A stretch of 64,000 bases of DNA from Neisseriaceae bacterium TC5R-5 (GTDB lineage: Bacteria > Pseudomonadota > Gammaproteobacteria > Burkholderiales > Chromobacteriaceae), in NCBI GenBank assembly GCA_020830965.2, contig JACCFC020000003.1, positions 18,420 to 82,419 on the forward strand, read 5' to 3'. The notes below the pieces were generated by a model. The model saw only the letters and a program-made list of their open reading frames with translations. It did no database searches and was not told where the DNA came from. A program made the translations under genes and the position numbers. This document shows positions 1 to 64,000 of the stretch, one piece after another (the stretch's first letter is position 1; every line of letters starts with the position of its first letter).

Positions 1-181
1 CTCCAGCCGTGGCCGGGGGGGTGCCGGCTTTGCGGGCTTGCGTCACCCAATAAGCCAGCGTGCCCTGATTCATGTTCAGCCGTGCAGCCGCCTCCGCCGC
101 CGAAAATCCTTGTTCAAGCACCAGCTTGATCGCTTCCGCCCGGAATTCCGGGGCATAGCTTTGCGTTACTCGCTTGCTCAT
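1..181 (-). CDS. IS3-family transposase OrfA, N-terminal part
   Basis: This minus-strand frame starts with ATG at 181 and runs off the window start; about 60 residues are visible. It opens MSKRVTQSYAPEFRAEAIKL and continues with a helix-turn-helix segment (FSAAEAAARLNMNQGTLAYW), typical of the HTH_Tnp_1 domain of IS3/IS911 OrfA, which recognises the element ends. A good ribosome site (AGGAG) lies 7 bases upstream of the ATG. In this family OrfA is fused to OrfB by programmed -1 frameshifting to give the active transposase; that part lies outside the window. Whether this copy is intact cannot be judged. Confidence 0.75.
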   Translation of the reverse strand, partial: MSKRVTQSYAPEFRAEAIKLVLEQGFSAAEAAARLNMNQGTLAYWVTQARKAGTPPATAG

Positions 182-241
182 GTCTCACTCCTGTTGGTTC
201 AGATTTTACCAAACAGGTGTTTCTACGCATTTCAGGCTACA
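1..241 (-). mobile_element. End of an IS3-family insertion sequence (copy A), cut by the window edge
   Basis: The minus strand carries an orfA start at 181 and about 60 bases of leader up to a probable element tip near 241. Read on the minus strand the tip begins with TG, the usual IS3-family terminus. At 242 the sequence switches abruptly to the 3' part of an IS3-type orfB on the opposite strand. I infer that this element inserted into, or recombined with, an older IS3 copy. Only one end is in the window, so the target duplication and the full inverted repeats cannot be checked. Confidence 0.6.
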
Positions 242-532
242 TCACAGTACTGCGCGCACGATTACCAGAAACTGCTGAAGCAGTTTGGCATAACCGCATC
301 TATTAGTCGCAAGGGGGATTGCTGGGATAACGCCCCGATGGAAAGCTTCTGGGGAACGCTCAAAAATGAGCGGGTTCACCATCGGCATTACCACACCCGA
401 GCGCAAGCAATACAGGAGATCACCGAGTACATTGAGATATTCTACAATCGACAACGGAAACAGGCTCGCCTCGGCTACCTGTCACCCGCCGCCTTCACGC
501 AGCGATATTATGAAAATCAACTCGCCGCTTAA
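242..532 (+). pseudogene. IS3-family transposase OrfB, C-terminal remnant
   Basis: About 95 residues of the catalytic C-terminus of an IS3-type OrfB (rve integrase core) are readable up to the TAA at 532. The stretch starts at SQYCAHDYQKLLKQFGITAS and includes the last catalytic acid (DNAPMESFWGTLKNE) and the usual end (RLGYLSPAAF). The region normally holding the first two DDE aspartates, including the HSDRGSQY-type motif, has been replaced by the neighbouring element at about 241, so the gene is dead. The bases after the stop (about 533-565, with GGACTCCAC and GGCAGGTTA) look like the tail of the same element; its exact tip is uncertain. Confidence 0.75.
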
Positions 533-602
533 CCCGTTGGACTCCACAAGTACGCGGCAGGTTAAGATATCAGAGGGTTGGATCAATAATACTTATCAAA
601 GT

Positions 603-631
603 TAGGGTGATAATGCGCAATTACCACCCTA
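603..631 (-). terminator. Hairpin downstream of the pilin gene
   Basis: A 12-bp stem (one G-U pair) with a 5-base loop lies 19 bases past the stop of the minus-strand pilin gene. The arms are TAGGGTG-plus-AT and its complement. Only a weak T-run follows, so it may act as a weak terminator or as an RNA-stabilising 3' hairpin. Confidence 0.4.
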
Positions 632-649
632 GTTCATTACAATATCAGA

Positions 650-1243
650 TTAATTATAAGCAAAAGAATAATCAGCTGAAGAAACTACGGTACCCGCTCC
701 AGGTTGAACATAGGCGCCAGTGGCATTAGCTGCATAGTAACTAACGGAATATGTCATTACCGCAGTTCTGTTAGGAGCCGCGCCTGTTAATGTAAAGTAA
801 TTAGCAGAACCGGCACCAGAATTAGGACCACCTAAAATGATCGCGCTACCATCGAGATTACGCAACTGAAGCTCAACGTTGGTGGCCGTACCTGACACAT
901 TTTTCAGACGGGTACCCGTTGAATTAGCGGTAGTAGTCAATTCAAAGTGTGCGGAAACTCCGTTCATAGGGGTAGCAGGTGTGCCGTCTACGATATTTGC
1001 TGGGCAGTCTATTGCTGTCAATGTAAACTGTCTCGAACCGGCTTCACGCCCAGCAGCATCAGGTAATGCACTCTGGCTAACTGTTGGCAGCTCAACAGTT
1101 TTATTAACATCAGCGGGCAAAAGAGTACATGTATTAGCGGTGATCAAACCGGTAAAGTTAACCGTACCATTGGCAGCAAAAGTCGAACCAGCAGCAACCA
1201 TACCCAAAGCACTCAAAACACCTACTACGATTTGTTTTTTCAT
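650..1243 (-). CDS. Type 1-like fimbrial major subunit (pilin)
   Basis: This is a 197-residue secreted pilin of the chaperone-usher class. Residues 1-23 are a clear signal peptide ending in STFA-A. The mature part starts NGTVNFTGLITANTCTLLPA, with the first conserved cysteine, and the second cysteine follows in LTAIDCPAN; the pair forms the family disulfide. The C-terminus ends with the alternating aromatic pattern SADYSFAYN, the beta-zipper segment bound by the chaperone. AAGG precedes the ATG by 8 bases. It stands alone: its likely chaperone and usher partners are almost 40 kb away (38.5-44.7 kb). Its upstream region lacks the conserved promoter module seen before three of the pilins there. 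It may be a solitary accessory subunit. Confidence 0.85.
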   Translation of the reverse strand: MKKQIVVGVLSALGMVAAGSTFAANGTVNFTGLITANTCTLLPADVNKTVELPTVSQSALPDAAGREAGSRQFTLTAIDCPANIVDGTPATPMNGVSAHFELTTTANSTGTRLKNVSGTATNVELQLRNLDGSAIILGGPNSGAGSANYFTLTGAAPNRTAVMTYSVSYYAANATGAYVQPGAGTVVSSADYSFAYN

Positions 1244-1359
1244 TACAAATACCTTATTAACTAATTAAGAATGTCACTAATCATTAACCCATTTAATGAT
1301 TTCCGACGGTAAAAATACTACAAGTACAACACAATTATCAAGCTTATTGATCAGCTAGA

Positions 1360-4011
1360 TTAATATCTTGGTTGATAAACAAAGCCATTATCCTCCACCA
1401 CAATAGAAATGGCAGTGCATTTACGTACTTCATTTTGTTGACTTAGCCAATAACGACTCAAGCCCGGCAATATTCTTTGTTCAATAAAACTAATCAGCAT
1501 TCGTGCGCCAGTTTCTGCTACTGGGCAGCGGGATACAATATGAGCAACTACTTCTTCGCTGTAATCCAACTGTATATTGTGATGACTGAGCATACGCTGG
1601 CAAACTTTATTCAGATGCAAACGCACAATACGCTCCAGAGTATCCAACATCAGTGGCAGGTAAGGTATAACCGTCACGCGCCCAATAAAAGCCGCTGGAA
1701 AAACCTTTAACAACTCCGGCTGCAAAGCCTCACGTAATGCTTCAGTATCCGGTATCAGCTCAGGATCTTCGCATAAACCAGCCAATAGTTCACCACCGGT
1801 ATTGCTAGTCAACAGTAACACTGTATTTTTAAAATCGATATGCCGACCTTCCCCGTCTTCCATCCAGCCCTTATCAAACACCTGATAGAAAACTTCGTGC
1901 ACATCCGGATGGGCTTTTTCTACCTCATCCAACAGCACCACACTATAGGGCTTACGACGTACAGCCTCAGTAAGCACACCACCTTCACCATAACCAACAT
2001 AACCAGGAGGAGCCCCCTTTAATGAAGACACGGTATGTGCCTCCTGGTATTCACTCATATTGATGGTAATCAGATTTTGTTCGCCACCATACAGCTTGTC
2101 GGCAATAGCCAAAGCGGTTTCAGTTTTACCTACCCCAGAAGGCCCTACCAACATGAAAACGCCTATGGGCTTGCCTGGATCGCCCAGATTTGCTCGCGCG
2201 GTTTGAATTCGCTCACTAATCAGATCCAATGCCGCTGGCTGACCAATCACACGCTGCGACAAATGCTCTGGCAGTTCCAAAACAGCATCTATTTCATCTT
2301 TCAACATCTGCCCAACCGGAATACCGGTCCAATCAGCAACGATAGCAGCAATTACTGAAGCATTGACTTCTGCCTGCATCAACGGCTGCTCTTGCTGCAT
2401 TGCTACCAGTTGTGCTTCTAGTTGTGGTAAACTTTCTAGTACTACCTCTGCTACCGCCTGTTGTTCGACATCGTCAGCAATCAGTTGCTGACGAGCTGCC
2501 AGCACTCGTTGAGTCAGATCCCTCTCTTGCTCCCAACGTTGCTCTAACTCTTTTGACTCCTGCTCCAATTGCCCTATTTTTTGCTCAAGAGCAGAGACCT
2601 GTTGCTGATCACCTTTACCAAAAACCAAAGCCTTGACCATTAAAGCAAGCTCAGTTCGCGCCGACTCAATCTGGAACTTCAAATTCTGCAGCGGTGCTGG
2701 TGGCGCATGTAAAGTAACCGCGACCCGAGCACAGGCTGTATCTAACAGGCTAATCGCTTTATCGGGTAATTGCCGAGCCGGAATGTAGCGATGCGATAAC
2801 TTAACTGCGGCAGAAACCGCCTCATCCATAATCCAAACACCGTGATGTTTTTCCAACATCGCAACCAGACCACGCAACATGGCTGTTGCCTCAGCTTCCT
2901 CTGGCTCTGGCACCTGCAATACTTGAAAGCGGCGAGTTAATGCCGGGTCTTTCTCAATATGTTTCTTATATTCACTCCAAGTGGTTGCACCAATAGTACG
3001 TAACGCGCCGCGCGCTAAGGCAGGTTTTAATAGATTGGCAGCATCACCTGTACCTGCAGCACCACCGGCCCCCACAAGAGTGTGTACTTCATCAATAAAA
3101 ATAATAACCGGCTGCACCGATGCTGTAGCTTCTTCCAACACAGACTTGAGCCGCGACTCAAACTCACCCTTCATGCTAGCACCCGCCAGCAATGCACCGA
3201 CGTCTAAAGATAGCAAACGAACTTCAGCCAAAGCAGGAGGAACTTCGCCATTCACTATAGCCAAAGCCAAACCCTCAACTACTGCGGTTTTGCCTACTCC
3301 AGCCTCCCCGGTAAGGAGAGGGTTATTCTGACGGCGACGCAGTAAAATATCGACCATAGTCCGAATTTCATGCTCACGACCTAACACCGGGTCTAGCTTA
3401 CCATCCCTAGCCAAGCGAGTAAGATCAGAACAGTAACGCGCCAAACCTGACTTACCATTCGTTTCGGCAATCGCCCCACTTGCCTCACCAGGTAGCGCAG
3501 CGCCCAATTCTGTACCATCGTACGCTGCCTCACCTGCCTCCACCGAGCCCTGACAAATCGCAGGCAACAAATCTACCAATTGCTCCACCGGAATGTTCTG
3601 CAACACCGAGGATATACCCAAAGTAACTCGGCGCAACTCCGGCGTGGAGAGCAAAGCTAACAACAAGTGACTACTACGTACTTTATGATCAGCAAACTCT
3701 AAAGTGGCATGTATCCAAGCACGCTCAATCGCCAACTCTATATAATGCGAAAAATCACTGATAGAGCTTGCACCAACCGGCAATTGTTCCAGAGCCTTAG
3801 TTAAGTCACGTTCCCACTGCTCAACATCTACATTGAAATGCCTAATAATGCGCTTTAAATCAGAGTCACCAGACTGCGATAGCTGATGAAGCCAGTGCAC
3901 TAGTTCAACATAAGGGTTGCCACGCAACTTACAGAAAGTGGTGGCACTTTCAATGCTCTTAAACAGTGTGCCATTTAACTTACCAAAAAGAGCCTGACGA
4001 GAGAGAGCCAT
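1360..4011 (-). CDS. clpV: Type VI secretion ATPase TssH/ClpV
   Basis: An 883-residue AAA+ disaggregase of the ClpB/ClpV family. In type VI secretion ClpV disassembles contracted TssBC sheaths so that they can be reused. The domains are a Clp-N repeat region (about 1-150), a first AAA+ module with Walker A GEAGVGKT (235-242), Walker B FIDEVHTL and an arginine-finger segment ALTRRF (357-362), a middle coiled coil (about 445-545), and a second AAA+ module with Walker A GPSGVGKT (623-630) and Walker B VVLLDEVEKAH. The N-terminal region opens LFGKLNGTLFKSIESATTFC, which fits TssH rather than housekeeping ClpB. No other type VI gene is visible within 60 kb on its right; the left side is an IS junction. 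It is therefore an orphan here, or the edge of a rearranged cluster. No strong ribosome site is seen. Confidence 0.88.
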   Translation of the reverse strand: MALSRQALFGKLNGTLFKSIESATTFCKLRGNPYVELVHWLHQLSQSGDSDLKRIIRHFNVDVEQWERDLTKALEQLPVGASSISDFSHYIELAIERAWIHATLEFADHKVRSSHLLLALLSTPELRRVTLGISSVLQNIPVEQLVDLLPAICQGSVEAGEAAYDGTELGAALPGEASGAIAETNGKSGLARYCSDLTRLARDGKLDPVLGREHEIRTMVDILLRRRQNNPLLTGEAGVGKTAVVEGLALAIVNGEVPPALAEVRLLSLDVGALLAGASMKGEFESRLKSVLEEATASVQPVIIFIDEVHTLVGAGGAAGTGDAANLLKPALARGALRTIGATTWSEYKKHIEKDPALTRRFQVLQVPEPEEAEATAMLRGLVAMLEKHHGVWIMDEAVSAAVKLSHRYIPARQLPDKAISLLDTACARVAVTLHAPPAPLQNLKFQIESARTELALMVKALVFGKGDQQQVSALEQKIGQLEQESKELEQRWEQERDLTQRVLAARQQLIADDVEQQAVAEVVLESLPQLEAQLVAMQQEQPLMQAEVNASVIAAIVADWTGIPVGQMLKDEIDAVLELPEHLSQRVIGQPAALDLISERIQTARANLGDPGKPIGVFMLVGPSGVGKTETALAIADKLYGGEQNLITINMSEYQEAHTVSSLKGAPPGYVGYGEGGVLTEAVRRKPYSVVLLDEVEKAHPDVHEVFYQVFDKGWMEDGEGRHIDFKNTVLLLTSNTGGELLAGLCEDPELIPDTEALREALQPELLKVFPAAFIGRVTVIPYLPLMLDTLERIVRLHLNKVCQRMLSHHNIQLDYSEEVVAHIVSRCPVAETGARMLISFIEQRILPGLSRYWLSQQNEVRKCTAISIVVEDNGFVYQPRY

Positions 4012-4515
4012 AGTATTTTTCGTATCCGTGCTGAGTTAGTCTCGCACAATCACTGCAAACATTCGATGAACAGGATTATGCACGTTTACCTTGAGTTTGA
4101 CTCCAAGGGATTTCTGAATCACTTAACTGAAAAATCAGAAACTTTTGTAGGAAATTTCCGAGTAATTTTACAAAACAATAAATATGAAAAAATTTACATG
4201 CATCAAGAAAGTTACATAAAAAAAACAATGCCAAAAAAATAAATCGTACTGTGGTTATTGATACGCCAATTACCTTACAGCAAGACAAATACCGCTAAAC
4301 GATTGAATAATAATCAATTTATAAGGGGATAAAACTACTTAAATCAATAAATTTCTTAGTCATCAATCCGATACACAACATGCAATGGTCACTAGCATGG
4401 AAAAATAGAGTAAGAAATTATATGGCATCACTCTTTCAGAAGAAGCTAAGCCAGACCATTAATCCCTAGCAGGGTTGTCGCGTCCCATTAATATACGACA
4501 CCGCTATTCCCCACT
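4012..4515. other. AT-rich intergenic region, about 500 bp, no gene seen
   Basis: This gap is much richer in A and T than its surroundings. The only open frame (70 codons, minus strand, 4076-4288) has a composition driven by poly-A/T and no ribosome site, so I do not call it. The promoter of the ClpV gene presumably lies near the left end. I see no tRNA, no clear terminator and no repeat. The base composition may mark an old insertion boundary. Confidence 0.5.
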
Positions 4516-5394
4516 CTAGCCAAACAAACGCCCTAACAAGCTAGGCTTGCGTGAGACCAACAATTCTTGCCCAAACTCATGAAGCAGGTCAGAAATTAGC
4601 CCAGCATCGGCACGAGGCCTTCGCGCTTTCGCCGGATTAGTATAACCAACAGGAGATAGTGCCAGCCGTCCCCCTTGTCGTGATAAACGATAAGCACTAG
4701 CGCAACCAGGACAAAATAACTCCGCTCCGTCAGCTACAGCGCGGGGAATGACAATAATCGGCCCACAAGCAGCACAATGTTGTAATGGAATACCAGGTTC
4801 ACTATGGCTAATGATGTTATTTAAGTGCCCTGCCTGTCCCAGTTTGATAAAACGCTCCCCTAGAACACGATCAAATTGACTTCCAAGATGATCTTGCACA
4901 ATAGCCAATGCTTGTTCCAATGACATCCCCTGGCGATAAGGTCGTGTGCTTGTCATCGCATCGAAGGCATCGGTAAGTCCGACAATACGAGCAACCAAAG
5001 GGATCTGCTCACCTTGCAAACCCTGTGGATAGCCTTTGCCATCAGGTGTCTCATGGTGTTTCAATACCGCATCCATCACCAATTCCGCTAAAGGATGATC
5101 TCGTAACAACTCAGCCCCTATCTGGGGGTGCGTTTTAATCACTTCATACTCTGCGTCGCTGAGTTTATCTGGTTTATTTAAAATAGCGTCAGGGACACCT
5201 ACTTTTCCTAAATCATGCAAAAAACCACCCAAAGCTATTTTTTCCACTTCGGCCTTGGGCAAGTCCAAATCTTCGGCCAATAGATAGGAAAAGCGTGATA
5301 CACGCCACAAATGACCACCGGTATAAGCATCTCTAGCTTCTACCAACATGGCCATGGTGTATAAGGTTTTGAGTAGGTCTTGAGCATATTGCAT
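4516..5394 (-). CDS. HD-GYP domain protein with C-terminal zinc-ribbon-like tail
   Basis: A 292-residue protein. Residues about 10-190 form an HD-GYP domain, the family that hydrolyses cyclic di-GMP. Key motifs are present: HDLGK (HD at 60-61), LNKPDKLSDAE, KTHPQIGAELL, HHETPDGKGYP (HHE 113-115, GYP 121-123) and DAFDAMTSTRPYR. There is no receiver, GAF or membrane segment before it. The C-terminal about 90 residues carry two CxxC pairs (HCAACGP and FCPGCAS), which look like a small metal-binding ribbon and are not part of the usual domain. AAGG precedes the ATG by about 8 bases. Transcription is probably monocistronic: gaps of 168 and 504 bases flank it. Catalytic activity is inferred from the intact motifs. 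Confidence 0.85.
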   Translation of the reverse strand: MQYAQDLLKTLYTMAMLVEARDAYTGGHLWRVSRFSYLLAEDLDLPKAEVEKIALGGFLHDLGKVGVPDAILNKPDKLSDAEYEVIKTHPQIGAELLRDHPLAELVMDAVLKHHETPDGKGYPQGLQGEQIPLVARIVGLTDAFDAMTSTRPYRQGMSLEQALAIVQDHLGSQFDRVLGERFIKLGQAGHLNNIISHSEPGIPLQHCAACGPIIVIPRAVADGAELFCPGCASAYRLSRQGGRLALSPVGYTNPAKARRPRADAGLISDLLHEFGQELLVSRKPSLLGRLFG

Positions 5395-5400
5395 GATTAG

Positions 5401-5499
5401 CCCTTATTGATATACGCGGGATGGGGCGCAATAGCGTGCTCCCGTACGTATTTTTCTAACAAACAGAACAACTCCTTTACTATGGCCTATCAATAAGGG
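5401..5499. repeat. 12-bp perfect inverted repeat in the upstream region of the HD-GYP gene
   Basis: CCCTTATTGATA at 5401-5412 is matched by its exact complement TATCAATAAGGG at 5488-5499. The first arm lies just upstream of the HD-GYP start codon and includes its ribosome site. The two arms are 75 bases apart, too far for a terminator. They could be paired operator sites or chance similarity. Confidence 0.4.
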
Positions 5500-5562
5500 T
5501 TTACCAGCTAAATAAATCAGCCATCAGTAGACCGAGCGACCGACGGATTTAGGTATGAAAGG

Positions 5563-8301
5563 TTAATGTTGAGCCGCAAAATCACCAGCATAAACATGGG
5601 TCAATTGCGCAGGATTAATGTACTTACGCAGGGCCGTATTCACTCGCTCAACAGTCAAGTTGGCAATAGCAGCATCAATCTGCGCACTAAAAGCCATATT
5701 TCGTTTAGTAGCTAACTGCATATCCAAAATGTCACCAAGCAGATCATTTTGTGCTCGACTGATTTGACGTTCCTGCTGTAATGCTTTTTGAGCATCTACC
5801 AACTCTTCAGCACTGATGCCATTGCGCAGCAAACGTTCTAACTCTTGCTGTACACCTTGTTGTAATTTGATCAGGTTTTGCGGAGCATAGATTGCTTGCA
5901 AAGATAAACTACCGACGGCGTCAAAGCTGGAGGCGTCAAAACTACTTCTCGCAGAATAGCTAATCCCTTCTTGCTGACGCAGTCGATCTAGGAGTCTGGA
6001 CTTGACTCCTCCCCCCAGAATTTTGTTAGCGACCAGCAGGGCAGGGTAATCGACATCTTGGTCACTCATTTCCAGCGGTACAGCCGCCAAATAATAAGCA
6101 TTGGCTTTATCTGGCGTTTCTAGTTTTTGTTGACCCGGCTTAGGAGCGGGAAGTAAACGAGGTAAGCGGAGGTAGTCCGCTGGACTGTTCCAGCTACCAA
6201 ATAGTTGCTGCAATTGAGTTTGGGTATTGGCGCTATCAAAGTCGCCGACTAAAGCCAGCCTGGCATGATTCGCACCATAGAAATTTTTATAAAATGCCTT
6301 TACTGCAGCCAAATTAGTACTTTGAATAGTTTGCAGCGTTTCATCCAAACGACCAAGATAGCGGATGTCTCCCGGCAAATAAGGATTGAGGGCTTGTGAC
6401 AACGCTTGGGCCGCCAAAGCTCTTGGTTCACTTCGTTGCGACTCTAAAGCACTGATCGTTTCTTTTTTGAGTTGTTCAAATTCTGCAGTCGGAAAGCTTG
6501 CTTGTTGCAGCAAACTGGCAAGCAAGTTTAATAATTCTGGCAGATATTGGCGGGTTGTTTCAAAACGAAGATTGAGTTCCTGCCCATTACTGCTGATTGT
6601 GAGCGTGCTGTTGAGCTCATCCAGTTTGTTGCTGATATCAGCACGGCTTAGCTTGCCGCTACCACGCATCAGCATATTAGCCACCAGGCTGGCTGGTACG
6701 GCTTGACCAAACAGGTTATGTTCATTACCAAAAGCAAAGCTAAAACTGCCATAAACCTTAGCCGCACGAGTTTTTTTGCTCAGCAGTGCCAGTTGTGCAC
6801 CATTGCTAAGCTTTAGTTTCTCAGTACGAGCATCAATATTGGCAGGACTGGCATCGAAAGCTTCCCCTTGGCTGACTGCGGACCGCCCTTGGTAGTTCGC
6901 GACCAATTTGGCCACATCCGGCACCGGTGGGATGATGCTGCGATCCGGTTTGCTGGTGGGGACGAATTCAGCATATGTTCGATTGCTTGCTTTAAAATAG
7001 TTTTCTGCCGCCTGTTGGACTTCGGTAACGGTTAGCGCTTCTAAACGGTCACGATTTAAAAAAAACAAGCGCCAATCCCCTTTAGCAATCGCCTCCGACA
7101 TTTCAATAGCTAAAAGCTCAGGGTCACTCAAGGTTTTATCAATATCGTTGAGCAGGGTAGTTTTGGCTCGTTTCAGTTCTATTGTGGTGATGGGCTTATT
7201 TTTGATTTCTTCGATAGTGGCCAACATAACTGGGCGCAGGTCTGCCTGACTTTGTTGCTTGTTTAGTGTGGCCCAAAAGATGATATATCCTGGTTCTGCT
7301 AAGGAGAATGGCCAAGCATCAACAGCAACGGCATATTTGTCTACAACCAGCGACTGATGTAAACGACCATTAGGTGTATTGCCCAGAATTTCACCTAACA
7401 CTTGCATAGCAACACTATCTGGATGGCTACCGGCGGCAATATGGTAAAGCACGGCAGCCAGTTTCAGGTCGCCAACGCGCTCTACCCGTAGTTCACGTGC
7501 ACCATCACGTTGCGGCTCCACGGTCCAGGTAGGTTGTAGTTGGCGCTGTGGTTTGGCGATTTTGCCAAAGCTTTGTTGAATCATTAGCAGAGTAGTGGCC
7601 GGATCGAACTTGCCGCTTACGAGTAATACGGCATTATCTGGTTGATAATATTTTCGATAAAAGGCACGCAAGTTTTCAATGCGAACGTTTTCTACATCAG
7701 AACGGGCACCAATGGTGTTTTTACCGTAGTTATGCCAGTCATAACTCACTGCGCTCAGTTGTTTCCACAATACTTGCCGTGGGTTGTTTTCGCCCATTTC
7801 CATCTCATTACGCACAACAGAAAACTCGGTGTCAAAATCGCTTTGCGCGATTTTGCTATTGACCATCCGATCAGCTTCCATTGCCAAAGCCCAGCGTAAA
7901 TTATCATCACCACTAGGGAAAGTTTGATAATAGTTTGTTCTATCTAGAAAAGTAGTACCGTTGAAGCGCATGCCACGCTTGCCCAGTTCCTGCATCAGAT
8001 TGCCACTGGTTGGCGTGCCTTTGAACAGCATGTGCTCCAATAAATGTGCCATACCGGTTTCGCCATAGCTTTCGTGGCGACTACCTACCAGATAAGTGAT
8101 ATTTACCGTAGCCGTTGGCTTGGAGGCGTCAGGTGCCAACAATACGCGCAAACCATTCGGTAAGCGGTATTCGGTGATACCTTCCACGCTGGCGTAGGCT
8201 TGCAGCTGATGTTGCGCAACAGCCGACACGGTAGCAGCCGACACCGGTGGCAAGCAGGATAAAAATATAGCGAATAGCAGACCAAAGGGTTGAATGGACA
8301 T
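5563..8301 (-). CDS. M16 family zinc metallopeptidase, exported (pitrilysin-like)
   Basis: This is a 912-residue four-lobed M16 peptidase. I start it at ATG 8301 because AAGGAA sits 11 bases upstream and the first 23 residues then form a signal peptide (MSIQPFGLLF to PPVSA-A); an in-frame upstream codon at 8376 would bury it. The inverted zinc motif HLLEH lies at residues 86-90, with the third ligand in RNEMEMGENNP (E166), 76 residues after the motif, as the family requires. The second half (from about residue 475) repeats the M16 fold without the metal site (NEHNLFGQAVPASLVANML), so active and inactive halves are fused in one chain. It probably degrades peptides or processes proteins in the periplasm; the substrate is unknown. 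Confidence 0.9.
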   Translation of the reverse strand: MSIQPFGLLFAIFLSCLPPVSAATVSAVAQHQLQAYASVEGITEYRLPNGLRVLLAPDASKPTATVNITYLVGSRHESYGETGMAHLLEHMLFKGTPTSGNLMQELGKRGMRFNGTTFLDRTNYYQTFPSGDDNLRWALAMEADRMVNSKIAQSDFDTEFSVVRNEMEMGENNPRQVLWKQLSAVSYDWHNYGKNTIGARSDVENVRIENLRAFYRKYYQPDNAVLLVSGKFDPATTLLMIQQSFGKIAKPQRQLQPTWTVEPQRDGARELRVERVGDLKLAAVLYHIAAGSHPDSVAMQVLGEILGNTPNGRLHQSLVVDKYAVAVDAWPFSLAEPGYIIFWATLNKQQSQADLRPVMLATIEEIKNKPITTIELKRAKTTLLNDIDKTLSDPELLAIEMSEAIAKGDWRLFFLNRDRLEALTVTEVQQAAENYFKASNRTYAEFVPTSKPDRSIIPPVPDVAKLVANYQGRSAVSQGEAFDASPANIDARTEKLKLSNGAQLALLSKKTRAAKVYGSFSFAFGNEHNLFGQAVPASLVANMLMRGSGKLSRADISNKLDELNSTLTISSNGQELNLRFETTRQYLPELLNLLASLLQQASFPTAEFEQLKKETISALESQRSEPRALAAQALSQALNPYLPGDIRYLGRLDETLQTIQSTNLAAVKAFYKNFYGANHARLALVGDFDSANTQTQLQQLFGSWNSPADYLRLPRLLPAPKPGQQKLETPDKANAYYLAAVPLEMSDQDVDYPALLVANKILGGGVKSRLLDRLRQQEGISYSARSSFDASSFDAVGSLSLQAIYAPQNLIKLQQGVQQELERLLRNGISAEELVDAQKALQQERQISRAQNDLLGDILDMQLATKRNMAFSAQIDAAIANLTVERVNTALRKYINPAQLTHVYAGDFAAQH

Positions 8302-8416
8302 GCAGATGAGTTCCTTTATTGAGCAATCAATAAACCAATTTCTTGCCCGCGTTGCCATTTTATTTAGCACGGCCAAGCCATGACAGAGATATGTTGAGTA
8401 CGCTAGGTAGAGTATT

Positions 8417-9511
8417 TCACCGTTTGAGTTTGCTGATACTCATCAACATCCCCATACCAATAAACAGTGTCAGTGTGGCAGTACCACCATAGGACATAAA
8501 CGGAAGCGGTACGCCAACGACGGGAAGAATACCCGATACCATTCCCATATTCACAAAAACGTAGAAGAAAAAAGATAGAGTGATCGCACCAGCCATCAGA
8601 CGCCCATATAGTGTCTGCGCACTGGCTGTTATCATTAAGGCCCTACTCAGAATCAGCAAATACAGGGCAAGCAGGAAAACGTTGCCAAGCAGGCCAAACT
8701 CCTCTGAGTACACCGCAAAAATAAAATCAGTAGTACGTTCGGGGATGTAGTCGAGATGAGTCTGGGTACCATTCAACCAACCCTTACCCCAGGGACCGCC
8801 AGAACCAATAGCGATAATCGACTGGATAATGTGATAGCCCTTACCCAAAGGGTCGATAGTAGGATCAATCAGCATCATGACGCGCGCCCGCTGATAGTCG
8901 TGCAACATATTCCAGACAATGGGCAAGCTGGCAGCACCGGCGATGATGCTGGCAAAGATAAACTTCCAAGGTAAACCAGCAAAAAACAAGACGAATAGAC
9001 TGGCCGCGACGATCAATAATGTTGTTCCCAAGTCAGGCTGTTTTAGCACTAGCGCACTCGGAAGAGCAATTAGCAACAATACCAGTAGATAATGCCACCA
9101 GCGCAGCGACTGTTCATATTTTTGTAAAAACCAGGCCAACATCATTGGCAAAGCAATTTTCATAATTTCCGATGGCTGGATACGAGTAATACCCAACTCC
9201 AACCAGCGGGTCGATCCGTTCACGGTAACGCCTTTAAAGTGTACGGCTAGGAGTAATAAGACTCCAAGTGCATACACCGGTGGCGCAAAGTTCATCATAG
9301 TTTGTGGCTTTATACGGGCAATAGCCCACATCACACACAGCGACAGTGCCGTATACAACAGCTTGTTATTCAGCTTATCAAAGCCTTGGTTATTAGCTGA
9401 ATAGAGCAACACCATGCTCAAAGCAAACACCAATCCGATGAACAACATCATCCAGCCATCTAGCGGCTGTTTGATTTGTAACCAGATCCGTTTAATTAGG
9501 TGCGTTTGCAT
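8417..9511 (-). CDS. rodA: Rod-shape SEDS glycosyltransferase RodA
   Basis: A 364-residue polytopic inner-membrane protein of the SEDS family. It polymerises lipid II into glycan strands for side-wall growth and works with PBP2, encoded just upstream. Visible family signatures are GSTRWLELGITRIQPSEIMK, LKQPDLGTTLL, GKGWLNGTQTHLDYIPERTTDF and the C-terminal VGVPLPFMSYGGTATL. About ten hydrophobic segments are apparent. I start at ATG 9511; TTG 9517 two codons earlier is possible. The start overlaps the end of mrdA by 20 bases, implying translational coupling. It is the last gene of the mre operon. The family aspartate in WLNGTQTHLDYIPE is retained. Confidence 0.95.
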   Translation of the reverse strand: MQTHLIKRIWLQIKQPLDGWMMLFIGLVFALSMVLLYSANNQGFDKLNNKLLYTALSLCVMWAIARIKPQTMMNFAPPVYALGVLLLLAVHFKGVTVNGSTRWLELGITRIQPSEIMKIALPMMLAWFLQKYEQSLRWWHYLLVLLLIALPSALVLKQPDLGTTLLIVAASLFVLFFAGLPWKFIFASIIAGAASLPIVWNMLHDYQRARVMMLIDPTIDPLGKGYHIIQSIIAIGSGGPWGKGWLNGTQTHLDYIPERTTDFIFAVYSEEFGLLGNVFLLALYLLILSRALMITASAQTLYGRLMAGAITLSFFFYVFVNMGMVSGILPVVGVPLPFMSYGGTATLTLFIGMGMLMSISKLKR

Positions 9512-11432
9512 GATCAATCACATTATTTTGCACAGCAGGCTTCACTGAACTCTTCAATTCAGCAGGTATCTTACCCAATAGATAATAATCAAACAGCGAA
9601 CGCACAATAGGACCCGCTGCAGCCGCACCAAACCCAGCATTTTCTACAATGACCGCAATGGCAATTTTCGGTTTGTCTACGGGCGCAAAAGCAATAAACC
9701 AAGAGTGATCACGATATTGTTCAGCTAGTGCCGCTGCGTTGTACTTGGCCCCTTGCTTGATTTGCACGACCTGTGCCGTACCAGTTTTACCCGCCATGGA
9801 GTATTGCAAACCGACACCCAGCCTAGAAGCCGTCCCTCGGGTCAGCACCCCTTCCATACCGCGTTTAACATAATCAAAGTTGCCTTTTTTGAATGGCAAT
9901 TGCCGAATTGGCAGAGGTTCAACACGGCGTGACTGCCCCGTTTTACTGTTGACGATTTCCTGCACTAGATGCGGTTTAAAGACTTCGCCACTATTAGCCA
10001 GAATAGCGGTAGCATTAGCCATTTGTAGCGGGGTATAGGCATTAAATCCCTGCCCGATACCGATACTGACCACGTCGGCAGGATACCAGCGCTGAAACTC
10101 CGGCTTATAACGGGCAAAGCGTTTGGCTTTCCATTCTTTAGACGGGAGGACACCTATTGCTTCACCATCCAAATCAATTCCAGTCTTACTACCTAAACTA
10201 AATTGGCTAAGCATAGGGTGAATCTTATCAATCCCCATTTCCCAAGCCAATTTATAAAAAAAAGTATCACTGGAAACCTCTATTGCACGTTGCAGGTTAA
10301 CCATGCCATGACCACTTTTGACGCTGTCACGGAATTGATGACTGGAGCCGGGCAAAGTGAAATAGCCAGGCGCCCCGCGTATATCTTTTTGACCAATAGA
10401 GTCTGTTTCTAGCGCCGCCATTGCCATGAACGGTTTGAATGTAGAGCCAGGTGGATAAGTACCACGTAATGCTCGATTAACCATCGGCTTTTGCCAATCG
10501 TTGTTTAAGCTATTCCATGTCTGGGTGTCGATGCCATCGATAAATAGATTCGGATCAAATCCAGGCTTAGACAGAAAAGCAAGAACCCCCCCCGTAGAAG
10601 GCTCGATCGCTACCAACGCTCCTCGTCGCTTACCAAACAATTTGTCTGCCACTTCCTGCAAACGAATATCGAGCGCCAATTTCAAGGTGTTACCGTGTAC
10701 AGGGGCAGTATGGCGCAAGGTACGCACAGCACGGCCGGCGGAATCTGTTTCTACCTCTTCAAATCCAACCGTGCCATGCAGTTCATCTTCATAAGTAGCT
10801 TCCAACCCTGTTTTACCAATGTAATTGGAGCCTTTGTAATTGGTTGCTTTATCTTCTTCTTCCAATTGTTCTTTATCACGCAAATTGATACGGCCGATGT
10901 ATCCCAATACATGACTGGTAATTTCTTTATATGGATAATCACGAAATAAGCGAGCCTTGACCTCCACTCCGGGAAAGCGCCAAGCCTGTGCCGCGATCCG
11001 GGCAGCCTCCTCCTCCGTAAGCTTGGTCTTAAGTGGTATAGATTCAAAATTTCGACTTTCTGCCATCAAGCGCTTGAACTGCCGCTCGTCACGTGGTGCA
11101 ATCGCAATCAAGCTCTGTAATTGTTTTATCGTTGCGGAGAGGTCTGCAATCTCGCTTGGCACAAGCTCTAAGGTATAGGCTGAGTAATTCTGTGCTAGCA
11201 CCAAACCATTGCGATCAACGATCAAACCACGGTTAGGCAATATAGGCACCAAAGAAATACGGTTATTCTGTGCCAAGGTGGAATAATGCTCATGCTGCCA
11301 TACTTGCAGCCAGATCAAGCGCCCAAGTAAAAGCAAGAACATTAAAACAATAAAGACATAAGCCACCACCAGCCTAAGCTGAAACTGACTTTCTTCTACC
11401 TGAGAATTCTTAAGACGGGTAGGGTTACTCAT
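9492..11432 (-). CDS. mrdA: Penicillin-binding protein 2, elongasome transpeptidase
   Basis: A 646-residue class B penicillin-binding protein. It cross-links side-wall peptidoglycan and activates RodA. One N-terminal membrane helix (about 20-44) is followed by the pedestal domain (RGLIVDRNGLVLA, residues 68-80) and the transpeptidase domain. The active-site motifs are S330-TFK (PPGSTFKPF), SSD at 387-389 and KTG in MAGKTGTAQV. The length is typical of PBP2. It lies between mreD (16 bases) and rodA (20-base overlap), the usual elongation operon order. It is the beta-lactam target whose loss gives round cells in other bacteria. Confidence 0.96.
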   Translation of the reverse strand: MSNPTRLKNSQVEESQFQLRLVVAYVFIVLMFLLLLGRLIWLQVWQHEHYSTLAQNNRISLVPILPNRGLIVDRNGLVLAQNYSAYTLELVPSEIADLSATIKQLQSLIAIAPRDERQFKRLMAESRNFESIPLKTKLTEEEAARIAAQAWRFPGVEVKARLFRDYPYKEITSHVLGYIGRINLRDKEQLEEEDKATNYKGSNYIGKTGLEATYEDELHGTVGFEEVETDSAGRAVRTLRHTAPVHGNTLKLALDIRLQEVADKLFGKRRGALVAIEPSTGGVLAFLSKPGFDPNLFIDGIDTQTWNSLNNDWQKPMVNRALRGTYPPGSTFKPFMAMAALETDSIGQKDIRGAPGYFTLPGSSHQFRDSVKSGHGMVNLQRAIEVSSDTFFYKLAWEMGIDKIHPMLSQFSLGSKTGIDLDGEAIGVLPSKEWKAKRFARYKPEFQRWYPADVVSIGIGQGFNAYTPLQMANATAILANSGEVFKPHLVQEIVNSKTGQSRRVEPLPIRQLPFKKGNFDYVKRGMEGVLTRGTASRLGVGLQYSMAGKTGTAQVVQIKQGAKYNAAALAEQYRDHSWFIAFAPVDKPKIAIAVIVENAGFGAAAAGPIVRSLFDYYLLGKIPAELKSSVKPAVQNNVIDHANAPN

Positions 11433-11448
11433 CTAGTCCATCCAAGTC

Positions 11449-11952
11449 TCATGTAACAACACGATGGTAAGGCAACAACATCAGTTTGGTAAGCAATGGC
11501 CACAGCAAAGCCCCTACCAATGGCGGCAGGAAATAGCCCCAGCCAACAAAGGCAGATCCGGTCAACATACGCACAACGACCATAATGATTTGGTTACTTA
11601 GCAACAAACCAAGCACGACAAGCGCTTGCTGCCCTAGGTTGAACATAACGAGTTGACGCTGGCGACTGAGGGCCAGATAAGCGGTGATGGAATAGGCTAG
11701 TGCATGCTGACCAAACAAACCTGCGGTAGAGATATCGGCGATCAAACCTAGACTGAAAGCGATGCCGATATTGACACGCCTAGGCTGATTAATTACCCAG
11801 TACAAAATAAGCAGCCCGGTCAGATCAGGCAACCAGCGGATGCTGCCATGAGGCAGTGGAATCAACTCTATCAATATTGCCAGTACAAAAGACAGCAAAA
11901 TAAAACGGCGCTTAACTGGTTTCAATAACTCTTTAGGGCGTTCGGATGGCAT
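11449..11952 (-). CDS. mreD: Rod shape-determining protein MreD
   Basis: A 167-residue protein with about five hydrophobic helices. It opens MPSERPKELLKPVKRRFILL and carries SLGLIADISTAGLFGQHALAY, characteristic of MreD in betaproteobacteria. It is an inner-membrane partner of MreC and PBP2 and modulates elongation. It starts 7 bases after the mreC stop and ends 16 bases before mrdA, so it is co-transcribed with both. Confidence 0.92.
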   Translation of the reverse strand: MPSERPKELLKPVKRRFILLSFVLAILIELIPLPHGSIRWLPDLTGLLILYWVINQPRRVNIGIAFSLGLIADISTAGLFGQHALAYSITAYLALSRQRQLVMFNLGQQALVVLGLLLSNQIIMVVVRMLTGSAFVGWGYFLPPLVGALLWPLLTKLMLLPYHRVVT

Positions 11953-11959
11953 CGGCGGC

Positions 11960-12865
11960 TTATTCCTGAGTAGCAGCTTGCTTGCCGCCTTTGCTTTTTT
12001 TGGTCGTGATAGCGGCTTCAGTCGGGCGCGGTTGTATCGGCTTATCTTTCAGCACCAGCACATAACGTGCTTGCTGCACGCCTGCTAGCGCTCGAGTAGT
12101 TAGACGCGCAAATGCAGCACCTTGATTACGCTCCACCTTACTGACCTGCGCCACTGGAATACCCTGTGGATAAACTCCATCTATCCCCGAGGTGACGATA
12201 AGGTCTCCCTCTTTGACATCAATACCCTGAGGTAAATAACGTACCTCCACCCCGCCACCATAGCCATACAGAATAGCGCGCTGGCCGGTACGAGCAAGCA
12301 TCACCGGCACCATCTGATTCTTATCAATGATCAGAGTGACCTCGGCGGTAAGCGGCTGAACACGGCTAACCTGTCCCAACAATCCATGTGCATCGACGAC
12401 AGGTTGCCCTTCTTTAAGTAAATCATCCCCACCCTTATCGATAATGATTTTGTAGGAGAATGGGTCACGCCCGGTATAGAGTGTTTCCGCCATTTGCGTC
12501 TGTAGTTGGTAGTCAGCTTTGAGCTGATTCAACTCGCGGAGTTCACTTAATTCCCGCTCTAACGTGGCCAAGCGAGACAACTGTGCAGACATTTCCAACT
12601 GGCGAGTACGCAAGACTGTATTGTCATGCTTCAGTTCTACTTGCGTACTGATGAAATCGCTGGCGTGACGAGCAGCCTGTGCCGGCATATTAACTGCTCG
12701 CTGCAGTGGATAAAGCACTAAAGAAGTGGTGTCACGCACCTGCCTCATCAGGTCAAAGTAATAGTCGCCGAGCAATAAAGCAATCGAGGCCACTACCGCC
12801 ATAGCCAAGCGTGCGCCAAGCGGTGGGCCGGAGCGGAAGAAACTAGGGGTGTTGGCAAAATCCAT
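11960..12865 (-). CDS. mreC: Rod shape-determining protein MreC
   Basis: A 301-residue bitopic protein. A short cytoplasmic start is followed by one membrane helix (about 18-36), a coiled-coil stretch rich in L/E/R (about 70-110) and a periplasmic double beta-barrel domain with ETLYTGRDPFSYKIIIDKG and DLIVTSGIDGVYPQGIPVA, both standard MreC segments. It links cytoplasmic MreB to PBP2 by binding the PBP2 pedestal. The C-terminal tail is lysine-rich (TTKKSKGGKQ). It lies 95 bases downstream of mreB and directly upstream of mreD. Confidence 0.95.
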   Translation of the reverse strand: MDFANTPSFFRSGPPLGARLAMAVVASIALLLGDYYFDLMRQVRDTTSLVLYPLQRAVNMPAQAARHASDFISTQVELKHDNTVLRTRQLEMSAQLSRLATLERELSELRELNQLKADYQLQTQMAETLYTGRDPFSYKIIIDKGGDDLLKEGQPVVDAHGLLGQVSRVQPLTAEVTLIIDKNQMVPVMLARTGQRAILYGYGGGVEVRYLPQGIDVKEGDLIVTSGIDGVYPQGIPVAQVSKVERNQGAAFARLTTRALAGVQQARYVLVLKDKPIQPRPTEAAITTKKSKGGKQAATQE

Positions 12866-12960
12866 CGGATCAGAACTTAACTCTTGACGAGGGTCAGTAC
12901 GCTAGAAACAGGCATCCATAAAGATAAACACCTGTTGCAGAGGTCATTAATTTATATTTT

Positions 12961-14327
<1,367 letters not shown>

Positions 14328-14615
14328 ATGTCGCTAACGCATCAGGATGTCGTACGCATTGCCAAACTGGCCCGCATCAGCGTGAATGAGGCGGAAATTG
14401 CGGCGACCAGCACACAACTAAACAATATTTTCGGCCTGATCGAAAAAATGCAGTCGGTCAATACTGATGGAATAGAGCCTATGGCCCATCCACAGGACGT
14501 TCCCTTGCGCCTGCGCGACGATGTCGTCACAGAACACAATCAGCGCCAAGCCTTCCAGGCTATCGCCCCGCAAGTAGAGAACGGATTATTTCTGGTTCCC
14601 AGAGTCATCGAATAA
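14328..14615 (+). CDS. gatC: Aspartyl/glutamyl-tRNA amidotransferase subunit C
   Basis: A 95-residue GatC. It acts as a linker that wraps GatA and GatB in the GatCAB complex, which converts misacylated Glu-tRNA(Gln) and/or Asp-tRNA(Asn) to the correct aminoacyl-tRNA. Family features are DVVRIAKLARISVNEAE, the central NIFGLIEKMQSVNTDGIEPMAHP and the C-terminal NGLFLVPRVIE. The RBS (GAGGG) is well placed. It is the first gene of the gatCAB operon, with gatA 106 bases downstream. Its presence suggests that the organism uses the indirect route for at least one amide aminoacyl-tRNA. Confidence 0.95.
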   Translation: MSLTHQDVVRIAKLARISVNEAEIAATSTQLNNIFGLIEKMQSVNTDGIEPMAHPQDVPLRLRDDVVTEHNQRQAFQAIAPQVENGLFLVPRVIE

Positions 14616-14721
14616 CACCGCTCTAAAAACAGCATCTTGCATCGCCGCCCGGCCACGCTTGTCTCCATCCCAATGAGTTGTCACGTGGCTTAAATATTAT
14701 TCGGACAACAAGCATATTGAA

Positions 14722-16173
14722 ATGACTTCAGCCACTCTAAAACAATTGGCACAGCAACTGGCAAGCAAACAGGTTTCCAGTGTTGAATTAGCCACACACT
14801 ACCTAGATCGCATTGAAACGCTCAACCCTATACTCAATGCTTTCATCTCGCTGGATCGTGACCGAACGCTCGCCGCCGCCCTCGTTGCAGATGCCCGCCG
14901 CGCAGCGGGAGAAGCCGGGCCTCTGACCGGCGTTCCCATGGTGCATAAGGATATTTTCTGCCAGCAGGGCTGGAAAACCAGCTGCGGCTCAAAAATGTTG
15001 GATAACTTTATTTCACCCTATGACGCGCATGTGGTTACACAATGCGACGCGGCAGGCATGGTGACGCTGGGTCACAGCAATATGGATGAGTTTGCTATGG
15101 GCTCTTCTAATGAGAATTCATTTTATGGTGCCGTAAAAAACCCATGGGACCTTAAAGCCATCCCTGGCGGCTCATCTGGTGGCTCTGCTGCCGCTGTGGC
15201 CGCCAGATTGACGCCCGTCGCCACCGCAACCGATACCGGCGGCTCTATCCGCCAGCCTGCCAGCCATTGCGGCGTCACTGGATTAAAGCCAACTTATGGT
15301 GTGGTATCGCGTTACGGCATGGTGGCCTTTGCTTCCTCGCTTGATCAAGGTGGCCCAATCGCTCAAACGGCAGAAGACTGCGCCCTCATGCTGAATGCTA
15401 TGGCAGGTTTTGATGCTCGCGATTCCACAAGTCTGGAACGTCCACCAGAAGACTACAGCCGTTCGCTAGAACAACCTCTTACCGGCTTGAGAATCGGCCT
15501 ACCGCGTGAATATTTTGCCGCAGGCCTGGATAGCGAAGTCGCCAAAGTTCTTGATGATGCCATCAAGCAGTTACAAAAACTGGGGGCAAATATCATCGAT
15601 ATCAGCCTGCCCAATACCGAGCTTTCCATCCCAGCCTACTATGTCATCGCCCCGGCAGAAGCTTCCACCAATTTGTCCCGTTTCGACGGTGTGCGCTACG
15701 GGCACCGTGCGGCCGAGTACAAAGACCTGGTCGATATGTACGAAAAAACCCGTGCCGAGGGTTTTGGCAGCGAAGTAAAGCGCCGCATCCTGGTGGGCAG
15801 CTATGTACTAAGCCATGGCTACTACGATGCCTACTATCTGAAAGCACAAAAAATTCGGCGACTCATTGCCAATGACTTCGCCAGTGCCTTTCAACAATGC
15901 GATGTTATTTTAGGCCCAGTTGCACCTAGCGCAGCCTTTAATATTGGGGAGAAGTCTGCCGACCCGGTACAGATGTACCTTGAGGATATCTACACCCTCT
16001 CGGTTAACTTGGCAGGACTGCCGGGCATGAGCGTTCCAGCCGGTTTTACCGCGAATGGCCGCCCTATCGGTCTGCAAATCATTGGCGACTATTTCAGCGA
16101 GGCCAAAATGCTGAATGTAGCCCATCAGTTTCAGCAGGCAAGCGACTGGCACACACGCGCCCCCGTTTTATAA
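14722..16173 (+). CDS. gatA: Aspartyl/glutamyl-tRNA amidotransferase subunit A
   Basis: A 483-residue amidase-signature enzyme. It releases ammonia from glutamine and channels it to GatB. The catalytic Ser-cisSer-Lys triad is visible: K76 in VHKDIF, S151 in [13 protein letters not shown] and S175 in [10 protein letters not shown], each three positions before the corresponding Staphylococcus aureus residues. Other signatures are [20 protein letters not shown] and the C-terminal [13 protein letters not shown]. The ribosome site is weak, so translation may depend on the gatC message. gatB follows 48 bases later. Confidence 0.97.
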
Positions 16174-16221
16174 ACCTGGCTTTCGTGGCCAAGCAACCGT
16201 TTCCAGAAGGATTTTCCAATC

Positions 16222-17649
16222 ATGAAATGGGAAGTCGTTATCGGCCTTGAGGTGCATGTGCAACTCAATACGGCCAGCAAGATTTTTTCCGGCAGCAGCA
16301 CCGCTTTCGGAGCCGAACCCAATACCCAAGCTTCTGCAGTAGAACTCGCCTTTCCCGGCGTACTACCTGTATTAAACAAAGCCGTTGTAGAAAAAGCCAT
16401 CCGCCTGGGTTTGGCTCTGGGCTCCAAAATTAACCAGAAAAACGTTTTTGCCCGCAAAAACTACTTCTATCCCGATCTACCCAAGGGCTACCAGATCAGC
16501 CAAATGGATCTACCCATCGTAGAGGGCGGCAGCTTAACCATCCTGGTCGGTGACACAGAAAAAACCGTGCACTTGACCCGTGCCCACATGGAAGAGGACG
16601 CCGGCAAATCTTTGCATGAAGATTTCCAGGGCATGAGTGGCATTGACCTGAACCGCGCTGGCACGCCACTGCTAGAGGTGGTATCGGAGCCAGACATGCG
16701 CTCTGCCGAAGAAGCGGTTGCCTACGCCAGGGCTTTACACACCCTGGTCACCTGGCTGGATATTTGTGATGGCAATATGCAGGAAGGCAGCTTCCGGGTA
16801 GATGCCAATGTATCGGTACGCCCTGTCGGACAAGCCGAGTATGGCACCCGACGTGAGATCAAAAACCTAAACTCGTTCCGCTTTCTAGAGCAGGCAATCA
16901 AATACGAAATCCAATGGCAGATCGACATGCTGGAAGACGGTGGCCGCATTGAGCAGGCCACGGTACTGTTTGATCCGGATAGTGGCGAAACTAGGATGAT
17001 GCGCAGCAAAGAAGATGCTCACGACTATCGCTACTTCCCCGATCCAGATTTACTACCAGTACGCATTGCAGATGCCCAAATTGCCGCTATACGCACCGAG
17101 ATGCCAGAGCTACCCGGCGCCATGAAACAGCGGTTTATCGATACTTTCGGGCTATCCAACTATGATGCGGCTTTACTGACCAGCAACCGCGCCACTGCCA
17201 CTTATTTTGAAAGCAGCACCCAGCTATGCGGCGAAGGCAAGCTGGTAGCCAACTGGATTAACGGAGACACTTCCGCCCGCCTCAATCGGGATGGGCTTGA
17301 GATTCAACACTGCCCAATCTCTAGCGAGCGCTTGGCCGGACTCATTGCACGCATTGTCGACAACACCCTATCCAATAAACTGGCCAAGCAGGTATTCGAC
17401 GCCATGTGGGAAAGCCCACTCTCTGCCGATGCCATTATCGAGCGCGATGGACTAAAACAAGTTTCGGATACCGGCACTATTGAGAAAATGGTGGAAGAGG
17501 TGATCGCGGCGAACCCCAAGGCAGTCGAAGAGTTCAAAGCCGGCAAGGAAAAAGCCCTGAACGCCCTCGCCGGCCAAGTCATGAAAGCCTCTAAAGGCAA
17601 AGCCAACCCTACTCAAGTACAAGACGTTTTACGCCAAAAGCTTAGTTAA
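16222..17649 (+). CDS. gatB: Aspartyl/glutamyl-tRNA amidotransferase subunit B
   Basis: A 475-residue subunit. It binds the misacylated tRNA, phosphorylates the side-chain carboxylate and transfers the ammonia supplied by GatA. It opens [13 protein letters not shown] and includes [47 protein letters not shown] and [13 protein letters not shown], all standard GatB signatures. The C-terminal YqeY-like tail (from about 330) ends in [21 protein letters not shown] lies before the ATG. A strong terminator follows 20 bases after the stop, closing the operon. Confidence 0.97.
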
Positions 17650-17668
17650 CCCAAAGCTGCAACACATA

Positions 17669-17702
17669 GAAAACGGCGGCGCCTCAATGGCCCGCCGTTT
17701 TC
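17669..17702 (+). terminator. Rho-independent terminator of gatCAB
   Basis: GAAAACGGCGG and CCGCCGTTTTC form an 11-bp stem around a 12-base loop. The A and T flanks of the stem allow it to work in either direction. It lies 20 bases after the gatB stop. Confidence 0.85.
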
Positions 17703-17885
17703 TGTAAAAATTTAACCTATTGATTTGCAATCATAATTTTGTTGAATATATTTCTATTTAGTAAATTTATTCAATCAAAAATCTTCTCTTGCAAATATTT
17801 TTAAGCCTCTGATTTAACACAGATTACAACCCAAATCCTGCTCGCTAAGTCATTGTCTAAAAAGGTGAATTAGTACTTTTTCATA
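17703..17885. other. AT-rich spacer upstream of the dcw promoter
   Basis: About 180 bases between the gatB terminator and the mraZ promoter are rich in A/T runs (for example TTGTTGAATATATTTC). They could act as an upstream (UP-like) element for the promoter. I see no gene here. Confidence 0.4.
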
Positions 17886-17914
17886 TTGACCAAGCAGCAA
17901 ATTTTTCTTATAGT
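17886..17914 (+). promoter_or_regulatory. Sigma-70 promoter of the dcw cluster (Pmra)
   Basis: TTGACC at 17886-17891, a 17-base spacer and TATAGT at 17909-17914 give a near-consensus promoter. The predicted transcript start is near 17921, inside the row of MraZ boxes, and the leader to mraZ would be about 85 bases. AT-rich sequence lies upstream. Confidence 0.8.
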
Positions 17915-17947
17915 GGCAGAAGGTGGGGTAAAGTGGGTTAAAGTGGG
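17913..17947 (+). promoter_or_regulatory. MraZ operator: row of GTGGG direct repeats, 10-bp period
   Basis: Three perfect GTGGG boxes start at 17923, 17933 and 17943, exactly 10 bases apart. A fourth, degenerate box (GTGGC) starts at 17913 in the same phase. MraZ is known to bind TGGG-type direct repeats spaced one helical turn apart and to repress its own operon. The boxes overlap the -10 and the predicted start site, fitting repression. Confidence 0.85.
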
Positions 17948-18006
17948 TCATTTTCCCCAAGGAGAGCAAAACTCTCAAGTTTTACTTTGGTCGGTGGTGG
18001 TAAATC

Positions 18007-18453
18007 ATGATTGGTGGTGTCAGCATCCTATCTCTCGATAGCAAAGGACGTTTAGCCATTCCGGCTAAGCACCGCGAGACACTGCTGTCCAGTTTTGGTC
18101 ACAAACTAATCGTCACTCTTGAATCATCAGATCACCTACTGCTGTACCCAGAAGCTAACTGGCGCCCGGTTGAAGCCCGCTTACTGGCTCTCCCTACTGG
18201 TAATCCAGCCTTAAAACGTTATCAACGCCTAGTACTTGGTCATGCCGAGACACTGGACATGGACAGCTCCGGACGTGTTTTATTACCCGCGCGCTTACGT
18301 GAGCTCAGCAGCCTGGACAAAGATGTTGCCTTAGTCGGCATGGGTAATCGTTTTGAGTTATGGAATGCTGCGGAATGGGACAAACAAACAAGTGATGCCC
18401 TAGCTATAGATCCCGCAGACTTAGCGGATCACCTTGGAGATTTTACGTTGTGA
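18007..18453 (+). CDS. mraZ: Transcriptional regulator MraZ
   Basis: A 148-residue DNA-binding protein with two AbrB/SpoVT-like halves. Each half carries the DxxGR-(I/L)-P motif: [13 protein letters not shown] near residue 11 and [13 protein letters not shown] near residue 86. MraZ forms rings that bind GTGGG repeats and down-regulate the mra/dcw transcript; such repeats are seen 60-95 bases upstream. The stop overlaps the GTG start of rsmH by 4 bases. Confidence 0.96.
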
Positions 18454-19415
18454 ATACCCCTTTATTCGTACATCGCACCGTACTGCTGAATGAAGCAGTC
18501 GATGCTCTGGCTATAAGGCCTGACGGGGTATATGTCGATTGCACTTTTGGACGTGGCGGCCATAGCCGCCTGATTTTGTCACGACTAGGGCCACAAGGCC
18601 GACTCATCGCTTTTGATAAAGATACCGAGGCTATCGCCGCGGCCCAGCAACTTGCACAGCAGGATGCCCGTTTCAATATTGTGCACCAAGGCTTCGATAA
18701 GCTAACGCAGGAATTAGCTCGCTTAGATATAACGCAGGTTGATGGCGTGTTGCTGGATTTAGGCGTGTCCTCTCCACAGATTGATGATGGGCGGCGCGGC
18801 TTCAGCTTTCGTTTTGATGCACCGTTGGATATGCGCATGGATACCACACGTGGAATCACGGCAGCTGAGTGGCTGGCCACAGCAGATGAAACCGAAATCA
18901 GGGAGGTTATTAAGACTTATGGTGAAGAGCGGTTTGCTCGCAAGATCGCAACAGCCATTGTTGCGCACAGGGATAGCGCTTCCCCACTCCAAACGACGCG
19001 TGAGCTCGCTCTGCTCGTTGGGCAGAACGTCCATACTCGGGAACCGGGTCAAGACCCCGCAACGCGTACCTTCCAAGCGATCAGGATCTTTGTAAATCGA
19101 GAGCTAGATGAACTGAAAGCGGTCCTACCCCAAGCTGCCCGCTGCCTGTGTGCAGGTGGGCGCCTAGCGGTTATCAGCTTTCATTCCTTAGAAGATCGCA
19201 TAGTCAAACAGTATCTACGCGCCGCCGGTAGCGAAGAAGTACTCCCCGCCTGGGTCATGATTCGTGCCCAGGACATCGCACAACCGCCGCTACGCAGCAT
19301 AGGCAAGCCTATACGAGCCGGCGAGCAGGAGCTACAGGTAAATCCACGGGCACGCAGTGCCATTATGCGTGTGGCAGAACGCACTGAGGCATCTTGGCGG
19401 GAAAGTGACCTATGA
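18450..19415 (+). CDS. rsmH: 16S rRNA m4C1402 methyltransferase RsmH
   Basis: A 321-residue SAM-dependent enzyme that N4-methylates C1402 in the ribosomal P site. Motifs are [15 protein letters not shown], the SAM loop [30 protein letters not shown] and [16 protein letters not shown]. It starts with GTG overlapping mraZ by 4 bases; it ends in a 4-base overlap with ftsL. These overlaps indicate coupled translation. Confidence 0.97.
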
Positions 19416-19684
19416 ACAAAATCAACATGGGCTTACTAATGATCGCCGTGTTTTGTGCCTGTTCGGTAGTCACTTCGCAGCACGTTGCTCGCAAGTTATA
19501 CAGCGATTTACAAAAAGAACAAAAATCAGCACAACAATTAGAAATTGAGTTTGGTCAGTTGCAATTAGAACAAAGCACTTGGGGGTCTCACGCACTCATT
19601 GAGCAGGTGGCCACCTCACAGCTAAAGATGCAGGTGCCGGACCCACGTCAGATTCAGATCATTTCATCAGCCAGGAACCCTTAA
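19412..19684 (+). CDS. ftsL: Cell division protein FtsL
   Basis: A 90-residue bitopic protein: a very short cytoplasmic tail, one membrane helix (about 5-22) and a periplasmic leucine-zipper-like coil ([20 protein letters not shown]). FtsL joins FtsB and FtsQ to activate FtsWI. Sequence conservation in this family is poor, so the call rests on size, topology and position between rsmH (4-base overlap) and ftsI (next base after the stop). Confidence 0.92.
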
Positions 19685-21433
19685 ATGCCAGGCTACTCTT
19701 CCGCTCAGCAACGCACCCCAGCCAACACCAGCCCAGCCTTGCGCATGAAGCCGGGGCGCGTCAATTTTGTTTTGCTGGCTTTGGCCTTATTGTTTTTAGC
19801 GCTTATTGGAAGAGCGGTTTACCTGCAAGTAGTGCAACAGAATTTTCTACAAAATCAGGGAGAGGCACGCTTTAGGCGCACGCTGTTATTAGAGGCCAAT
19901 CGTGGCATCATCACCGACCGTAATGGTGAGCCACTGGCTATCAGTTCACAAGTGCAGACTATATGGGCCAGCCCTGCCGATATGGAGCCCGTTCCACCGG
20001 CAAAACTGCGCACTTTAGCGGACTTGCTGGATCTATCCCCACAGGAACTAGCGGCCAAGCTGTCTGACCGCAAAAAAGAGTTTGTCTACATCAAACGCCA
20101 AATCAGCCCGGAGTTAGCGGATCAGGTCATGGCGCTGGCTATTCCCGGCCTGGCCAAACAACAGGAATATCGTCGATTTTATCCGGCAGGCGAAGTAGCA
20201 TCACACATCATTGGCTTTACCGGTGTCGACAGTAAAGGCCAAGAAGGTGTGGAGCTGGCCCGTGAATCTATGCTGGCAGGAAAAGAAGGCCGCCGTGTGG
20301 TACTCAAGGATAGACGCGGCCATGTGATTGAAGATGTCGCGGCAATCCAGCCTCCTCATGATGGTCAAAACTTGGCGCTGGCGGTCGATTATCGAATTCA
20401 ATACCTAGCTTATCGCGAGCTAAAGGCTGCTGTAGAGCTGAACAAAGCCAAGGCAGGTAGCGTCGTCGTCCTGGATGCCCACTCTGGCGAACTATTGGCA
20501 CTGGCCAACTACCCCTCATTCAACCCCAACAACCGCAGTAAAGTCACACCGGACATGATGCGTAACCGTGGTGTCATTGATCTGTTTGAGCCTGGTTCCA
20601 CCATGAAGCCTTTATCCATCTCACTAGCGCTGGAGCATGGCAAAGCCAATGTCAAAACGGTATTAAATACTCATAGTTACTCGATTGGGCCAGCGCAAAT
20701 TCGTGATGTTTCACCGCAAAATAGCCTGGATATCGCCGGCATTATTCAGAAATCTTCTAACGTGGGTACCAGCAAGCTGGCCTTGATGAGTACGCCAGCT
20801 GAGTTTTGGCAGTATTACGATACGCTAGGCTTCGGCCGGACACCTAATACGGGGTTTCCTGGTGAAGCCAGTGGGCGTTTACGTAATTGGAAAAACTGGC
20901 GACCGATTGAGCAGGCAACCATGTCTTTTGGTTATGGCGTTTCGGTGAGCCTAGTACAAATGGCCCGCGCCTATACCATTTTTGCCAACAAGGGTGTGAT
21001 GCTGCCGGTTTCCTTATACAAGACCAGCACCCCATTACCCGGCAAGCAGGTGCTGAGTGAAAGAACAGCCGAAGCCATGCGCAACCTATTAGTGAACAAC
21101 AGTCACCCCGGTGGAGGCGCAGTTGCTGGCCGTATCATTGGCTACAGTATCGGTGGCAAGAGCGGTACTGCGCGTAAGCTCGAAGGCCGTACCTATGTTG
21201 CCAATAAACACCGCGCGCTATTCATGGGATTTGCCCCAGGTAATGCACCCAAAATCATTGTCGCTGTGATGATAGATGAGCCCTCCGCCGGCAAATATTA
21301 CGGCGGCTCGGTAGCCGCACCGGTTTTTTCTCAAGTTGCTGGTGGAGCATTACGTGTGCTCAACGTTACCCCGGACGAACCTTCCAATAATACTTTATTG
21401 CCGGAATCCACGCCGATACCGGCGGACTTTTAA
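19685..21433 (+). CDS. ftsI: Penicillin-binding protein 3, septal transpeptidase FtsI
   Basis: A 582-residue class B PBP that cross-links septal peptidoglycan. It has one N-terminal helix (about 27-46) and pedestal motif RGIITDRNGEPLA. The transpeptidase motifs are S305-TMK (FEPGSTMKPL), SSN at 357-359 and KSGTA near residue 494. It partners with FtsW, encoded further down the cluster. The ATG follows the ftsL TAA directly; murE starts 4 bases after its stop. Confidence 0.97.
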   Translation: MPGYSSAQQRTPANTSPALRMKPGRVNFVLLALALLFLALIGRAVYLQVVQQNFLQNQGEARFRRTLLLEANRGIITDRNGEPLAISSQVQTIWASPADMEPVPPAKLRTLADLLDLSPQELAAKLSDRKKEFVYIKRQISPELADQVMALAIPGLAKQQEYRRFYPAGEVASHIIGFTGVDSKGQEGVELARESMLAGKEGRRVVLKDRRGHVIEDVAAIQPPHDGQNLALAVDYRIQYLAYRELKAAVELNKAKAGSVVVLDAHSGELLALANYPSFNPNNRSKVTPDMMRNRGVIDLFEPGSTMKPLSISLALEHGKANVKTVLNTHSYSIGPAQIRDVSPQNSLDIAGIIQKSSNVGTSKLALMSTPAEFWQYYDTLGFGRTPNTGFPGEASGRLRNWKNWRPIEQATMSFGYGVSVSLVQMARAYTIFANKGVMLPVSLYKTSTPLPGKQVLSERTAEAMRNLLVNNSHPGGGAVAGRIIGYSIGGKSGTARKLEGRTYVANKHRALFMGFAPGNAPKIIVAVMIDEPSAGKYYGGSVAAPVFSQVAGGALRVLNVTPDEPSNNTLLPESTPIPADF

Positions 21434-21437
21434 GAAC

Positions 21438-22919
21438 ATGATGCAAAGTCGCCTACTTGCCTTACCTCACTGGGACCCAGCCGTTCTGGAAACCTTAGGC
21501 CTGACTATTCGACGCCTAGAGATGGACAGCCGTCGCATTCTCCCCGGTGACGTGTTCTTGGCTTGTCGCGGCGAACATAGCGATGGCCGCGACTTCATTC
21601 CGGCAGCCTTGGACAAAGGAGCACAGGCAATCTTATGGGATGACGCCGAAGGCTTTTGCTGGAATCCGGCCTGGCAGGTGCCTAATCTGGCCATACCGCA
21701 TTTACGGGAACGTGCCGGCATTGTCGCGGCGGCTATTTATAAGCAGCCATCACAAGCACTCAATGTTATCGGCATTACCGGCACCAATGGCAAAACGTCC
21801 ATCTCGCACTGGCTGGCCCAGGCTTTTTCGCTACTAGATCAAAAAGCAGCGGTGATCGGCACTGTCGGTAATGGTTTTTATGGGGAGTTGACACAGAGCA
21901 CCCATACCACGCCAGACCCGGTCACGGTTCAGCAAAAGTTAGCGGAATATCGCCGTCAAGGCGCACAAGTGGTCACCATGGAAGTATCTAGTCATGGTCT
22001 GGATCAATGCAGGGTAAATGGTGTCAGTTTCAAAAGCGCTATTTTCACCAACCTCACTCGTGACCATCTCGACTACCACGGCTCAATGGAAGCCTACGGC
22101 CATGCCAAGAAAAAACTGTTTTTCTGGGAAGGTTTAACGCACGCCATTATCAATGTGGACGATGAGTTTGGACGTGAGCTGGCCGCCAGCCTGGATCAAC
22201 AACAAACTCAAGTGATTACTTATGGCCTTGAGCAAGGCGATGTGCGGCCACTAGCCTTGGCCGCGACACTTGATGGTCTGCAACTGACCATCACCAGCCC
22301 ATGGGGAGTAATCGATGTCCGCACCGGCTTACTTGGGCGTTTCAATGCCAGTAATCTGCTAGCCTGCCTCACAACCTTGTGCGTCAACCAAATCAGCCTG
22401 TCTACCGCCGCAAAGGTACTGGCGCGCATTCAAGCGGCACGTGGTCGCATGCAGAGCATAGGCGGCACCCATGAACCGGTTGTCGTCATTGACTACGCTC
22501 ATACTCCCGATGCGCTGGAAAAAGCACTATCTACCTTGGCCGATCTACGCAGCAATGGTGGCAAACTATATTGCGTGTTTGGCTGCGGTGGTGATCGTGA
22601 CCCTGGCAAACGCCCAATGATGGGGGCGATTGTCGAGAAAATAGCCGATTTCAGCGTCGTCACCAGCGACAACCCGCGCAGCGAAAACCCGGAAAATATT
22701 ATTCGGGATATCGTCAGTGGTATGCAGCGCCCCAGCCATATCGAGGCGGATCGCGCAGCAGCTATTCAGTGGGCCATCCAGCAAGCCCAAGCCGGTGATG
22801 CGGTTTTGATCGCAGGCAAAGGCCATGAGGAATATCAGGAGATTGCTGGCGTTAAGCACCCGTTTTCCGATTTTCGTATCGCTGAAGCCGCCCTCACCGC
22901 CTGGGGAGCTGCACAATGA
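21438..22919 (+). CDS. murE: UDP-MurNAc-tripeptide synthetase MurE (meso-DAP adding)
   Basis: A 493-residue Mur ligase. It adds the third stem residue to UDP-MurNAc-Ala-Glu in the cytoplasm. The ATP loop is GITGTNGKTS. The substrate-specificity motif DNPRSE (in TSDNPRSENPENI) indicates meso-diaminopimelate rather than lysine. Other signatures are EVSSHGLDQ, NLTRDHLDYHG and AGKGHEEYQEI. I start at the ATG at 21438 (the next codon is also ATG), 4 bases after ftsI; the open frame runs 34 codons upstream inside ftsI. It overlaps murF by 4 bases. Confidence 0.96.
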   Translation: MMQSRLLALPHWDPAVLETLGLTIRRLEMDSRRILPGDVFLACRGEHSDGRDFIPAALDKGAQAILWDDAEGFCWNPAWQVPNLAIPHLRERAGIVAAAIYKQPSQALNVIGITGTNGKTSISHWLAQAFSLLDQKAAVIGTVGNGFYGELTQSTHTTPDPVTVQQKLAEYRRQGAQVVTMEVSSHGLDQCRVNGVSFKSAIFTNLTRDHLDYHGSMEAYGHAKKKLFFWEGLTHAIINVDDEFGRELAASLDQQQTQVITYGLEQGDVRPLALAATLDGLQLTITSPWGVIDVRTGLLGRFNASNLLACLTTLCVNQISLSTAAKVLARIQAARGRMQSIGGTHEPVVVIDYAHTPDALEKALSTLADLRSNGGKLYCVFGCGGDRDPGKRPMMGAIVEKIADFSVVTSDNPRSENPENIIRDIVSGMQRPSHIEADRAAAIQWAIQQAQAGDAVLIAGKGHEEYQEIAGVKHPFSDFRIAEAALTAWGAAQ

Positions 22920-24277
22920 TTTCCTTACAGCAAGCCGCCAGTTTTGCTCAAGGCACACTGCATGGCCCGGATGGCATGGCATTACGTGTCATCACCGATA
23001 GTCGCCAGGCCCGCCCGGGGGATTTATTTATCGCCATCAAGGGTGAGCGCTTTGACGCACACGACTTTGTTGCCGAGGTTTGCGCTAAAGGCGCTTTTGC
23101 GCTGGTAGAGCGCAATTTCGAACTGGCCAATAGCAGCCTGATCAAAGTGGACAATACCCTGTCAGCACTTGGGCTGCTCGCAGCTGGCTGGTGCGCCAGC
23201 CAGAATGTGCAACGCATCGGCATTACCGGCTCCAATGGCAAAACCACGGTCAAGGAAATGCTGGCAGCCATCTTGCGCAGCCATGCTGGCGAACAGGCTG
23301 TCTTGGCAACCTTGGGCAATCTCAACAATGAGATCGGGGTGCCGCTCACCCTGCTGCAACTGCGTGCCCACCATCGCTATGCGGTGATTGAAATGGGGAT
23401 GAACCATCCGGGCGAGCTGCGTTATTTAAGCAATCTGGTCAAACCACAGATTGCACTGGTCAATAATGCCATGCGCGCTCACTACGGTTACTTCGGCTCA
23501 TTGCAGGAAGTCGCGCGTGCTAAAGCCGAGATTTTTTCCGGTCTAACCCACGACGGAATAGCCATACTCAATGCCGATGACAGTCAGCTTGACCTGTTCC
23601 ATGCCGCTACCCGTGCCCATCAAACCCTTCATTTTGGATTGACTAGCAACGCTGATGTGACAGCCGCCGACATCAAGCTCGGCATGCTCGATAGCCAGTT
23701 CCTATTGCACAGCCCACAAGGCCAACAATTAATCCGGCTACCACTTCCCGGTATACACAATGTCAAAAATGCACTCGCGGCCGCCAGTATTGCACTCAGC
23801 CTGGCGCTACCTCTCTCCAGCATCTCCGCAGGCCTAAGCGACTTCAGCACTGCGAAAGGACGTTTGCAGCAGAAACACAGTCCGCGCGGTTTGAATGTGA
23901 TTGATGACAGCTATAACGCCAACCCAGACTCAATGAAAGCAGCGCTTGATGTGCTGGCCGGCCAAGTCGCCCCACGCTGCTTTGTGATGGGGGATATTGG
24001 TGAACTCGGCAATACTGCTGCCGAATTACATGCCGAAGTAGGTGCTTATGCTCGTACTTGCGGAATTGAACAAGTTCTGACCCTGGGAGAACTCTCCCGC
24101 CACGCTGCTGATGCCTATGGCGTCGGTGCCCGATCATTTGACTCTATAGATGAGTTGTACCGTTTTCTCGATGACAGCTTACCATCGGGGGCCTCCGTTC
24201 TGGTCAAAGGCTCACGTTATATGGCGATGGAGCGGGTGGTAGAACATTTGATGCAAGCCACAAAAGAGGAAATATAA
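22916..24277 (+). CDS. murF: UDP-MurNAc-tripeptide:D-Ala-D-Ala ligase MurF
   Basis: A 453-residue Mur ligase that adds the D-Ala-D-Ala dipeptide supplied by Ddl, completing the UDP-MurNAc-pentapeptide. Visible motifs are the N-terminal [17 protein letters not shown], the ATP loop [37 protein letters not shown] and the C-terminal [16 protein letters not shown]. Its ATG overlaps the murE stop (ATGA), and mraY starts one base after its stop. Confidence 0.96.
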
Positions 24278-24278
24278 G

Positions 24279-25364
24279 GTGTTATTTTGGTTATCTGAAT
24301 TATTAGAACACCATGTACGCGCTTTTAGCGTGTTCGGTTACACCACTTTACGGGCGGTCATGGCGGCGCTGACTTCGCTGGCTATTTCGCTCGTATTGGG
24401 GCCGGCGGTTATTCGCAAACTTACCGCACTGAAAGTGGGCCAGGCCATCCGCAATGATGGCCCGCAAAGTCATTTGATCAAGGCTGGCACGCCGACTATG
24501 GGCGGTTCGCTGATTCTGCTTTCTATCGGTCTGACCACACTGCTGTGGGCCGATCTGAGCAACAAATACGTCTGGCTATTACTGAGCGTGATGTTCGGCA
24601 CGGGGGCACTCGGCTTTTACGACGACTGGCGTAAAGTGGTTTACAAAGATCCCAAAGGGGTTTCCGCCCGGTTCAAAATGCTTTGGCAATCTGCTATCGC
24701 TATCGCTGCGGCGATATTTCTACTCGCCACCGCCAAACTGCCAGCCTCCACTGAATTCATCGTCCCCTTTGTCAAGTCAGTTGCTTACCCATTAGGAGCC
24801 GTTGGGTTTTGTGTGCTCACTTATCTGGTCATTGTTGGTACCTCAAATGCCGTCAATCTGACCGATGGTCTAGATGGTCTGGCCGCTTTACCTACCGTAC
24901 TGGTGGCCGCTGGCTTATCCATCTTTGCCTATGTCGCCGGTCATGCTTTGTTTTCTAAATACTTGGGCTTGCCATTTATTCCCGGCGCCCATGAAGTAGT
25001 CGTATTTTGCGCAGCAATGTGCGGTGCCTGCCTAGGGTTTTTATGGTTTAACGCCTATCCGGCACAGGTATTTATGGGAGATGTCGGCGCCCTAGCGCTA
25101 GGAGCTGCCTTGGGCACCGTCGCAGTGATTGTGCGTCAGGAGATCGTGTTATTCATCATGGGTGGCTTGTTTGTAGTGGAAGCCTTGTCGGTGATGATAC
25201 AGGTGGCTTCCTTCAAACTGACTGGCAAACGCGTCTTCCGCATGGCACCGCTACATCATCATTACGAATTAAAAGGCTGGAAAGAAACGCAGGTAGTGGT
25301 GCGTTTCTGGATCATCACCATGATGCTGGTGCTGGCCGGTTTATCCACCATCAAACTGCGTTAG
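24279..25364 (+). CDS. mraY: Phospho-MurNAc-pentapeptide transferase MraY
   Basis: A 361-residue integral membrane enzyme with about ten helices. It transfers phospho-MurNAc-pentapeptide to undecaprenyl phosphate, making lipid I. Signatures are [13 protein letters not shown], the magnesium-binding ...[24 protein letters not shown] and the histidine stretch [13 protein letters not shown]. It starts with GTG 24279, with GAGGA 9-13 bases upstream. Confidence 0.97.
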
Positions 25365-25373
25365 GAAGGCTAA

Positions 25374-26753
25374 ATGGATTTTGCTGATCGTCACGTTATC
25401 GTTGTGGGACTAGGTAGCTCGGGGCTAGCCGCCGCGCGCTATCTGAACGCACACGGCGCGCGCGTCAGCGTAGCGGATAGCCACCCGTCCCCGGAACGGA
25501 TAGCACAGCTGCAAGCAGAAGTACCCCATGCAGAACTACGCAGCGGTGAGTTTCAAGCCAGCACTTTTGCCGATGCCGATTTCCTGCTCATCAGCCCTGG
25601 TGTGCCATCCCGACACCCGGCCATTGCCGCTTTCCGCCAGCATGGCGGCGAAGTATTGGGGGATATTGAACTACTGGCGCGAGTGATTCGCGGCAATGGC
25701 AGCAAAGTCATTGCCATCACCGGCTCCAATGGTAAAACAACCGTCACCAGCTTAGTTGGTCATTTATGTCAGCAAGCCGGATTAGATGTAATTGTCGCCG
25801 GCAATATCGGTCTGGCGGTGCTGGATGCCCAATTGCAACGAGAACAAAGCGGCAAACAACCCGATGTCTGGGTGCTGGAACTCTCTAGCTTTCAACTGGA
25901 AACCACCTATAGCCTGGCAGCCGATGCGGCCACGGTATTGAATATTTCTGAAGATCACCTCGACCGTTACCATGACCTACTGGACTACGCCTACACCAAA
26001 AGCCAGATATTCCAACATGCAGCGGTACAGGTGCTGAATCGCGATGACCCACTAGTCACCGCGATGGCACGCAGCAAACAAACAGTGAAATGGTTTGCAC
26101 TAAGCCAGTCGGCCGAATACCAATTGCAGCAGCGGGCCGATCAATACTGGCTGACTATCGCCGCCGAAGCGGTGCTGAACTACGCCGACATGCAGTTACA
26201 AGGTTTGCACAATGCCGCCAATGCGCTGGCTGCATTGGCACTGTGTGACAGCCTGGGCATCGCCCGCCCCACTTTATTGCGTGGGCTGAAAACTTTCCAC
26301 GGACTGGCACACCGTGTCGAACTGGTTGACGAGATAAACTCAGTCAGCTTTATCGATGACTCAAAAGGCACCAATGTTGGTGCGACTGTGGCCGCCCTTA
26401 ACGGCATGACCCGCCCGGTCTGGCTCATCGCTGGCGGCGATGGCAAGGGCCAGGATTTTGCACCGCTGGCCCCGGCCTGTCAGCGCATTACCCGTCATGT
26501 TTTTTTGATTGGTCGTGATGCCGACAAAATCGCAACCGCATTAGCCCCCTCCGCGGTACCAATCACAAGATGCAATAGTTTGGAACAGGCTACCCGTCAG
26601 GCAATAGCACAAGCACAAGCTGGCGATGTGGTCTTGCTTTCTCCCGCCTGTGCCAGCTTTGATATGTTCAGCGGCTATGCCCAACGGGCGCAGATATTCA
26701 TAGAGACTGTGCAACAAATCAAGCTCGAACAGCAGCAAATGGGGCGACCATGA
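25374..26753 (+). CDS. murD: UDP-MurNAc-Ala:D-Glu ligase MurD
   Basis: A 459-residue Mur ligase adding D-glutamate as the second stem residue. It has the N-terminal Rossmann [13 protein letters not shown], the ATP loop [36 protein letters not shown] and the C-terminal [20 protein letters not shown]. The ATG lies 9 bases after mraY, and the stop overlaps ftsW (ATGA). Confidence 0.97.
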
Positions 26754-27901
26754 TTATTCACGGCACCCAACGCTATAGCGTCAGCAAAACACTAGATGAG
26801 GCCCTGGCCTGGGGTATTGCCCTACTGTTAGCCATCAGTCTGGTAATGGTTTATTCCGCCTCCATTGCCGAAGCTGAAGCCGCCAATGGCAATCGCTATT
26901 TCTACCTGATGCGCCATGCCGTATTTATGACCATCGGCCTATCGGCCGCTTATATGGCGTTTCAGATTCCCACCGCGTTCTGGCAACGCTATTCGGGCAA
27001 GCTGTTTCTGATAGCACTCATCCTGCTGATACTGGTATTGATTCCCGGCATTGGTCGTAGCGTGAATGGTGCGCGACGCTGGATACCTTTGGTGGTCTTG
27101 AATCTACAGCCATCGGAGATTATGAAGTTCGCTACCATTCTGTATGCTGCCGACTACACCGTGCGCAAAAGCCATCTGCTGCATAGCCTGAAAGCAGGCT
27201 TTTTGCCCATTTTCAGCGCCATGGTAGCGGTGGCGTTTCTATTGCTGCGAGAACCCGACTTTGGCGCACTAATGGTGGTGATGTCCATTGCGATGGGACT
27301 GCTGTTTCTGGGAGGGATCAATATGCGGATATTCTCTGGACTGGCCTTAATGGCCGTCACCGCCATTTCTCTGTTGATTCTTTCCTCGCCCTATCGCCTC
27401 AAGCGCGTGCTTGGCTTTATGGACCCATGGGACGACCCCTATGGCAAGGGCTACCAGCTTTCCCATTCACTGATTGCGATTGGCCGCGGCGAGTGGTTAG
27501 GTGTCGGGCTAGGGGGCAGTATCGAAAAACTGTTTTATCTGCCAGAAGCGCACACTGACTTCATCATGGCGGTGATTGCCGAAGAGTTTGGTTTTGTCGG
27601 CATCTGTGTGGTGATTGGTCTGTATGCCTGGATTGTGAAGCGGGCTTTTCATATTGGGGTGGAATCGAAAAAGCTAGAACGCTATTACCAGTCACTACTG
27701 GCACAAGGCATTGGTATCTGGCTGGGCATCCAAGTATTTTTTAATATCGGCGTGAATATGGGCTTATTACCCACCAAAGGTCTGACTTTGCCCCTGATGT
27801 CCTTTGGCGGTTCGGCCATGTTGATGGGCTTGATCACCATGGCGGTATTGTTACGGATAGATTATGAAAACCGCCGTATCATGCGCGGCTACAGATTATA
27901 G
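26750..27901 (+). CDS. ftsW: Septal SEDS glycosyltransferase FtsW
   Basis: A 383-residue polytopic SEDS protein that polymerises lipid II at the septum in complex with FtsI. Signatures are [68 protein letters not shown] and [13 protein letters not shown]. The N-terminal extension before the first helix and the context identify it as FtsW rather than RodA, which is encoded at 8.4-9.5 kb. It overlaps murD by 4 bases. Confidence 0.96.
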
Positions 27902-27961
27902 CTTGTCGCACTTAGCAAACGTATTGAACAGACAGTCACCCAGGGTTAAAGGTAAGTGAAC

Positions 27962-29047
27962 ATGACAAATCGCACAGTGATGGTGATGGCAGCAGGTACC
28001 GGCGGGCATATTGTCCCCGGCCTGGCCGTGGCCAAAGAACTGGCGCAACGTGGTTGGAAAGTTGTCTGGCTAGGCACCGAGCGCGGCATGGAAAATCGGC
28101 TGGTTCCTCCTAGTGGCATCCCTCTGGAGCGCTTGCCCTTCCATGGCTTACGCGGGAAAGGTTGGTTGGGTGCAGTGAAGGGCAGTTGGCAACTACTCAG
28201 CGCCCTGGTACGCAGCGCCAGCTTATTGTTCCGCCACCGCCCGGATGTGGTGCTGTGTATGGGGGGTTATATCTGCGTACCAGGCGGCATCATGAGCGGC
28301 TTGTTATGGAAACCGATGATACTGGTCAATGCCGATGCCAGCCTGTTGCTGAGCAATAAGGTTTTGCTGCCACTCGCGCGGAAACTGCTATGCGGTTTTG
28401 CTGGTAGTGCTGCGCAACAACATCAGGCCAAAGCATTAGTAACCGGTAATCCGGTGCGCCACGAAATCGAAACCTTAAGCCATCCAGAGCAACGCTTTGC
28501 CGAACGCAGCGGCCCGCTGAATATTTTAGTGGTTGGAGGCAGCCTAGGTGCCAAGGTATTGAATGAAACACTACCCGCTGCTCTGGCCCTGCTGGATGCA
28601 GCACAGCGACCACGGGTCTCGCATCAAACCGGCGAGGCCAATCACGCCAGCGTGCTGGCAGCTTATCAGCAGGCCGGCCTGGGGGAGCAAGTAGAAGTGC
28701 TGCCCTTTATTGATGATATGCCACAGCGTCTGGCCAGTTGCGATGTGATTATCTGCCGCGCAGGTGCCATCACCATCAGTGAATTATGTGCCGCAGGCGT
28801 GGCCAGTGTGCTGGTACCTCTGGTGGTGTCTACCACCAGTCACCAACGCGATAACGCCAGTTGGATGGCAGCAGCGGGTGCGGCTATTTACTTGCCACAA
28901 AACGAACTAAACGCCAGCAAGCTGGCACAATTACTGGTTGAGCTGAAGCGTGAGCAACTATTAGATATGGCGCAAAGAGCGCGTGCACTGGCACAGCCAG
29001 GCGCAGCCGCCCGAGTAGCGGATGTATGCGAACAACTAGCAGGGTAA
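27962..29047 (+). CDS. murG: Lipid II synthase MurG
   Basis: A 361-residue GT28 glycosyltransferase on the inner face of the membrane. It adds GlcNAc to lipid I. The N-terminal glycine loop GTGGHIVPGLAVA, the membrane-proximal basic/hydrophobic patch and the second loop VVGGSLGAKVLNETLP are visible, as is VICRAGAITISELCAAGV. I start at ATG 27962, 9 bases after AAAGG; an in-frame GTG at 27956 lies too close to that site. Spacing to ftsW is 60 bases and to murC 50. Confidence 0.95.
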   Translation: MTNRTVMVMAAGTGGHIVPGLAVAKELAQRGWKVVWLGTERGMENRLVPPSGIPLERLPFHGLRGKGWLGAVKGSWQLLSALVRSASLLFRHRPDVVLCMGGYICVPGGIMSGLLWKPMILVNADASLLLSNKVLLPLARKLLCGFAGSAAQQHQAKALVTGNPVRHEIETLSHPEQRFAERSGPLNILVVGGSLGAKVLNETLPAALALLDAAQRPRVSHQTGEANHASVLAAYQQAGLGEQVEVLPFIDDMPQRLASCDVIICRAGAITISELCAAGVASVLVPLVVSTTSHQRDNASWMAAAGAAIYLPQNELNASKLAQLLVELKREQLLDMAQRARALAQPGAAARVADVCEQLAG

Positions 29048-29097
29048 TAAGCAGCCTTAGGTCGGATTTAACCTAGAGACTGGTAACGAAAGCAAAT

Positions 29098-30489
29098 ATG
29101 AAACACCGGGTAAAACACATACATTTTGTTGGCATAGGCGGGGTCGGCATGTGCGGCATTGCCGAGGTACTGCATGGCCTCGGCTTTACTGTTTCCGGCT
29201 CCGACAGCAACGAGAGCACAACCAGTAAGCGCCTGATTAAATTAGGAATTCGGGTATTTTATGGCCATGATGCCACCTATATGCATGGCGCCGATGTGGT
29301 GGTTACCTCTACTGCAGTCAAAGCCGACAACCCGGAAGTGATGGAAGCGCGCAGCAACAAAATCCCGGTGATTCCACGGGCGCTCATGCTGGCAGAGCTA
29401 ATGCGCTTCAAGCAGGGTATCGCTATCGCAGGCACCCATGGCAAAACCACCACAACCAGTCTGGCAGCTTCGGTACTCGCAGCGGCAGGGCTGGACCCGA
29501 CTTTTGTCATTGGCGGCCGACTCACCGCAGCGGGCACCAATGCGCGCTTAGGTTCCGGTGAATTTCTGGTGGCAGAAGCCGATGAGTCCGATGCGTCATT
29601 TTTACATCTGACACCCGTCATGGCCGTCGTTACCAATATTGACGCCGACCACATGGACACTTATGACCACAGCTTCGATAAATTGAAGCAGGCTTTTGTC
29701 GACTTTTTACAACGGCTGCCTTTTTACGGGCGCGCCGTCCTGTGTCTTGACGACCCCAATGTGCGAGAGATTCGTCACCGCATTAGCAAACCGGTCACTA
29801 CCTATGGCATGGATGATAGTGCCGACATCTATGCCGAAAATGTCCGCGCCTTAGCCGGACAAATGGCGTTTGATGTTGTCGTGCAGAACGGCGTACAAAC
29901 CCGTTTTCCGGTGGTGTTGAACATGCCTGGGCGGCATAACGTACTCAATGCCCTGTCTGCCATTGCCATTGGACTGGAATGCGGGGCCAGCATCAGCGCC
30001 ATTCAGCAAGGCTTGGTCGAATTTGCCGGGGTAGGTCGCCGCTTTCAGCGCTATGGCGAAATAACGGCCAAAGAGGGCGGCCAATTCACTCTAGTGGATG
30101 ATTACGGCCATCACCCGGTAGAAATGGCCGCTACCTTGGCTGCGGTGCGCGGTGCATTTCCGGACAAACGCTTGGTACTGGCTTTTCAACCTCACCGCTA
30201 TACCCGTACGCGAGACTTGTTTGAAGACTTCGTCAAAGTATTATCCAGTGTCGATGTTTTATTGCTGAGCGAAGTCTATGCTGCTGGCGAGGCCCCGATT
30301 GTGGCTGCTGATGGTCGCGCCTTAGCACGTGCAGTACGGGTATTGGGCAAGGTAGAACCGGTATTTGTCGAAGACATCAACAATATGCCTCAGATCATTA
30401 ACGACCTGGCCCGCAACGGAGACATCGTCGTCACCATGGGAGCGGGCACCATTGGACAAGTACCCCCAAAAGTAGTGAACGCAATATGA
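29098..30489 (+). CDS. murC: UDP-MurNAc:L-Ala ligase MurC
   Basis: A 463-residue Mur ligase that adds the first stem residue. Motifs are [17 protein letters not shown], the ATP loop [12 protein letters not shown] (near residue 115), [24 protein letters not shown] and [15 protein letters not shown]. The stop overlaps the start of ddlB (ATGA). Confidence 0.97.
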
Positions 30490-31424
30490 TGAACAATAAG
30501 AAAGCCGATGTCATGCAACAGTATGGGAAAGTAGCAGTAATGATGGGCGGCAATTCCGCCGAACGTGAAATATCGCTGATGAGCGGTAATGGTGTCCTGG
30601 AAGCCCTACTAACACGTGGGGTGGATGCCCACCCATTTGACCCTGCCGAACGCCCGTTGTCTGCCTTGAAAGATCAGGGCTTTAATCGCATTTTTATCGC
30701 CTTACACGGCCCATTTGGTGAAGACGGTACGCTGCAAGGTGCGTTGGAAACCATGGGCATTCCCTATACCGGCTGTGGCGTCATGGCTTCAGCCATCTGC
30801 ATGGATAAATGGCGCACCAAACTGCTCTGGCAAGGTGCCGGCTTACCCATTCCTACTTTTGAAATATTAAATGACCATAGCGATTTTGCCGCGATAGAAC
30901 AAAAGCTGGGATTGCCTATTTTTGTCAAACCGGCCACCGAAGGTTCTAGCATTGGCGTTAGCAAAGTCAAGCAAGCTGGGCAGCTCAAAGCAGCCTATCA
31001 GGAGGCCCGCCGTTATGATGAGCTGGTTTTGGCCGAGCAATTTATTGGTGGTGGTGAATATACCTGTGCCATTATTGGCGACCACGCCTACCCCACCATT
31101 AAAATCGAGCCTGCTACTGAGTTTTATGATTACGACGCCAAATATTTTCGCGACGACACCCTCTATCACTGTCCTTCCGGCTTGAGCGCGGCACAAGAAC
31201 AACAGGCGCGCACCTTGTCCCTACAGGCCTTTAAAGTGTTGGGGGGGCGAGGCTGGGGACGTGTGGACTTTTTATTGGATGAAGCCGGTGATATTTATCT
31301 GCTAGAGGTCAATACCAGCCCGGGCATGACCAGCCATAGTCTGGTGCCCATGGCCGCACGTGCCGAAGGTCTCCAGTACGAAGATTTATGCCTGGCCGTA
31401 TTGGACAGAGTTTATGTGGGATAA
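30486..31424 (+). CDS. ddlB: D-alanine:D-alanine ligase
   Basis: A 312-residue ATP-grasp enzyme making the D-Ala-D-Ala dipeptide used by MurF. The N-terminal [32 protein letters not shown], the grasp loop [46 protein letters not shown] (in part) are standard. I name it ddlB from its place in the dcw cluster. ATG 30486 gives a slightly extended N-terminus; ATG 30513 would also fit. Its last 11 bases overlap ftsQ. Confidence 0.95.
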
Positions 31425-32142
31425 CTATCAGCTCTTACGGGCCATGGCCAACTTCATGCTGGTCAGCTCGGTGCTGATACTGCTGTACACCGCAGGGTTT
31501 TGGGTAACACATGCACCACTCTTTCCGGTGCGCACTATCCAGATTCAAGGTGATATGAAAAGACTAACGCCGGAGCAACTGAAATTTATTGCCGAACACC
31601 AGCTATCCGGCACTTTCTTTACGCTGGATATCGACAAGACCCGTGCCGCTTTCAGTAAATTGCCATGGGTACGCGATGCACAAGTAAGACGGCGCTGGCC
31701 AGATACACTGGACATCCAGGTGGAAGAGCATATGCCCTTAGCACGCTGGGGAGAGAATGGCCTGATCAACACCCATGGCGAGCGTTTTGACGCCGCCAGC
31801 GATCAGGAGCTGCCGGTATTTTACGGGCCGGCAGGTGCGGAGAAAGACATGAGCATCATGTACGGCCACTTTAAACAGGACTTGTCGCCGATCGGCCTCA
31901 TGCCTAAAGAGCTTTGGTTATCTAGTCGCCGCGCCTGGAAGGTGGTGCTGGATAATAAGGTGCAAGTGGAGCTTGGACGCAATGATATCAATCAGCGTGC
32001 CAATCGCTTTGCTCAGTACTGGAAACAAGAACTGGTAACGCTGCCTTATCGTGTGGAGTATGTAGATATGCGTTACCCCAATGGATTCGCCGTACGCATG
32101 CCGGACTACCGGGCAGCGGCGGTTACAGCAAACAAGCATTAA
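31414..32142 (+). CDS. ftsQ: Cell division protein FtsQ
   Basis: A 242-residue bitopic protein. A short cytoplasmic start and one membrane helix (about 12-32) precede the POTRA domain ([20 protein letters not shown]) and a beta domain ([40 protein letters not shown]). FtsQ recruits FtsL and FtsB to the septum. I start at ATG 31414, inside the end of ddlB (11-base overlap), because this gives the normal short cytoplasmic tail; the frame is open for 18 codons upstream. Confidence 0.93.
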
Positions 32143-32158
32143 GGCGTTGGAGCGACAG

Positions 32159-33397
32159 GTGAGCAAACCAAAAGAAAGCAAAAACATGTTGGTTGGTCTG
32201 GACATCGGCACATCTAAAATTGTGGCGATTGTTGCAGAAGTGCTTGAGGACGGGCAGCTCAATATCATCGGCATGGGTCACAGCCCCTCACGCGGACTGA
32301 AGCGCGGCATGGTCGTCAACATCGAATCCACGGTACAAGCCATCCAGCGAGCACTGGAAGAAGCCGAGCTGATGGCAGACTGTAAAATTCACGAAGTGTT
32401 TGCCGGCATTGCCGGCAGCCATATTAAAAGTGTGAACTCTCATGGCATGGTGGCGATCAAGGACCGCGAAGTCACCAAAATGGATATAGAGCGAGTGATT
32501 GAAACCGCGCGCGCCGTCACTATTCCACCCGATCATCAGGTACTGCATATTCTCACGCAGGAATACAGTATTGATGGCCAGGAGGGTGTGCGCGAGCCAC
32601 TGGGCATGAGTGGTGTGCGCCTGGAAGCACGAGTACACATTGTGACCGGCGCTGTCTCTGCAGCCCAGAACGTGACCAAATGCGTGCGGCGTTGTGGTTT
32701 GGAAGTGTCCGATCTGGTATTGCAACCGATGGCTTCGGCCATTGCCGTGCTCTCAGAAGATGAGAAAGATCTCGGCGTCTGCCTGATTGACATTGGTGGT
32801 GGCACAACCGATATCGCGGTCTATACCAATGGCGCCATCCGTCACACCTCGGTGATTCCGATTGCTGGCGATCAAATCACCAATGACATCGCGATGGCAC
32901 TGCGTACGCCAACCAAAGAAGCGGAAGATATCAAAATTCAACATGGTGTCGCTCTAGTAGGACTAGCCGACCCCAGTCAGATGATAGAAGTCCCGGGAGT
33001 GGGGGAACGTGGCCCACGTCAAATGTCACGTGCCACTTTAGCGGAAGTGATCGAACCGCGCGTAGAGGAACTGTTTCAGTTGGTGCAGCAGGAACTACGC
33101 CGTAGCGGCTTTGAAGACATGCTGTCATCCGGCATGGTGCTCACTGGTGGTGCCAGTCTGATGTCAGGGATGGTGGAGCTGGCAGAAGAAGTCTTCCACA
33201 TGCCGGTACGAGTGGGCGTACCTAAATATGTTGGCGGCTTGGCCGAGGTCGTCAAAACACCCCGTTTCTCAACTGGCGTAGGTTTATTGCTGTATGGCAA
33301 AGATCAGATTCAAACACATGCAAACACCAAACCCGAAGCAGCAGGGCTAGGACAGGTTTTTGCTCGAATGAAAGCCTGGTTTGCCGGAAATTTTTAG
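32159..33397 (+). CDS. ftsA: Cell division protein FtsA
   Basis: A 412-residue actin-fold ATPase that tethers FtsZ to the membrane and recruits the divisome. I choose GTG 32159 because GGAG lies 6 bases upstream and the length fits; ATG 32186 is an alternative. Motifs are VGLDIGTSKIVAIVAEV, LIDIGGGTTDIAVYTNGAI and MVLTGGASLMSGM. The C-terminal segment (GLGQVFARMKAWFAGNF) reads as the amphipathic membrane-targeting helix. It lies 16 bases after ftsQ. Confidence 0.96.
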   Translation: MSKPKESKNMLVGLDIGTSKIVAIVAEVLEDGQLNIIGMGHSPSRGLKRGMVVNIESTVQAIQRALEEAELMADCKIHEVFAGIAGSHIKSVNSHGMVAIKDREVTKMDIERVIETARAVTIPPDHQVLHILTQEYSIDGQEGVREPLGMSGVRLEARVHIVTGAVSAAQNVTKCVRRCGLEVSDLVLQPMASAIAVLSEDEKDLGVCLIDIGGGTTDIAVYTNGAIRHTSVIPIAGDQITNDIAMALRTPTKEAEDIKIQHGVALVGLADPSQMIEVPGVGERGPRQMSRATLAEVIEPRVEELFQLVQQELRRSGFEDMLSSGMVLTGGASLMSGMVELAEEVFHMPVRVGVPKYVGGLAEVVKTPRFSTGVGLLLYGKDQIQTHANTKPEAAGLGQVFARMKAWFAGNF

Positions 33398-33425
33398 GCT
33401 CATTGCAAATAAATTGAAATTTATT

Positions 33426-33503
33426 TTGACAATGGATTACACAATATATTGTTCATGCTCAACTACTGAACTATACATTTAGTGTACGCATGACATTGTA
33501 TAG
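33426..33503 (+). promoter_or_regulatory. Candidate ftsZ promoter region with a flanking inverted repeat
   Basis: In the 159-base gap between ftsA and ftsZ, TTGTTC (33449-33454), a 17-base spacer and TATACA (33472-33477) form a plausible promoter; a separate TTGACA lies at 33426-33431. The -10 is the left arm of a perfect 7-bp inverted repeat, CTATACA (33471-33477) and TGTATAG (33497-33503). The repeat could be an operator. Dedicated ftsZ promoters are common in other bacteria. Confidence 0.4.
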
Positions 33504-33556
33504 TCGCTAGGGGTGCAAGTAGCGTATATGGCTCATCTTTATTTGAGGAGAGGAAA

Positions 33557-34744
33557 ATGAGCGGCATGGTATTTGAAGTAGTACAAGAGACCGCTGTCTC
33601 TGCGGTAATCAAAGTTATTGGCGTCGGTGGGGGCGGTTGCAATGCCATCGACAATATGATTGCCGGCAACGTACATGGCGTCGAGTTTATTTGCGCCAAC
33701 ACCGATGCCCAATCGCTGCAACGCAATAAAGCCGCACAGAAGCTGCAACTAGGTTGCAACCTAACCCGTGGCTTGGGCGCAGGCGCCAACCCGGAAGTGG
33801 GCCGTAACGCGGCGCTGGAAGACCGGGAACGCATCGCCGAGATGCTGCGTGGTGCCAATATGGTATTTGTTACTGCCGGCATGGGTGGCGGTACCGGTAC
33901 TGGCGCGGCCCCAGTTGTGGCCGAAGTAGCCAAAGAAATGGGCATTCTGACCGTGGGAGTGGTTACCCGTCCGTTTGAACATGAAGGCAAGCGGATGAAA
34001 GTCGCCAAAAATGGCATCGAAGATTTGAAAAAACACGTTGACTCCCTGATTGTCATTCCTAACGACAAGCTGATGGATGTATTAGGCGAAGATGTCACCA
34101 TGCGCGAAGCCTTTCTAGCCGCCGATGATGTACTCAAAGGAGCGGTAGCCGGGATTGCTGAAGTGATTACCTGCCCAGGGTTGATCAATGTCGACTTTGC
34201 CGATGTGCGCACCGTAATGAGCGAAATGGGCCTGGCCATGATGGGCTCGGCTTACGCTTCCGGCATTGATCGTGCCCGCGTCGCGGCCGAGCAAGCGGTA
34301 GCCAGCCCTCTACTGGACAACATCACACTGGAAGGGGCCCGTGGTGTGCTGGTCAATATTTCCACTGCGCCAGGCTTCCTGAAAATGAGCGAATACCGCG
34401 AGATCATGGGCATTGTGCGTCAGTACGCTGACGAAGACGCGCAGATTAAATTCGGTACCGCCGAAGTGGACGACATGCCCGAAGACACCATACGTGTCAC
34501 GCTGATTGCGACGGGTCTTGGTCAGAAAAAGAGTTCACGCCACGATGAACGCCCGGAATATATCAAAATTGTCAAAACCGGCACCGATGACCGCGCAGTG
34601 GAAGTGGTTAGCTACGACGATTTCGATACCCCCGCTATCATGCGTCAGGGGCGGCGACGCGGCACAGCTAGCGCAGACTTCAGTAACCCGGAGGTCAGTG
34701 AGAGCTATGACATTCCCGCTTTCTTACGCAAACAAGCCGATTAA
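33557..34744 (+). CDS. ftsZ: Cell division protein FtsZ
   Basis: A 395-residue tubulin-like GTPase that forms the Z-ring. It has GVGGGGCNAIDNM, the tubulin signature GGGTGTG at 110-116, NVDFADVRTVM and the C-terminal FtsA/ZipA-binding peptide YDIPAFLRKQAD after a variable linker. It has a strong ribosome site (GGAGAGG). It lies 159 bases after ftsA, with its own probable promoter. Confidence 0.98.
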   Translation: MSGMVFEVVQETAVSAVIKVIGVGGGGCNAIDNMIAGNVHGVEFICANTDAQSLQRNKAAQKLQLGCNLTRGLGAGANPEVGRNAALEDRERIAEMLRGANMVFVTAGMGGGTGTGAAPVVAEVAKEMGILTVGVVTRPFEHEGKRMKVAKNGIEDLKKHVDSLIVIPNDKLMDVLGEDVTMREAFLAADDVLKGAVAGIAEVITCPGLINVDFADVRTVMSEMGLAMMGSAYASGIDRARVAAEQAVASPLLDNITLEGARGVLVNISTAPGFLKMSEYREIMGIVRQYADEDAQIKFGTAEVDDMPEDTIRVTLIATGLGQKKSSRHDERPEYIKIVKTGTDDRAVEVVSYDDFDTPAIMRQGRRRGTASADFSNPEVSESYDIPAFLRKQAD

Positions 34745-34819
34745 GGCAAGCAGGGATAGAAAATAACTATTTGATTCTAAAAATCAATTAATAAAATGCA
34801 ATTGCTCTCTGTGGTAAAA

Positions 34820-34844
34820 TCGAGCTTTAGTTTGGAAAGCTCGA
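34820..34844 (+). promoter_or_regulatory. Hairpin over the lpxC translation start region
   Basis: TCGAGCTTT (34820-34828) and AAAGCTCGA (34836-34844) are a perfect 9-bp inverted repeat with a 7-base loop. It ends one base before the lpxC ATG. The only ribosome-site-like bases (GGAAAG) lie within the loop and the right arm. An extended -10 (TGG-TAAAAT, 34812-34820) abuts it, so either it is an mRNA hairpin hiding the start, or a protein site at the transcript start. Confidence 0.5.
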
Positions 34845-34845
34845 C

Positions 34846-35760
34846 ATGATATTGCAGCGCACGCTGAAACAAGCGATCAGCGCCACAGGAGTAGGTCTGC
34901 ATTCAGGAGAAAGGGTAAAACTTACCTTACTACCAGCTGCAGTCAATAGCGGAATTGTATTTCGCCGCACTGACTTGCCTGAACCGGTAAGCATTAAGGC
35001 GGACCCAGCGCTGATCAACGACACACGTCTCTCCTCCACACTGGTGAGCGATGCCGGTGTGCGCGTGGGCACGATTGAACACCTGATGTCCGCCTTTGCC
35101 GGCTTTGGAATCGACAATCTCATTGTCGAAGTCACGTCAGCAGAAATGCCGATTATGGATGGCTCTGCGGCAGCCTTTCTTTATCTGCTACAAAGTGCCG
35201 GAGTACAAGAACAAACAGCCAAAAAACAATTTATCCGGATTAAACAAAGCATTGTCTTGGAAGAGGGCGACGTCTGGGTAAAACTGGAACCACACAACGG
35301 CTTCAAAGTTACCCTGTCCATAGACTTCAAGCACCCGGCCTTTAGTCATGGCCCACAGCTGAGCACAGTAGACTTTGCCAAACACTCCTACACCGATGAA
35401 ATCAGCCGAGCACGTACTTTTGGTTTTATGCACGAAGTCGAGTACATGCGCAGTCATGGTTTAGGACGAGGCGGCAATCTGAATAATGCGATCGTGATTG
35501 ACGATGAATACGTGCTGAACCCAGAAGGATTACGTTTTCCAGACGAATTTGTGCGTCACAAAATTCTGGATGCTATTGGAGACCTCTACGTTATCGGCCA
35601 CCCACTGATTGCGGCTTTTTCCGGGCATAAATCAGGACATGCGATGAACAATAAGCTGCTGCGCAAACTGCTCGCTACCCCGGATGCCTGGGAATATGTC
35701 AGCTTTACGGATGAACTGGATGTGCCCTCCAGCTTTCATCGTTTACCGGAACTGGTTTAA
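34846..35760 (+). CDS. lpxC: UDP-3-O-acyl-GlcNAc deacetylase LpxC
   Basis: A 304-residue zinc deacetylase that carries out the committed step of lipid A synthesis. Zinc ligands H79 (GTIEHLMS), H238 and D242 ([12 protein letters not shown]) and the catalytic D246 and H265 sit at the same numbers as in the E. coli enzyme. It opens [18 protein letters not shown]. It ends the dcw cluster, 101 bases after ftsZ, as in many proteobacteria. In E. coli LpxC is controlled by FtsH proteolysis; here a hairpin next to the start codon may add control at translation. Confidence 0.97.
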
Positions 35761-35762
35761 AT

Positions 35763-35945
35763 ATGTTTGGCTTCTGGCGTTTATGGCTGCTGCTAACCAT
35801 TCTGACCCTAGGCTGGGCAATCACCTGCTTTGTCTTGACCCGCAACCGCCTCTACCTGCGCTATATCGGCACCATCTTGCGTTGGAGCGGCGGCCTGGTC
35901 GTGGTAGTCAGCAGCTTCTGGCTACTCTTTCGCCTGTTCAGCTAA
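35763..35945 (+). CDS. Small membrane protein downstream of lpxC, function unknown
   Basis: A 60-residue protein with two hydrophobic helices (about 5-25 and 37-58) separated by a basic turn (TRNRLYLRYIG). The ATG comes 2 bases after the lpxC stop, with no ribosome site of its own, so translation would be coupled. The composition (W, L, R rich) and hairpin topology look like a real small inner-membrane protein. I do not recognise the family. Confidence 0.6.
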   Translation: MFGFWRLWLLLTILTLGWAITCFVLTRNRLYLRYIGTILRWSGGLVVVVSSFWLLFRLFS

Positions 35946-36007
35946 ACCCTTTAAACTCTTATCGATGATTTCCCGGGCCAGCACACCCGGCAACCAAAGC
36001 CCATCAC

Positions 36008-36499
36008 ATGTCAGAACTCACGCATTTTGATCACAACGGCCAAGCTCATATGGTGGATATTGCCAATAAGCCAGCCAGTCAGCGCCGCGCCATCGCAACA
36101 GGGCTAATCCGCATGCAGCCCACCACTCTCACCTTGATACGTGACGGTGGCCATAAAAAAGGTGATGTACTCGCTATTGCGCGCATTGCTGCCATCATGG
36201 CAGCAAAAAAGACAGCCGACCTGATCCCCCTCTGCCACCCAATCAGCCTGACGCGCATCGCCGTAGAATTTGAGCTCGTCGAAGCTAGCAGCAGCGTAGC
36301 GATCACGGTTACCGCCGAATGCCATGGCCAAACCGGCGTGGAAATGGAGGCCTTAACCGCCACCAATATTGGCCTCTTGACCATTTACGATATGTGTAAA
36401 GCCGTGGATAAAGACATGGTCATAGAAGGCGTACACCTGCAAGAAAAACGCGGTGGCAAATCGGGACATTGGCCAGTCGACAGCGCCAAGCAGCCCTAA
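36008..36499 (+). CDS. moaC: Cyclic pyranopterin monophosphate synthase MoaC
   Basis: A 163-residue MoaC. It converts 3',8-cyclo-7,8-dihydro-GTP, the MoaA product, to cyclic pyranopterin monophosphate in molybdenum cofactor synthesis. Signatures are [52 protein letters not shown] and the conserved catalytic lysines near [11 protein letters not shown]. No other moa gene is nearby. The ribosome site is weak. Confidence 0.95.
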
Positions 36500-36561
36500 A
36501 TCACCAGATAGGTTACACTTACGGCGTTATTTTATTGACTCAACCAGACTAGAGCCCCCAG

Positions 36562-37191
36562 ATGCCGCTGAATACTTGGCTACTGTTTGTCACTACCGTA
36601 TTTTTTGTTTCTGCCACACCCGGCCCCAATATGTTATTAGCGATGACGCATGGCATTCACTACGGTGTACGTCGCAGCTTGTCCACCTGTGGTGGGCTGC
36701 TAAGCTCGCTAGTGCTGATTATTGCCGGTTCAGTCGCCGGTCTGGGTGCGCTGTTAGCGACGTCCGAGCTGCTGTTCTCCATCGTCAAATATACCGGTGC
36801 AGCCTATTTGATCTATCTGGGCATCAAAACCTGGCGTAGCCAGCCGCAAGCGGTGGCAGAAATACGGGAAAACATCGGCAGCAGCCACACTCACTGGGGT
36901 ATGTTTCGGACTGGTTTTATGGTGGGGATGAGCAATCCCAAAGCGTTTGTATTTTTTATGGCCTTATTTCCACAATTTATCAATGCGCAGCACCCACAAG
37001 CACCGCAACTGCTCGTTCTGGTTACTACTTTTTTTATCATCGAAACGGCTTGGCAACTGGCTTATGCCAGTGGTGGTGCCAGATTGGCCAGTTGGTTAAA
37101 TAGCGCTCATCGGCTCAAACTGGTCAATCGCTTATCTGGCAGTGCATTTGTAGGAGCCGGAGCACTATTGACCGGTTTATCCAGACACTAA
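36562..37191 (+). CDS. LysE/RhtB family amino acid exporter
   Basis: A 209-residue inner-membrane protein with about six helices. It has the family signature FVSATPGPNMLLAMTHGIHYG near the N-terminus and GMSNPKAFVFFMALFPQFI in the middle. Members export amino acids such as homoserine, threonine or lysine; the substrate cannot be read from sequence. It stands between moaC and fba with its own short leader. Confidence 0.88.
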   Translation: MPLNTWLLFVTTVFFVSATPGPNMLLAMTHGIHYGVRRSLSTCGGLLSSLVLIIAGSVAGLGALLATSELLFSIVKYTGAAYLIYLGIKTWRSQPQAVAEIRENIGSSHTHWGMFRTGFMVGMSNPKAFVFFMALFPQFINAQHPQAPQLLVLVTTFFIIETAWQLAYASGGARLASWLNSAHRLKLVNRLSGSAFVGAGALLTGLSRH

Positions 37192-37278
37192 AACTAGGCT
37201 AGCCCACTCTCTCAGTGAGCTGCTGTACTTACACACCGTGCTTCTCTATAGCGGAAGCATTTTGCAGGAGATCAAATC

Positions 37279-38343
37279 ATGGCTCTCGTTTCCATGCGCC
37301 AACTACTAGACCACGCGGCTGAATTCAGCTACGGCCTACCCGCTTTCAACGTTAACAATCTCGAGCAGATGCGCGCCATTATGGAGGCTGCGCACCAAGT
37401 GGACGCTCCCGTCATCGTGCAAGCCTCTGCTGGCGCACGCAAATATGCTGGCGCGCCTTTCCTGCGTCACTTGATTTTGGCTGCTATTGAAGAATTTCCA
37501 CATATCCCGGTTGTCATGCACCAGGATCACGGCACCAGCCCAGATATCTGCCAGCGCTCCATTCAGTTGGGCTTCTCCTCGGTCATGATGGACGGCTCAC
37601 TCAAAAGCGATGGCAAAACCCCGGCCGACTACGCTTACAACGTTGATGTCACCCGTACCGTGGTCAACTTTTCACATGCCTGTGGCGTATCCGTAGAAGG
37701 TGAAATCGGCTGCCTGGGCAGCCTGGAAACCGGTATGGCCGGCGAAGAAGATGGTGTGGGTGCGGAAGGCGTGCTGGATCACAGCCAACTATTAACCGAC
37801 CCGGAAGAAGCCGCCCAATTTGTCAAAGATACCGGCGTGGATGCTCTGGCCATTGCCATTGGTACCAGCCACGGCGCTTATAAATTCAGCAAAAAACCCA
37901 CCGGCGATGTGTTGCGCATCGACCGTATCAAAGAAATTCACGCCCGCATCCCTAATACGCATCTAGTGATGCACGGCTCCTCATCGGTACCACAGGAGTG
38001 GTTGCAAATCATCAATGAGTTTGGCGGCAAACTAGGCGAAACCTACGGTGTGCCCGTCGAAGAAATTGTGGAAGGCATTAAACATGGCGTGCGTAAAGTA
38101 AACATTGATACCGATCTGCGCCTAGCCTCCACCGGTGCTATCCGCCGCTTTCTGGCACAGCATCCCACCGAATTTGATCCGCGCAAATATCTGAAAGCAT
38201 CTACCAACGCGATGCGTGATATCTGCATTGCCCGCTACGAGGCCTTTGGTGCCGCCGGACAAGCCAGCAAGATCAAGGCAATTAATCTGGAAAACATGGC
38301 CAATAAATATCTCAAAGGTGAGTTGGCACAGATTGTGAAATAA
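37279..38343 (+). CDS. fba: Class II fructose-bisphosphate aldolase
   Basis: A 354-residue zinc aldolase of glycolysis and gluconeogenesis, cleaving fructose 1,6-bisphosphate to dihydroxyacetone phosphate and glyceraldehyde 3-phosphate. Visible motifs are [20 protein letters not shown], the zinc histidine and catalytic aspartate region [33 protein letters not shown] and [16 protein letters not shown] lies 9 bases before the ATG. The length matches the CbbA/Fba subgroup common in betaproteobacteria. Confidence 0.96.
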
Positions 38344-38356
38344 AACCACGCACAAG

Positions 38357-38391
38357 CACCGCGTCAGCACATCATATCGACTGACGCGGTG
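38357..38391. terminator. Hairpin after the aldolase gene
   Basis: CACCGCGTCAG and CTGACGCGGTG form a perfect 11-bp stem with a 13-base loop, 13 bases past the fba stop. No T-run follows, so it may act as a 3' stabilising hairpin or a Rho-assisted terminator. Confidence 0.5.
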
Positions 38392-38504
38392 TCATCCAGC
38401 AGCATCCAGCAAGACAAGCCCCTTGCCCTCATAGCAGCCAGCATCATCGATTTATTGGAAATCTAGCCAAGCCTCAATCTAAAAAGCAGCCACTGGCATG
38501 ATAC

Positions 38505-38526
38505 AAAAAAGCCGGCATAGGCCGAC
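38505..38526 (-). terminator. Rho-independent terminator of the fimbrial cluster
   Basis: On the minus strand, GTCGGC-CTAT-GCCGGC (6-bp stem, one G-U pair) is followed directly by six T. It lies 27 bases after the usher stop. Confidence 0.7.
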
Positions 38527-38552
38527 ACATTCGATCACGCTCTTGCGATCGC

Positions 38553-41174
38553 TCAGGCATTGCCACAAGTGGCATCTAAGCGAGACAACAACTGATCTGC
38601 CTGTGCTTTCGTATCCAACTGATAAGGCAAGGTGCATTGTTGCTGCGCCTGCTCACCCCATTTCACCGTCAACTTACCGTTATTACCGGCTACCCGCACA
38701 TAGGTCTGTCCACCCTGCCCTACCATCCCCACATTGTTGCCTTCGCTGTCATACACGGTCGCGCCCAAAGGTAAGGCACTGCCATCTGCCTGTAGCGCCT
38801 TAATCAATAAGGCCTGGCCAGAGCGGGTAGTAAATTTCAGTTTCACCGCCATACCGGCATAAGGTGCTACCCGAATCTGGTTATTCGTCAACTCGGTATG
38901 ACGATTAAGGCCTTTGTTCTCCAACACAACATCGTTATAACGATATGGATTGAGCGACGGCACCAGCGCATAGCCTGAGCTGTTTATGGTGGCACCCATA
39001 GCATTCTGGATTGAGGCACCAGCCGCGCCCGGCGCTTCTACCAGGGCAAAGGTATCGCTCAGATAAGGCCCCAGCGTAACGCCACCCGCATGCACCGCAA
39101 CGGCACCACGAGCACTGGCACTGCTCTGCCAAAAGTTCTGGCCCTGTGAATATGTCGCACCAACACTGGCCAAAGCTAAGGATTTTTGCAAACTGGTATT
39201 GAAATTAGCGGCATGGCCCTGCTCATCATAGCTAACGCCCAGGTTATAACTCACAGTTTTTGCTTCATCCAGCAGACCGGATAAGGAAGTCTGGTAATTA
39301 TTGCGACCATCACTTTGCGTCACCGAGCTGGATAAATTAGCCGCACGACCTTCTTTTCCTAAAGGCATAGAAACCGAAAACATCACCGCATTGCTAGTTT
39401 GACTAGTACTATTGGAGTCCAAAGTATTTTTGCCGCTCAACGCACCCATCTGCTGACGACTGATGGATACACTGTATTGCATCGAATGGAAACTATTACT
39501 GTAAGACAACTGCAATTGGGTATCGGACTGTTTGTTACTGTAATAATCACTAGCCGAAGCCGACAGTGACAGTTGACCGTAAACACCCAAATCCTGGCTG
39601 ATATTGGCAGTAAATTGATTGCGCTGCTGATAAGCAGCAATCGCTTGTATTTGCCCTTGCTGGCGCGCTAAACCGGTATTGATCGCCTCGCTCAAATCAC
39701 GGAAGGCCCCAGTCGAATAGCGATAGCTACCCAGAGAAAAATTAGTGCCGGTTTCGGCAATCGCATAGCTATAATCCAACCCTGTACGCCAACCGCTGAT
39801 ATTGACATCATTGATATTTCTGCTTTTCGAATAAGTCGTCGTCAGGCCAAATGCACCAAACGAACTCCCCCATACCGCCCCACCCAGCAGCGCCAGATAA
39901 TTCTGCGACATCCGCACTGCCATATTGCCGGTAATAGCATTACTGATACCGCGCTCATACGTTACATCGGAAAACAGCGCCTTGCTGCCCGGAATGTCCC
40001 GTACCTGTCCTAGCGTGGCGCTATAACGCGAATACCCAGGTCTCATCGATTGTGGTACCACAGAAAATGGCACGCTGAACTGGCTGACGCGACCATCGGC
40101 TTCTTGTACCTCAACATCCAAACTGCCACGATTACTGGTCGGTGCAATGTCGGTAATCTCGAAAGCACCGGGAGCTACCGTGGTCTGATAAATCTGGTTA
40201 TTACCCTGACGGATAACAACTCGTGCACTGGTGGCGGCAATGCCACGCACAGCTGGGGCATAGCCACGTACCGAGTCCGGCAACATCTGCTCATCGCTTT
40301 GAATTTGTACGCCACGAAAGCTCATGCTGTTAAGCAAGCTGCCACGGGTAAAACTCTCCCCCACCGTCAACTCGCTTTGCAGGCTGGGCAAAGTTCTTTG
40401 TGCATACACTCGTGTTACCTGGAACTCACTCGCTCCCACGCTGCTACGGGTATAGCTGCTCTGCTGGCGTAAACGCCACAAATCGAGATTTACGCCACCA
40501 TTAGTATTGATATAAAAACTATCATTAGTTTTGCCTTGTGAGCTTGAATAATGATAACTGGCATCGTAATTGATAAAAGCAATATGACCACCCACATCCA
40601 ACTCTGCCAGCGGCACGCTATCATGTGCCACTTTCACCATCAAAGCCTGCGGGATAGACAGATTCAAGCGCAAGCGGGGGAAATCGAACTGGGAGCGAGC
40701 ACCGGCAAGACGCTCGCGTAATGGCACACAGGCTTTATCCTGCGCACTATCCGCCGCCACAACCTTGTCGGTAATGCCTAAACTGGCAGGCAGTACGCCA
40801 GCCGCCAATAAATATGCGTTATCCAAACAGGCAATGAGTTCGCGATTTTTAGCATCATCACGAAACTCTACTTGCTTGCGTGATTGCAAATGATCATTAA
40901 TGTACACATCCACCTGATACGTACCAGGACTCGCCGCATTAGCGTGATTAAAACGCTCAACATCACCCAGCGCCGCAGCGGAGCCTAACAACAGACTACT
41001 GTCGAAATGGAAAGCTGAATCAGAAGACTCACTCGGCTGCTGCGCTAACTCTGCACCCATAGTCAGTGCAGGCAAAGCAAATGCCACAGCTACCCCTAAT
41101 ACGGAGAGCGGGAAATACCTAGCTGATGTAACAGCAGCAGGTATGGCAGCGCGAGCACGACGCAGGGAGGTCAT
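38553..41174 (-). CDS. Fimbrial outer-membrane usher protein
   Basis: An 873-residue FimD/PapC-type usher. It takes chaperone-pilin complexes and secretes and assembles the fibre through a 24-strand outer-membrane barrel. It has a long signal peptide (about 1-40), an N-terminal periplasmic domain (FHFDSSLLLGSAAALGDVERF), the barrel with plug domain (GYAPAVRGIAATSARVVIRQ), VPFSVVPQSMRPGYSRYS and C-terminal domains with the Cys pair in QCTLPYQLDT and ATCGNA. The region before the ATG is pyrimidine-rich with no ribosome site. The repeated promoter module lies 38-81 bases upstream, so the gene probably has its own transcript. Confidence 0.93.
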   Translation of the reverse strand: MTSLRRARAAIPAAVTSARYFPLSVLGVAVAFALPALTMGAELAQQPSESSDSAFHFDSSLLLGSAAALGDVERFNHANAASPGTYQVDVYINDHLQSRKQVEFRDDAKNRELIACLDNAYLLAAGVLPASLGITDKVVAADSAQDKACVPLRERLAGARSQFDFPRLRLNLSIPQALMVKVAHDSVPLAELDVGGHIAFINYDASYHYSSSQGKTNDSFYINTNGGVNLDLWRLRQQSSYTRSSVGASEFQVTRVYAQRTLPSLQSELTVGESFTRGSLLNSMSFRGVQIQSDEQMLPDSVRGYAPAVRGIAATSARVVIRQGNNQIYQTTVAPGAFEITDIAPTSNRGSLDVEVQEADGRVSQFSVPFSVVPQSMRPGYSRYSATLGQVRDIPGSKALFSDVTYERGISNAITGNMAVRMSQNYLALLGGAVWGSSFGAFGLTTTYSKSRNINDVNISGWRTGLDYSYAIAETGTNFSLGSYRYSTGAFRDLSEAINTGLARQQGQIQAIAAYQQRNQFTANISQDLGVYGQLSLSASASDYYSNKQSDTQLQLSYSNSFHSMQYSVSISRQQMGALSGKNTLDSNSTSQTSNAVMFSVSMPLGKEGRAANLSSSVTQSDGRNNYQTSLSGLLDEAKTVSYNLGVSYDEQGHAANFNTSLQKSLALASVGATYSQGQNFWQSSASARGAVAVHAGGVTLGPYLSDTFALVEAPGAAGASIQNAMGATINSSGYALVPSLNPYRYNDVVLENKGLNRHTELTNNQIRVAPYAGMAVKLKFTTRSGQALLIKALQADGSALPLGATVYDSEGNNVGMVGQGGQTYVRVAGNNGKLTVKWGEQAQQQCTLPYQLDTKAQADQLLSRLDATCGNA

Positions 41175-41211
41175 AGTTGGAGGGAATACAGGGTGATAGA
41201 TAACATCAAGG

Positions 41212-41255
41212 ATTGTCCATGATTAGCACAATGGACAAAATCGGAATCGTCTTAA
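41212..41255 (-). promoter_or_regulatory. Repeated fimbrial promoter module, copy 4 (usher)
   Basis: Minus strand: TTAAGAC, 2 bases, TTCCGATTTTG, 17 bases, GGACAAT. The spacing equals that of the three pilin copies; the 11-base block has 3 mismatches and the -10-like box one. It lies 38 bases upstream of the usher start. Confidence 0.6.
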
Positions 41256-41349
41256 TTTAAGATATTGTTTTTAAAGAAAAACATAAGCGGCTATTTCGGA
41301 TGAAGACTGCTGTGAGGTATTCAGCTATCGATGAAGGTTTCGCTAGAAT

Positions 41350-41913
41350 TTATTGATAAGTCAAATAATACTGCACCGCACCACGTACGGTACCCGCCCC
41401 ACCTGCGCCACCTTCGACGACATAGCGAACAGCATAATCATAGCTAAGCGCGGTTTGATTTGCGGCAAGCAATAAGGCATTAGTCGTATATCCACCACCA
41501 CTATTAGCGTTGAGATTGAACCCAGTAGATGGGTTTGCCGGATCGTATAACTGTAATCGGACATTAGTCGCCGTACCCGTATTCCCCAAGTTACCACTGC
41601 TAGTGGTCGCGCTAGAAACAAAACGTACTTTGATTGGGGTAGCTTGGCTGCTGTTAACGGTACAACCACTGATCTTAACAGTAAACTTGGTCGCACCAAC
41701 ATTCGCGCTAGGAGCCAAATTAGCAGGCAGATCCGCCGTGCGTACCATTGGTAAGGTGACTGTGGTGGTCGCCCCCACCGCATCATTATTGATACTGACA
41801 ACACAACTATTAGCGGTTACCTCTCCTTCAAACTGGATGGTGTTATCAGCATGAGCAGGAAGTATTAAGAAAATCAGCAAACAAACCAATACCTGTAGCA
41901 ATCCGTTTTTCAT
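41350..41913 (-). CDS. Fimbrial subunit between chaperone and usher genes
   Basis: A 187-residue pilin-like protein. I start at ATG 41913 so that residues 1-22 (MKNGLLQVLVCLLIFLILPA) form a signal peptide; an upstream ATG at 41949 would add a polar tail. The mature part starts DNTIQFEGEVTANSCVVSIN, with the second cysteine in KISGCTVNSSQ, and ends VQYYLTYQ, the usual beta-zipper end. It is clearly less similar to the three tandem pilins than they are to each other. It lacks the repeated promoter module and is probably expressed with the chaperone gene. Its place suggests a minor or tip-proximal subunit. Confidence 0.85.
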   Translation of the reverse strand: MKNGLLQVLVCLLIFLILPAHADNTIQFEGEVTANSCVVSINNDAVGATTTVTLPMVRTADLPANLAPSANVGATKFTVKISGCTVNSSQATPIKVRFVSSATTSSGNLGNTGTATNVRLQLYDPANPSTGFNLNANSGGGYTTNALLLAANQTALSYDYAVRYVVEGGAGGAGTVRGAVQYYLTYQ

Positions 41914-42051
41914 GAATATTACCCACTTGCTAGACAGCTTGTTAACCATGGCTAACTTAATTGGTCGATAGATTCGTTGTTAATATCATCGCAACATCGC
42001 TTGCCATGGTTAGCTATTCACTATATCCAGCTGAAACCCACTTTGAACACC

Positions 42052-42789
42052 TTAAGGCGCGATAGCCGCCTTACCCTCGCTGACACCACCATAGTCATTG
42101 ACATAGCTGAACGTCACATTGCCTGGTACGACAGCCGCCTGTTTCAAACTAGACACCGGCCAACTGGCAGAAGAAAACGGCGCAACCATCTCTGCGGTAA
42201 ACGGTAGTTCTTTATCTTTAAGCAGGAGCTTGCCGCCAGTGAGCGACACATGAAAACCAGTCGGATTATTCACCGTTACATGCCAGACATGATCTTTCTG
42301 ACTTAAATTGAAACGTAGCAAGCTAGGTGCGGCTTCTGCGGTGCCAACAATCGTAGGAGGGCGATAAAACAGCTTGAGACGATTACGCAGCATCACCACC
42401 ATCTGGTTTTGCTCACTTTTGCGCATATCTATCTGTGGAATCTGGATAGTGTTCAGAAAATACAGCGATTCACGATCCTGTGGTAAATCCTTGCCGGTAA
42501 AGATCAAGCGTACCGTTTGACCAGACTTAGGCTCCATACGAAACACAGGAGGAGTCACCAAAAAGGGGGCATCTGCCTTATCTGGTGTAGAGTTTTCATC
42601 ACCGGAATCCGCCCATACCTGCATCAAGTTCGGCGTTGCATCTTCATTGCTCAACTGAACTGACTTTTCGCTTAGGCTGCTATCGTAAATCACCCGCGTA
42701 CCACTTAACACCACACTAGCCGATACTGAGCCACTACTAAGCAGGCTCGCACACAACAAGGTACTCAATGCGAGGGCAGACTTTCTCAT
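42052..42789 (-). CDS. Periplasmic fimbrial chaperone (PapD/FimC type)
   Basis: A 245-residue two-domain immunoglobulin-like chaperone. It caps pilin subunits by donor-strand complementation and delivers them to the usher. The start is ATG 42789, with AAGGA 8 bases upstream; the first 25 residues are a signal peptide (to SVSA-S). The subunit-anchoring arginine (GTRVIYDSS) and lysine (RNRLKLFYRP) of the family are present, as are the G1-strand region and LPQDRESLYFLNTIQIP. One chaperone must serve all four pilins here and perhaps the distant one at 650-1243. Confidence 0.93.
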   Translation of the reverse strand: MRKSALALSTLLCASLLSSGSVSASVVLSGTRVIYDSSLSEKSVQLSNEDATPNLMQVWADSGDENSTPDKADAPFLVTPPVFRMEPKSGQTVRLIFTGKDLPQDRESLYFLNTIQIPQIDMRKSEQNQMVVMLRNRLKLFYRPPTIVGTAEAAPSLLRFNLSQKDHVWHVTVNNPTGFHVSLTGGKLLLKDKELPFTAEMVAPFSSASWPVSSLKQAAVVPGNVTFSYVNDYGGVSEGKAAIAP

Positions 42790-42820
42790 GTGATCAATCC
42801 TTTTTTTCAACTATGTTTAA

Positions 42821-42838
42821 GGGGCAATCCCATGCCCC
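42821..42838 (-). promoter_or_regulatory. Hairpin between pilin 3 and chaperone genes
   Basis: GGGGCA-TGGGAT-TGCCCC on the minus strand forms a 6-bp stem 27 bases past the pilin stop and just before the chaperone ribosome site. Hairpins in this position commonly limit read-through or stabilise the abundant pilin message. There is no long T-run. Confidence 0.4.
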
Positions 42839-42865
42839 CTACCTCAACGGCAAGCCAGTAATGTT

Positions 42866-43393
42866 TTACTGATAAGCAAGCGAGTACTGCACACTGCCAT
42901 TAATCGCACCTGCCGCCGCTCCTGTTGTCTCAGCAAAATACTGCACACCGTATGTCCCAGTATAGGCAGCATTAGGAGGCGTGCCGGTCAGCGTAATAGC
43001 CGTAGGTGTCGTATAGATACCACCGGTAAGGGCAATAGCCGTCCCCGCGGTATCCAGCAATTGCAGTTTTACCGGATTAGTCGGCTTGGCCGGATCGACT
43101 AAGTTACCAGCAGTGGAAAAGTTACTAGCGACAAAACGTATTTTTGGTGCTGGCGTAGCAACACAGCCAGTTACCGCGATGGTGAAGTCGGTTTTGCCCG
43201 CCTTATTATTAGCAGCACTTAACTGCGCGGTCGGTACACTCGGCAGCAAAACTACCGGGTCTGCTGCACCATTGATAGCCACAGCACAGCTATTGGTAGT
43301 CAGTTCGCCTTGAAAATTAATGGTGTTGGCAAAAATCGCGAAAGAAGAAACCGACAAGGTAGCAAACACAACGGTCAGAAATGATTTTTTCAC
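42866..43393 (-). CDS. Fimbrial subunit (tandem pilin 3)
   Basis: A 175-residue type 1-like pilin starting with GTG 43393 (AAGG upstream). The signal peptide runs to SSFAIFA-N. The mature protein opens TINFQGELTTNSCAVAINGA; the second Cys is in VTGCVATPAPK; the end is GSVQYSLAYQ. It is nearly identical over long stretches to pilin 2 next door (for example FSTAGNLVDPAKPTNPVKLQ), differing mainly around residues 125-145. This indicates recent duplication. It has its own copy of the repeated promoter module. Confidence 0.88.
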   Translation of the reverse strand: MKKSFLTVVFATLSVSSFAIFANTINFQGELTTNSCAVAINGAADPVVLLPSVPTAQLSAANNKAGKTDFTIAVTGCVATPAPKIRFVASNFSTAGNLVDPAKPTNPVKLQLLDTAGTAIALTGGIYTTPTAITLTGTPPNAAYTGTYGVQYFAETTGAAAGAINGSVQYSLAYQ

Positions 43394-43433
43394 CAGGTAT
43401 ACCTTTATATAAGTTTAAATAGCCGAAAAACAT

Positions 43434-43478
43434 ATTATCCGTATATCAACATCAAATAAATATAAGAAAAGTCTTAAA
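43434..43478 (-). promoter_or_regulatory. Repeated fimbrial promoter module, copy 3
   Basis: Minus strand: TTTAAGAC, 2 bases, TTCTTATATTT, 17 bases, GGATAAT. The -10-like box ends 41 bases before the start of pilin 3. Confidence 0.65.
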
Positions 43479-43532
43479 TAAAACTAATTAATATTTTTGA
43501 CCAATAAAACAAAATGGCTGATTCCGTGTGGC

Positions 43533-44057
43533 TTACTGGTAAGCAAGCGCGTACTGCACACTGCCATTAATCGCACCTGCCGCAGCTCCTGTTGCTTCGG
43601 CAATATACTGAACAGAATACTTGCCGGTATAGCTCATAGCAGAGCCCGTGCCGGTCAACGTAACCGTAGGAGTAGTAAAGGAACCACTGGTGAGGGCCAT
43701 GGCCGTCCCCGCAGTATCCAGCAACTGCAGTTTGACCGGATTAGTCGGCTTAGCCGGGTCAACTAAATTACCAGCGGTGGAGAAGTTGCTAGAGACAAAA
43801 CGGATTTTCGGTGCCGGCGTAGCAGAGCAACCCGTTACGGCGATAGTAAAATCTGTTTTACCCGCCTTGTTAGTCGCGGCACTTAGCTGAGAAGTAGGAA
43901 CGGTCGGCAACAAAACTACCGGGTCTGTCGCACCATTAATGGCCACGGCGCAGCTTGCCGTTGTTAGCTCGCCCTGGAAATTAATGGTATTAGCAAGAGT
44001 CGCGAAGGAAGAAACGGAAAGTGCAGCACACATAACAGCCAAGAATGATTTTTTCAT
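43533..44057 (-). CDS. Fimbrial subunit (tandem pilin 2)
   Basis: A 174-residue pilin, started at ATG 44057 because AAGG lies 8 bases upstream and the signal peptide (MKKSFLAVMCAALSVSSFA) then begins correctly. It carries NTINFQGELTTASCAVAING, second Cys in VTGCSATPAPK, and the end GSVQYALAYQ. By eye it is about 85% identical to pilin 3. The duplicated unit includes the promoter module, so each copy can be expressed separately. Confidence 0.88.
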   Translation of the reverse strand: MKKSFLAVMCAALSVSSFATLANTINFQGELTTASCAVAINGATDPVVLLPTVPTSQLSAATNKAGKTDFTIAVTGCSATPAPKIRFVSSNFSTAGNLVDPAKPTNPVKLQLLDTAGTAMALTSGSFTTPTVTLTGTGSAMSYTGKYSVQYIAEATGAAAGAINGSVQYALAYQ

Positions 44058-44109
44058 CTGATATACCTTCATCTAGGTTGAAATAATGAATAAGCTTAAT
44101 GATAAAAAG

Positions 44110-44155
44110 ATTATCCATAAATTAAGCATTAAGAAATATAGGAATAGTCTTAAAA
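44110..44155 (-). promoter_or_regulatory. Repeated fimbrial promoter module, copy 2
   Basis: Minus strand: TTTTAAGAC, 2 bases, TTCCTATATTT, 17 bases, GGATAAT. The -10-like box ends 53 bases before the start of pilin 2, the same distance as for pilin 1. Confidence 0.68.
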
Positions 44156-44220
44156 CATAAAATGATTAGTATTAAATTTAAAATGATGATTAGTAATGAT
44201 ACGAATATGGCTGCGTTTCA

Positions 44221-44721
44221 TCACGGATACGCCACCGCATATTGCAAACTGCCAGTAATCGCTCCAGGCGTTTTAGTGCTCGTTGTCTCGGTATAGTATT
44301 GAATGAATAGCGGGCTGGTTTCCGCGTTATTCACTAATTTACTAGGTACCAGCACCGCTCCAGCAGAGGTGAACTTCACCACCTGATTCAGAGTAGTAAG
44401 CAACTGTAGTTTTACATTAGCGTTCCCACCGAACGAGCCACTAGTCGCATTGATATTGTTAGCAAGAAGCTTTATCTGGGGAGTTGCTGTACTACAGTAG
44501 CTCAACGAAACCTCAAAACTGGTTTTATCCGCCACTTGGCCAGCTGTTGCCAAAGCGCTTGTCAGTACTGTTGGTAATAACACCACAGCATCAGCAGCCC
44601 CATTTACCGTCATGACGCAGCTATTGCTGGTTAATTCACCCTGAAAACTGACCGTGCCAGCAACAGCCATACAGGAAGAGAGTGACAGTGCGACAGCAAT
44701 AGCCAGGCATGATTTCCTCAT
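44221..44721 (-). CDS. Fimbrial subunit (tandem pilin 1)
   Basis: A 166-residue pilin, started at ATG 44721, where a normal signal peptide begins (MRKSCLAIAVALSLSSCMAV to AVA-G); the open frame reaches 24 codons further up. The mature part opens TVSFQGELTSNSCVMTVNGA; the second Cys is in LSYCSTATPQ; the end is GSLQYAVAYP. It is related to pilins 2 and 3 but clearly more diverged. It is the first gene of the cluster and has its own promoter module. Confidence 0.87.
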   Translation of the reverse strand: MRKSCLAIAVALSLSSCMAVAGTVSFQGELTSNSCVMTVNGAADAVVLLPTVLTSALATAGQVADKTSFEVSLSYCSTATPQIKLLANNINATSGSFGGNANVKLQLLTTLNQVVKFTSAGAVLVPSKLVNNAETSPLFIQYYTETTSTKTPGAITGSLQYAVAYP

Positions 44722-44773
44722 CTTGTTTGTCTCCAAATAAGTTGGAAGAACATCCATCTTCAACAAGATCCAG

Positions 44774-44819
44774 ATTATCCCTATGCCAGGCACCCGGAAA
44801 TATAGGAACTGTCTTAAAA
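44774..44819 (-). promoter_or_regulatory. Repeated fimbrial promoter module, copy 1
   Basis: Minus strand: TTTTAAGAC, 2 bases, TTCCTATATTT, 17 bases, GGATAAT. The core TAAGAC-NN-TTCCTA resembles the enterobacterial RcsAB box (TAAGAATATTCCTA) and the BvgA half-site TTTCCTA. The -10-like box ends 53 bases before pilin 1. Confidence 0.68.
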
Positions 44820-45010
44820 CGCAAAACGATCAATATACATATAACAAATATCTCAAAAAGAATAATTTTATACACAATTAATTAAATTGGCTAATATTTG
44901 TTTCGTGAAAGACAATCTACTTCTGATTTAAAGCATATAGACATGATTGACGCAATGCAGATGAGACGGAAGCAACACACTACTTCTGGCCCGCTATGAA
45001 TAAGACTTAG
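44820..45010. other. AT-rich region upstream of the fimbrial cluster
   Basis: About 190 bases between promoter module 1 and the 110-bp repeat. It contains A/T tracts and no credible open frame or tRNA. It may hold further upstream regulator sites. Confidence 0.35.
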
Positions 45011-45120
45011 CGCCGCTAACAAAACCCCTGATCCGGCGTGGCGCCTCCTTGCCGTAATACTGGTACTGTCTGCGTCGGCGCGCCTTAGCTCAGGGGCTCT
45101 TTGGGGTTTTGTTAGCGGCT
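45011..45120 (+). repeat. MITE-like 110-bp repeat, copy 1, perfect 17-bp terminal inverted repeats
   Basis: GCCGCTAACAAAACCCC (45012-45028) and its exact complement (45103-45119) bound a GC-rich interior with CTGCGTCGGCGCGCC. A second copy of the same length lies inverted at 54501-54610, about 85% identical by eye. It encodes no protein and could fold into one long hairpin. It sits between the fimbrial cluster and the next minus-strand gene. Confidence 0.8.
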
Positions 45121-45184
45121 GTTAATCAAGAAAGGAAGAAAATAAAACTAGGAAGACTACTGAGTAGTTAACAATAGAAGCACA

Positions 45185-45511
45185 CTAGCCAAGCGCGAAA
45201 TACTCCTCCGGCCAGCCATAACGACGTAAATCCACCCGACCGCTACTCGACAACACGACACCATCCTCTTCCAGCAACACCCGTTGCCAGTCTGCCTGTT
45301 CAGTGCCAGGTCGCGATACTTTCCCGCCGGCACCCAACACGCGGAACCAGGGAAGCTGTGCGCCTGCCGGTAACTGACCGAGCAAGCGCCCGACATGGCG
45401 GGCATGGCGCGGATAACCTGCCAATTGCGCCAGCACCCCATAGGTACTCACCCGCCCGGGTGGCAAGCGCAACAATACGACGATCACCTTTTTTTCAAAA
45501 TCGGCAGTCAT
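45185..45511 (-). CDS. Alkyltransferase-like (ATL) DNA-binding protein
   Basis: A 108-residue protein with the DNA-binding fold of O6-alkylguanine-DNA alkyltransferase: VSTYGVLAQLAGYPRHARHVGRLL (recognition helix and arginine finger). In place of the reactive PCHR motif it has PWFR (LPWFRVLGAGG), with tryptophan for cysteine. It therefore cannot accept alkyl groups. ATL proteins bind O6-alkylguanine and hand it to nucleotide excision repair. Its ATG overlaps the stop of the preceding hydrolase gene by one base, so the two are coupled. Confidence 0.9.
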   Translation of the reverse strand: MTADFEKKVIVVLLRLPPGRVSTYGVLAQLAGYPRHARHVGRLLGQLPAGAQLPWFRVLGAGGKVSRPGTEQADWQRVLLEEDGVVLSSSGRVDLRRYGWPEEYFALG

Positions 45512-46161
45512 TAACGATAACGCGGGTCAGCCACATAGGGATTACTCTGTTTTTCCGCGCCAATTGTCGTCAGCGGGCCATGTCCCGGTAAAACCGTGGT
45601 GCTGTCTGGTAACAGAAACAGTTTTTGCTGAATGGCATCAATCAATTGCTGATGATTGCCCATAGGGAAGTCGGTACGGCCAATTGAACCTTGAAATAAC
45701 ACATCGCCAGCAATCAATAAGCCAGCGCTGGCACTATAAAACACCACATGACCGGGAGTATGGCCAGGGCAGTGAATCACTTGCAGGCTTTCCTCCCCCA
45801 CCGTCACGCTATCGCCCTCTTCTAGCCAACGCGTAGGCGTCAGGGCTTCGCTGCGCGGAAAACCAAACATCTGCCCCTGATTGGGCAGTTGATCCAGCCA
45901 GAAACTTTCGGCGCGTTGCGGGCCTTCAATCGCCACACCCAGCTGTGCTGCCAAGGCCGCCGCGCCACCGGCATGATCGATATGGCCATGTGTCAGCAAC
46001 AGCTTCTCCACCGTCAGGCCCTGTTGCTGCACCCAGGCCAGAATCTGCTCGATATCGCCACCGGCATCGACAACTGCCGCCTTATGAGTATGCGTACACC
46101 ACAGAATGGAACAATTCTGCGCGAAAGGGGTAACCGGTAACACATGAAATTTTAAGGACAT
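45511..46161 (-). CDS. Metallo-beta-lactamase-fold hydrolase (YcbL/glyoxalase II-like)
   Basis: A 215-residue hydrolase. The start at ATG 46161 gives MSLKFHVLPVTPFAQNCSIL, the usual opening of YcbL-type proteins. Metal-site motifs are THGHIDHAGG, HCPGHTPGHV, GDVLFQGSIGRTD and LPGHGPLT. Relatives hydrolyse glutathione thioesters such as S-lactoylglutathione; the exact substrate is uncertain. It heads a two-gene unit with the ATL gene. Confidence 0.9.
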   Translation of the reverse strand: MSLKFHVLPVTPFAQNCSILWCTHTHKAAVVDAGGDIEQILAWVQQQGLTVEKLLLTHGHIDHAGGAAALAAQLGVAIEGPQRAESFWLDQLPNQGQMFGFPRSEALTPTRWLEEGDSVTVGEESLQVIHCPGHTPGHVVFYSASAGLLIAGDVLFQGSIGRTDFPMGNHQQLIDAIQQKLFLLPDSTTVLPGHGPLTTIGAEKQSNPYVADPRYR

Positions 46162-46239
46162 GCTGAGACTCACTTCAAGACCAGGCCACCATTGTGGCAT
46201 GCTCTTAGTGAGAAGAGGAAGGCTGCCGCCTCCCCTCGT

Positions 46240-48222
46240 CTACAACTTAAACTTGCCAATCAATACTTCCAGCTCATCCCCCAGCTTCGTCAACAGCGTC
46301 GTTGCTTCATGTGCCTGCTGAATAGAACCATCGGTTTGTAACAACATCTGATGAATGCTTGCGATATGTTGGGAAATTTCCTGACTGGCACTGGATTGCT
46401 CCGCCGTAGCGGCGGCAATATCGCCTACATTTTGCACAACCTCACGGGCATTACTACTGATCTTGCCAATAGAAGCACGCGACTCCTCCGCCAGATTCAC
46501 ACCCTGGCCAACCTGCTGCAAGGCACTGGTCATACTGCCGGAAGCCTGCAAGGTATCTTGCTGTATCGTCTGAATCACCGAAGAAATTTCCAAAGTAGCC
46601 TGAGCAGTGCGTTCCGCCAATTTACGCACCTCGTCCGCCACGACCGCAAAACCGCGCCCTTGCTCGCCTGCCCTGGCGGCTTCAATCGCGGCATTCAAGG
46701 CTAATAGATTGGTCTGATCGGCAATACCGCGAATCACCGCCACCATGCCGCTGATTTGCTCAGAGCGCTGCTGCATGCCAGTCAAAACCTGCGCCAATTC
46801 ATGCACCGTTAGCGCAGCTCGACCTATCTCCTGCGCGGTGGCGTGAACATTTACCGCTACTTGATCAGACAGCACACCAGCATCGCGGGAACGGGTTTCT
46901 GCTAACTGTGCCGAATCGGCAATCTGTCTGACGCTGACCGACAACTCCCCAATGCTGCTGGCTGTCGCATCCGCTGCCTGCGATTGTCGGGTGGAGCTAT
47001 TACGCATTTGAGCAACCTCTTCACTCAAGCCACGTACAGCCACTAGCAAACCCTCGGTATGGCCACGAACATCTAACATCATACGACGCAAAGAATCGGT
47101 AAAGAGATTGAAAGCCTCCGCAGCTAAACCAATTTCATCTTTGCTGATAATGGACAACTGACGCGTTAAATCTCCACCACCGGCGGCCAGCTCAGTCATC
47201 GCTGTTTGCAAGCGGCTTAAAGGACGCAATAGACGGCTTAACAGCAAGGCCATCAGCAACAGGATCACCACCAATACCGCCAGGCTGACCAGCACGGCCT
47301 GTACACTGGCGGCCTTGGCTGGAGCAAATGCCTGATCTAATGGAATCGAAATCCGCACGGCCCAAGGGAAACCGGCATCACCCACCACAATAGGCATGAT
47401 GAAATGCCGAAAATTATCGCCACTATTGTACTCGGCTGACTGACCTGCTTTGATTGCTACCCGAATAACTGCGGGTAAACCATCATCCGGCTTACCATTC
47501 ATCTTGGCATCCTGGCCTGCCAGTTGAACCCCTAAATTGGAAAACAAACTCATATAACCAGTGTGATAAGGCCGTATCTTGCTGGCTAGTACCTGTAAAT
47601 AACTGAGCGCTAAATCACAACCCACCACGCCCTGTGCTTTGCCAGCGATCATCACAGGAAAAGAAACCGTGCTCATTAGAATATGCACATCGGGATCAAC
47701 ATAAGGCTCTGTAATCCAGACTCGACCCGTCCGGTGTGGACCCACATAGTAAGCACTCTCATCCACCCCTGCCGTACCCCAATCTACATTCAACTGCCCA
47801 CCCTTGCGATACCAATACACCCCACTGCGTCCAGTAGCATCATTCTCCGCTGTCCCCGCCAACTCAGCATCACGGCCATCAAACGCATTGGCATCCCAAG
47901 CCGCCCAACAACCCACTACATCAGGGTTATTCTGCACCTGAGCGCGGATCATTTCTGACAGTAATTTACGAGCGTTTGGCGGCAAATGCATTTTCAAGGC
48001 CGTAGCAGAAGCGGCCATCGCTGCAGTGGAGTAATAGGTTCTACCCAGTAAACGCTGCACCAAACCCGCTTCTCTTGCTGCCAACAATTTGGCATTTTCC
48101 AGCACCTTCTCTTCCGCGCTGTTGTAACTGGTATAGATATTGATGCTCACTAGCACGACGAAACCCAGCAAGATCAATAAACCAGAGCAAAACAGGAGCT
48201 TAGCCTTGATTGTTCGCAACAT
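46240..48222 (-). CDS. Methyl-accepting chemotaxis protein with dCache sensor
   Basis: A 660-residue chemoreceptor. Membrane helix 1 is at about 10-30 and helix 2 at about 310-335. Between them lies a roughly 280-residue periplasmic dCache domain ([34 protein letters not shown]), a fold that often binds amino acids. A HAMP domain ([25 protein letters not shown]) and the signalling hairpin ([38 protein letters not shown]) follow. The C-terminus (LIGKFKL) lacks a CheR-tethering pentapeptide. The ligand is unknown. Confidence 0.93.
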
Positions 48223-48420
48223 AAGCAGCGTCTAAGGAGATGGCGACTACCTATTTATAGAGCAAGAAGCTTACTCTGCATCCTATCCATTTATGCTGAC
48301 ACGGCAGCCTCAACAGCTTGAGCAGCGCACATCCAAAGGCAAACCAAGCTGCAACACGCAGATAACCATCGCAAAAACTCAAAACGAACCCACAAGCGAA
48401 CTCAAACAGCACGCGGCCAT

Positions 48421-50325
48421 TCACTGCAAAGCCCGCGCGATAAACTGGCGCGGCACCCGGCTACGCGGCACTCGTACCGAAAACCAGGAACGAACATCCT
48501 CGTCCAGACCAATGCCATGCATAAAGTTATACAAAGCTTTATTCAGCCCCTGTCCCAGCAGCGCATGATCGGTACCGGTAGGGTCATCAAAGCCAACATC
48601 ATTCTGCGCAAACGATACTGGCGGCAAAGGCTGTAAAGTGACGCCATACTCCTGCGGATGTTGTCCCACCGGCGAATGCACCGTACAAACAAAGCGGTGA
48701 AAAAACCCTGACTGGATACAACCACAATCAAACAACTGCCGCACATACTCCAGCGCATCCACCGTGTCCTGCACCGTTTGTGTCGGAAAGCCATACATTA
48801 AATAAGCATGCACCAGCACCCCGGCCTCACTGAACGCCTGCGTCACCCGCGCCACTTGCTCTACCGACACGCCTTTTTTCATCAGCTTGAGCAGACGATC
48901 TGACGCCACTTCCAAACCGCCGGAAATCGCGATACAACCACTGGCGGCCAACAACTGACACAACTCCGGGCTAAACGATTTCTCAAAGCGGATATTGCCC
49001 CACCAGCTAATCGCCACCTGACGCCGCAACAGTTCTTCCGCCAGCGCCTTCAAGACTTTAGGGGGGGCAGCCTCATCGACAAAATGAAAGCCAGTCTGCC
49101 CGGTCTCCGCGATAATCGCCTCGATTCTATCCACCAGAATGCTGGCGGAAGCGGTTTCGTAGCGCGAAATATAATCCAGGCTGACATCGCAAAAGCTACA
49201 CTTTTTCCAATAACAGCCATGCGCCACCGTCAACTTGTTCCAACGCCCATCCGACCACAAACGGTGCATGGGATTTAACATATCCAGCAAGGACAAATAG
49301 CGCTGCAGTGGCAAGCCATCCCAGGTGGGCGTCCCCACCTCGGCAAACGGTACGTCCGGCTCCTGCATATTGATATAACGCACATTGCCACTCTCCTGCT
49401 CACGCACAAAAGTCCGCACTAACCGGCTCTGCGCGCGCCGACCCTGTATATGCTCCAGCATGGCCAGCAAGGGACGCTCACCCGCGTCCAGCGTGACAAA
49501 ATCAAAATAATCAAACACCCGTGGTTCAGCCAACTGGCGTAACTCGGTATTGACAAAGCCACCACCCAGAGACAGTTTCAGCGTCGGAAACTGTGCCTTG
49601 ATACATTGCGCAATACGAAACGCCGCATACACCGCACCGGGAAACGGCACCGAAACCAGCACCACATCGGGCTGATGGCGGGTAATAGCTTGGAGCGTTA
49701 AGTCGCGTAAAGTGCGATCTATCCGATTCAACGGTGCCGCCAACGCCTGCGCCAGCGGCTCGAACGTGGGCTGGCTTTGCGCCAGGGATTCAGCATAACG
49801 GACAAATTCAAAACGCGGGTCCACCACATCGCGCAACACATCGGCCAGATCATTCAAGTATAAGGTAGCCAAATGGCGCGCCCTATCCTGCACCCCCAGC
49901 GCGCCAAAGGCCCAGGCCAGCGGATCGCCGCCCTCCTCGTCGATATACACGTCCAGCGCAGCAAAGCGCGGCCCCTCCGGCAGAAACTGACGGCTGACAA
50001 TACGATGCGCCAAGGTGCTATCACGTCCTTGTAGAAACGCGATGGTCGGCGTGATGGTCGCCAGATAGCGCGGCCACAACGCCAAAAAAGCCTGCACCGC
50101 TGACGTCTGCGCACGCGGTGACAGCGCCTCGGCCTCCTGCTGTAGCTGCTGCAGACTATCCGGCGACAGCAGCTGCAACACCAGCGCCAGTGCCAGATCC
50201 TCTTGCTCCGCGCTGATCTGCTGCGCACGTAAAAAACCGGTTAAATACGCGGTAGACGGATAAGGTGTATTCAGCTGAGTCATCGGCGGAATCAGCGACA
50301 ACACCCGGATAGACGCAGCACTCAT
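48421..50325 (-). CDS. B12-binding domain radical SAM protein
   Basis: A 634-residue protein. The N-terminal region (about 1-300) contains a cobalamin-binding-type fold (DVVLVSVPFPGAVYAAFRIA, LSLGGGFVNTELRQ). A radical SAM core follows, with the cluster motif HGCYWKKCSFCD, in which the first two cysteines are four residues apart (CX4CX2C) rather than the common three. Downstream are GGLEVASDRLLKLMKKGVS and VLVHAYLMYGFPTQT. The start is ATG 50325 (GAGG 7 bases upstream); an in-frame TTG at 50331 precedes it. Proteins of this class often methylate or rearrange unreactive carbons; the substrate is not evident. Confidence 0.85.
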   Translation of the reverse strand: MSAASIRVLSLIPPMTQLNTPYPSTAYLTGFLRAQQISAEQEDLALALVLQLLSPDSLQQLQQEAEALSPRAQTSAVQAFLALWPRYLATITPTIAFLQGRDSTLAHRIVSRQFLPEGPRFAALDVYIDEEGGDPLAWAFGALGVQDRARHLATLYLNDLADVLRDVVDPRFEFVRYAESLAQSQPTFEPLAQALAAPLNRIDRTLRDLTLQAITRHQPDVVLVSVPFPGAVYAAFRIAQCIKAQFPTLKLSLGGGFVNTELRQLAEPRVFDYFDFVTLDAGERPLLAMLEHIQGRRAQSRLVRTFVREQESGNVRYINMQEPDVPFAEVGTPTWDGLPLQRYLSLLDMLNPMHRLWSDGRWNKLTVAHGCYWKKCSFCDVSLDYISRYETASASILVDRIEAIIAETGQTGFHFVDEAAPPKVLKALAEELLRRQVAISWWGNIRFEKSFSPELCQLLAASGCIAISGGLEVASDRLLKLMKKGVSVEQVARVTQAFSEAGVLVHAYLMYGFPTQTVQDTVDALEYVRQLFDCGCIQSGFFHRFVCTVHSPVGQHPQEYGVTLQPLPPVSFAQNDVGFDDPTGTDHALLGQGLNKALYNFMHGIGLDEDVRSWFSVRVPRSRVPRQFIARALQ

Positions 50326-50476
50326 ACGCAAACCTCAGCCAGGTAATACCCAAAATAAAGCCCCTGCGCGGGGCCAGAGAACAAACACACAGTCAACATC
50401 ATGATCTTGATAAAAAATGCAAAAGGCAGGCGGCCATGATAACGGTAAGCAGGCCGTAACACACATAGGTTTATCC

Positions 50477-50555
50477 GTAGAGATAAGGCATGCCTTGTCT
50501 CGGTGCATAGGGGACGGTGTTGATGTCGGTGTTGATGTAGAGACAAGGCATGCCT
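50477..50555. repeat. Two direct copies of a GCATGC-centred palindromic repeat
   Basis: GTAGAGA(T/C)AAGGCATGCCT occurs at 50477-50495 and again exactly 60 bases later at 50537-50555. The first copy continues as an imperfect palindrome (GAGA-T-AAGGCATGCCTT-G-TCTC). The second copy is truncated after CCT. Similar GAGAC...GCATGC...GTCTC palindromes occur as dispersed repeats in various bacteria. Confidence 0.65.
50515..50538. repeat. 12-bp perfect tandem duplication
   Basis: CGGTGTTGATGT is repeated head to tail (50515-50526 and 50527-50538) between the two palindromic repeats. Confidence 0.7.
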
Positions 50556-50797
50556 AACGGGGATTTTTATTTCCGTCTAAACCGCGTGGCTTAAGCGATG
50601 ACACCGCTTATACAGCAGCTTGAACAGGTCATGAATTATTTGTTAAGAATGATGACAAAGGATAATTAATTACGATAACATACTCATAGAGACTAGCAAT
50701 TCACCAGTCTTCTGCTTGGTAACAGACGCCCAAGATCTGCCCTCATTACGAAAGAAACTAAGCGCTTATTTCTCAACACACTCTGGAGAGTCCCTTA

Positions 50798-53700
50798 ATG
50801 AACAGAATTTTCAATCTTATCTGGAATACCACCATCGCCGGTTGGGTCGTCGCCAGCGAGCACAGCCGTCGTCAGGGCAAACCCGGCAGCGGACGGCGTG
50901 GCGCTTTAGCGCTCTTAGCCAGCGCGGCGCTAAGTGGCGGTGTAGCGGCTGCAGATTTACCCAGCGGCGGCATTATCAAGCAGGGCACTGGCAGTATCAG
51001 CCAGCCGAATGGCCAGCAGATGAACATCCAACAAAACACTCCCAAACTCGCCATCGAATGGCAGAGCTTTGATGTCGGTGCCAACAATAAGGTGAACTTC
51101 CAGCAGCCCAATAGCAGCGCCATCGCCTTAAACCGCGTCGTCGGTACCAATGGCTCGCAGATTCTGGGTCAACTCACGTCCAATGGCCGAGTGTTTCTGG
51201 TTAATCCAAACGGCATTCTGTTTGGCAGCAATGCACAGGTGAATGTCGGCGGGCTGGTGGCATCAACACTGGACATGAGTCTGGTTGATTTCGCTAGCAG
51301 CCGCTACCGCCTCCAGGGCGGCAGCGCACCAGCCAGCGTAACTAACCAAGGGACGATTGTGGCGGATGGCGGCAGCGTCGCGCTATTGGGGGGCAAGGTC
51401 AGCAATGAAGGCTATATCCAGGCCAATCTGGGAAGTGTCACGCTGGCCGCCGGTCAAGCCATCACCGTCGATTTTGTCGGCGATGGCTTGCTGAACGTGC
51501 AATTGAACGGCGCAGCCAGCAATGCTCTAGCGTACAACGATGGTTACATCAAAGCCGATGGTGGCCAGGTGCTACTGGCCGCACAGCACAGTAATGCGCT
51601 GCTGAATATGGTCGTTAATAACCAAGGCGCTATTGAAGCGCTCAGTCTGGAAGACCGCGCGGGCCGGATTATTCTCAACGGCAGCAGTCAGGGCACGGTA
51701 CAAGCAGATGGCTGGATGAGCAGTACCGGCATCGACAACAGCGATGCTGGCAATATCACGGTTCAGGGCCAAAACATCAATCTGAATGCACAACTGGATA
51801 ATGGTAGTTATGGCACCGGTCGTGGCGGCAATGTACAGATAAGCGCCGACAAGCTGCTGCAATTCAATGGCCAGATCGACGTTAGCAGTGTCAATGGTCA
51901 GGGCGGTAATGTACTAACACGCGGTCAGCAGTTATCACTGGGCGCGAATAGCTATGTCGATAGCCGTGGCAGCAATGGCCAGACCGGTAATTGGCAGTTG
52001 GCAGCCAACCAGCTTGCCGTGGGTAGCGGCAGTGGGCAGCTAGGTGCAGCCACCATCGTCAACAGCTTACGTACCAGTAATATCGAACTGCGCAGTCTGC
52101 AGGGTGACTTGGTAGTAAATAGCGACGTTAACTGGAATACCGCCAGCCAACTAACGCTCAGCGCGCAGAATAATGTGCTGCTGAATGCCAATCTCAAAGC
52201 CACCGGCCAAAATGCTGGTATTGCCTTTAATCATGGTACCGGTAGTGACTATCAGCTAACACAGGGCAAAACGGTTACTTTATCTGGCCAAGGTGCACGT
52301 TTTGCTGTGAATGGTGATGCCTATACGGTGATTCAGAACGCCAACCAGTTACAGGCCATGGAAAACAATCTGAGTGGTCGCTATGTACTGGGTAATACCA
52401 TTGACGCCAGTGCGACTGCGCAATGGAATGGCGGCCTCGGGTTTCGGCCGGTAGGATCAGTGGCTTGGCAATATGACCCCGTCCAAAACACCTATGTGCA
52501 GATAGACAATACGTTCAAAGGCACGCTCTCCGGCTTGGGCAACACCATCAACCAGTTAACGATTAAGCAAAACAATGCAGGCTACAGCGGATTGTTTGGC
52601 CGATCATCCGGCAATATACGCAATCTGGGGCTGGTGGGTGGCACCGTTGTCACCAACACGAAAGACTCGGGTGGCTATGCGGGTAGCTTGGTCGGCTGGC
52701 AGGAAGGTGGCCAGATACATGATGTCTACGCGCAAAATTTTAATATCATCAACAACACTATCAGCAGCGATGGCTGGTCCTACGATTCAACCATGGGTGG
52801 CTTAATTGGTTGGGCTAACAATCTCACTCTGCACAATGCTTATGCCACAGGAAACTTGACGGTACAAAACGGCATCTATTCCACCGCAGGCGGCTTGATT
52901 GGCCGGGTCGCCGACTCCACCATCGATAATGTTTATGCCACGGGCTCAATCACCGCTTACGGCATCCTCGGAGGCTTATTCGGTATCATGTACAACTCGA
53001 GTTTGAATGATGCCTATGCTACCGGCAATGTCACCGCCACCCGTACCCCTGACAACTATGGCGGCTCTAGCCTTGGTGGTCTGATAGGTTATATCGGTGG
53101 GGATACTTCGACATTGGATGGTTTCTCTGTCATTCACAATGTTTATGCCACGGGTGATGTCACAGTTGATCCGAACTCTAAAGGTTCCGCCGGGAATAGT
53201 GGTGGCTTGATCGGCTTTGCCTATAAGCTGGACCTCAGCAATGCCTATGCGAAAGGCAGAGTGACGGGGGAGGCCGGAGCGGGTGGTTTGATCGGTCAAG
53301 TGCTGGCGGCCAATATTCATGATGTGTACGCCACCGGGTCGGTGGAAGGCGCGATTGGATATGCTGGCGGACTCATTGGTTATGCCTCAGGCAGGCTCAA
53401 TCAGTTTAACAACACAACCACCATTCACGATGCCTACGCAACTGGCAATGTCACAGCGAGGGGCTGGACTGGTGGTGGGCTGATTGGCACGGGCGATAAT
53501 TTGAGTATTGATCGCGTCTACGCCACCGGGGCGGTACAGGCATTAAATAGCGGAACATCGAACAATGGCTTAGGCGTAGTCGCAGGGGGCTTGATAGGGT
53601 CGCTTTCCTATAGCTCACTGACCAATGCTCATGCAACGGGAGAGGTTAACGCCACCCTGTATAACAGCCTCAGCGGTGGCCTCATCGGACGGCTGGGTTA

Positions 53701-54379
53701 TGACTCAACGGTTAGCGATGTCTATGCTAGCGGCAAGGTGACTGCCGTTGGTGCAGCAGGCGGCTTGATCGGCAAGATAGAGGGCTCGAATGTCAATATT
53801 CTGCGTACACAGGCTAGCGGGAATGTCTCTGCACAAAGTTACGCTGGTGGCTTGGTAGGGGATATTTACACAGCGAGTGTGGATAATCTGCAGAGCAGCG
53901 TGAACATCGCTGATTCCTACGCTAGCGGGAGTGTGACAAGTAGCGGCTATGCCGGTGGTCTGGTGGGAGAAGCTTACACGCTGGATAATTATGCCTCTGC
54001 CAGCAGCCTGATTAACATCAGCAACTCTCATGCCAGTGGGAATGTGAACTCGACACGAACCGCTGGTGGCTTAATCGGTTATGCCCGTGTCGCGTTTGAA
54101 TCCTTCGCGTCGATCAACATCAATGGCTCCACGGCCAAAGGAGCGGTAACGTCGGATAATGTCGCAGCTGGTTTGGTGGGTGAGTATTCTTCTTTCAATG
54201 GCCAATTGAAGATCAGCAACACGAATGCCTATGGCAATATAACGGGCAAAACGGTTGACCCTATGATTGGCACTTTCGATAACTTTGGTGGCCGAGGCAG
54301 CGCCAAAATCATCCTCACCAACTCCTACAACTCTGGCACACTTAACGGCAATAAGTGCACCAGCCTTTACTGCAAGTAA
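50798..54379 (+). CDS. FHA/HMW-type two-partner-secretion exoprotein (TpsA) with GLUG repeats
   Basis: A 1193-residue exported protein. It opens with the extended signal peptide region of large Tps/autotransporter proteins (MNRIFNLIWN) and a cleavable signal to about residue 52. The TPS secretion domain follows (about 52-300), with NPNGILFG, the motif family needed for TpsB recognition. A beta-helix with about 15 GLUG-type repeats (GGLIG...NAYATGNVT) covers about 600-1165. The last residues are NGNKCTSLYCK; C1187 and C1192 are the only cysteines I see. HMW1 of Haemophilus uses a C-terminal disulfide loop to stay anchored in its transporter, so surface anchoring is possible. No tpsB gene is within the window. 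A strong terminator follows. Confidence 0.88.
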   Translation: MNRIFNLIWNTTIAGWVVASEHSRRQGKPGSGRRGALALLASAALSGGVAAADLPSGGIIKQGTGSISQPNGQQMNIQQNTPKLAIEWQSFDVGANNKVNFQQPNSSAIALNRVVGTNGSQILGQLTSNGRVFLVNPNGILFGSNAQVNVGGLVASTLDMSLVDFASSRYRLQGGSAPASVTNQGTIVADGGSVALLGGKVSNEGYIQANLGSVTLAAGQAITVDFVGDGLLNVQLNGAASNALAYNDGYIKADGGQVLLAAQHSNALLNMVVNNQGAIEALSLEDRAGRIILNGSSQGTVQADGWMSSTGIDNSDAGNITVQGQNINLNAQLDNGSYGTGRGGNVQISADKLLQFNGQIDVSSVNGQGGNVLTRGQQLSLGANSYVDSRGSNGQTGNWQLAANQLAVGSGSGQLGAATIVNSLRTSNIELRSLQGDLVVNSDVNWNTASQLTLSAQNNVLLNANLKATGQNAGIAFNHGTGSDYQLTQGKTVTLSGQGARFAVNGDAYTVIQNANQLQAMENNLSGRYVLGNTIDASATAQWNGGLGFRPVGSVAWQYDPVQNTYVQIDNTFKGTLSGLGNTINQLTIKQNNAGYSGLFGRSSGNIRNLGLVGGTVVTNTKDSGGYAGSLVGWQEGGQIHDVYAQNFNIINNTISSDGWSYDSTMGGLIGWANNLTLHNAYATGNLTVQNGIYSTAGGLIGRVADSTIDNVYATGSITAYGILGGLFGIMYNSSLNDAYATGNVTATRTPDNYGGSSLGGLIGYIGGDTSTLDGFSVIHNVYATGDVTVDPNSKGSAGNSGGLIGFAYKLDLSNAYAKGRVTGEAGAGGLIGQVLAANIHDVYATGSVEGAIGYAGGLIGYASGRLNQFNNTTTIHDAYATGNVTARGWTGGGLIGTGDNLSIDRVYATGAVQALNSGTSNNGLGVVAGGLIGSLSYSSLTNAHATGEVNATLYNSLSGGLIGRLGYDSTVSDVYASGKVTAVGAAGGLIGKIEGSNVNILRTQASGNVSAQSYAGGLVGDIYTASVDNLQSSVNIADSYASGSVTSSGYAGGLVGEAYTLDNYASASSLINISNSHASGNVNSTRTAGGLIGYARVAFESFASININGSTAKGAVTSDNVAAGLVGEYSSFNGQLKISNTNAYGNITGKTVDPMIGTFDNFGGRGSAKIILTNSYNSGTLNGNKCTSLYCK

Positions 54380-54391
54380 TCACCTCACCTC

Positions 54392-54418
54392 AAGCCCGGC
54401 AAACTGCCGGGCTTTTTT
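54392..54418 (+). terminator. Rho-independent terminator of the exoprotein gene
   Basis: AAGCCCGGCA-AAC-TGCCGGGCTT forms a 10-bp GC-rich stem with a 3-base loop, followed by T residues, 12 bases after the stop. Confidence 0.92.
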
Positions 54419-54500
54419 GATTCCGCAATACCTAGGCGACTTGCCATCTACCGCTCACCTTGCGGCGCATGAACTCAACCGCAAGCAAAGCATGGATTAG

Positions 54501-54610
54501 AACCGCTAACAAAACCTCGAAGAGTCCCTGAGCCGAGGCGCGCCGACGCAGACAATACAACGTAGTACGGCAAGGAGGCGCAACGCTAGATCAGGGGGTT
54601 GTTAGCGGCT
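54501..54610 (-). repeat. MITE-like 110-bp repeat, copy 2 (inverted relative to copy 1)
   Basis: The reverse complement aligns end to end with 45011-45120, sharing CGCCTCCTTGCCGTA, GTCTGCGTCGGCGCGCC and CTCAGGG. The terminal repeats (CCGCTAACAA type) are slightly decayed. It lies after the exoprotein terminator. The rest of the gap (54611-54763) shows nothing I can name. Confidence 0.8.
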
Positions 54611-54763
54611 CTTATTGGCAGTGTTTGTTCGGCTTTGGGTAGTGAGTGCGGACAGTGGATGACACGGCTGGCGCACCAGCGCGATTTGTAAGATTAGTTG
54701 AGACATTCGGAACACAGCCAGCAACGCCGGTCGCTGCCTCCTTAATATGGGTTACGATAAGCG

Positions 54764-55042
54764 TCAAAAAGTATATGGCGGGCTTTCGGGCTTTTCCTGC
54801 TGTTGTCTAATCTTGAGAATGGTGGCCTTATCCTTCGCACGTTGCAGATCAGCCACCGTCAGTACCTGATACACCAGCCCTATCGCCAGCAGGTCAATCA
54901 GATAGTCTTTGCTGAAAATGGGATAGCCCTCCCACTCGCTACCTGCTTCGCCCAGGATTTCTGCATTGGTAATGATGACGGGGTGACCGCCAATCACATC
55001 GATCGCAAAATGATCCTCTTCTATTTTTTGCAAAACATGCAT
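54764..55042 (-). CDS. Small protein of unknown function
   Basis: A 92-residue protein. ATG 55042 is preceded by a perfect AGGAGG 6 bases upstream, making expression likely. The sequence is soluble and acidic to mixed (MHVLQKIEEDHFAIDVIGGH, IFSKDYLIDLLAIGLVYQVL), with a lysine/glutamine-rich C-terminal helix. It has no signal peptide or membrane helix. I do not recognise the family. It is divergent from the BetR-type regulator, so the two may share control. Confidence 0.65.
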   Translation of the reverse strand: MHVLQKIEEDHFAIDVIGGHPVIITNAEILGEAGSEWEGYPIFSKDYLIDLLAIGLVYQVLTVADLQRAKDKATILKIRQQQEKPESPPYTF

Positions 55043-55252
55043 AAAACACCTCCTGAAACCTTGGCTATTTGTGCATCTTTCAAACAATTCATGTTGTTGA
55101 AAATTGCACATACTGCATTATTCATAAATAATTAATAAAAACAATGTGTAGATAACTTTTTTTTGCATAACACCCATACTATTTGCCAGTAAATGCAATT
55201 ACTGATAGGCTAATTTTCGTCTTGCTATTAAAATAAGTCAGGTCAAATAACC
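55043..55252. promoter_or_regulatory. AT-rich divergent promoter region
   Basis: These 210 bases separate the small unknown gene from the regulator gene. They are rich in A/T, but I could not fix a clear -35/-10 pair for either side. Autoregulation by the neighbouring HTH protein would act here. Confidence 0.35.
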
Positions 55253-56161
55253 ATGACAAATAATTTCAAAACCCATTTCCTGATACGCTTGAATCAGCTG
55301 CTAATGCTGCGTGGCATTGCCGAACGCGAGCGTAATAACTGGTTACGCAGCTTGCTGGAAATTGATCTTTCCAGCGCCAACCGCAAACTTAAAGGGGGAA
55401 TTGCCTTTAGCCTGGAAGAGGTGGTTAAAGTGGCCAGGTCGTTAAATTCCAGCACAGACTATCTGTTCGGCTTAAAACAAACCACACGTCTGGATACCTT
55501 GGCCGGACATTACTTTCAGGGTTTGGGCGTAGAAACGACGCTGCTCAGCAGCCGCCTGCCAGACAAAACCGTCATGACCGTACTAGCCAGCATGCCGGGT
55601 AGCCTCTCGCACACCACGCAGTTAATCAGTTGGCTGTCTTCTTGCCCGGTGCAAACTGTCACCACCGAATTAGCCGCCTGGCAAGCCGTTGACCGCCCCG
55701 GCTGGTTATTAGCACCGGCAGCTCAGGCCCCAAACCAGCTCGCTCAGCACAATGTCTATGCTTATTTGAAGTTGGATGTGGTACTGGGGGCTTACCGTAT
55801 TGCCATAGTGGATAGCCGAGAGGAAGACACCACCGTGATGCAGGGCCTGTTAGAGCAGGCGGGTTACTTAACGGCAACATTCAGCAATATGGAGCACTTA
55901 CAAATGGCGCAGGAGCAAGAGCGCTACGATGCTTTTATTCTGGACTGGTCATTAGGACGTGGAGAAACGAGCGAACCGCTCATGCAATACATCAGGGAAA
56001 AATACGGGGCGGATATTCCTATCGTGCTGCTGACTGGCGAAGCCAACGAAAGCGATATTGAGCGTGCAATTGATTTGTATAGTGTGCGCTATTTTCAAAA
56101 AAATGGCTTATTTCGGCCCATGATTGCACAACTGAAGCAAGATTTACGTCAACAGGCGTAA
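55253..56161 (+). CDS. BetR-type HTH regulator with C-terminal receiver-like domain
   Basis: A 302-residue protein. Residues 1-75 form a helix-turn-helix of the BetR type (FLIRLNQLLMLRGIAERERN, DLSSANRKLKGGIAFSLEEV). A linker of about 100 residues follows, then a response-regulator receiver fold (about 180-300). Receiver landmarks are present: D187 (IVDSREED), the phosphorylatable D231 (FILDWSLG), T261 (LLTGEAN) and K283 (YFQKNG). The order is the reverse of typical response regulators, with the DNA-binding part first. No histidine kinase gene is adjacent. A bidirectional terminator separates it from alaS. Confidence 0.8.
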   Translation: MTNNFKTHFLIRLNQLLMLRGIAERERNNWLRSLLEIDLSSANRKLKGGIAFSLEEVVKVARSLNSSTDYLFGLKQTTRLDTLAGHYFQGLGVETTLLSSRLPDKTVMTVLASMPGSLSHTTQLISWLSSCPVQTVTTELAAWQAVDRPGWLLAPAAQAPNQLAQHNVYAYLKLDVVLGAYRIAIVDSREEDTTVMQGLLEQAGYLTATFSNMEHLQMAQEQERYDAFILDWSLGRGETSEPLMQYIREKYGADIPIVLLTGEANESDIERAIDLYSVRYFQKNGLFRPMIAQLKQDLRQQA

Positions 56162-56186
56162 AACGCACAAACCATGCTCTTCAAAC

Positions 56187-56216
56187 AAAACAGCCACGGC
56201 ATTGCCGTGGCTGTTT
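56187..56216. terminator. Bidirectional terminator between the BetR-type gene and alaS
   Basis: AAAACAGCCACGGC-AT-TGCCGTGGCTGTTTT forms a stem of about 14 bp with A and T flanks on both sides, so it can end both converging transcripts. Confidence 0.9.
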
Positions 56217-56234
56217 TCATTAACGACGTCAGAT

Positions 56235-58868
56235 TTACAGCTTGGCCGCCACCCAGTCGGCTACGCTGGCCAGTGCACCGGGCAGCTGCTGCGGCTGGGT
56301 GCCGCCTGCCTGTGCCATATCGGCACGCCCCCCCCCTTTACCGCCGACTTGCTGCGCCACAAAGTTCACCAGTTCCCCGGCTTTGATTTTTGCGGTCAGA
56401 TCGGCCGTCACCCCCGCCACCAGGGTGACTTTGCCATCGGCCTGGCTGGCCAGCACGATGGCAGCACTGCCGAGTTTATCCTTGAGCTTGTCCAGGGTTT
56501 CGCGTAGCGCCGTATTGTCGGCACCGGGTAGTTCCACCGCCAGCACCTTGCTAGCGCCGATGCGGTGGGCACTGTCAGCCAGATTATCGCCAGCTGCCGC
56601 TGCGAGTTGGCCTTTGAGTTTGCCCAGCTCTTTTTCCAAGGTTTTGACGTTATCTTGCAGCGCGTGAATCTTGCTGCCGATTTCTTCGCTGGTCTGTGCC
56701 TTCAAACTATGGGCAGCGCTTTTCAGCAGGGTATCCTGCGCCTGAATATAGGCAATCGCACCTTCGCCGGTAACGGCTTCGATACGACGCACACCCGCCG
56801 CCACACCGGATTCGGCAACAATTTTGAACAGACCGATATCACCGGTACGCTGTACATGGGTACCGCCGCACAGTTCGGTAGAGAATTCGCCCATTTGCAG
56901 CACACGCACTACGTCGCCGTACTTTTCGCCAAACAGCATCATCGCGCCGGTTTTCTGCGCCTCATCCATACTCATCAGGCTGGCTGTCACCGGCTGATTG
57001 TGAGTAATCACCCGGTTGATCACCCGTTCCAGTTCAGCGATTTGCTCTGCACTCACCGGCTCGCCATGGGCAAAGTCGAAGCGTGTGCGTTCCGGGTTAA
57101 CCAGTGAGCCTTTCTGTGCCACATGCTCACCCAGCACATTGCGCAAGGCCGCATGCAATAAATGGGTAGCGGAGTGATTGCGCGCACTGGCCAGGCGGGC
57201 ATGCAGGTCGATGCTGGCGCTGACCTGATCACCTACGCGCAGACTGCCTTGCCGTAACACACCCTGATGACCAAATACTGCCCCCTGGATTTTTTGGGTG
57301 TCTTCAACCTGGAACAAGGCTTCCAAACCACCAGTGGTGCTGATGGTGCCGATATCTCCCACCTGACCACCGCCCTCGGCATAGAACGGGGTATTGTCGA
57401 GCACAACCACCCCTTGAGCGCCAGCACCAAGCTGCGCGACTGCCTGACCATCCTGATACAACGCCAGTACTTTAGCGCTGACGCTGCTTTGCTCATAGCC
57501 ATGAAAATGGGTATCGGCACCGCTATAGCTGAGTTTGCCGGCAATTTTAAAGCTGGAACCAGCACGACCACGCTCGCGCTGCGCCTCCATCGCCCGTTCA
57601 AAACCGGCCAGATCGACCTCGATATCGCGCTCACGGCAGATGTCAGCCGTTAGGTCTACCGGGAAACCGTAGGTGTCGTACAGTTTGAAAATGGTGTCGC
57701 CACCCAGCGTTTGCTGGCCGCTGAGCAGAGCGGCATCTACCAGCGCCATACCCGTTTCCAGCGTTTCGGCAAAACGGATTTCTTCAGCGCGCAGCGTATC
57801 CTCAATCAGCGCCTGTTTTTGGCGTAGATCGGGGTAGGCATCGCCCATTTCCTGCACCAGATCGGCAACAATTTTGTAGAAAAACAGCCCTTTCTGACCG
57901 AGCTTGTAACCATGACGAATGGCGCGGCGCGCAATGCGGCGCAAGACATAGCCGCGGCCTTCATTGGAAGGCAGGATGCCATCGGCCACCATGAAACAGC
58001 AGGCGCGGATATGGTCGGCAATCACTTTGAGCGAGGGAACATCCTGGCTGTACGGTAGGCCGGTTTCGCGCGCGGCAGCACGCACCAAGCAGGAGAGGCC
58101 ATCGGTTTCATAATTGGAGTGTACGTGTTGCAGCACAGTCGACAGGCGTTCCAGACCCATGCCGGTATCAACCGAGGGTTTGGGCAAGGGATGCAGCGTA
58201 CCTTGTTCATCGCGGTTGAACTGCATGAACACGTTATTCCAGATTTCCATATAGCGATCACCGTCTTCGTCCGGGCTACCCGGCGGGCCGCCAGCAACGC
58301 TGGAGCCGTGATCGTAGAAAATTTCGCTGCAAGGCCCGCACGGGCCGGTATCGCCCATGGTCCAGAAGTTGTCGGAAGCATAAGGCGCGCCCTTGTTATC
58401 GCCAATGCGGATAATTTTGTCAGCGGCCAGGCCGACGGTACGGTGCCAGATATCGTAAGCCTCGTCATCACTGGCATACACTGTGACCAGCAGTTTTTCC
58501 TTGGGCAGTGCCAGCCATTGTTCACCGGTGAGAAACTCCCAGGCAAAGGTGATGGCATCGTGTTTGAAGTAGTCGCCAAAGCTGAAGTTGCCCAGCATTT
58601 CGAAGAAAGTATGGTGACGGGCGGTATAGCCAACGTTTTCCAAGTCGTTGTGCTTGCCACCAGCACGCAGGCATTTTTGGCTGGTAGTCGCACGGGTGTA
58701 GTCGCGCTTTTCAAAACCGAGGAACACGTCTTTGAACTGCACCATGCCGGCGACGGTAAACATCAGTGTAGGGTCGTTACCGGGGATCAGGCTGCTGGAG
58801 GGGACGATCTGGTGTCCCTTGGCGGCAAAGAAGTTAAGGAATTTCTGGCGGATTTCAGCGGTTTTCAT
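56235..58868 (-). CDS. alaS: Alanyl-tRNA synthetase
   Basis: An 877-residue class II synthetase. It has the N-terminal aminoacylation core ([50 protein letters not shown]), a tRNA-recognition region, the editing domain with zinc motifs HSATH (565-569) and CGGTH (667-671), and the C-terminal coiled coil plus DHHA1 domain ([15 protein letters not shown]). It starts within the end of the SRPBCC gene (14-base overlap) with no strong ribosome site. It is the last gene of the recA-recX unit, an order shared with E. coli. Confidence 0.98.
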
Positions 58869-59349
58869 GATGATTTTCGTGAGATTGGAATTCAGTAGCT
58901 AAAGGGGTATTCAGGCTTTCCACCCGTTGTTTGAGCGCCTGATTCATACGTTCAAAACCTTTGCGGGTGTTATCCAGCATGCGCTGCCCGAATAGCGGCA
59001 GCAGCCAGCCGGTAAAGACTTCGCTGTGTTGTAAGCGGCAGTGGGTGTCGTCTAAGGCTTGCAACTGAAAAACATGCTCACCGGCAAACAGGCTGGGATG
59101 TAACCAGTGCCCCAACCAACTGAGTGTTTGTTCTGCTTGCAGTTGCTGCACCCGAGGACGGAATGTCATGCGTTGTTTAAGCTGCAGATGCAGGGTCACC
59201 ACCAGCCGCGCACCGACTTCGTGCCGGCCATGCAGGCCGATGATGAAAGGATTCCATTCCGGATAGCGTGGCCAGTCCATCAATACCTGCCATACCTGGG
59301 CGGTGCTGGCGGCGATGTCTATGCTGGTTTCAATGTGCTTAGCGGGCAA
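58855..59349 (-). CDS. SRPBCC (START-like) family protein
   Basis: A 164-residue protein with the helix-grip fold: [31 protein letters not shown] and a C-terminal long helix ([20 protein letters not shown]). The family has a hydrophobic pocket that binds lipids or polyketides. It starts 3 bases after recX and overlaps alaS by 14 bases, so it belongs to the recA transcript. A role in DNA repair or translation is not implied by its fold. Confidence 0.8.
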
Positions 59350-59352
59350 TGC

Positions 59353-59811
59353 TTACTCCTCATCTGCAGGGAAGTCGGTATCGTCGATATGGCCAGATAG
59401 TACCTGGCGGATGATGGCCATCGGAAAGCCCCGACTGGCCAGAAAACGCAGTTGACGCGCTTGTTCTTGCGGTGTGTCGGGACGACGGCCAAATTTTTTC
59501 TGCCATTGCGCCTGTGCGACGCTCAAATCATCTTGCGTGTGCAATACCTCGCGGATGGTATCCGCCGCAATACCGCGCTGCCGCATAGTCTGCTCCAGGC
59601 GACGGCTGCCGTATTTATTTCCTTTGGCCTGAGTGTATTGCTCGGCAAAGCGCTGGTCAGACTGCCAGTGCTGGCTGACCAAGTCGTCCAACAGATGCTG
59701 GAGTTGTTCGCTGCTTTCCGCAAATGGCGCGAGCCGTTGTTCCAGTTCGCGCCGCGAATATTCACGGCGTGCCAGCAGGTCAACGGCTCGGGCTTTCAGG
59801 CTTTTTGTCAT
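59353..59811 (-). CDS. recX: RecA regulator RecX
   Basis: A 152-residue protein with the RecX three-helix repeats: LKARAVDLLARREYSRRELE, VSQHWQSDQRFAEQYTQAK, GSRRLEQTMRQRGI and the C-terminal RQLRFLASRGFPMAIIRQVL. RecX binds RecA filaments and limits them. It follows recA by 12 bases from ATG 59811; a GTG at 59814 is an alternative start. Confidence 0.93.
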   Translation of the reverse strand: MTKSLKARAVDLLARREYSRRELEQRLAPFAESSEQLQHLLDDLVSQHWQSDQRFAEQYTQAKGNKYGSRRLEQTMRQRGIAADTIREVLHTQDDLSVAQAQWQKKFGRRPDTPQEQARQLRFLASRGFPMAIIRQVLSGHIDDTDFPADEE

Positions 59812-59823
59812 CACAGCTTAAGT

Positions 59824-60876
59824 TTAGGCATCCAGCGGATCATCAAGCAGCTCTTCTTCCACTTGCGCTTCGGTCACCTCCACCTTGATGCCGACCGCAT
59901 CGCGAATTTTGGCTTCAATATCGGCCGCGATACTAGGATTGCTCTTCAGCCATTCACGGGTATTGTCCTTACCCTGTCCGATTTTCTGGCCGTTACAGCT
60001 ATACCAGGCACCGGATTTTTCGATGAAGCCATGTTTGACACCCAGCTCGATGATCTCGCCATTACGGGAGATACCTTCACCATACAGAATTTCAAAATCG
60101 GCCTGACGGAATGGCGGGGAAACCTTGTTTTTGACCACTTTGACGCGGGTATCGTTACCGATAACCTCTTCGCCTTTCTTGATGCCGCCAGTACGACGGA
60201 TATCCAGACGAACCGAGGCGTAGAATTTAAGCGCGTTACCACCGGTAGTGGTTTCCGGATTGCCGAACATCACGCCAATTTTCATCCGAATCTGGTTGAT
60301 GAAGATCACCAGCGTATTGGTCCGTTTGATATTGCCGGTCAGTTTACGCAAAGCCTGACTCATCAGACGCGCTTGCAAACCAACGTGGCTATCACCCATT
60401 TCGCCTTCGATTTCAGCCTTGGGCACTAAGGCGGCAACCGAGTCGATCACGATTAGATCCACACCACTGGAGCGCACCAGCATGTCGCAAATTTCCAATG
60501 CCTGCTCGCCGGTATCCGGTTGAGAAATCAGCAGATCATCCACCTTAACGCCCAGCTTCTGCGCATATTGTGGGTCGAGTGCGTTTTCAGCATCAATATA
60601 GGCACAAGTCCCGCCAAGCTTTTGTGCTTCGGCGACGACTTGCAGACACAAGGTGGTTTTGCCTGAGGATTCCGGGCCATACACCTCCACAACGCGGCCA
60701 CGTGGCAAGCCACCCACGCCCAAGGCCAAGTCCAGCGTCAGTGATCCGGTGGAAATGACTTGCAGATTTTCATTGATTTGATTGTCGCTCATGCGCATGA
60801 TCGAACCTTTACCAAATTGCTTGTCAATTTGAGCCAAGGCTGCGGCTAGCGCTTTACTTTTGTCGTCGGATGCCAT
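59824..60876 (-). CDS. recA: Recombinase RecA
   Basis: A 350-residue recombinase for strand exchange and SOS induction. The Walker A motif GPESSGKT is at 67-74. [17 protein letters not shown], the L2 region [16 protein letters not shown] and the acidic C-terminal tail ([11 protein letters not shown]) are standard. GGAG lies 6 bases upstream of the ATG. I saw no CTGT-N8-ACAG LexA box. The leader contains a palindromic repeat. Confidence 0.98.
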
Positions 60877-60901
60877 GCTATCTCCAGTTAAGGGGCTTTA
60901 C

Positions 60902-60948
60902 AGAGCCGCTAACAAAGCCCGAATTTAAAAGGCTTTATTAGCAGCTCT
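60902..60948 (-). repeat. 47-bp termini-only version of the 110-bp repeat, in the recA leader
   Basis: Arms AGAGCCGCTAACAAAGCC (60902-60919) and GGCTTTATTAGCAGCTCT (60931-60948) pair at 16 of 18 positions around an 11-base loop. The arms match the ends of the 110-bp repeats at 45011 and 54501 (AGCCGCTAACAAA). The interior is missing. Confidence 0.7.
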
Positions 60949-60967
60949 ATGCAAAATGCTGGGCGCA

Positions 60968-60976
60968 ATTATCGCA
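60968..60976 (-). promoter_or_regulatory. Candidate extended -10 promoter of recA
   Basis: TGC-GATAAT on the minus strand is an extended -10 about 90 bases before recA. No good -35 is seen. If used, the transcript would contain the palindromic repeat in its leader. Confidence 0.4.
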
Positions 60977-61071
60977 CAAAGCGCCAGATGGGGGCAGGAG
61001 ACTGATTTTGCAAAATTTGTTGCTTTAATCATGACTTAGCGATCCAGCCGGCCATGTGTACAATGACTATT

Positions 61072-62094
61072 ATGATGAATGAACGTACCCAACATTTACT
61101 CAAAGTTTTAATTGAGCGCTATATCGCCGACGGCCAACCTGTTGCCTCCAAAGCCCTATCCTTGTTGCCAGGTATCTCTTTATCTTCCGCGTCTATCCGT
61201 AATGTGCTGGCAGAGCTGGAGGCCATGGGGTTGATTACCTCGCCACATACTTCTGCCGGTCGCGTTCCCACCGCGCGTGGTTACCGCATGTTTGTGGATA
61301 GTCTGGTGACGATACGCCCGCTGGAGGGCGAGGCGCTGCAGGAGCTGGAATCGAGCTTGCAGCCCAATAGCCCGCAGCACATGGCGCAATCAGCCTCTAC
61401 TTTATTATCAGAGCTCACCCATTTTGCCGGTGTCGTGGTAACGCCGCAGCGCTCCGATGTGGCTTTTCGTCAAATTGAATTTTTGCGCCTGTCCGAGCGC
61501 CGCATTTTGATGATTCTGGTCACTCTGGATGGAGATGTGCAGAACCACCTGCTCAATAGTGAACGTGATTATTCTCCATCAGAACTGATCGAAGCCGGTA
61601 ATTTCATCAATCAGCATTACGCCGGCCAGGGCTTGTCCACGATTGTCCGCCACGTGGAAGATGAGTTGCTGCAACTGCAAGGCGACATTACCGAACTGAT
61701 GTCAGCCGCCATTCGCTTTGGCCAGGATTCGCTGCATGCCAGCCATGCCAGCGTGGTGATTGCGGGCGGCGCCAAACTGCTGGGCAATAGTGATCTGTCG
61801 GACAATCTGTCACGGCTGCGTAAGCTGTTTAATGTGTTTGAGCGGAAAACCGAGTTACTCAAGCTCCTGAACCAAGGCCGCGATGTGCAAGGCGTCAGTA
61901 TTTTTATTGGCGAGGAATCCGGGGTACTGACGCTGGATGAATGCTCAGTGGTGACCGCGCCCTATCGTATCAATAATCAAGTCGTCGGCATGCTCGGCGT
62001 GGTCGGGCCAACGCGCATGGCTTATCAGCAAGTGATTCCGATTGTCGATATTACGTCCCGCCTGGTATCGAGCGCCTTGTCTTTTCCCGAGTGA
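61072..62094 (+). CDS. hrcA: Heat-shock repressor HrcA
   Basis: A 340-residue repressor of class I heat-shock genes; it binds CIRCE operators with GroEL as cofactor. It has the N-terminal winged helix (RTQHLLKVLIERYIADGQPV, SASIRNVLAELEAMGLITSP, HTSAGRVPTARGYRMFVDSL) and a GAF-like core ending GMLGVVGPTRMAYQQVIP. I start at ATG 61072, matching the usual M-x-(D/E)-R opening; ATG codons at 61075 and upstream in the same frame are possible, and no ribosome site decides. No CIRCE element or grpE/dnaK gene is visible nearby. Confidence 0.92.
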   Translation: MMNERTQHLLKVLIERYIADGQPVASKALSLLPGISLSSASIRNVLAELEAMGLITSPHTSAGRVPTARGYRMFVDSLVTIRPLEGEALQELESSLQPNSPQHMAQSASTLLSELTHFAGVVVTPQRSDVAFRQIEFLRLSERRILMILVTLDGDVQNHLLNSERDYSPSELIEAGNFINQHYAGQGLSTIVRHVEDELLQLQGDITELMSAAIRFGQDSLHASHASVVIAGGAKLLGNSDLSDNLSRLRKLFNVFERKTELLKLLNQGRDVQGVSIFIGEESGVLTLDECSVVTAPYRINNQVVGMLGVVGPTRMAYQQVIPIVDITSRLVSSALSFPE

Positions 62095-62104
62095 ATGCCG
62101 TATG

Positions 62105-62125
62105 GTGGCGGGGTTGCTCCCCGCC
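62105..62125 (+). terminator. GC-rich hairpin between hrcA and mltB
   Basis: TGGCGGGG-TTGCT-CCCCGCCA forms a perfect 8-bp stem 10 bases after the hrcA stop. No T-run follows, so termination is uncertain. Confidence 0.45.
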
Positions 62126-62146
62126 AACCCGAATAGATGCTGCCCC

Positions 62147-63202
62147 ATGAAAACCACGCTTACGCTGGCGAGCTTGTTCGCCATTTTTTCCTCCACCTTG
62201 GCGCTGGCTGATGCTGCCTTTCTAGCTCGTCCGGATGTCCAACGTTATGTGGATGAACAAGTCGCCACCGGCAAATTCAAGCGCGCCGAGCTGGAAGCGG
62301 TATTTGCCAATGTGCAGCTCAAGCCGAATATCATCAAAATTCTGGATAAGCCCTCTACTTCGCGACCTTGGTATCAATTTCGCAACAGCACGATCAGTGA
62401 AAAGACGCTGACCAATGGCGTCGCCTTCTGGAAGAAACATCAGGCGATACTGCAACGTGCCGAGCAGAAATATGGCGTGCCCCCAGAAGTCATCGTTGCT
62501 ATCCTGGGCATAGAATCGAATTACGGACGCACTACCGGCAGCTTTCGCCTGGCCGATTCTTTGAGCACCATCGCCTTTAACTATCCCCGGCGTGCCGATT
62601 TTTTCCGTAAAGAACTCACCGAGTTTCTGCTCTTGGCCAAGGAAGAAGGCAAGGACCCGCTGACACTGACCGGCTCCTATGCCGGCGCTATCGGCTGGCC
62701 ACAGTTCATGCCCTCCAGCTATCGTAAATGGGCGGTGGATTTTGATGGCGACGGCCATCGCGACATCTGGAACAATCCGGCCGATGTGATTGGCAGTGTG
62801 GCTTACTATTTCCAACTGCACGGCTGGCGCGCTGGCGATGACGTGCTGATCCCCGCCCAAGTACAAGCCGGACCACAAATTGATAAGCTGATCGCTGACA
62901 AATTTAATCTGCACTACAAAGTTGCCGAGCTTAAAAAAATGGGCATTAGCCCCTATGCTCCAGTGCGCGACAATGTCCCTGCCGTGCTGGTGCCACTAGA
63001 AACGGCACCGGGCGTCACCGATTATTGGCTGGGCCTGAATAACTTTTATGTTATCACCCGCTATAACCGCAGCACGCTGTACGCCAAGGCGGCACAGGAA
63101 ATCAGCGAGCAACTGCGCGAGCGTTATCTGGCGCAATGGGCGCTGAATTCCTCAAACAAAAACAACTCTGCGACTAAACCTGTCGCTTTGCGTCGTAATT
63201 GA
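62147..63202 (+). CDS. mltB: Lytic murein transglycosylase MltB
   Basis: A 351-residue periplasmic enzyme that cleaves the MurNAc-GlcNAc bond, leaving 1,6-anhydro ends. The start at ATG 62147 gives a normal signal peptide (MKTTLTLASLFAIFSSTLAL-A-DA). No lipobox cysteine is present, so it is soluble rather than a lipoprotein. The catalytic glutamate is E123 in LGIESNYGRTTG. Family motifs are FRLADSLSTIAFNYPRRA, SYAGAIGWPQFMPSSYRKWA and FDGDGHRDIW. Confidence 0.93.
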   Translation: MKTTLTLASLFAIFSSTLALADAAFLARPDVQRYVDEQVATGKFKRAELEAVFANVQLKPNIIKILDKPSTSRPWYQFRNSTISEKTLTNGVAFWKKHQAILQRAEQKYGVPPEVIVAILGIESNYGRTTGSFRLADSLSTIAFNYPRRADFFRKELTEFLLLAKEEGKDPLTLTGSYAGAIGWPQFMPSSYRKWAVDFDGDGHRDIWNNPADVIGSVAYYFQLHGWRAGDDVLIPAQVQAGPQIDKLIADKFNLHYKVAELKKMGISPYAPVRDNVPAVLVPLETAPGVTDYWLGLNNFYVITRYNRSTLYAKAAQEISEQLRERYLAQWALNSSNKNNSATKPVALRRN

Positions 63203-63219
63203 AATTAAAATCCGCCCCC

Positions 63220-64000
63220 ATGAACTATCAAGTCCTCGCCCGCAAGTGGCGCCCCAAGCGTTTTGCCGACCTCGTTGGTCAGGAGCATGTGGTGCGCGCA
63301 TTAAGCAATGCACTGCATGAACACAAACTGCATCACGCCTACTTGCTGACTGGCACCCGTGGGGTGGGCAAAACCACGATTGCCCGCATTCTCGCCAAAA
63401 GCCTGAACTGCGAAACCGGCACCACCGCCGAGCCCTGCGGCGAGTGTTCGGCCTGCACCCAGATTGATGCCGGGCGCTTTGTTGATTTGCTGGAAATTGA
63501 TGCCGCTTCCAATACAGGTATCGATAATATCCGCGAGGTTCTGGAAAACGCCCAGTACGCACCAACGGCAGGGCGCTTCAAGGTTTACATCATCGACGAA
63601 GTGCACATGCTCTCCAAAAGTGCGTTCAATGCCATGCTGAAAACGCTGGAAGAGCCGCCGGCACACGTCAAATTCATCCTCGCCACGACCGACCCGCAAA
63701 AAGTACCGGTCACCGTGCTTAGTCGCTGCCTGCAATTTGCGCTGCGTAATATGACCCCGCAACAGGTCGCCAGCCATCTGGCGCATGTTCTGAACGTAGA
63801 GAACATCACACACGAAACCGCCGCGCTCAGCCTGTTGGGGCGTGCGGCAGCTGGCTCCATGCGCGATGGCCTCTCCTTATTAGATCAGGCCATTGCCTAT
63901 GGCATGGGTGCCGTCAAGGAAAGTGATGTCCGCGCCATGCTGGGTGCGGTGGATAGTCATTATCTCTATGCGCTGCTGCAGGCACTGAGCGATGGCGACG
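63220..64000 (+). CDS. dnaX: DNA polymerase III tau/gamma subunit, N-terminal part
   Basis: The reading frame starts at ATG 63220 and runs off the window end; 260 residues are visible. It opens MNYQVLARKWRPKRFADLVG. The Walker A motif GTRGVGKT is at 45-52; zinc cysteines C64, C73, C76 and C79 match E. coli numbering; IIDEVHMLS is Walker B, and the sensor 1 region is KFILATTDPQKVPVTVLSRC. It is the ATPase of the clamp loader. The tau-specific C-terminus and any frameshift site lie outside the window. Confidence 0.96.
   Translation, partial: MNYQVLARKWRPKRFADLVGQEHVVRALSNALHEHKLHHAYLLTGTRGVGKTTIARILAKSLNCETGTTAEPCGECSACTQIDAGRFVDLLEIDAASNTGIDNIREVLENAQYAPTAGRFKVYIIDEVHMLSKSAFNAMLKTLEEPPAHVKFILATTDPQKVPVTVLSRCLQFALRNMTPQQVASHLAHVLNVENITHETAALSLLGRAAAGSMRDGLSLLDQAIAYGMGAVKESDVRAMLGAVDSHYLYALLQALSDGD

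Follow-up and report, generated by a model that had tools for sequence, protein, structure and literature searches.

The closest known systems to the one analyzed here are RcsB/PvrR-cupD of Pseudomonas aeruginosa and BvgA-fim of Bordetella. In P. aeruginosa PA14, the PvrSR/RcsCB system is described as comprising a hybrid kinase, a REC-EAL protein (PvrR) and a regulator of the RcsB type, and the chaperone-usher operon cupD as being activated via an RcsAB-like site, with response regulators among the further targets (PMC2696094, PMC3842833). Bordetella fim2, fim3 and fimX are reported to have separate, BvgA-activated pilin promoters that are scattered in the genome (PMC7250471). We found no published account of RcsB-type fimbrial control in the bacterial group studied here.

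Our window (the whole analyzed stretch of 64,000 nucleotides) contains a gene cluster with pilin, PapD chaperone and usher families and thus a chaperone-usher fimbrial cluster, with pilins 1 and 4 assigned by similarity only (Table 1). A sequence-only reading had proposed four copies of a fixed-spacing promoter module in this cluster. A pattern search recovers all four upstream of pilins 1–3 and the usher, on the same strand and with identical spacing, and their conserved core is TTAAGAC-N2-TTCCTA-N22-GGATAAT. The longer string given in that reading is exact at pilins 1 and 2, but the TATTT following the box is absent from the usher copy and from a further copy at an orphan pilin (see below). 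The usher copy is degenerate as stated (TTCCGA and GGACAAT); the pilin 3 copy, however, also deviates from the core (TTCTTA), so that two copies are degenerate rather than one.

Table 1. Fimbrial genes, promoter modules and the candidate regulator (window positions unless a contig is named).
Feature	Position	Strand	Description
Promoter module 1, pilin 1	44774..44817	-	box TTAAGACAGTTCCTA, N22, GGATAAT
Pilin 1	44221..44721	-	no Pfam match; 46% identical to pilin 2
Promoter module 2, pilin 2	44110..44153	-	box TTAAGACTATTCCTA, N22, GGATAAT
Pilin 2	43533..44057	-	PF00419 Fimbrial
Promoter module 3, pilin 3	43434..43477	-	box TTAAGACTTTTCTTA, 1 mismatch, N22, GGATAAT
Pilin 3	42866..43393	-	PF00419 Fimbrial; 83% identical to pilin 2
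PapD-type chaperone	42052..42789	-	PF00345, PF02753; no module of its own; Pfam run on 42052-42810, start codon picked by eye
Pilin 4	41350..41949	-	no Pfam match; 42% identical to pilin 2; no module of its own
Promoter module 4, usher	41212..41255	-	box TTAAGACGATTCCGA, N22, GGACAAT; 2 mismatches
Outer-membrane usher	38553..41174	-	PF00577, PF13954, PF13953
RcsB-like response regulator	contig C63, L034:2824-3489		PF00072 + PF00196

The module is specific for fimbrial genes in the genome of the window (3,526,581 bases in 148 contigs). Allowing up to three mismatches, the core has five matches genome-wide, compared with none for a reversed-pattern control; the fifth is on another contig (C1:188388-188431), where it lies before an orphan pilin gene. 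A listing of the genes downstream of the motif, the check proposed with the sequence-only reading, thus returns a pilin or usher gene in five of five cases. The box alone (TAAGACNNTTCCTA, up to one mismatch) is less specific than the full module, with 12 matches versus 3 in the control: the three exact matches all lie at pilin genes, and the nine one-mismatch matches include the pilin 3 and usher copies. This genome has three further usher loci, none of which has a box at up to two mismatches. Among 61 genomes of the family, the exact form occurs only in the genome of the window, and three further matches (G005, G016 and G039, three mismatches each; G039 was inspected) look like chance. A search of 84,980 species genomes with TTAAGANNNTTCCTA-N23-GATAAT returned 20 stretches, mostly from unrelated phyla, in which tblastn with 17 proteins of our genome located no pilin, chaperone or usher; the exact form is therefore not widely conserved. 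Viral contigs were also scanned and contain four matches to it.

We read the module as a putative sigma70 promoter with a poor −35 element, abutted by an RcsB-like dimer site centered at −42.5 (for the 14-mer, taking GATAAT as −12 to −7). The box had been proposed to replace a normal −35, but rather abuts it. By eye, the −35 positions of the five copies read TATTTC, TATTTC, TATTTA, TTTTGT and TTCCCA, and at most two positions match TTGACA in four of them (four positions in the orphan copy). The site hence lies against a non-consensus −35, as in BvgA/FimZ-type control, and relative to the predicted start its center near −41.5/−42.5 and the fixed distance to the −10 are those of class II sigma70 promoters. 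None of the four modules was listed by a generic promoter scan, as is expected of promoters lacking a −35. An alternative sigma factor was considered and rejected by reasoning, since the −10 resembles TATAAT and the conserved box spans −50 to −36.

The proposal that a regulator of the NarL/RcsB/BvgA class acts on these boxes gains support from the comparison of genomes, which narrows it to one gene on contig C63. Its product has a receiver and a GerE domain and an RcsB-type recognition helix (RSIKTISTQK, compared with RSIKTISSQK in Escherichia coli RcsB); RcsB is the nearest solved relative (E 9.3e-24), and 31 of 59 helix-turn-helix residues are identical to the E. coli protein. The half-sites reported for RcsB in crystal DNA are TTAGGAA and TCTAAGA (PMC5829831). 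The protein scores 106 bits against the NCBIfam RcsB equivalog NF008098, far under the cut-off of 235. Neighboring genes encode an aminotransferase and an EvgS/BvgS-type hybrid kinase; the rcsD-rcsB-rcsC neighborhood of E. coli is absent around the gene. A REC-EAL gene is also absent beside it, though one is present in the corresponding loci of five of five relatives (the one tested scores 196.4 bits, with a PvrR cut-off of 580). Upstream of the C63 regulator we found no convincing box that would indicate autoregulation in this genome, the best having three mismatches and no −10.

Boxes of the relatives take the form TTAGGA/TTAAGA-N4-TCCTA, the exact TTAAGAC form being peculiar to the genome of the window. 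More palindromic boxes (TTAGGAGGAATCCTA, TTAGGAAAAATCCTA and TTAGGAATTATCCTA) precede the pilin in the orthologous clusters of three relatives, whose ushers are 50–53% identical. The general box TTARGANNNWTCCTA has 28 sites in the six genomes of the genus with a C63-type regulator (at least 59% identity) and 3 in the other 13, compared with 3 and 5 for the reversed control, counts that are not independent because the six genomes are related. When sites are selected by the box only, 13 of 28 have TANNAT at a downstream distance of exactly 23 nt, compared with 9 of 1372 at other positions; the boxes in our genome are paired with GATAAT rather than TANNAT. Searched as TTARGANNNWTCCTA-N23-TANNAT with up to one mismatch, the module has 30 sites in the six regulator genomes versus 1 in the other 13 (control 0), whereas with up to two mismatches there are 56 versus 11 (reversed control 13 and 15), so that the background becomes appreciable.

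In five of five relatives this generalized module precedes the operon of the regulator itself; it also stands before 11 of 34 usher loci and before capsule-export genes in three relatives. RcsB-like sites are thus found upstream of chaperone-usher operons, as in PvrSR/RcsCB-cupD, and in one relative (G016) such an operon, with a box of its own, adjoins the regulator operon. In a second genus (G059), an RcsB-like/BvgS-like pair occurs together with the module before two pilin genes (one mismatch each). The conserved promoter TTGAGAGTTTTCCCA...TAGTAT before a CadC-like gene was left out of the regulon, as it is also present in genomes lacking the regulator. We also observed a candidate small RNA (D-type transcript), the support for which consists of a promoter, conservation and a terminator-like end; we dropped its reading as a structured RNA, since Rfam gave no match and the fold is unexceptional (z −1.16).

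Judged from these sequence comparisons, the C63 RcsB-like regulator, together with the adjacent hybrid kinase, probably drives the five fimbrial modules as a class II activator. The main rival keeps the same promoter type but has the boxes read by a FimZ/EvgA/BvgA-like response regulator encoded on contig C46. FimZ-type regulators are known fimbrial activators. The best NCBIfam model for the C46 protein is FimZ (208.8 bits, cut-off 271), its best solved relative is EvgA, and BvgA-type regulators are likewise described as activating fimbrial genes (PMC7250471). In the C46 helix (SNKTVSTYKT), K and T are retained where RcsB contacts bases; as both residues are found in both proteins, these positions fail to discriminate between C63 and C46. 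The C46 gene is divergent to a PvrR-like REC-EAL gene. We consider this rival unlikely, as the box-bearing relatives G011, G014, G015, G016 and G023 have no close C46 relative (best 33–34%), and sites do not co-occur with FimZ/BvgA-type regulators: a C46-type protein at 57–64% is encoded in nine of the ten g2 genomes, yet these ten contain three sites altogether, each with a mismatched −10. The C46 pair itself has no site with up to two mismatches, the boxes lying instead upstream of the RcsB-like operon.

Binding of a partner, as known for RcsB with RcsA, BglJ or MatA, would explain why the box is asymmetric (TTAAGAC-N2-TTCCTA) in all five of our copies, compared with the near-palindromes of the relatives, and RcsB heterodimer sites are described as keeping one half while the other varies (PMC5651002). 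We found no partner gene, however, and among the GerE sequences inspected (nine matches genome-wide) only the C63 protein has an RcsB-type helix; such joint control seems improbable to us. That the modules are mere relics of pilin gene duplication could be argued from the similarity of pilins 2 and 3, but duplication alone does not account for them: in pairwise comparisons of the five copies the box (11–14 of 15 positions identical) and the −10 segment (6–7 of 7) are retained despite a diverged spacer (4–13 of 22) and diverged upstream bases (13–25 of 60). The module is also common to the usher and the orphan pilin, and box and spacing are common to unrelated genes in the relatives, which makes this explanation very hard to sustain.

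For control by the C63 regulator, we infer binding, phosphorylation, activation rather than repression, the transcript starts and a signal. The EvgS/BvgS-type kinase would feed a phosphoryl signal to the regulator, which when phosphorylated would bind the imperfect palindrome as a NarL/FixJ-family dimer and recruit RNA polymerase via sigma region 4. Its coordinated targets would be pilins 1, 2 and 3, the usher and the orphan pilin on contig C1, and the layout accordingly predicts that five units are switched on separately. The sequence-only reading had each pilin and the usher switched separately, which agrees with the modules at pilins 1–3 and the usher but fails for pilin 4; as neither the chaperone nor pilin 4 has a module, not all genes are separately switched, and these two are probably expressed along with pilin 3. 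More tentatively, and with less confidence than doubt, we propose that in part of the genus a self-controlling REC-EAL/RcsB-like/EvgS-like phosphorelay uses one box-N23-TANNAT promoter to switch on several fimbriae of the chaperone-usher type together with a KpsF-type operon for capsule export and a small RNA, and that pilin genes have spread as promoter-pilin cassettes. If true, such cassettes would let single subunits, for example the orphan on contig C1, enter the regulon wherever they insert. If our main reading is right, RcsB-type control of adhesion and capsule extends beyond enterobacteria and Pseudomonas, with a promoter geometry so unusually rigid that regulons could be read from genome sequence. 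The regulator, its binding site and its targets as predicted here are all open to direct testing.

The system shares with enterobacterial Rcs the closest solved protein, the recognition helix, the half-site TTAGGA and, on our prediction, capsule and fimbriae among the targets, with sites reported there to lie usually upstream of the −35 (PMC5651002); it differs in its gene neighborhood and in scoring below the RcsB family cut-off. As in Bordetella fim, separate pilin genes scattered in the genome have separate promoters with a regulator site, here a predicted one, against a poor −35, but several BvgA dimers at 22-bp steps are described there (PMC7250471), compared with one conserved site here, and the favored regulator is RcsB-like, not BvgA-like. 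Unlike PA14, which has RcsC plus PvrS, our locus has one EvgS/BvgS-type hybrid kinase, and several fimbrial units each have their own module with a fixed 23-nt geometry; the relatives add capsule export and the candidate small RNA, and the genome of the window lacks both the REC-EAL gene and the adjacency of regulator and fimbriae. As in the PA14 cupD system, an RcsB-type regulator and a hybrid kinase are found with an RcsAB-like site at a chaperone-usher operon, here with predicted activation, and the relatives complete the likeness with a REC-EAL partner and, in G016, a fimbrial operon beside the regulator operon.

On the minus strand the fimbrial cluster reads pilin 1, pilin 2, pilin 3, chaperone, pilin 4, usher. 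Pilins 1, 2 and 3 and the usher are each preceded by TTAAGAC-N2-TTCCTA-N22-GGATAAT, and the spacing is the same at all four modules, as the sequence-only reading had it; the chaperone and pilin 4 have no module of their own. Searching the whole genome (3.53 Mb, 148 contigs; the window is C72:18420-82419) with up to three mismatches returned five matches, and none with the reversed pattern. The fifth, on contig C1, precedes an orphan pilin gene; the ORFs listed for the surrounding 13 kb include neither a chaperone nor an usher. The genome's three other usher loci contain no site at up to two mismatches. Across the five copies the box (11-14 of 15 positions identical) and the -10 (6-7 of 7) are conserved, but conservation does not extend to the spacer (4-13 of 22) or the flanks (13-25 of 60 bases upstream, 9-20 of 40 downstream). 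Separately, a further chaperone-usher cluster immediately precedes the window on C72, adjoining genes that by eye resemble a type VI secretion system, and an interspersed repeat has five matches in the window (0.07 expected).

The orthologous cluster is present in three relatives, G011, G014 and G023 (usher 50-53% identical, pilin 46-47%), where the same site takes other forms upstream of the pilin: TTAGGAGGAATCCTA, TTAGGAATTATCCTA and TTAGGAAAAATCCTA. We searched the window genome and 18 genus genomes with the union pattern TTARGANNNWTCCTA and obtained 31 matches, 28 in six genomes (window genome G000, 4; G011, 7; G014, 5; G015, 4; G016, 3; G023, 5) and 3 in the other 13 (reversed control 3 and 5). 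The six box-rich genomes are those with a close orthologue (≥59% identity) of the RcsB-like response regulator encoded on contig C63 (Fisher 2.6e-4 for genomes with a site, although the genomes are related and the counts are not independent trials). Of the 34 usher loci in the six, 11 have a box; none of the 17 in the remaining 13 genomes does.

Chaperone-usher or pilin genes follow 12 of the 28 sites. Five sites, one in each of five relatives, precede the C63-type regulator's own operon (REC-EAL, RcsB-like regulator, EvgS/BvgS-like kinase), the box being ∼0.24-0.48 kb before the REC-EAL gene. Three stand before capsule-type export genes headed by a kpsF-like gene (the KpsF family cut-off is passed; the KpsM-like and KpsE-like genes are below theirs), four a KfrA-like gene (family confirmed for the G014 copy, other copies by eye) and one an OmpR-type response regulator gene; the other three are on G014 C13 (at the contig end), G014 C54 and the window genome's C24. 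One G014 box lies next to the genes that, in G011 and G023, flank a fimbrial cluster carrying a box. The 7 kb examined around the G014 box showed no fimbrial gene, and it perhaps marks a lost cluster.

The box search made no use of the -10. TANNAT occurs at offset 23 downstream in 13 of 28 boxes, compared with 9 of 1372 at the other 49 offsets, and in 7 of 19 when orthologous sites are collapsed; the window genome's own boxes add nothing to this count (GATAAT in three, TATAGT in one). Box, spacing and -10 together, with at most one mismatch, give 41 sites in the family comparison set (61 genomes, 10 genera) and none in the reversed control: 30 in the six genomes, 1 in the other 13, 3 in ten g2 genomes, 5 in three g7 genomes (G039, G041, G042) and 2 in G059. 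At up to two mismatches the background is higher: 56 sites in the six and 11 in the 13, with 13 and 15 in the reversed control. G059, from another genus, also has an RcsB-like/BvgS-like pair, and its sites (TTAAGYCAATTCCTA-N23-TAAGAT) lie upstream of two pilin genes (L272, L275), at distances of 175 and 250 nt, a second example of subunits with a module each. Another promoter-like sequence, TTGAGAGTTTTCCCA-N23-TAGTAT, is conserved, with matches in ten genus genomes, and has a CadC-like gene downstream in the copy examined; it occurs with and without the RcsB-like regulator, so something else must keep it.

Coordinates of features in the window genome and its relatives
Feature	Location	Genome	Remarks
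Pilin of further chaperone-usher cluster (L027)	window 656-1237	window genome	extends into window
Repeat ending in AGCCGCTAACAAAACCCC	window 45011-45120, 54501-54610, 60904-60921	window genome	twice as inverted pair
DNA similar to the repeat (by eye)	L001, about 1616-1730; upstream of C61 pilin	window genome	L001 copy beside orphan pilin
LuxR with autoinducer domain and LuxI-like gene (latter by eye)	L028:6133-7597 (C58)	window genome	∼4 kb from another chaperone-usher cluster
Box without fimbrial cluster	L206:3423 (-)	G014	
TTGAGAGTTTTCCCA-N23-TAGTAT	L252:3505 (+)		
Candidate small RNA, ∼200 nt	L248:3486-3730 (+), also L258, L260, L243	regulator-bearing relatives	box, TAGTAT, terminator-like end

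The window genome has nine GerE matches, eight above cut-off. For the C63 protein the nearest solved structure is RcsB (E 9.3e-24), and the best NCBIfam model is also RcsB, at 106 bits against a cut-off of 235, so that it is not a member. Its helix RSIKTISTQK differs from E. coli RSIKTISSQK in one residue. RcsB-DNA structures show K180 and S184 contacting bases of the half-sites TTAGGAA and TCTAAGA (PMC5829831); these positions are K and T in the window genome's clade and G059, and K with G or N in the paralogues tested. In a tree of 22 regulators the C63 protein groups with its five orthologues (bootstrap 100), to the exclusion of the paralogues tested; paralogues occur in five of the other 13 genomes (G018, G022, G025, G026, G028) at 43-47%, and G021 has one at 44%. 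The neighboring kinase contains HisKA, HATPase, receiver and Hpt domains and a sub-threshold SBP_bac_3 match.

The boxes could instead be read by a regulator encoded on contig C46, whose nearest relatives are FimZ and EvgA and which shares K and T at the base-contact positions with the C63 protein. However, box-bearing relatives have no close copy of it, genomes holding close copies have few sites, and boxes are found at the RcsB-like operon, all of which speaks against the C46 regulator. The C46 gene (L032) and a PvrR-like REC-EAL gene are divergently arranged, and several g2 genomes share the pair.

In five relatives TTAAGAAWAATCTTA-N23-TAGTAT is followed by ∼200 conserved nt that lack an evident ORF and finish with a GC-rich hairpin and a T run (four of five loci aligned). 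A search of three of these loci against Rfam found nothing, and the fold is unremarkable (z -1.16). The stretch may encode a small RNA; a parallel is E. coli RprA, a small RNA activated by RcsB (PMC5651002).

Taking GATAAT as -12 to -7 places the 15-mer box at -50 to -36, with its 14-mer core centered at -42.5 and adjoining the -35 hexamer. Published descriptions of BvgA-activated promoters have the nearest site next to a poor -35 (PMC7250471); for RcsB homodimers the usual site position is upstream of the -35 (PMC5651002). From the box position and these layouts we infer that a phosphorylated RcsB-like dimer at the box would drive class II activation. An RcsB/PvrR system of PA14 is reported to activate cupD, and function was lost when an RcsAB-like site in the cupD1 promoter was mutated (PMC2696094; PMC3842833). 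Each component belongs to a known type. What is new is how they are combined: an RcsB-like regulator is paired with an EvgS/BvgS-type kinase, a single promoter geometry is rigidly kept, and several subunits, along with a pilin detached from the cluster, each have their own module.
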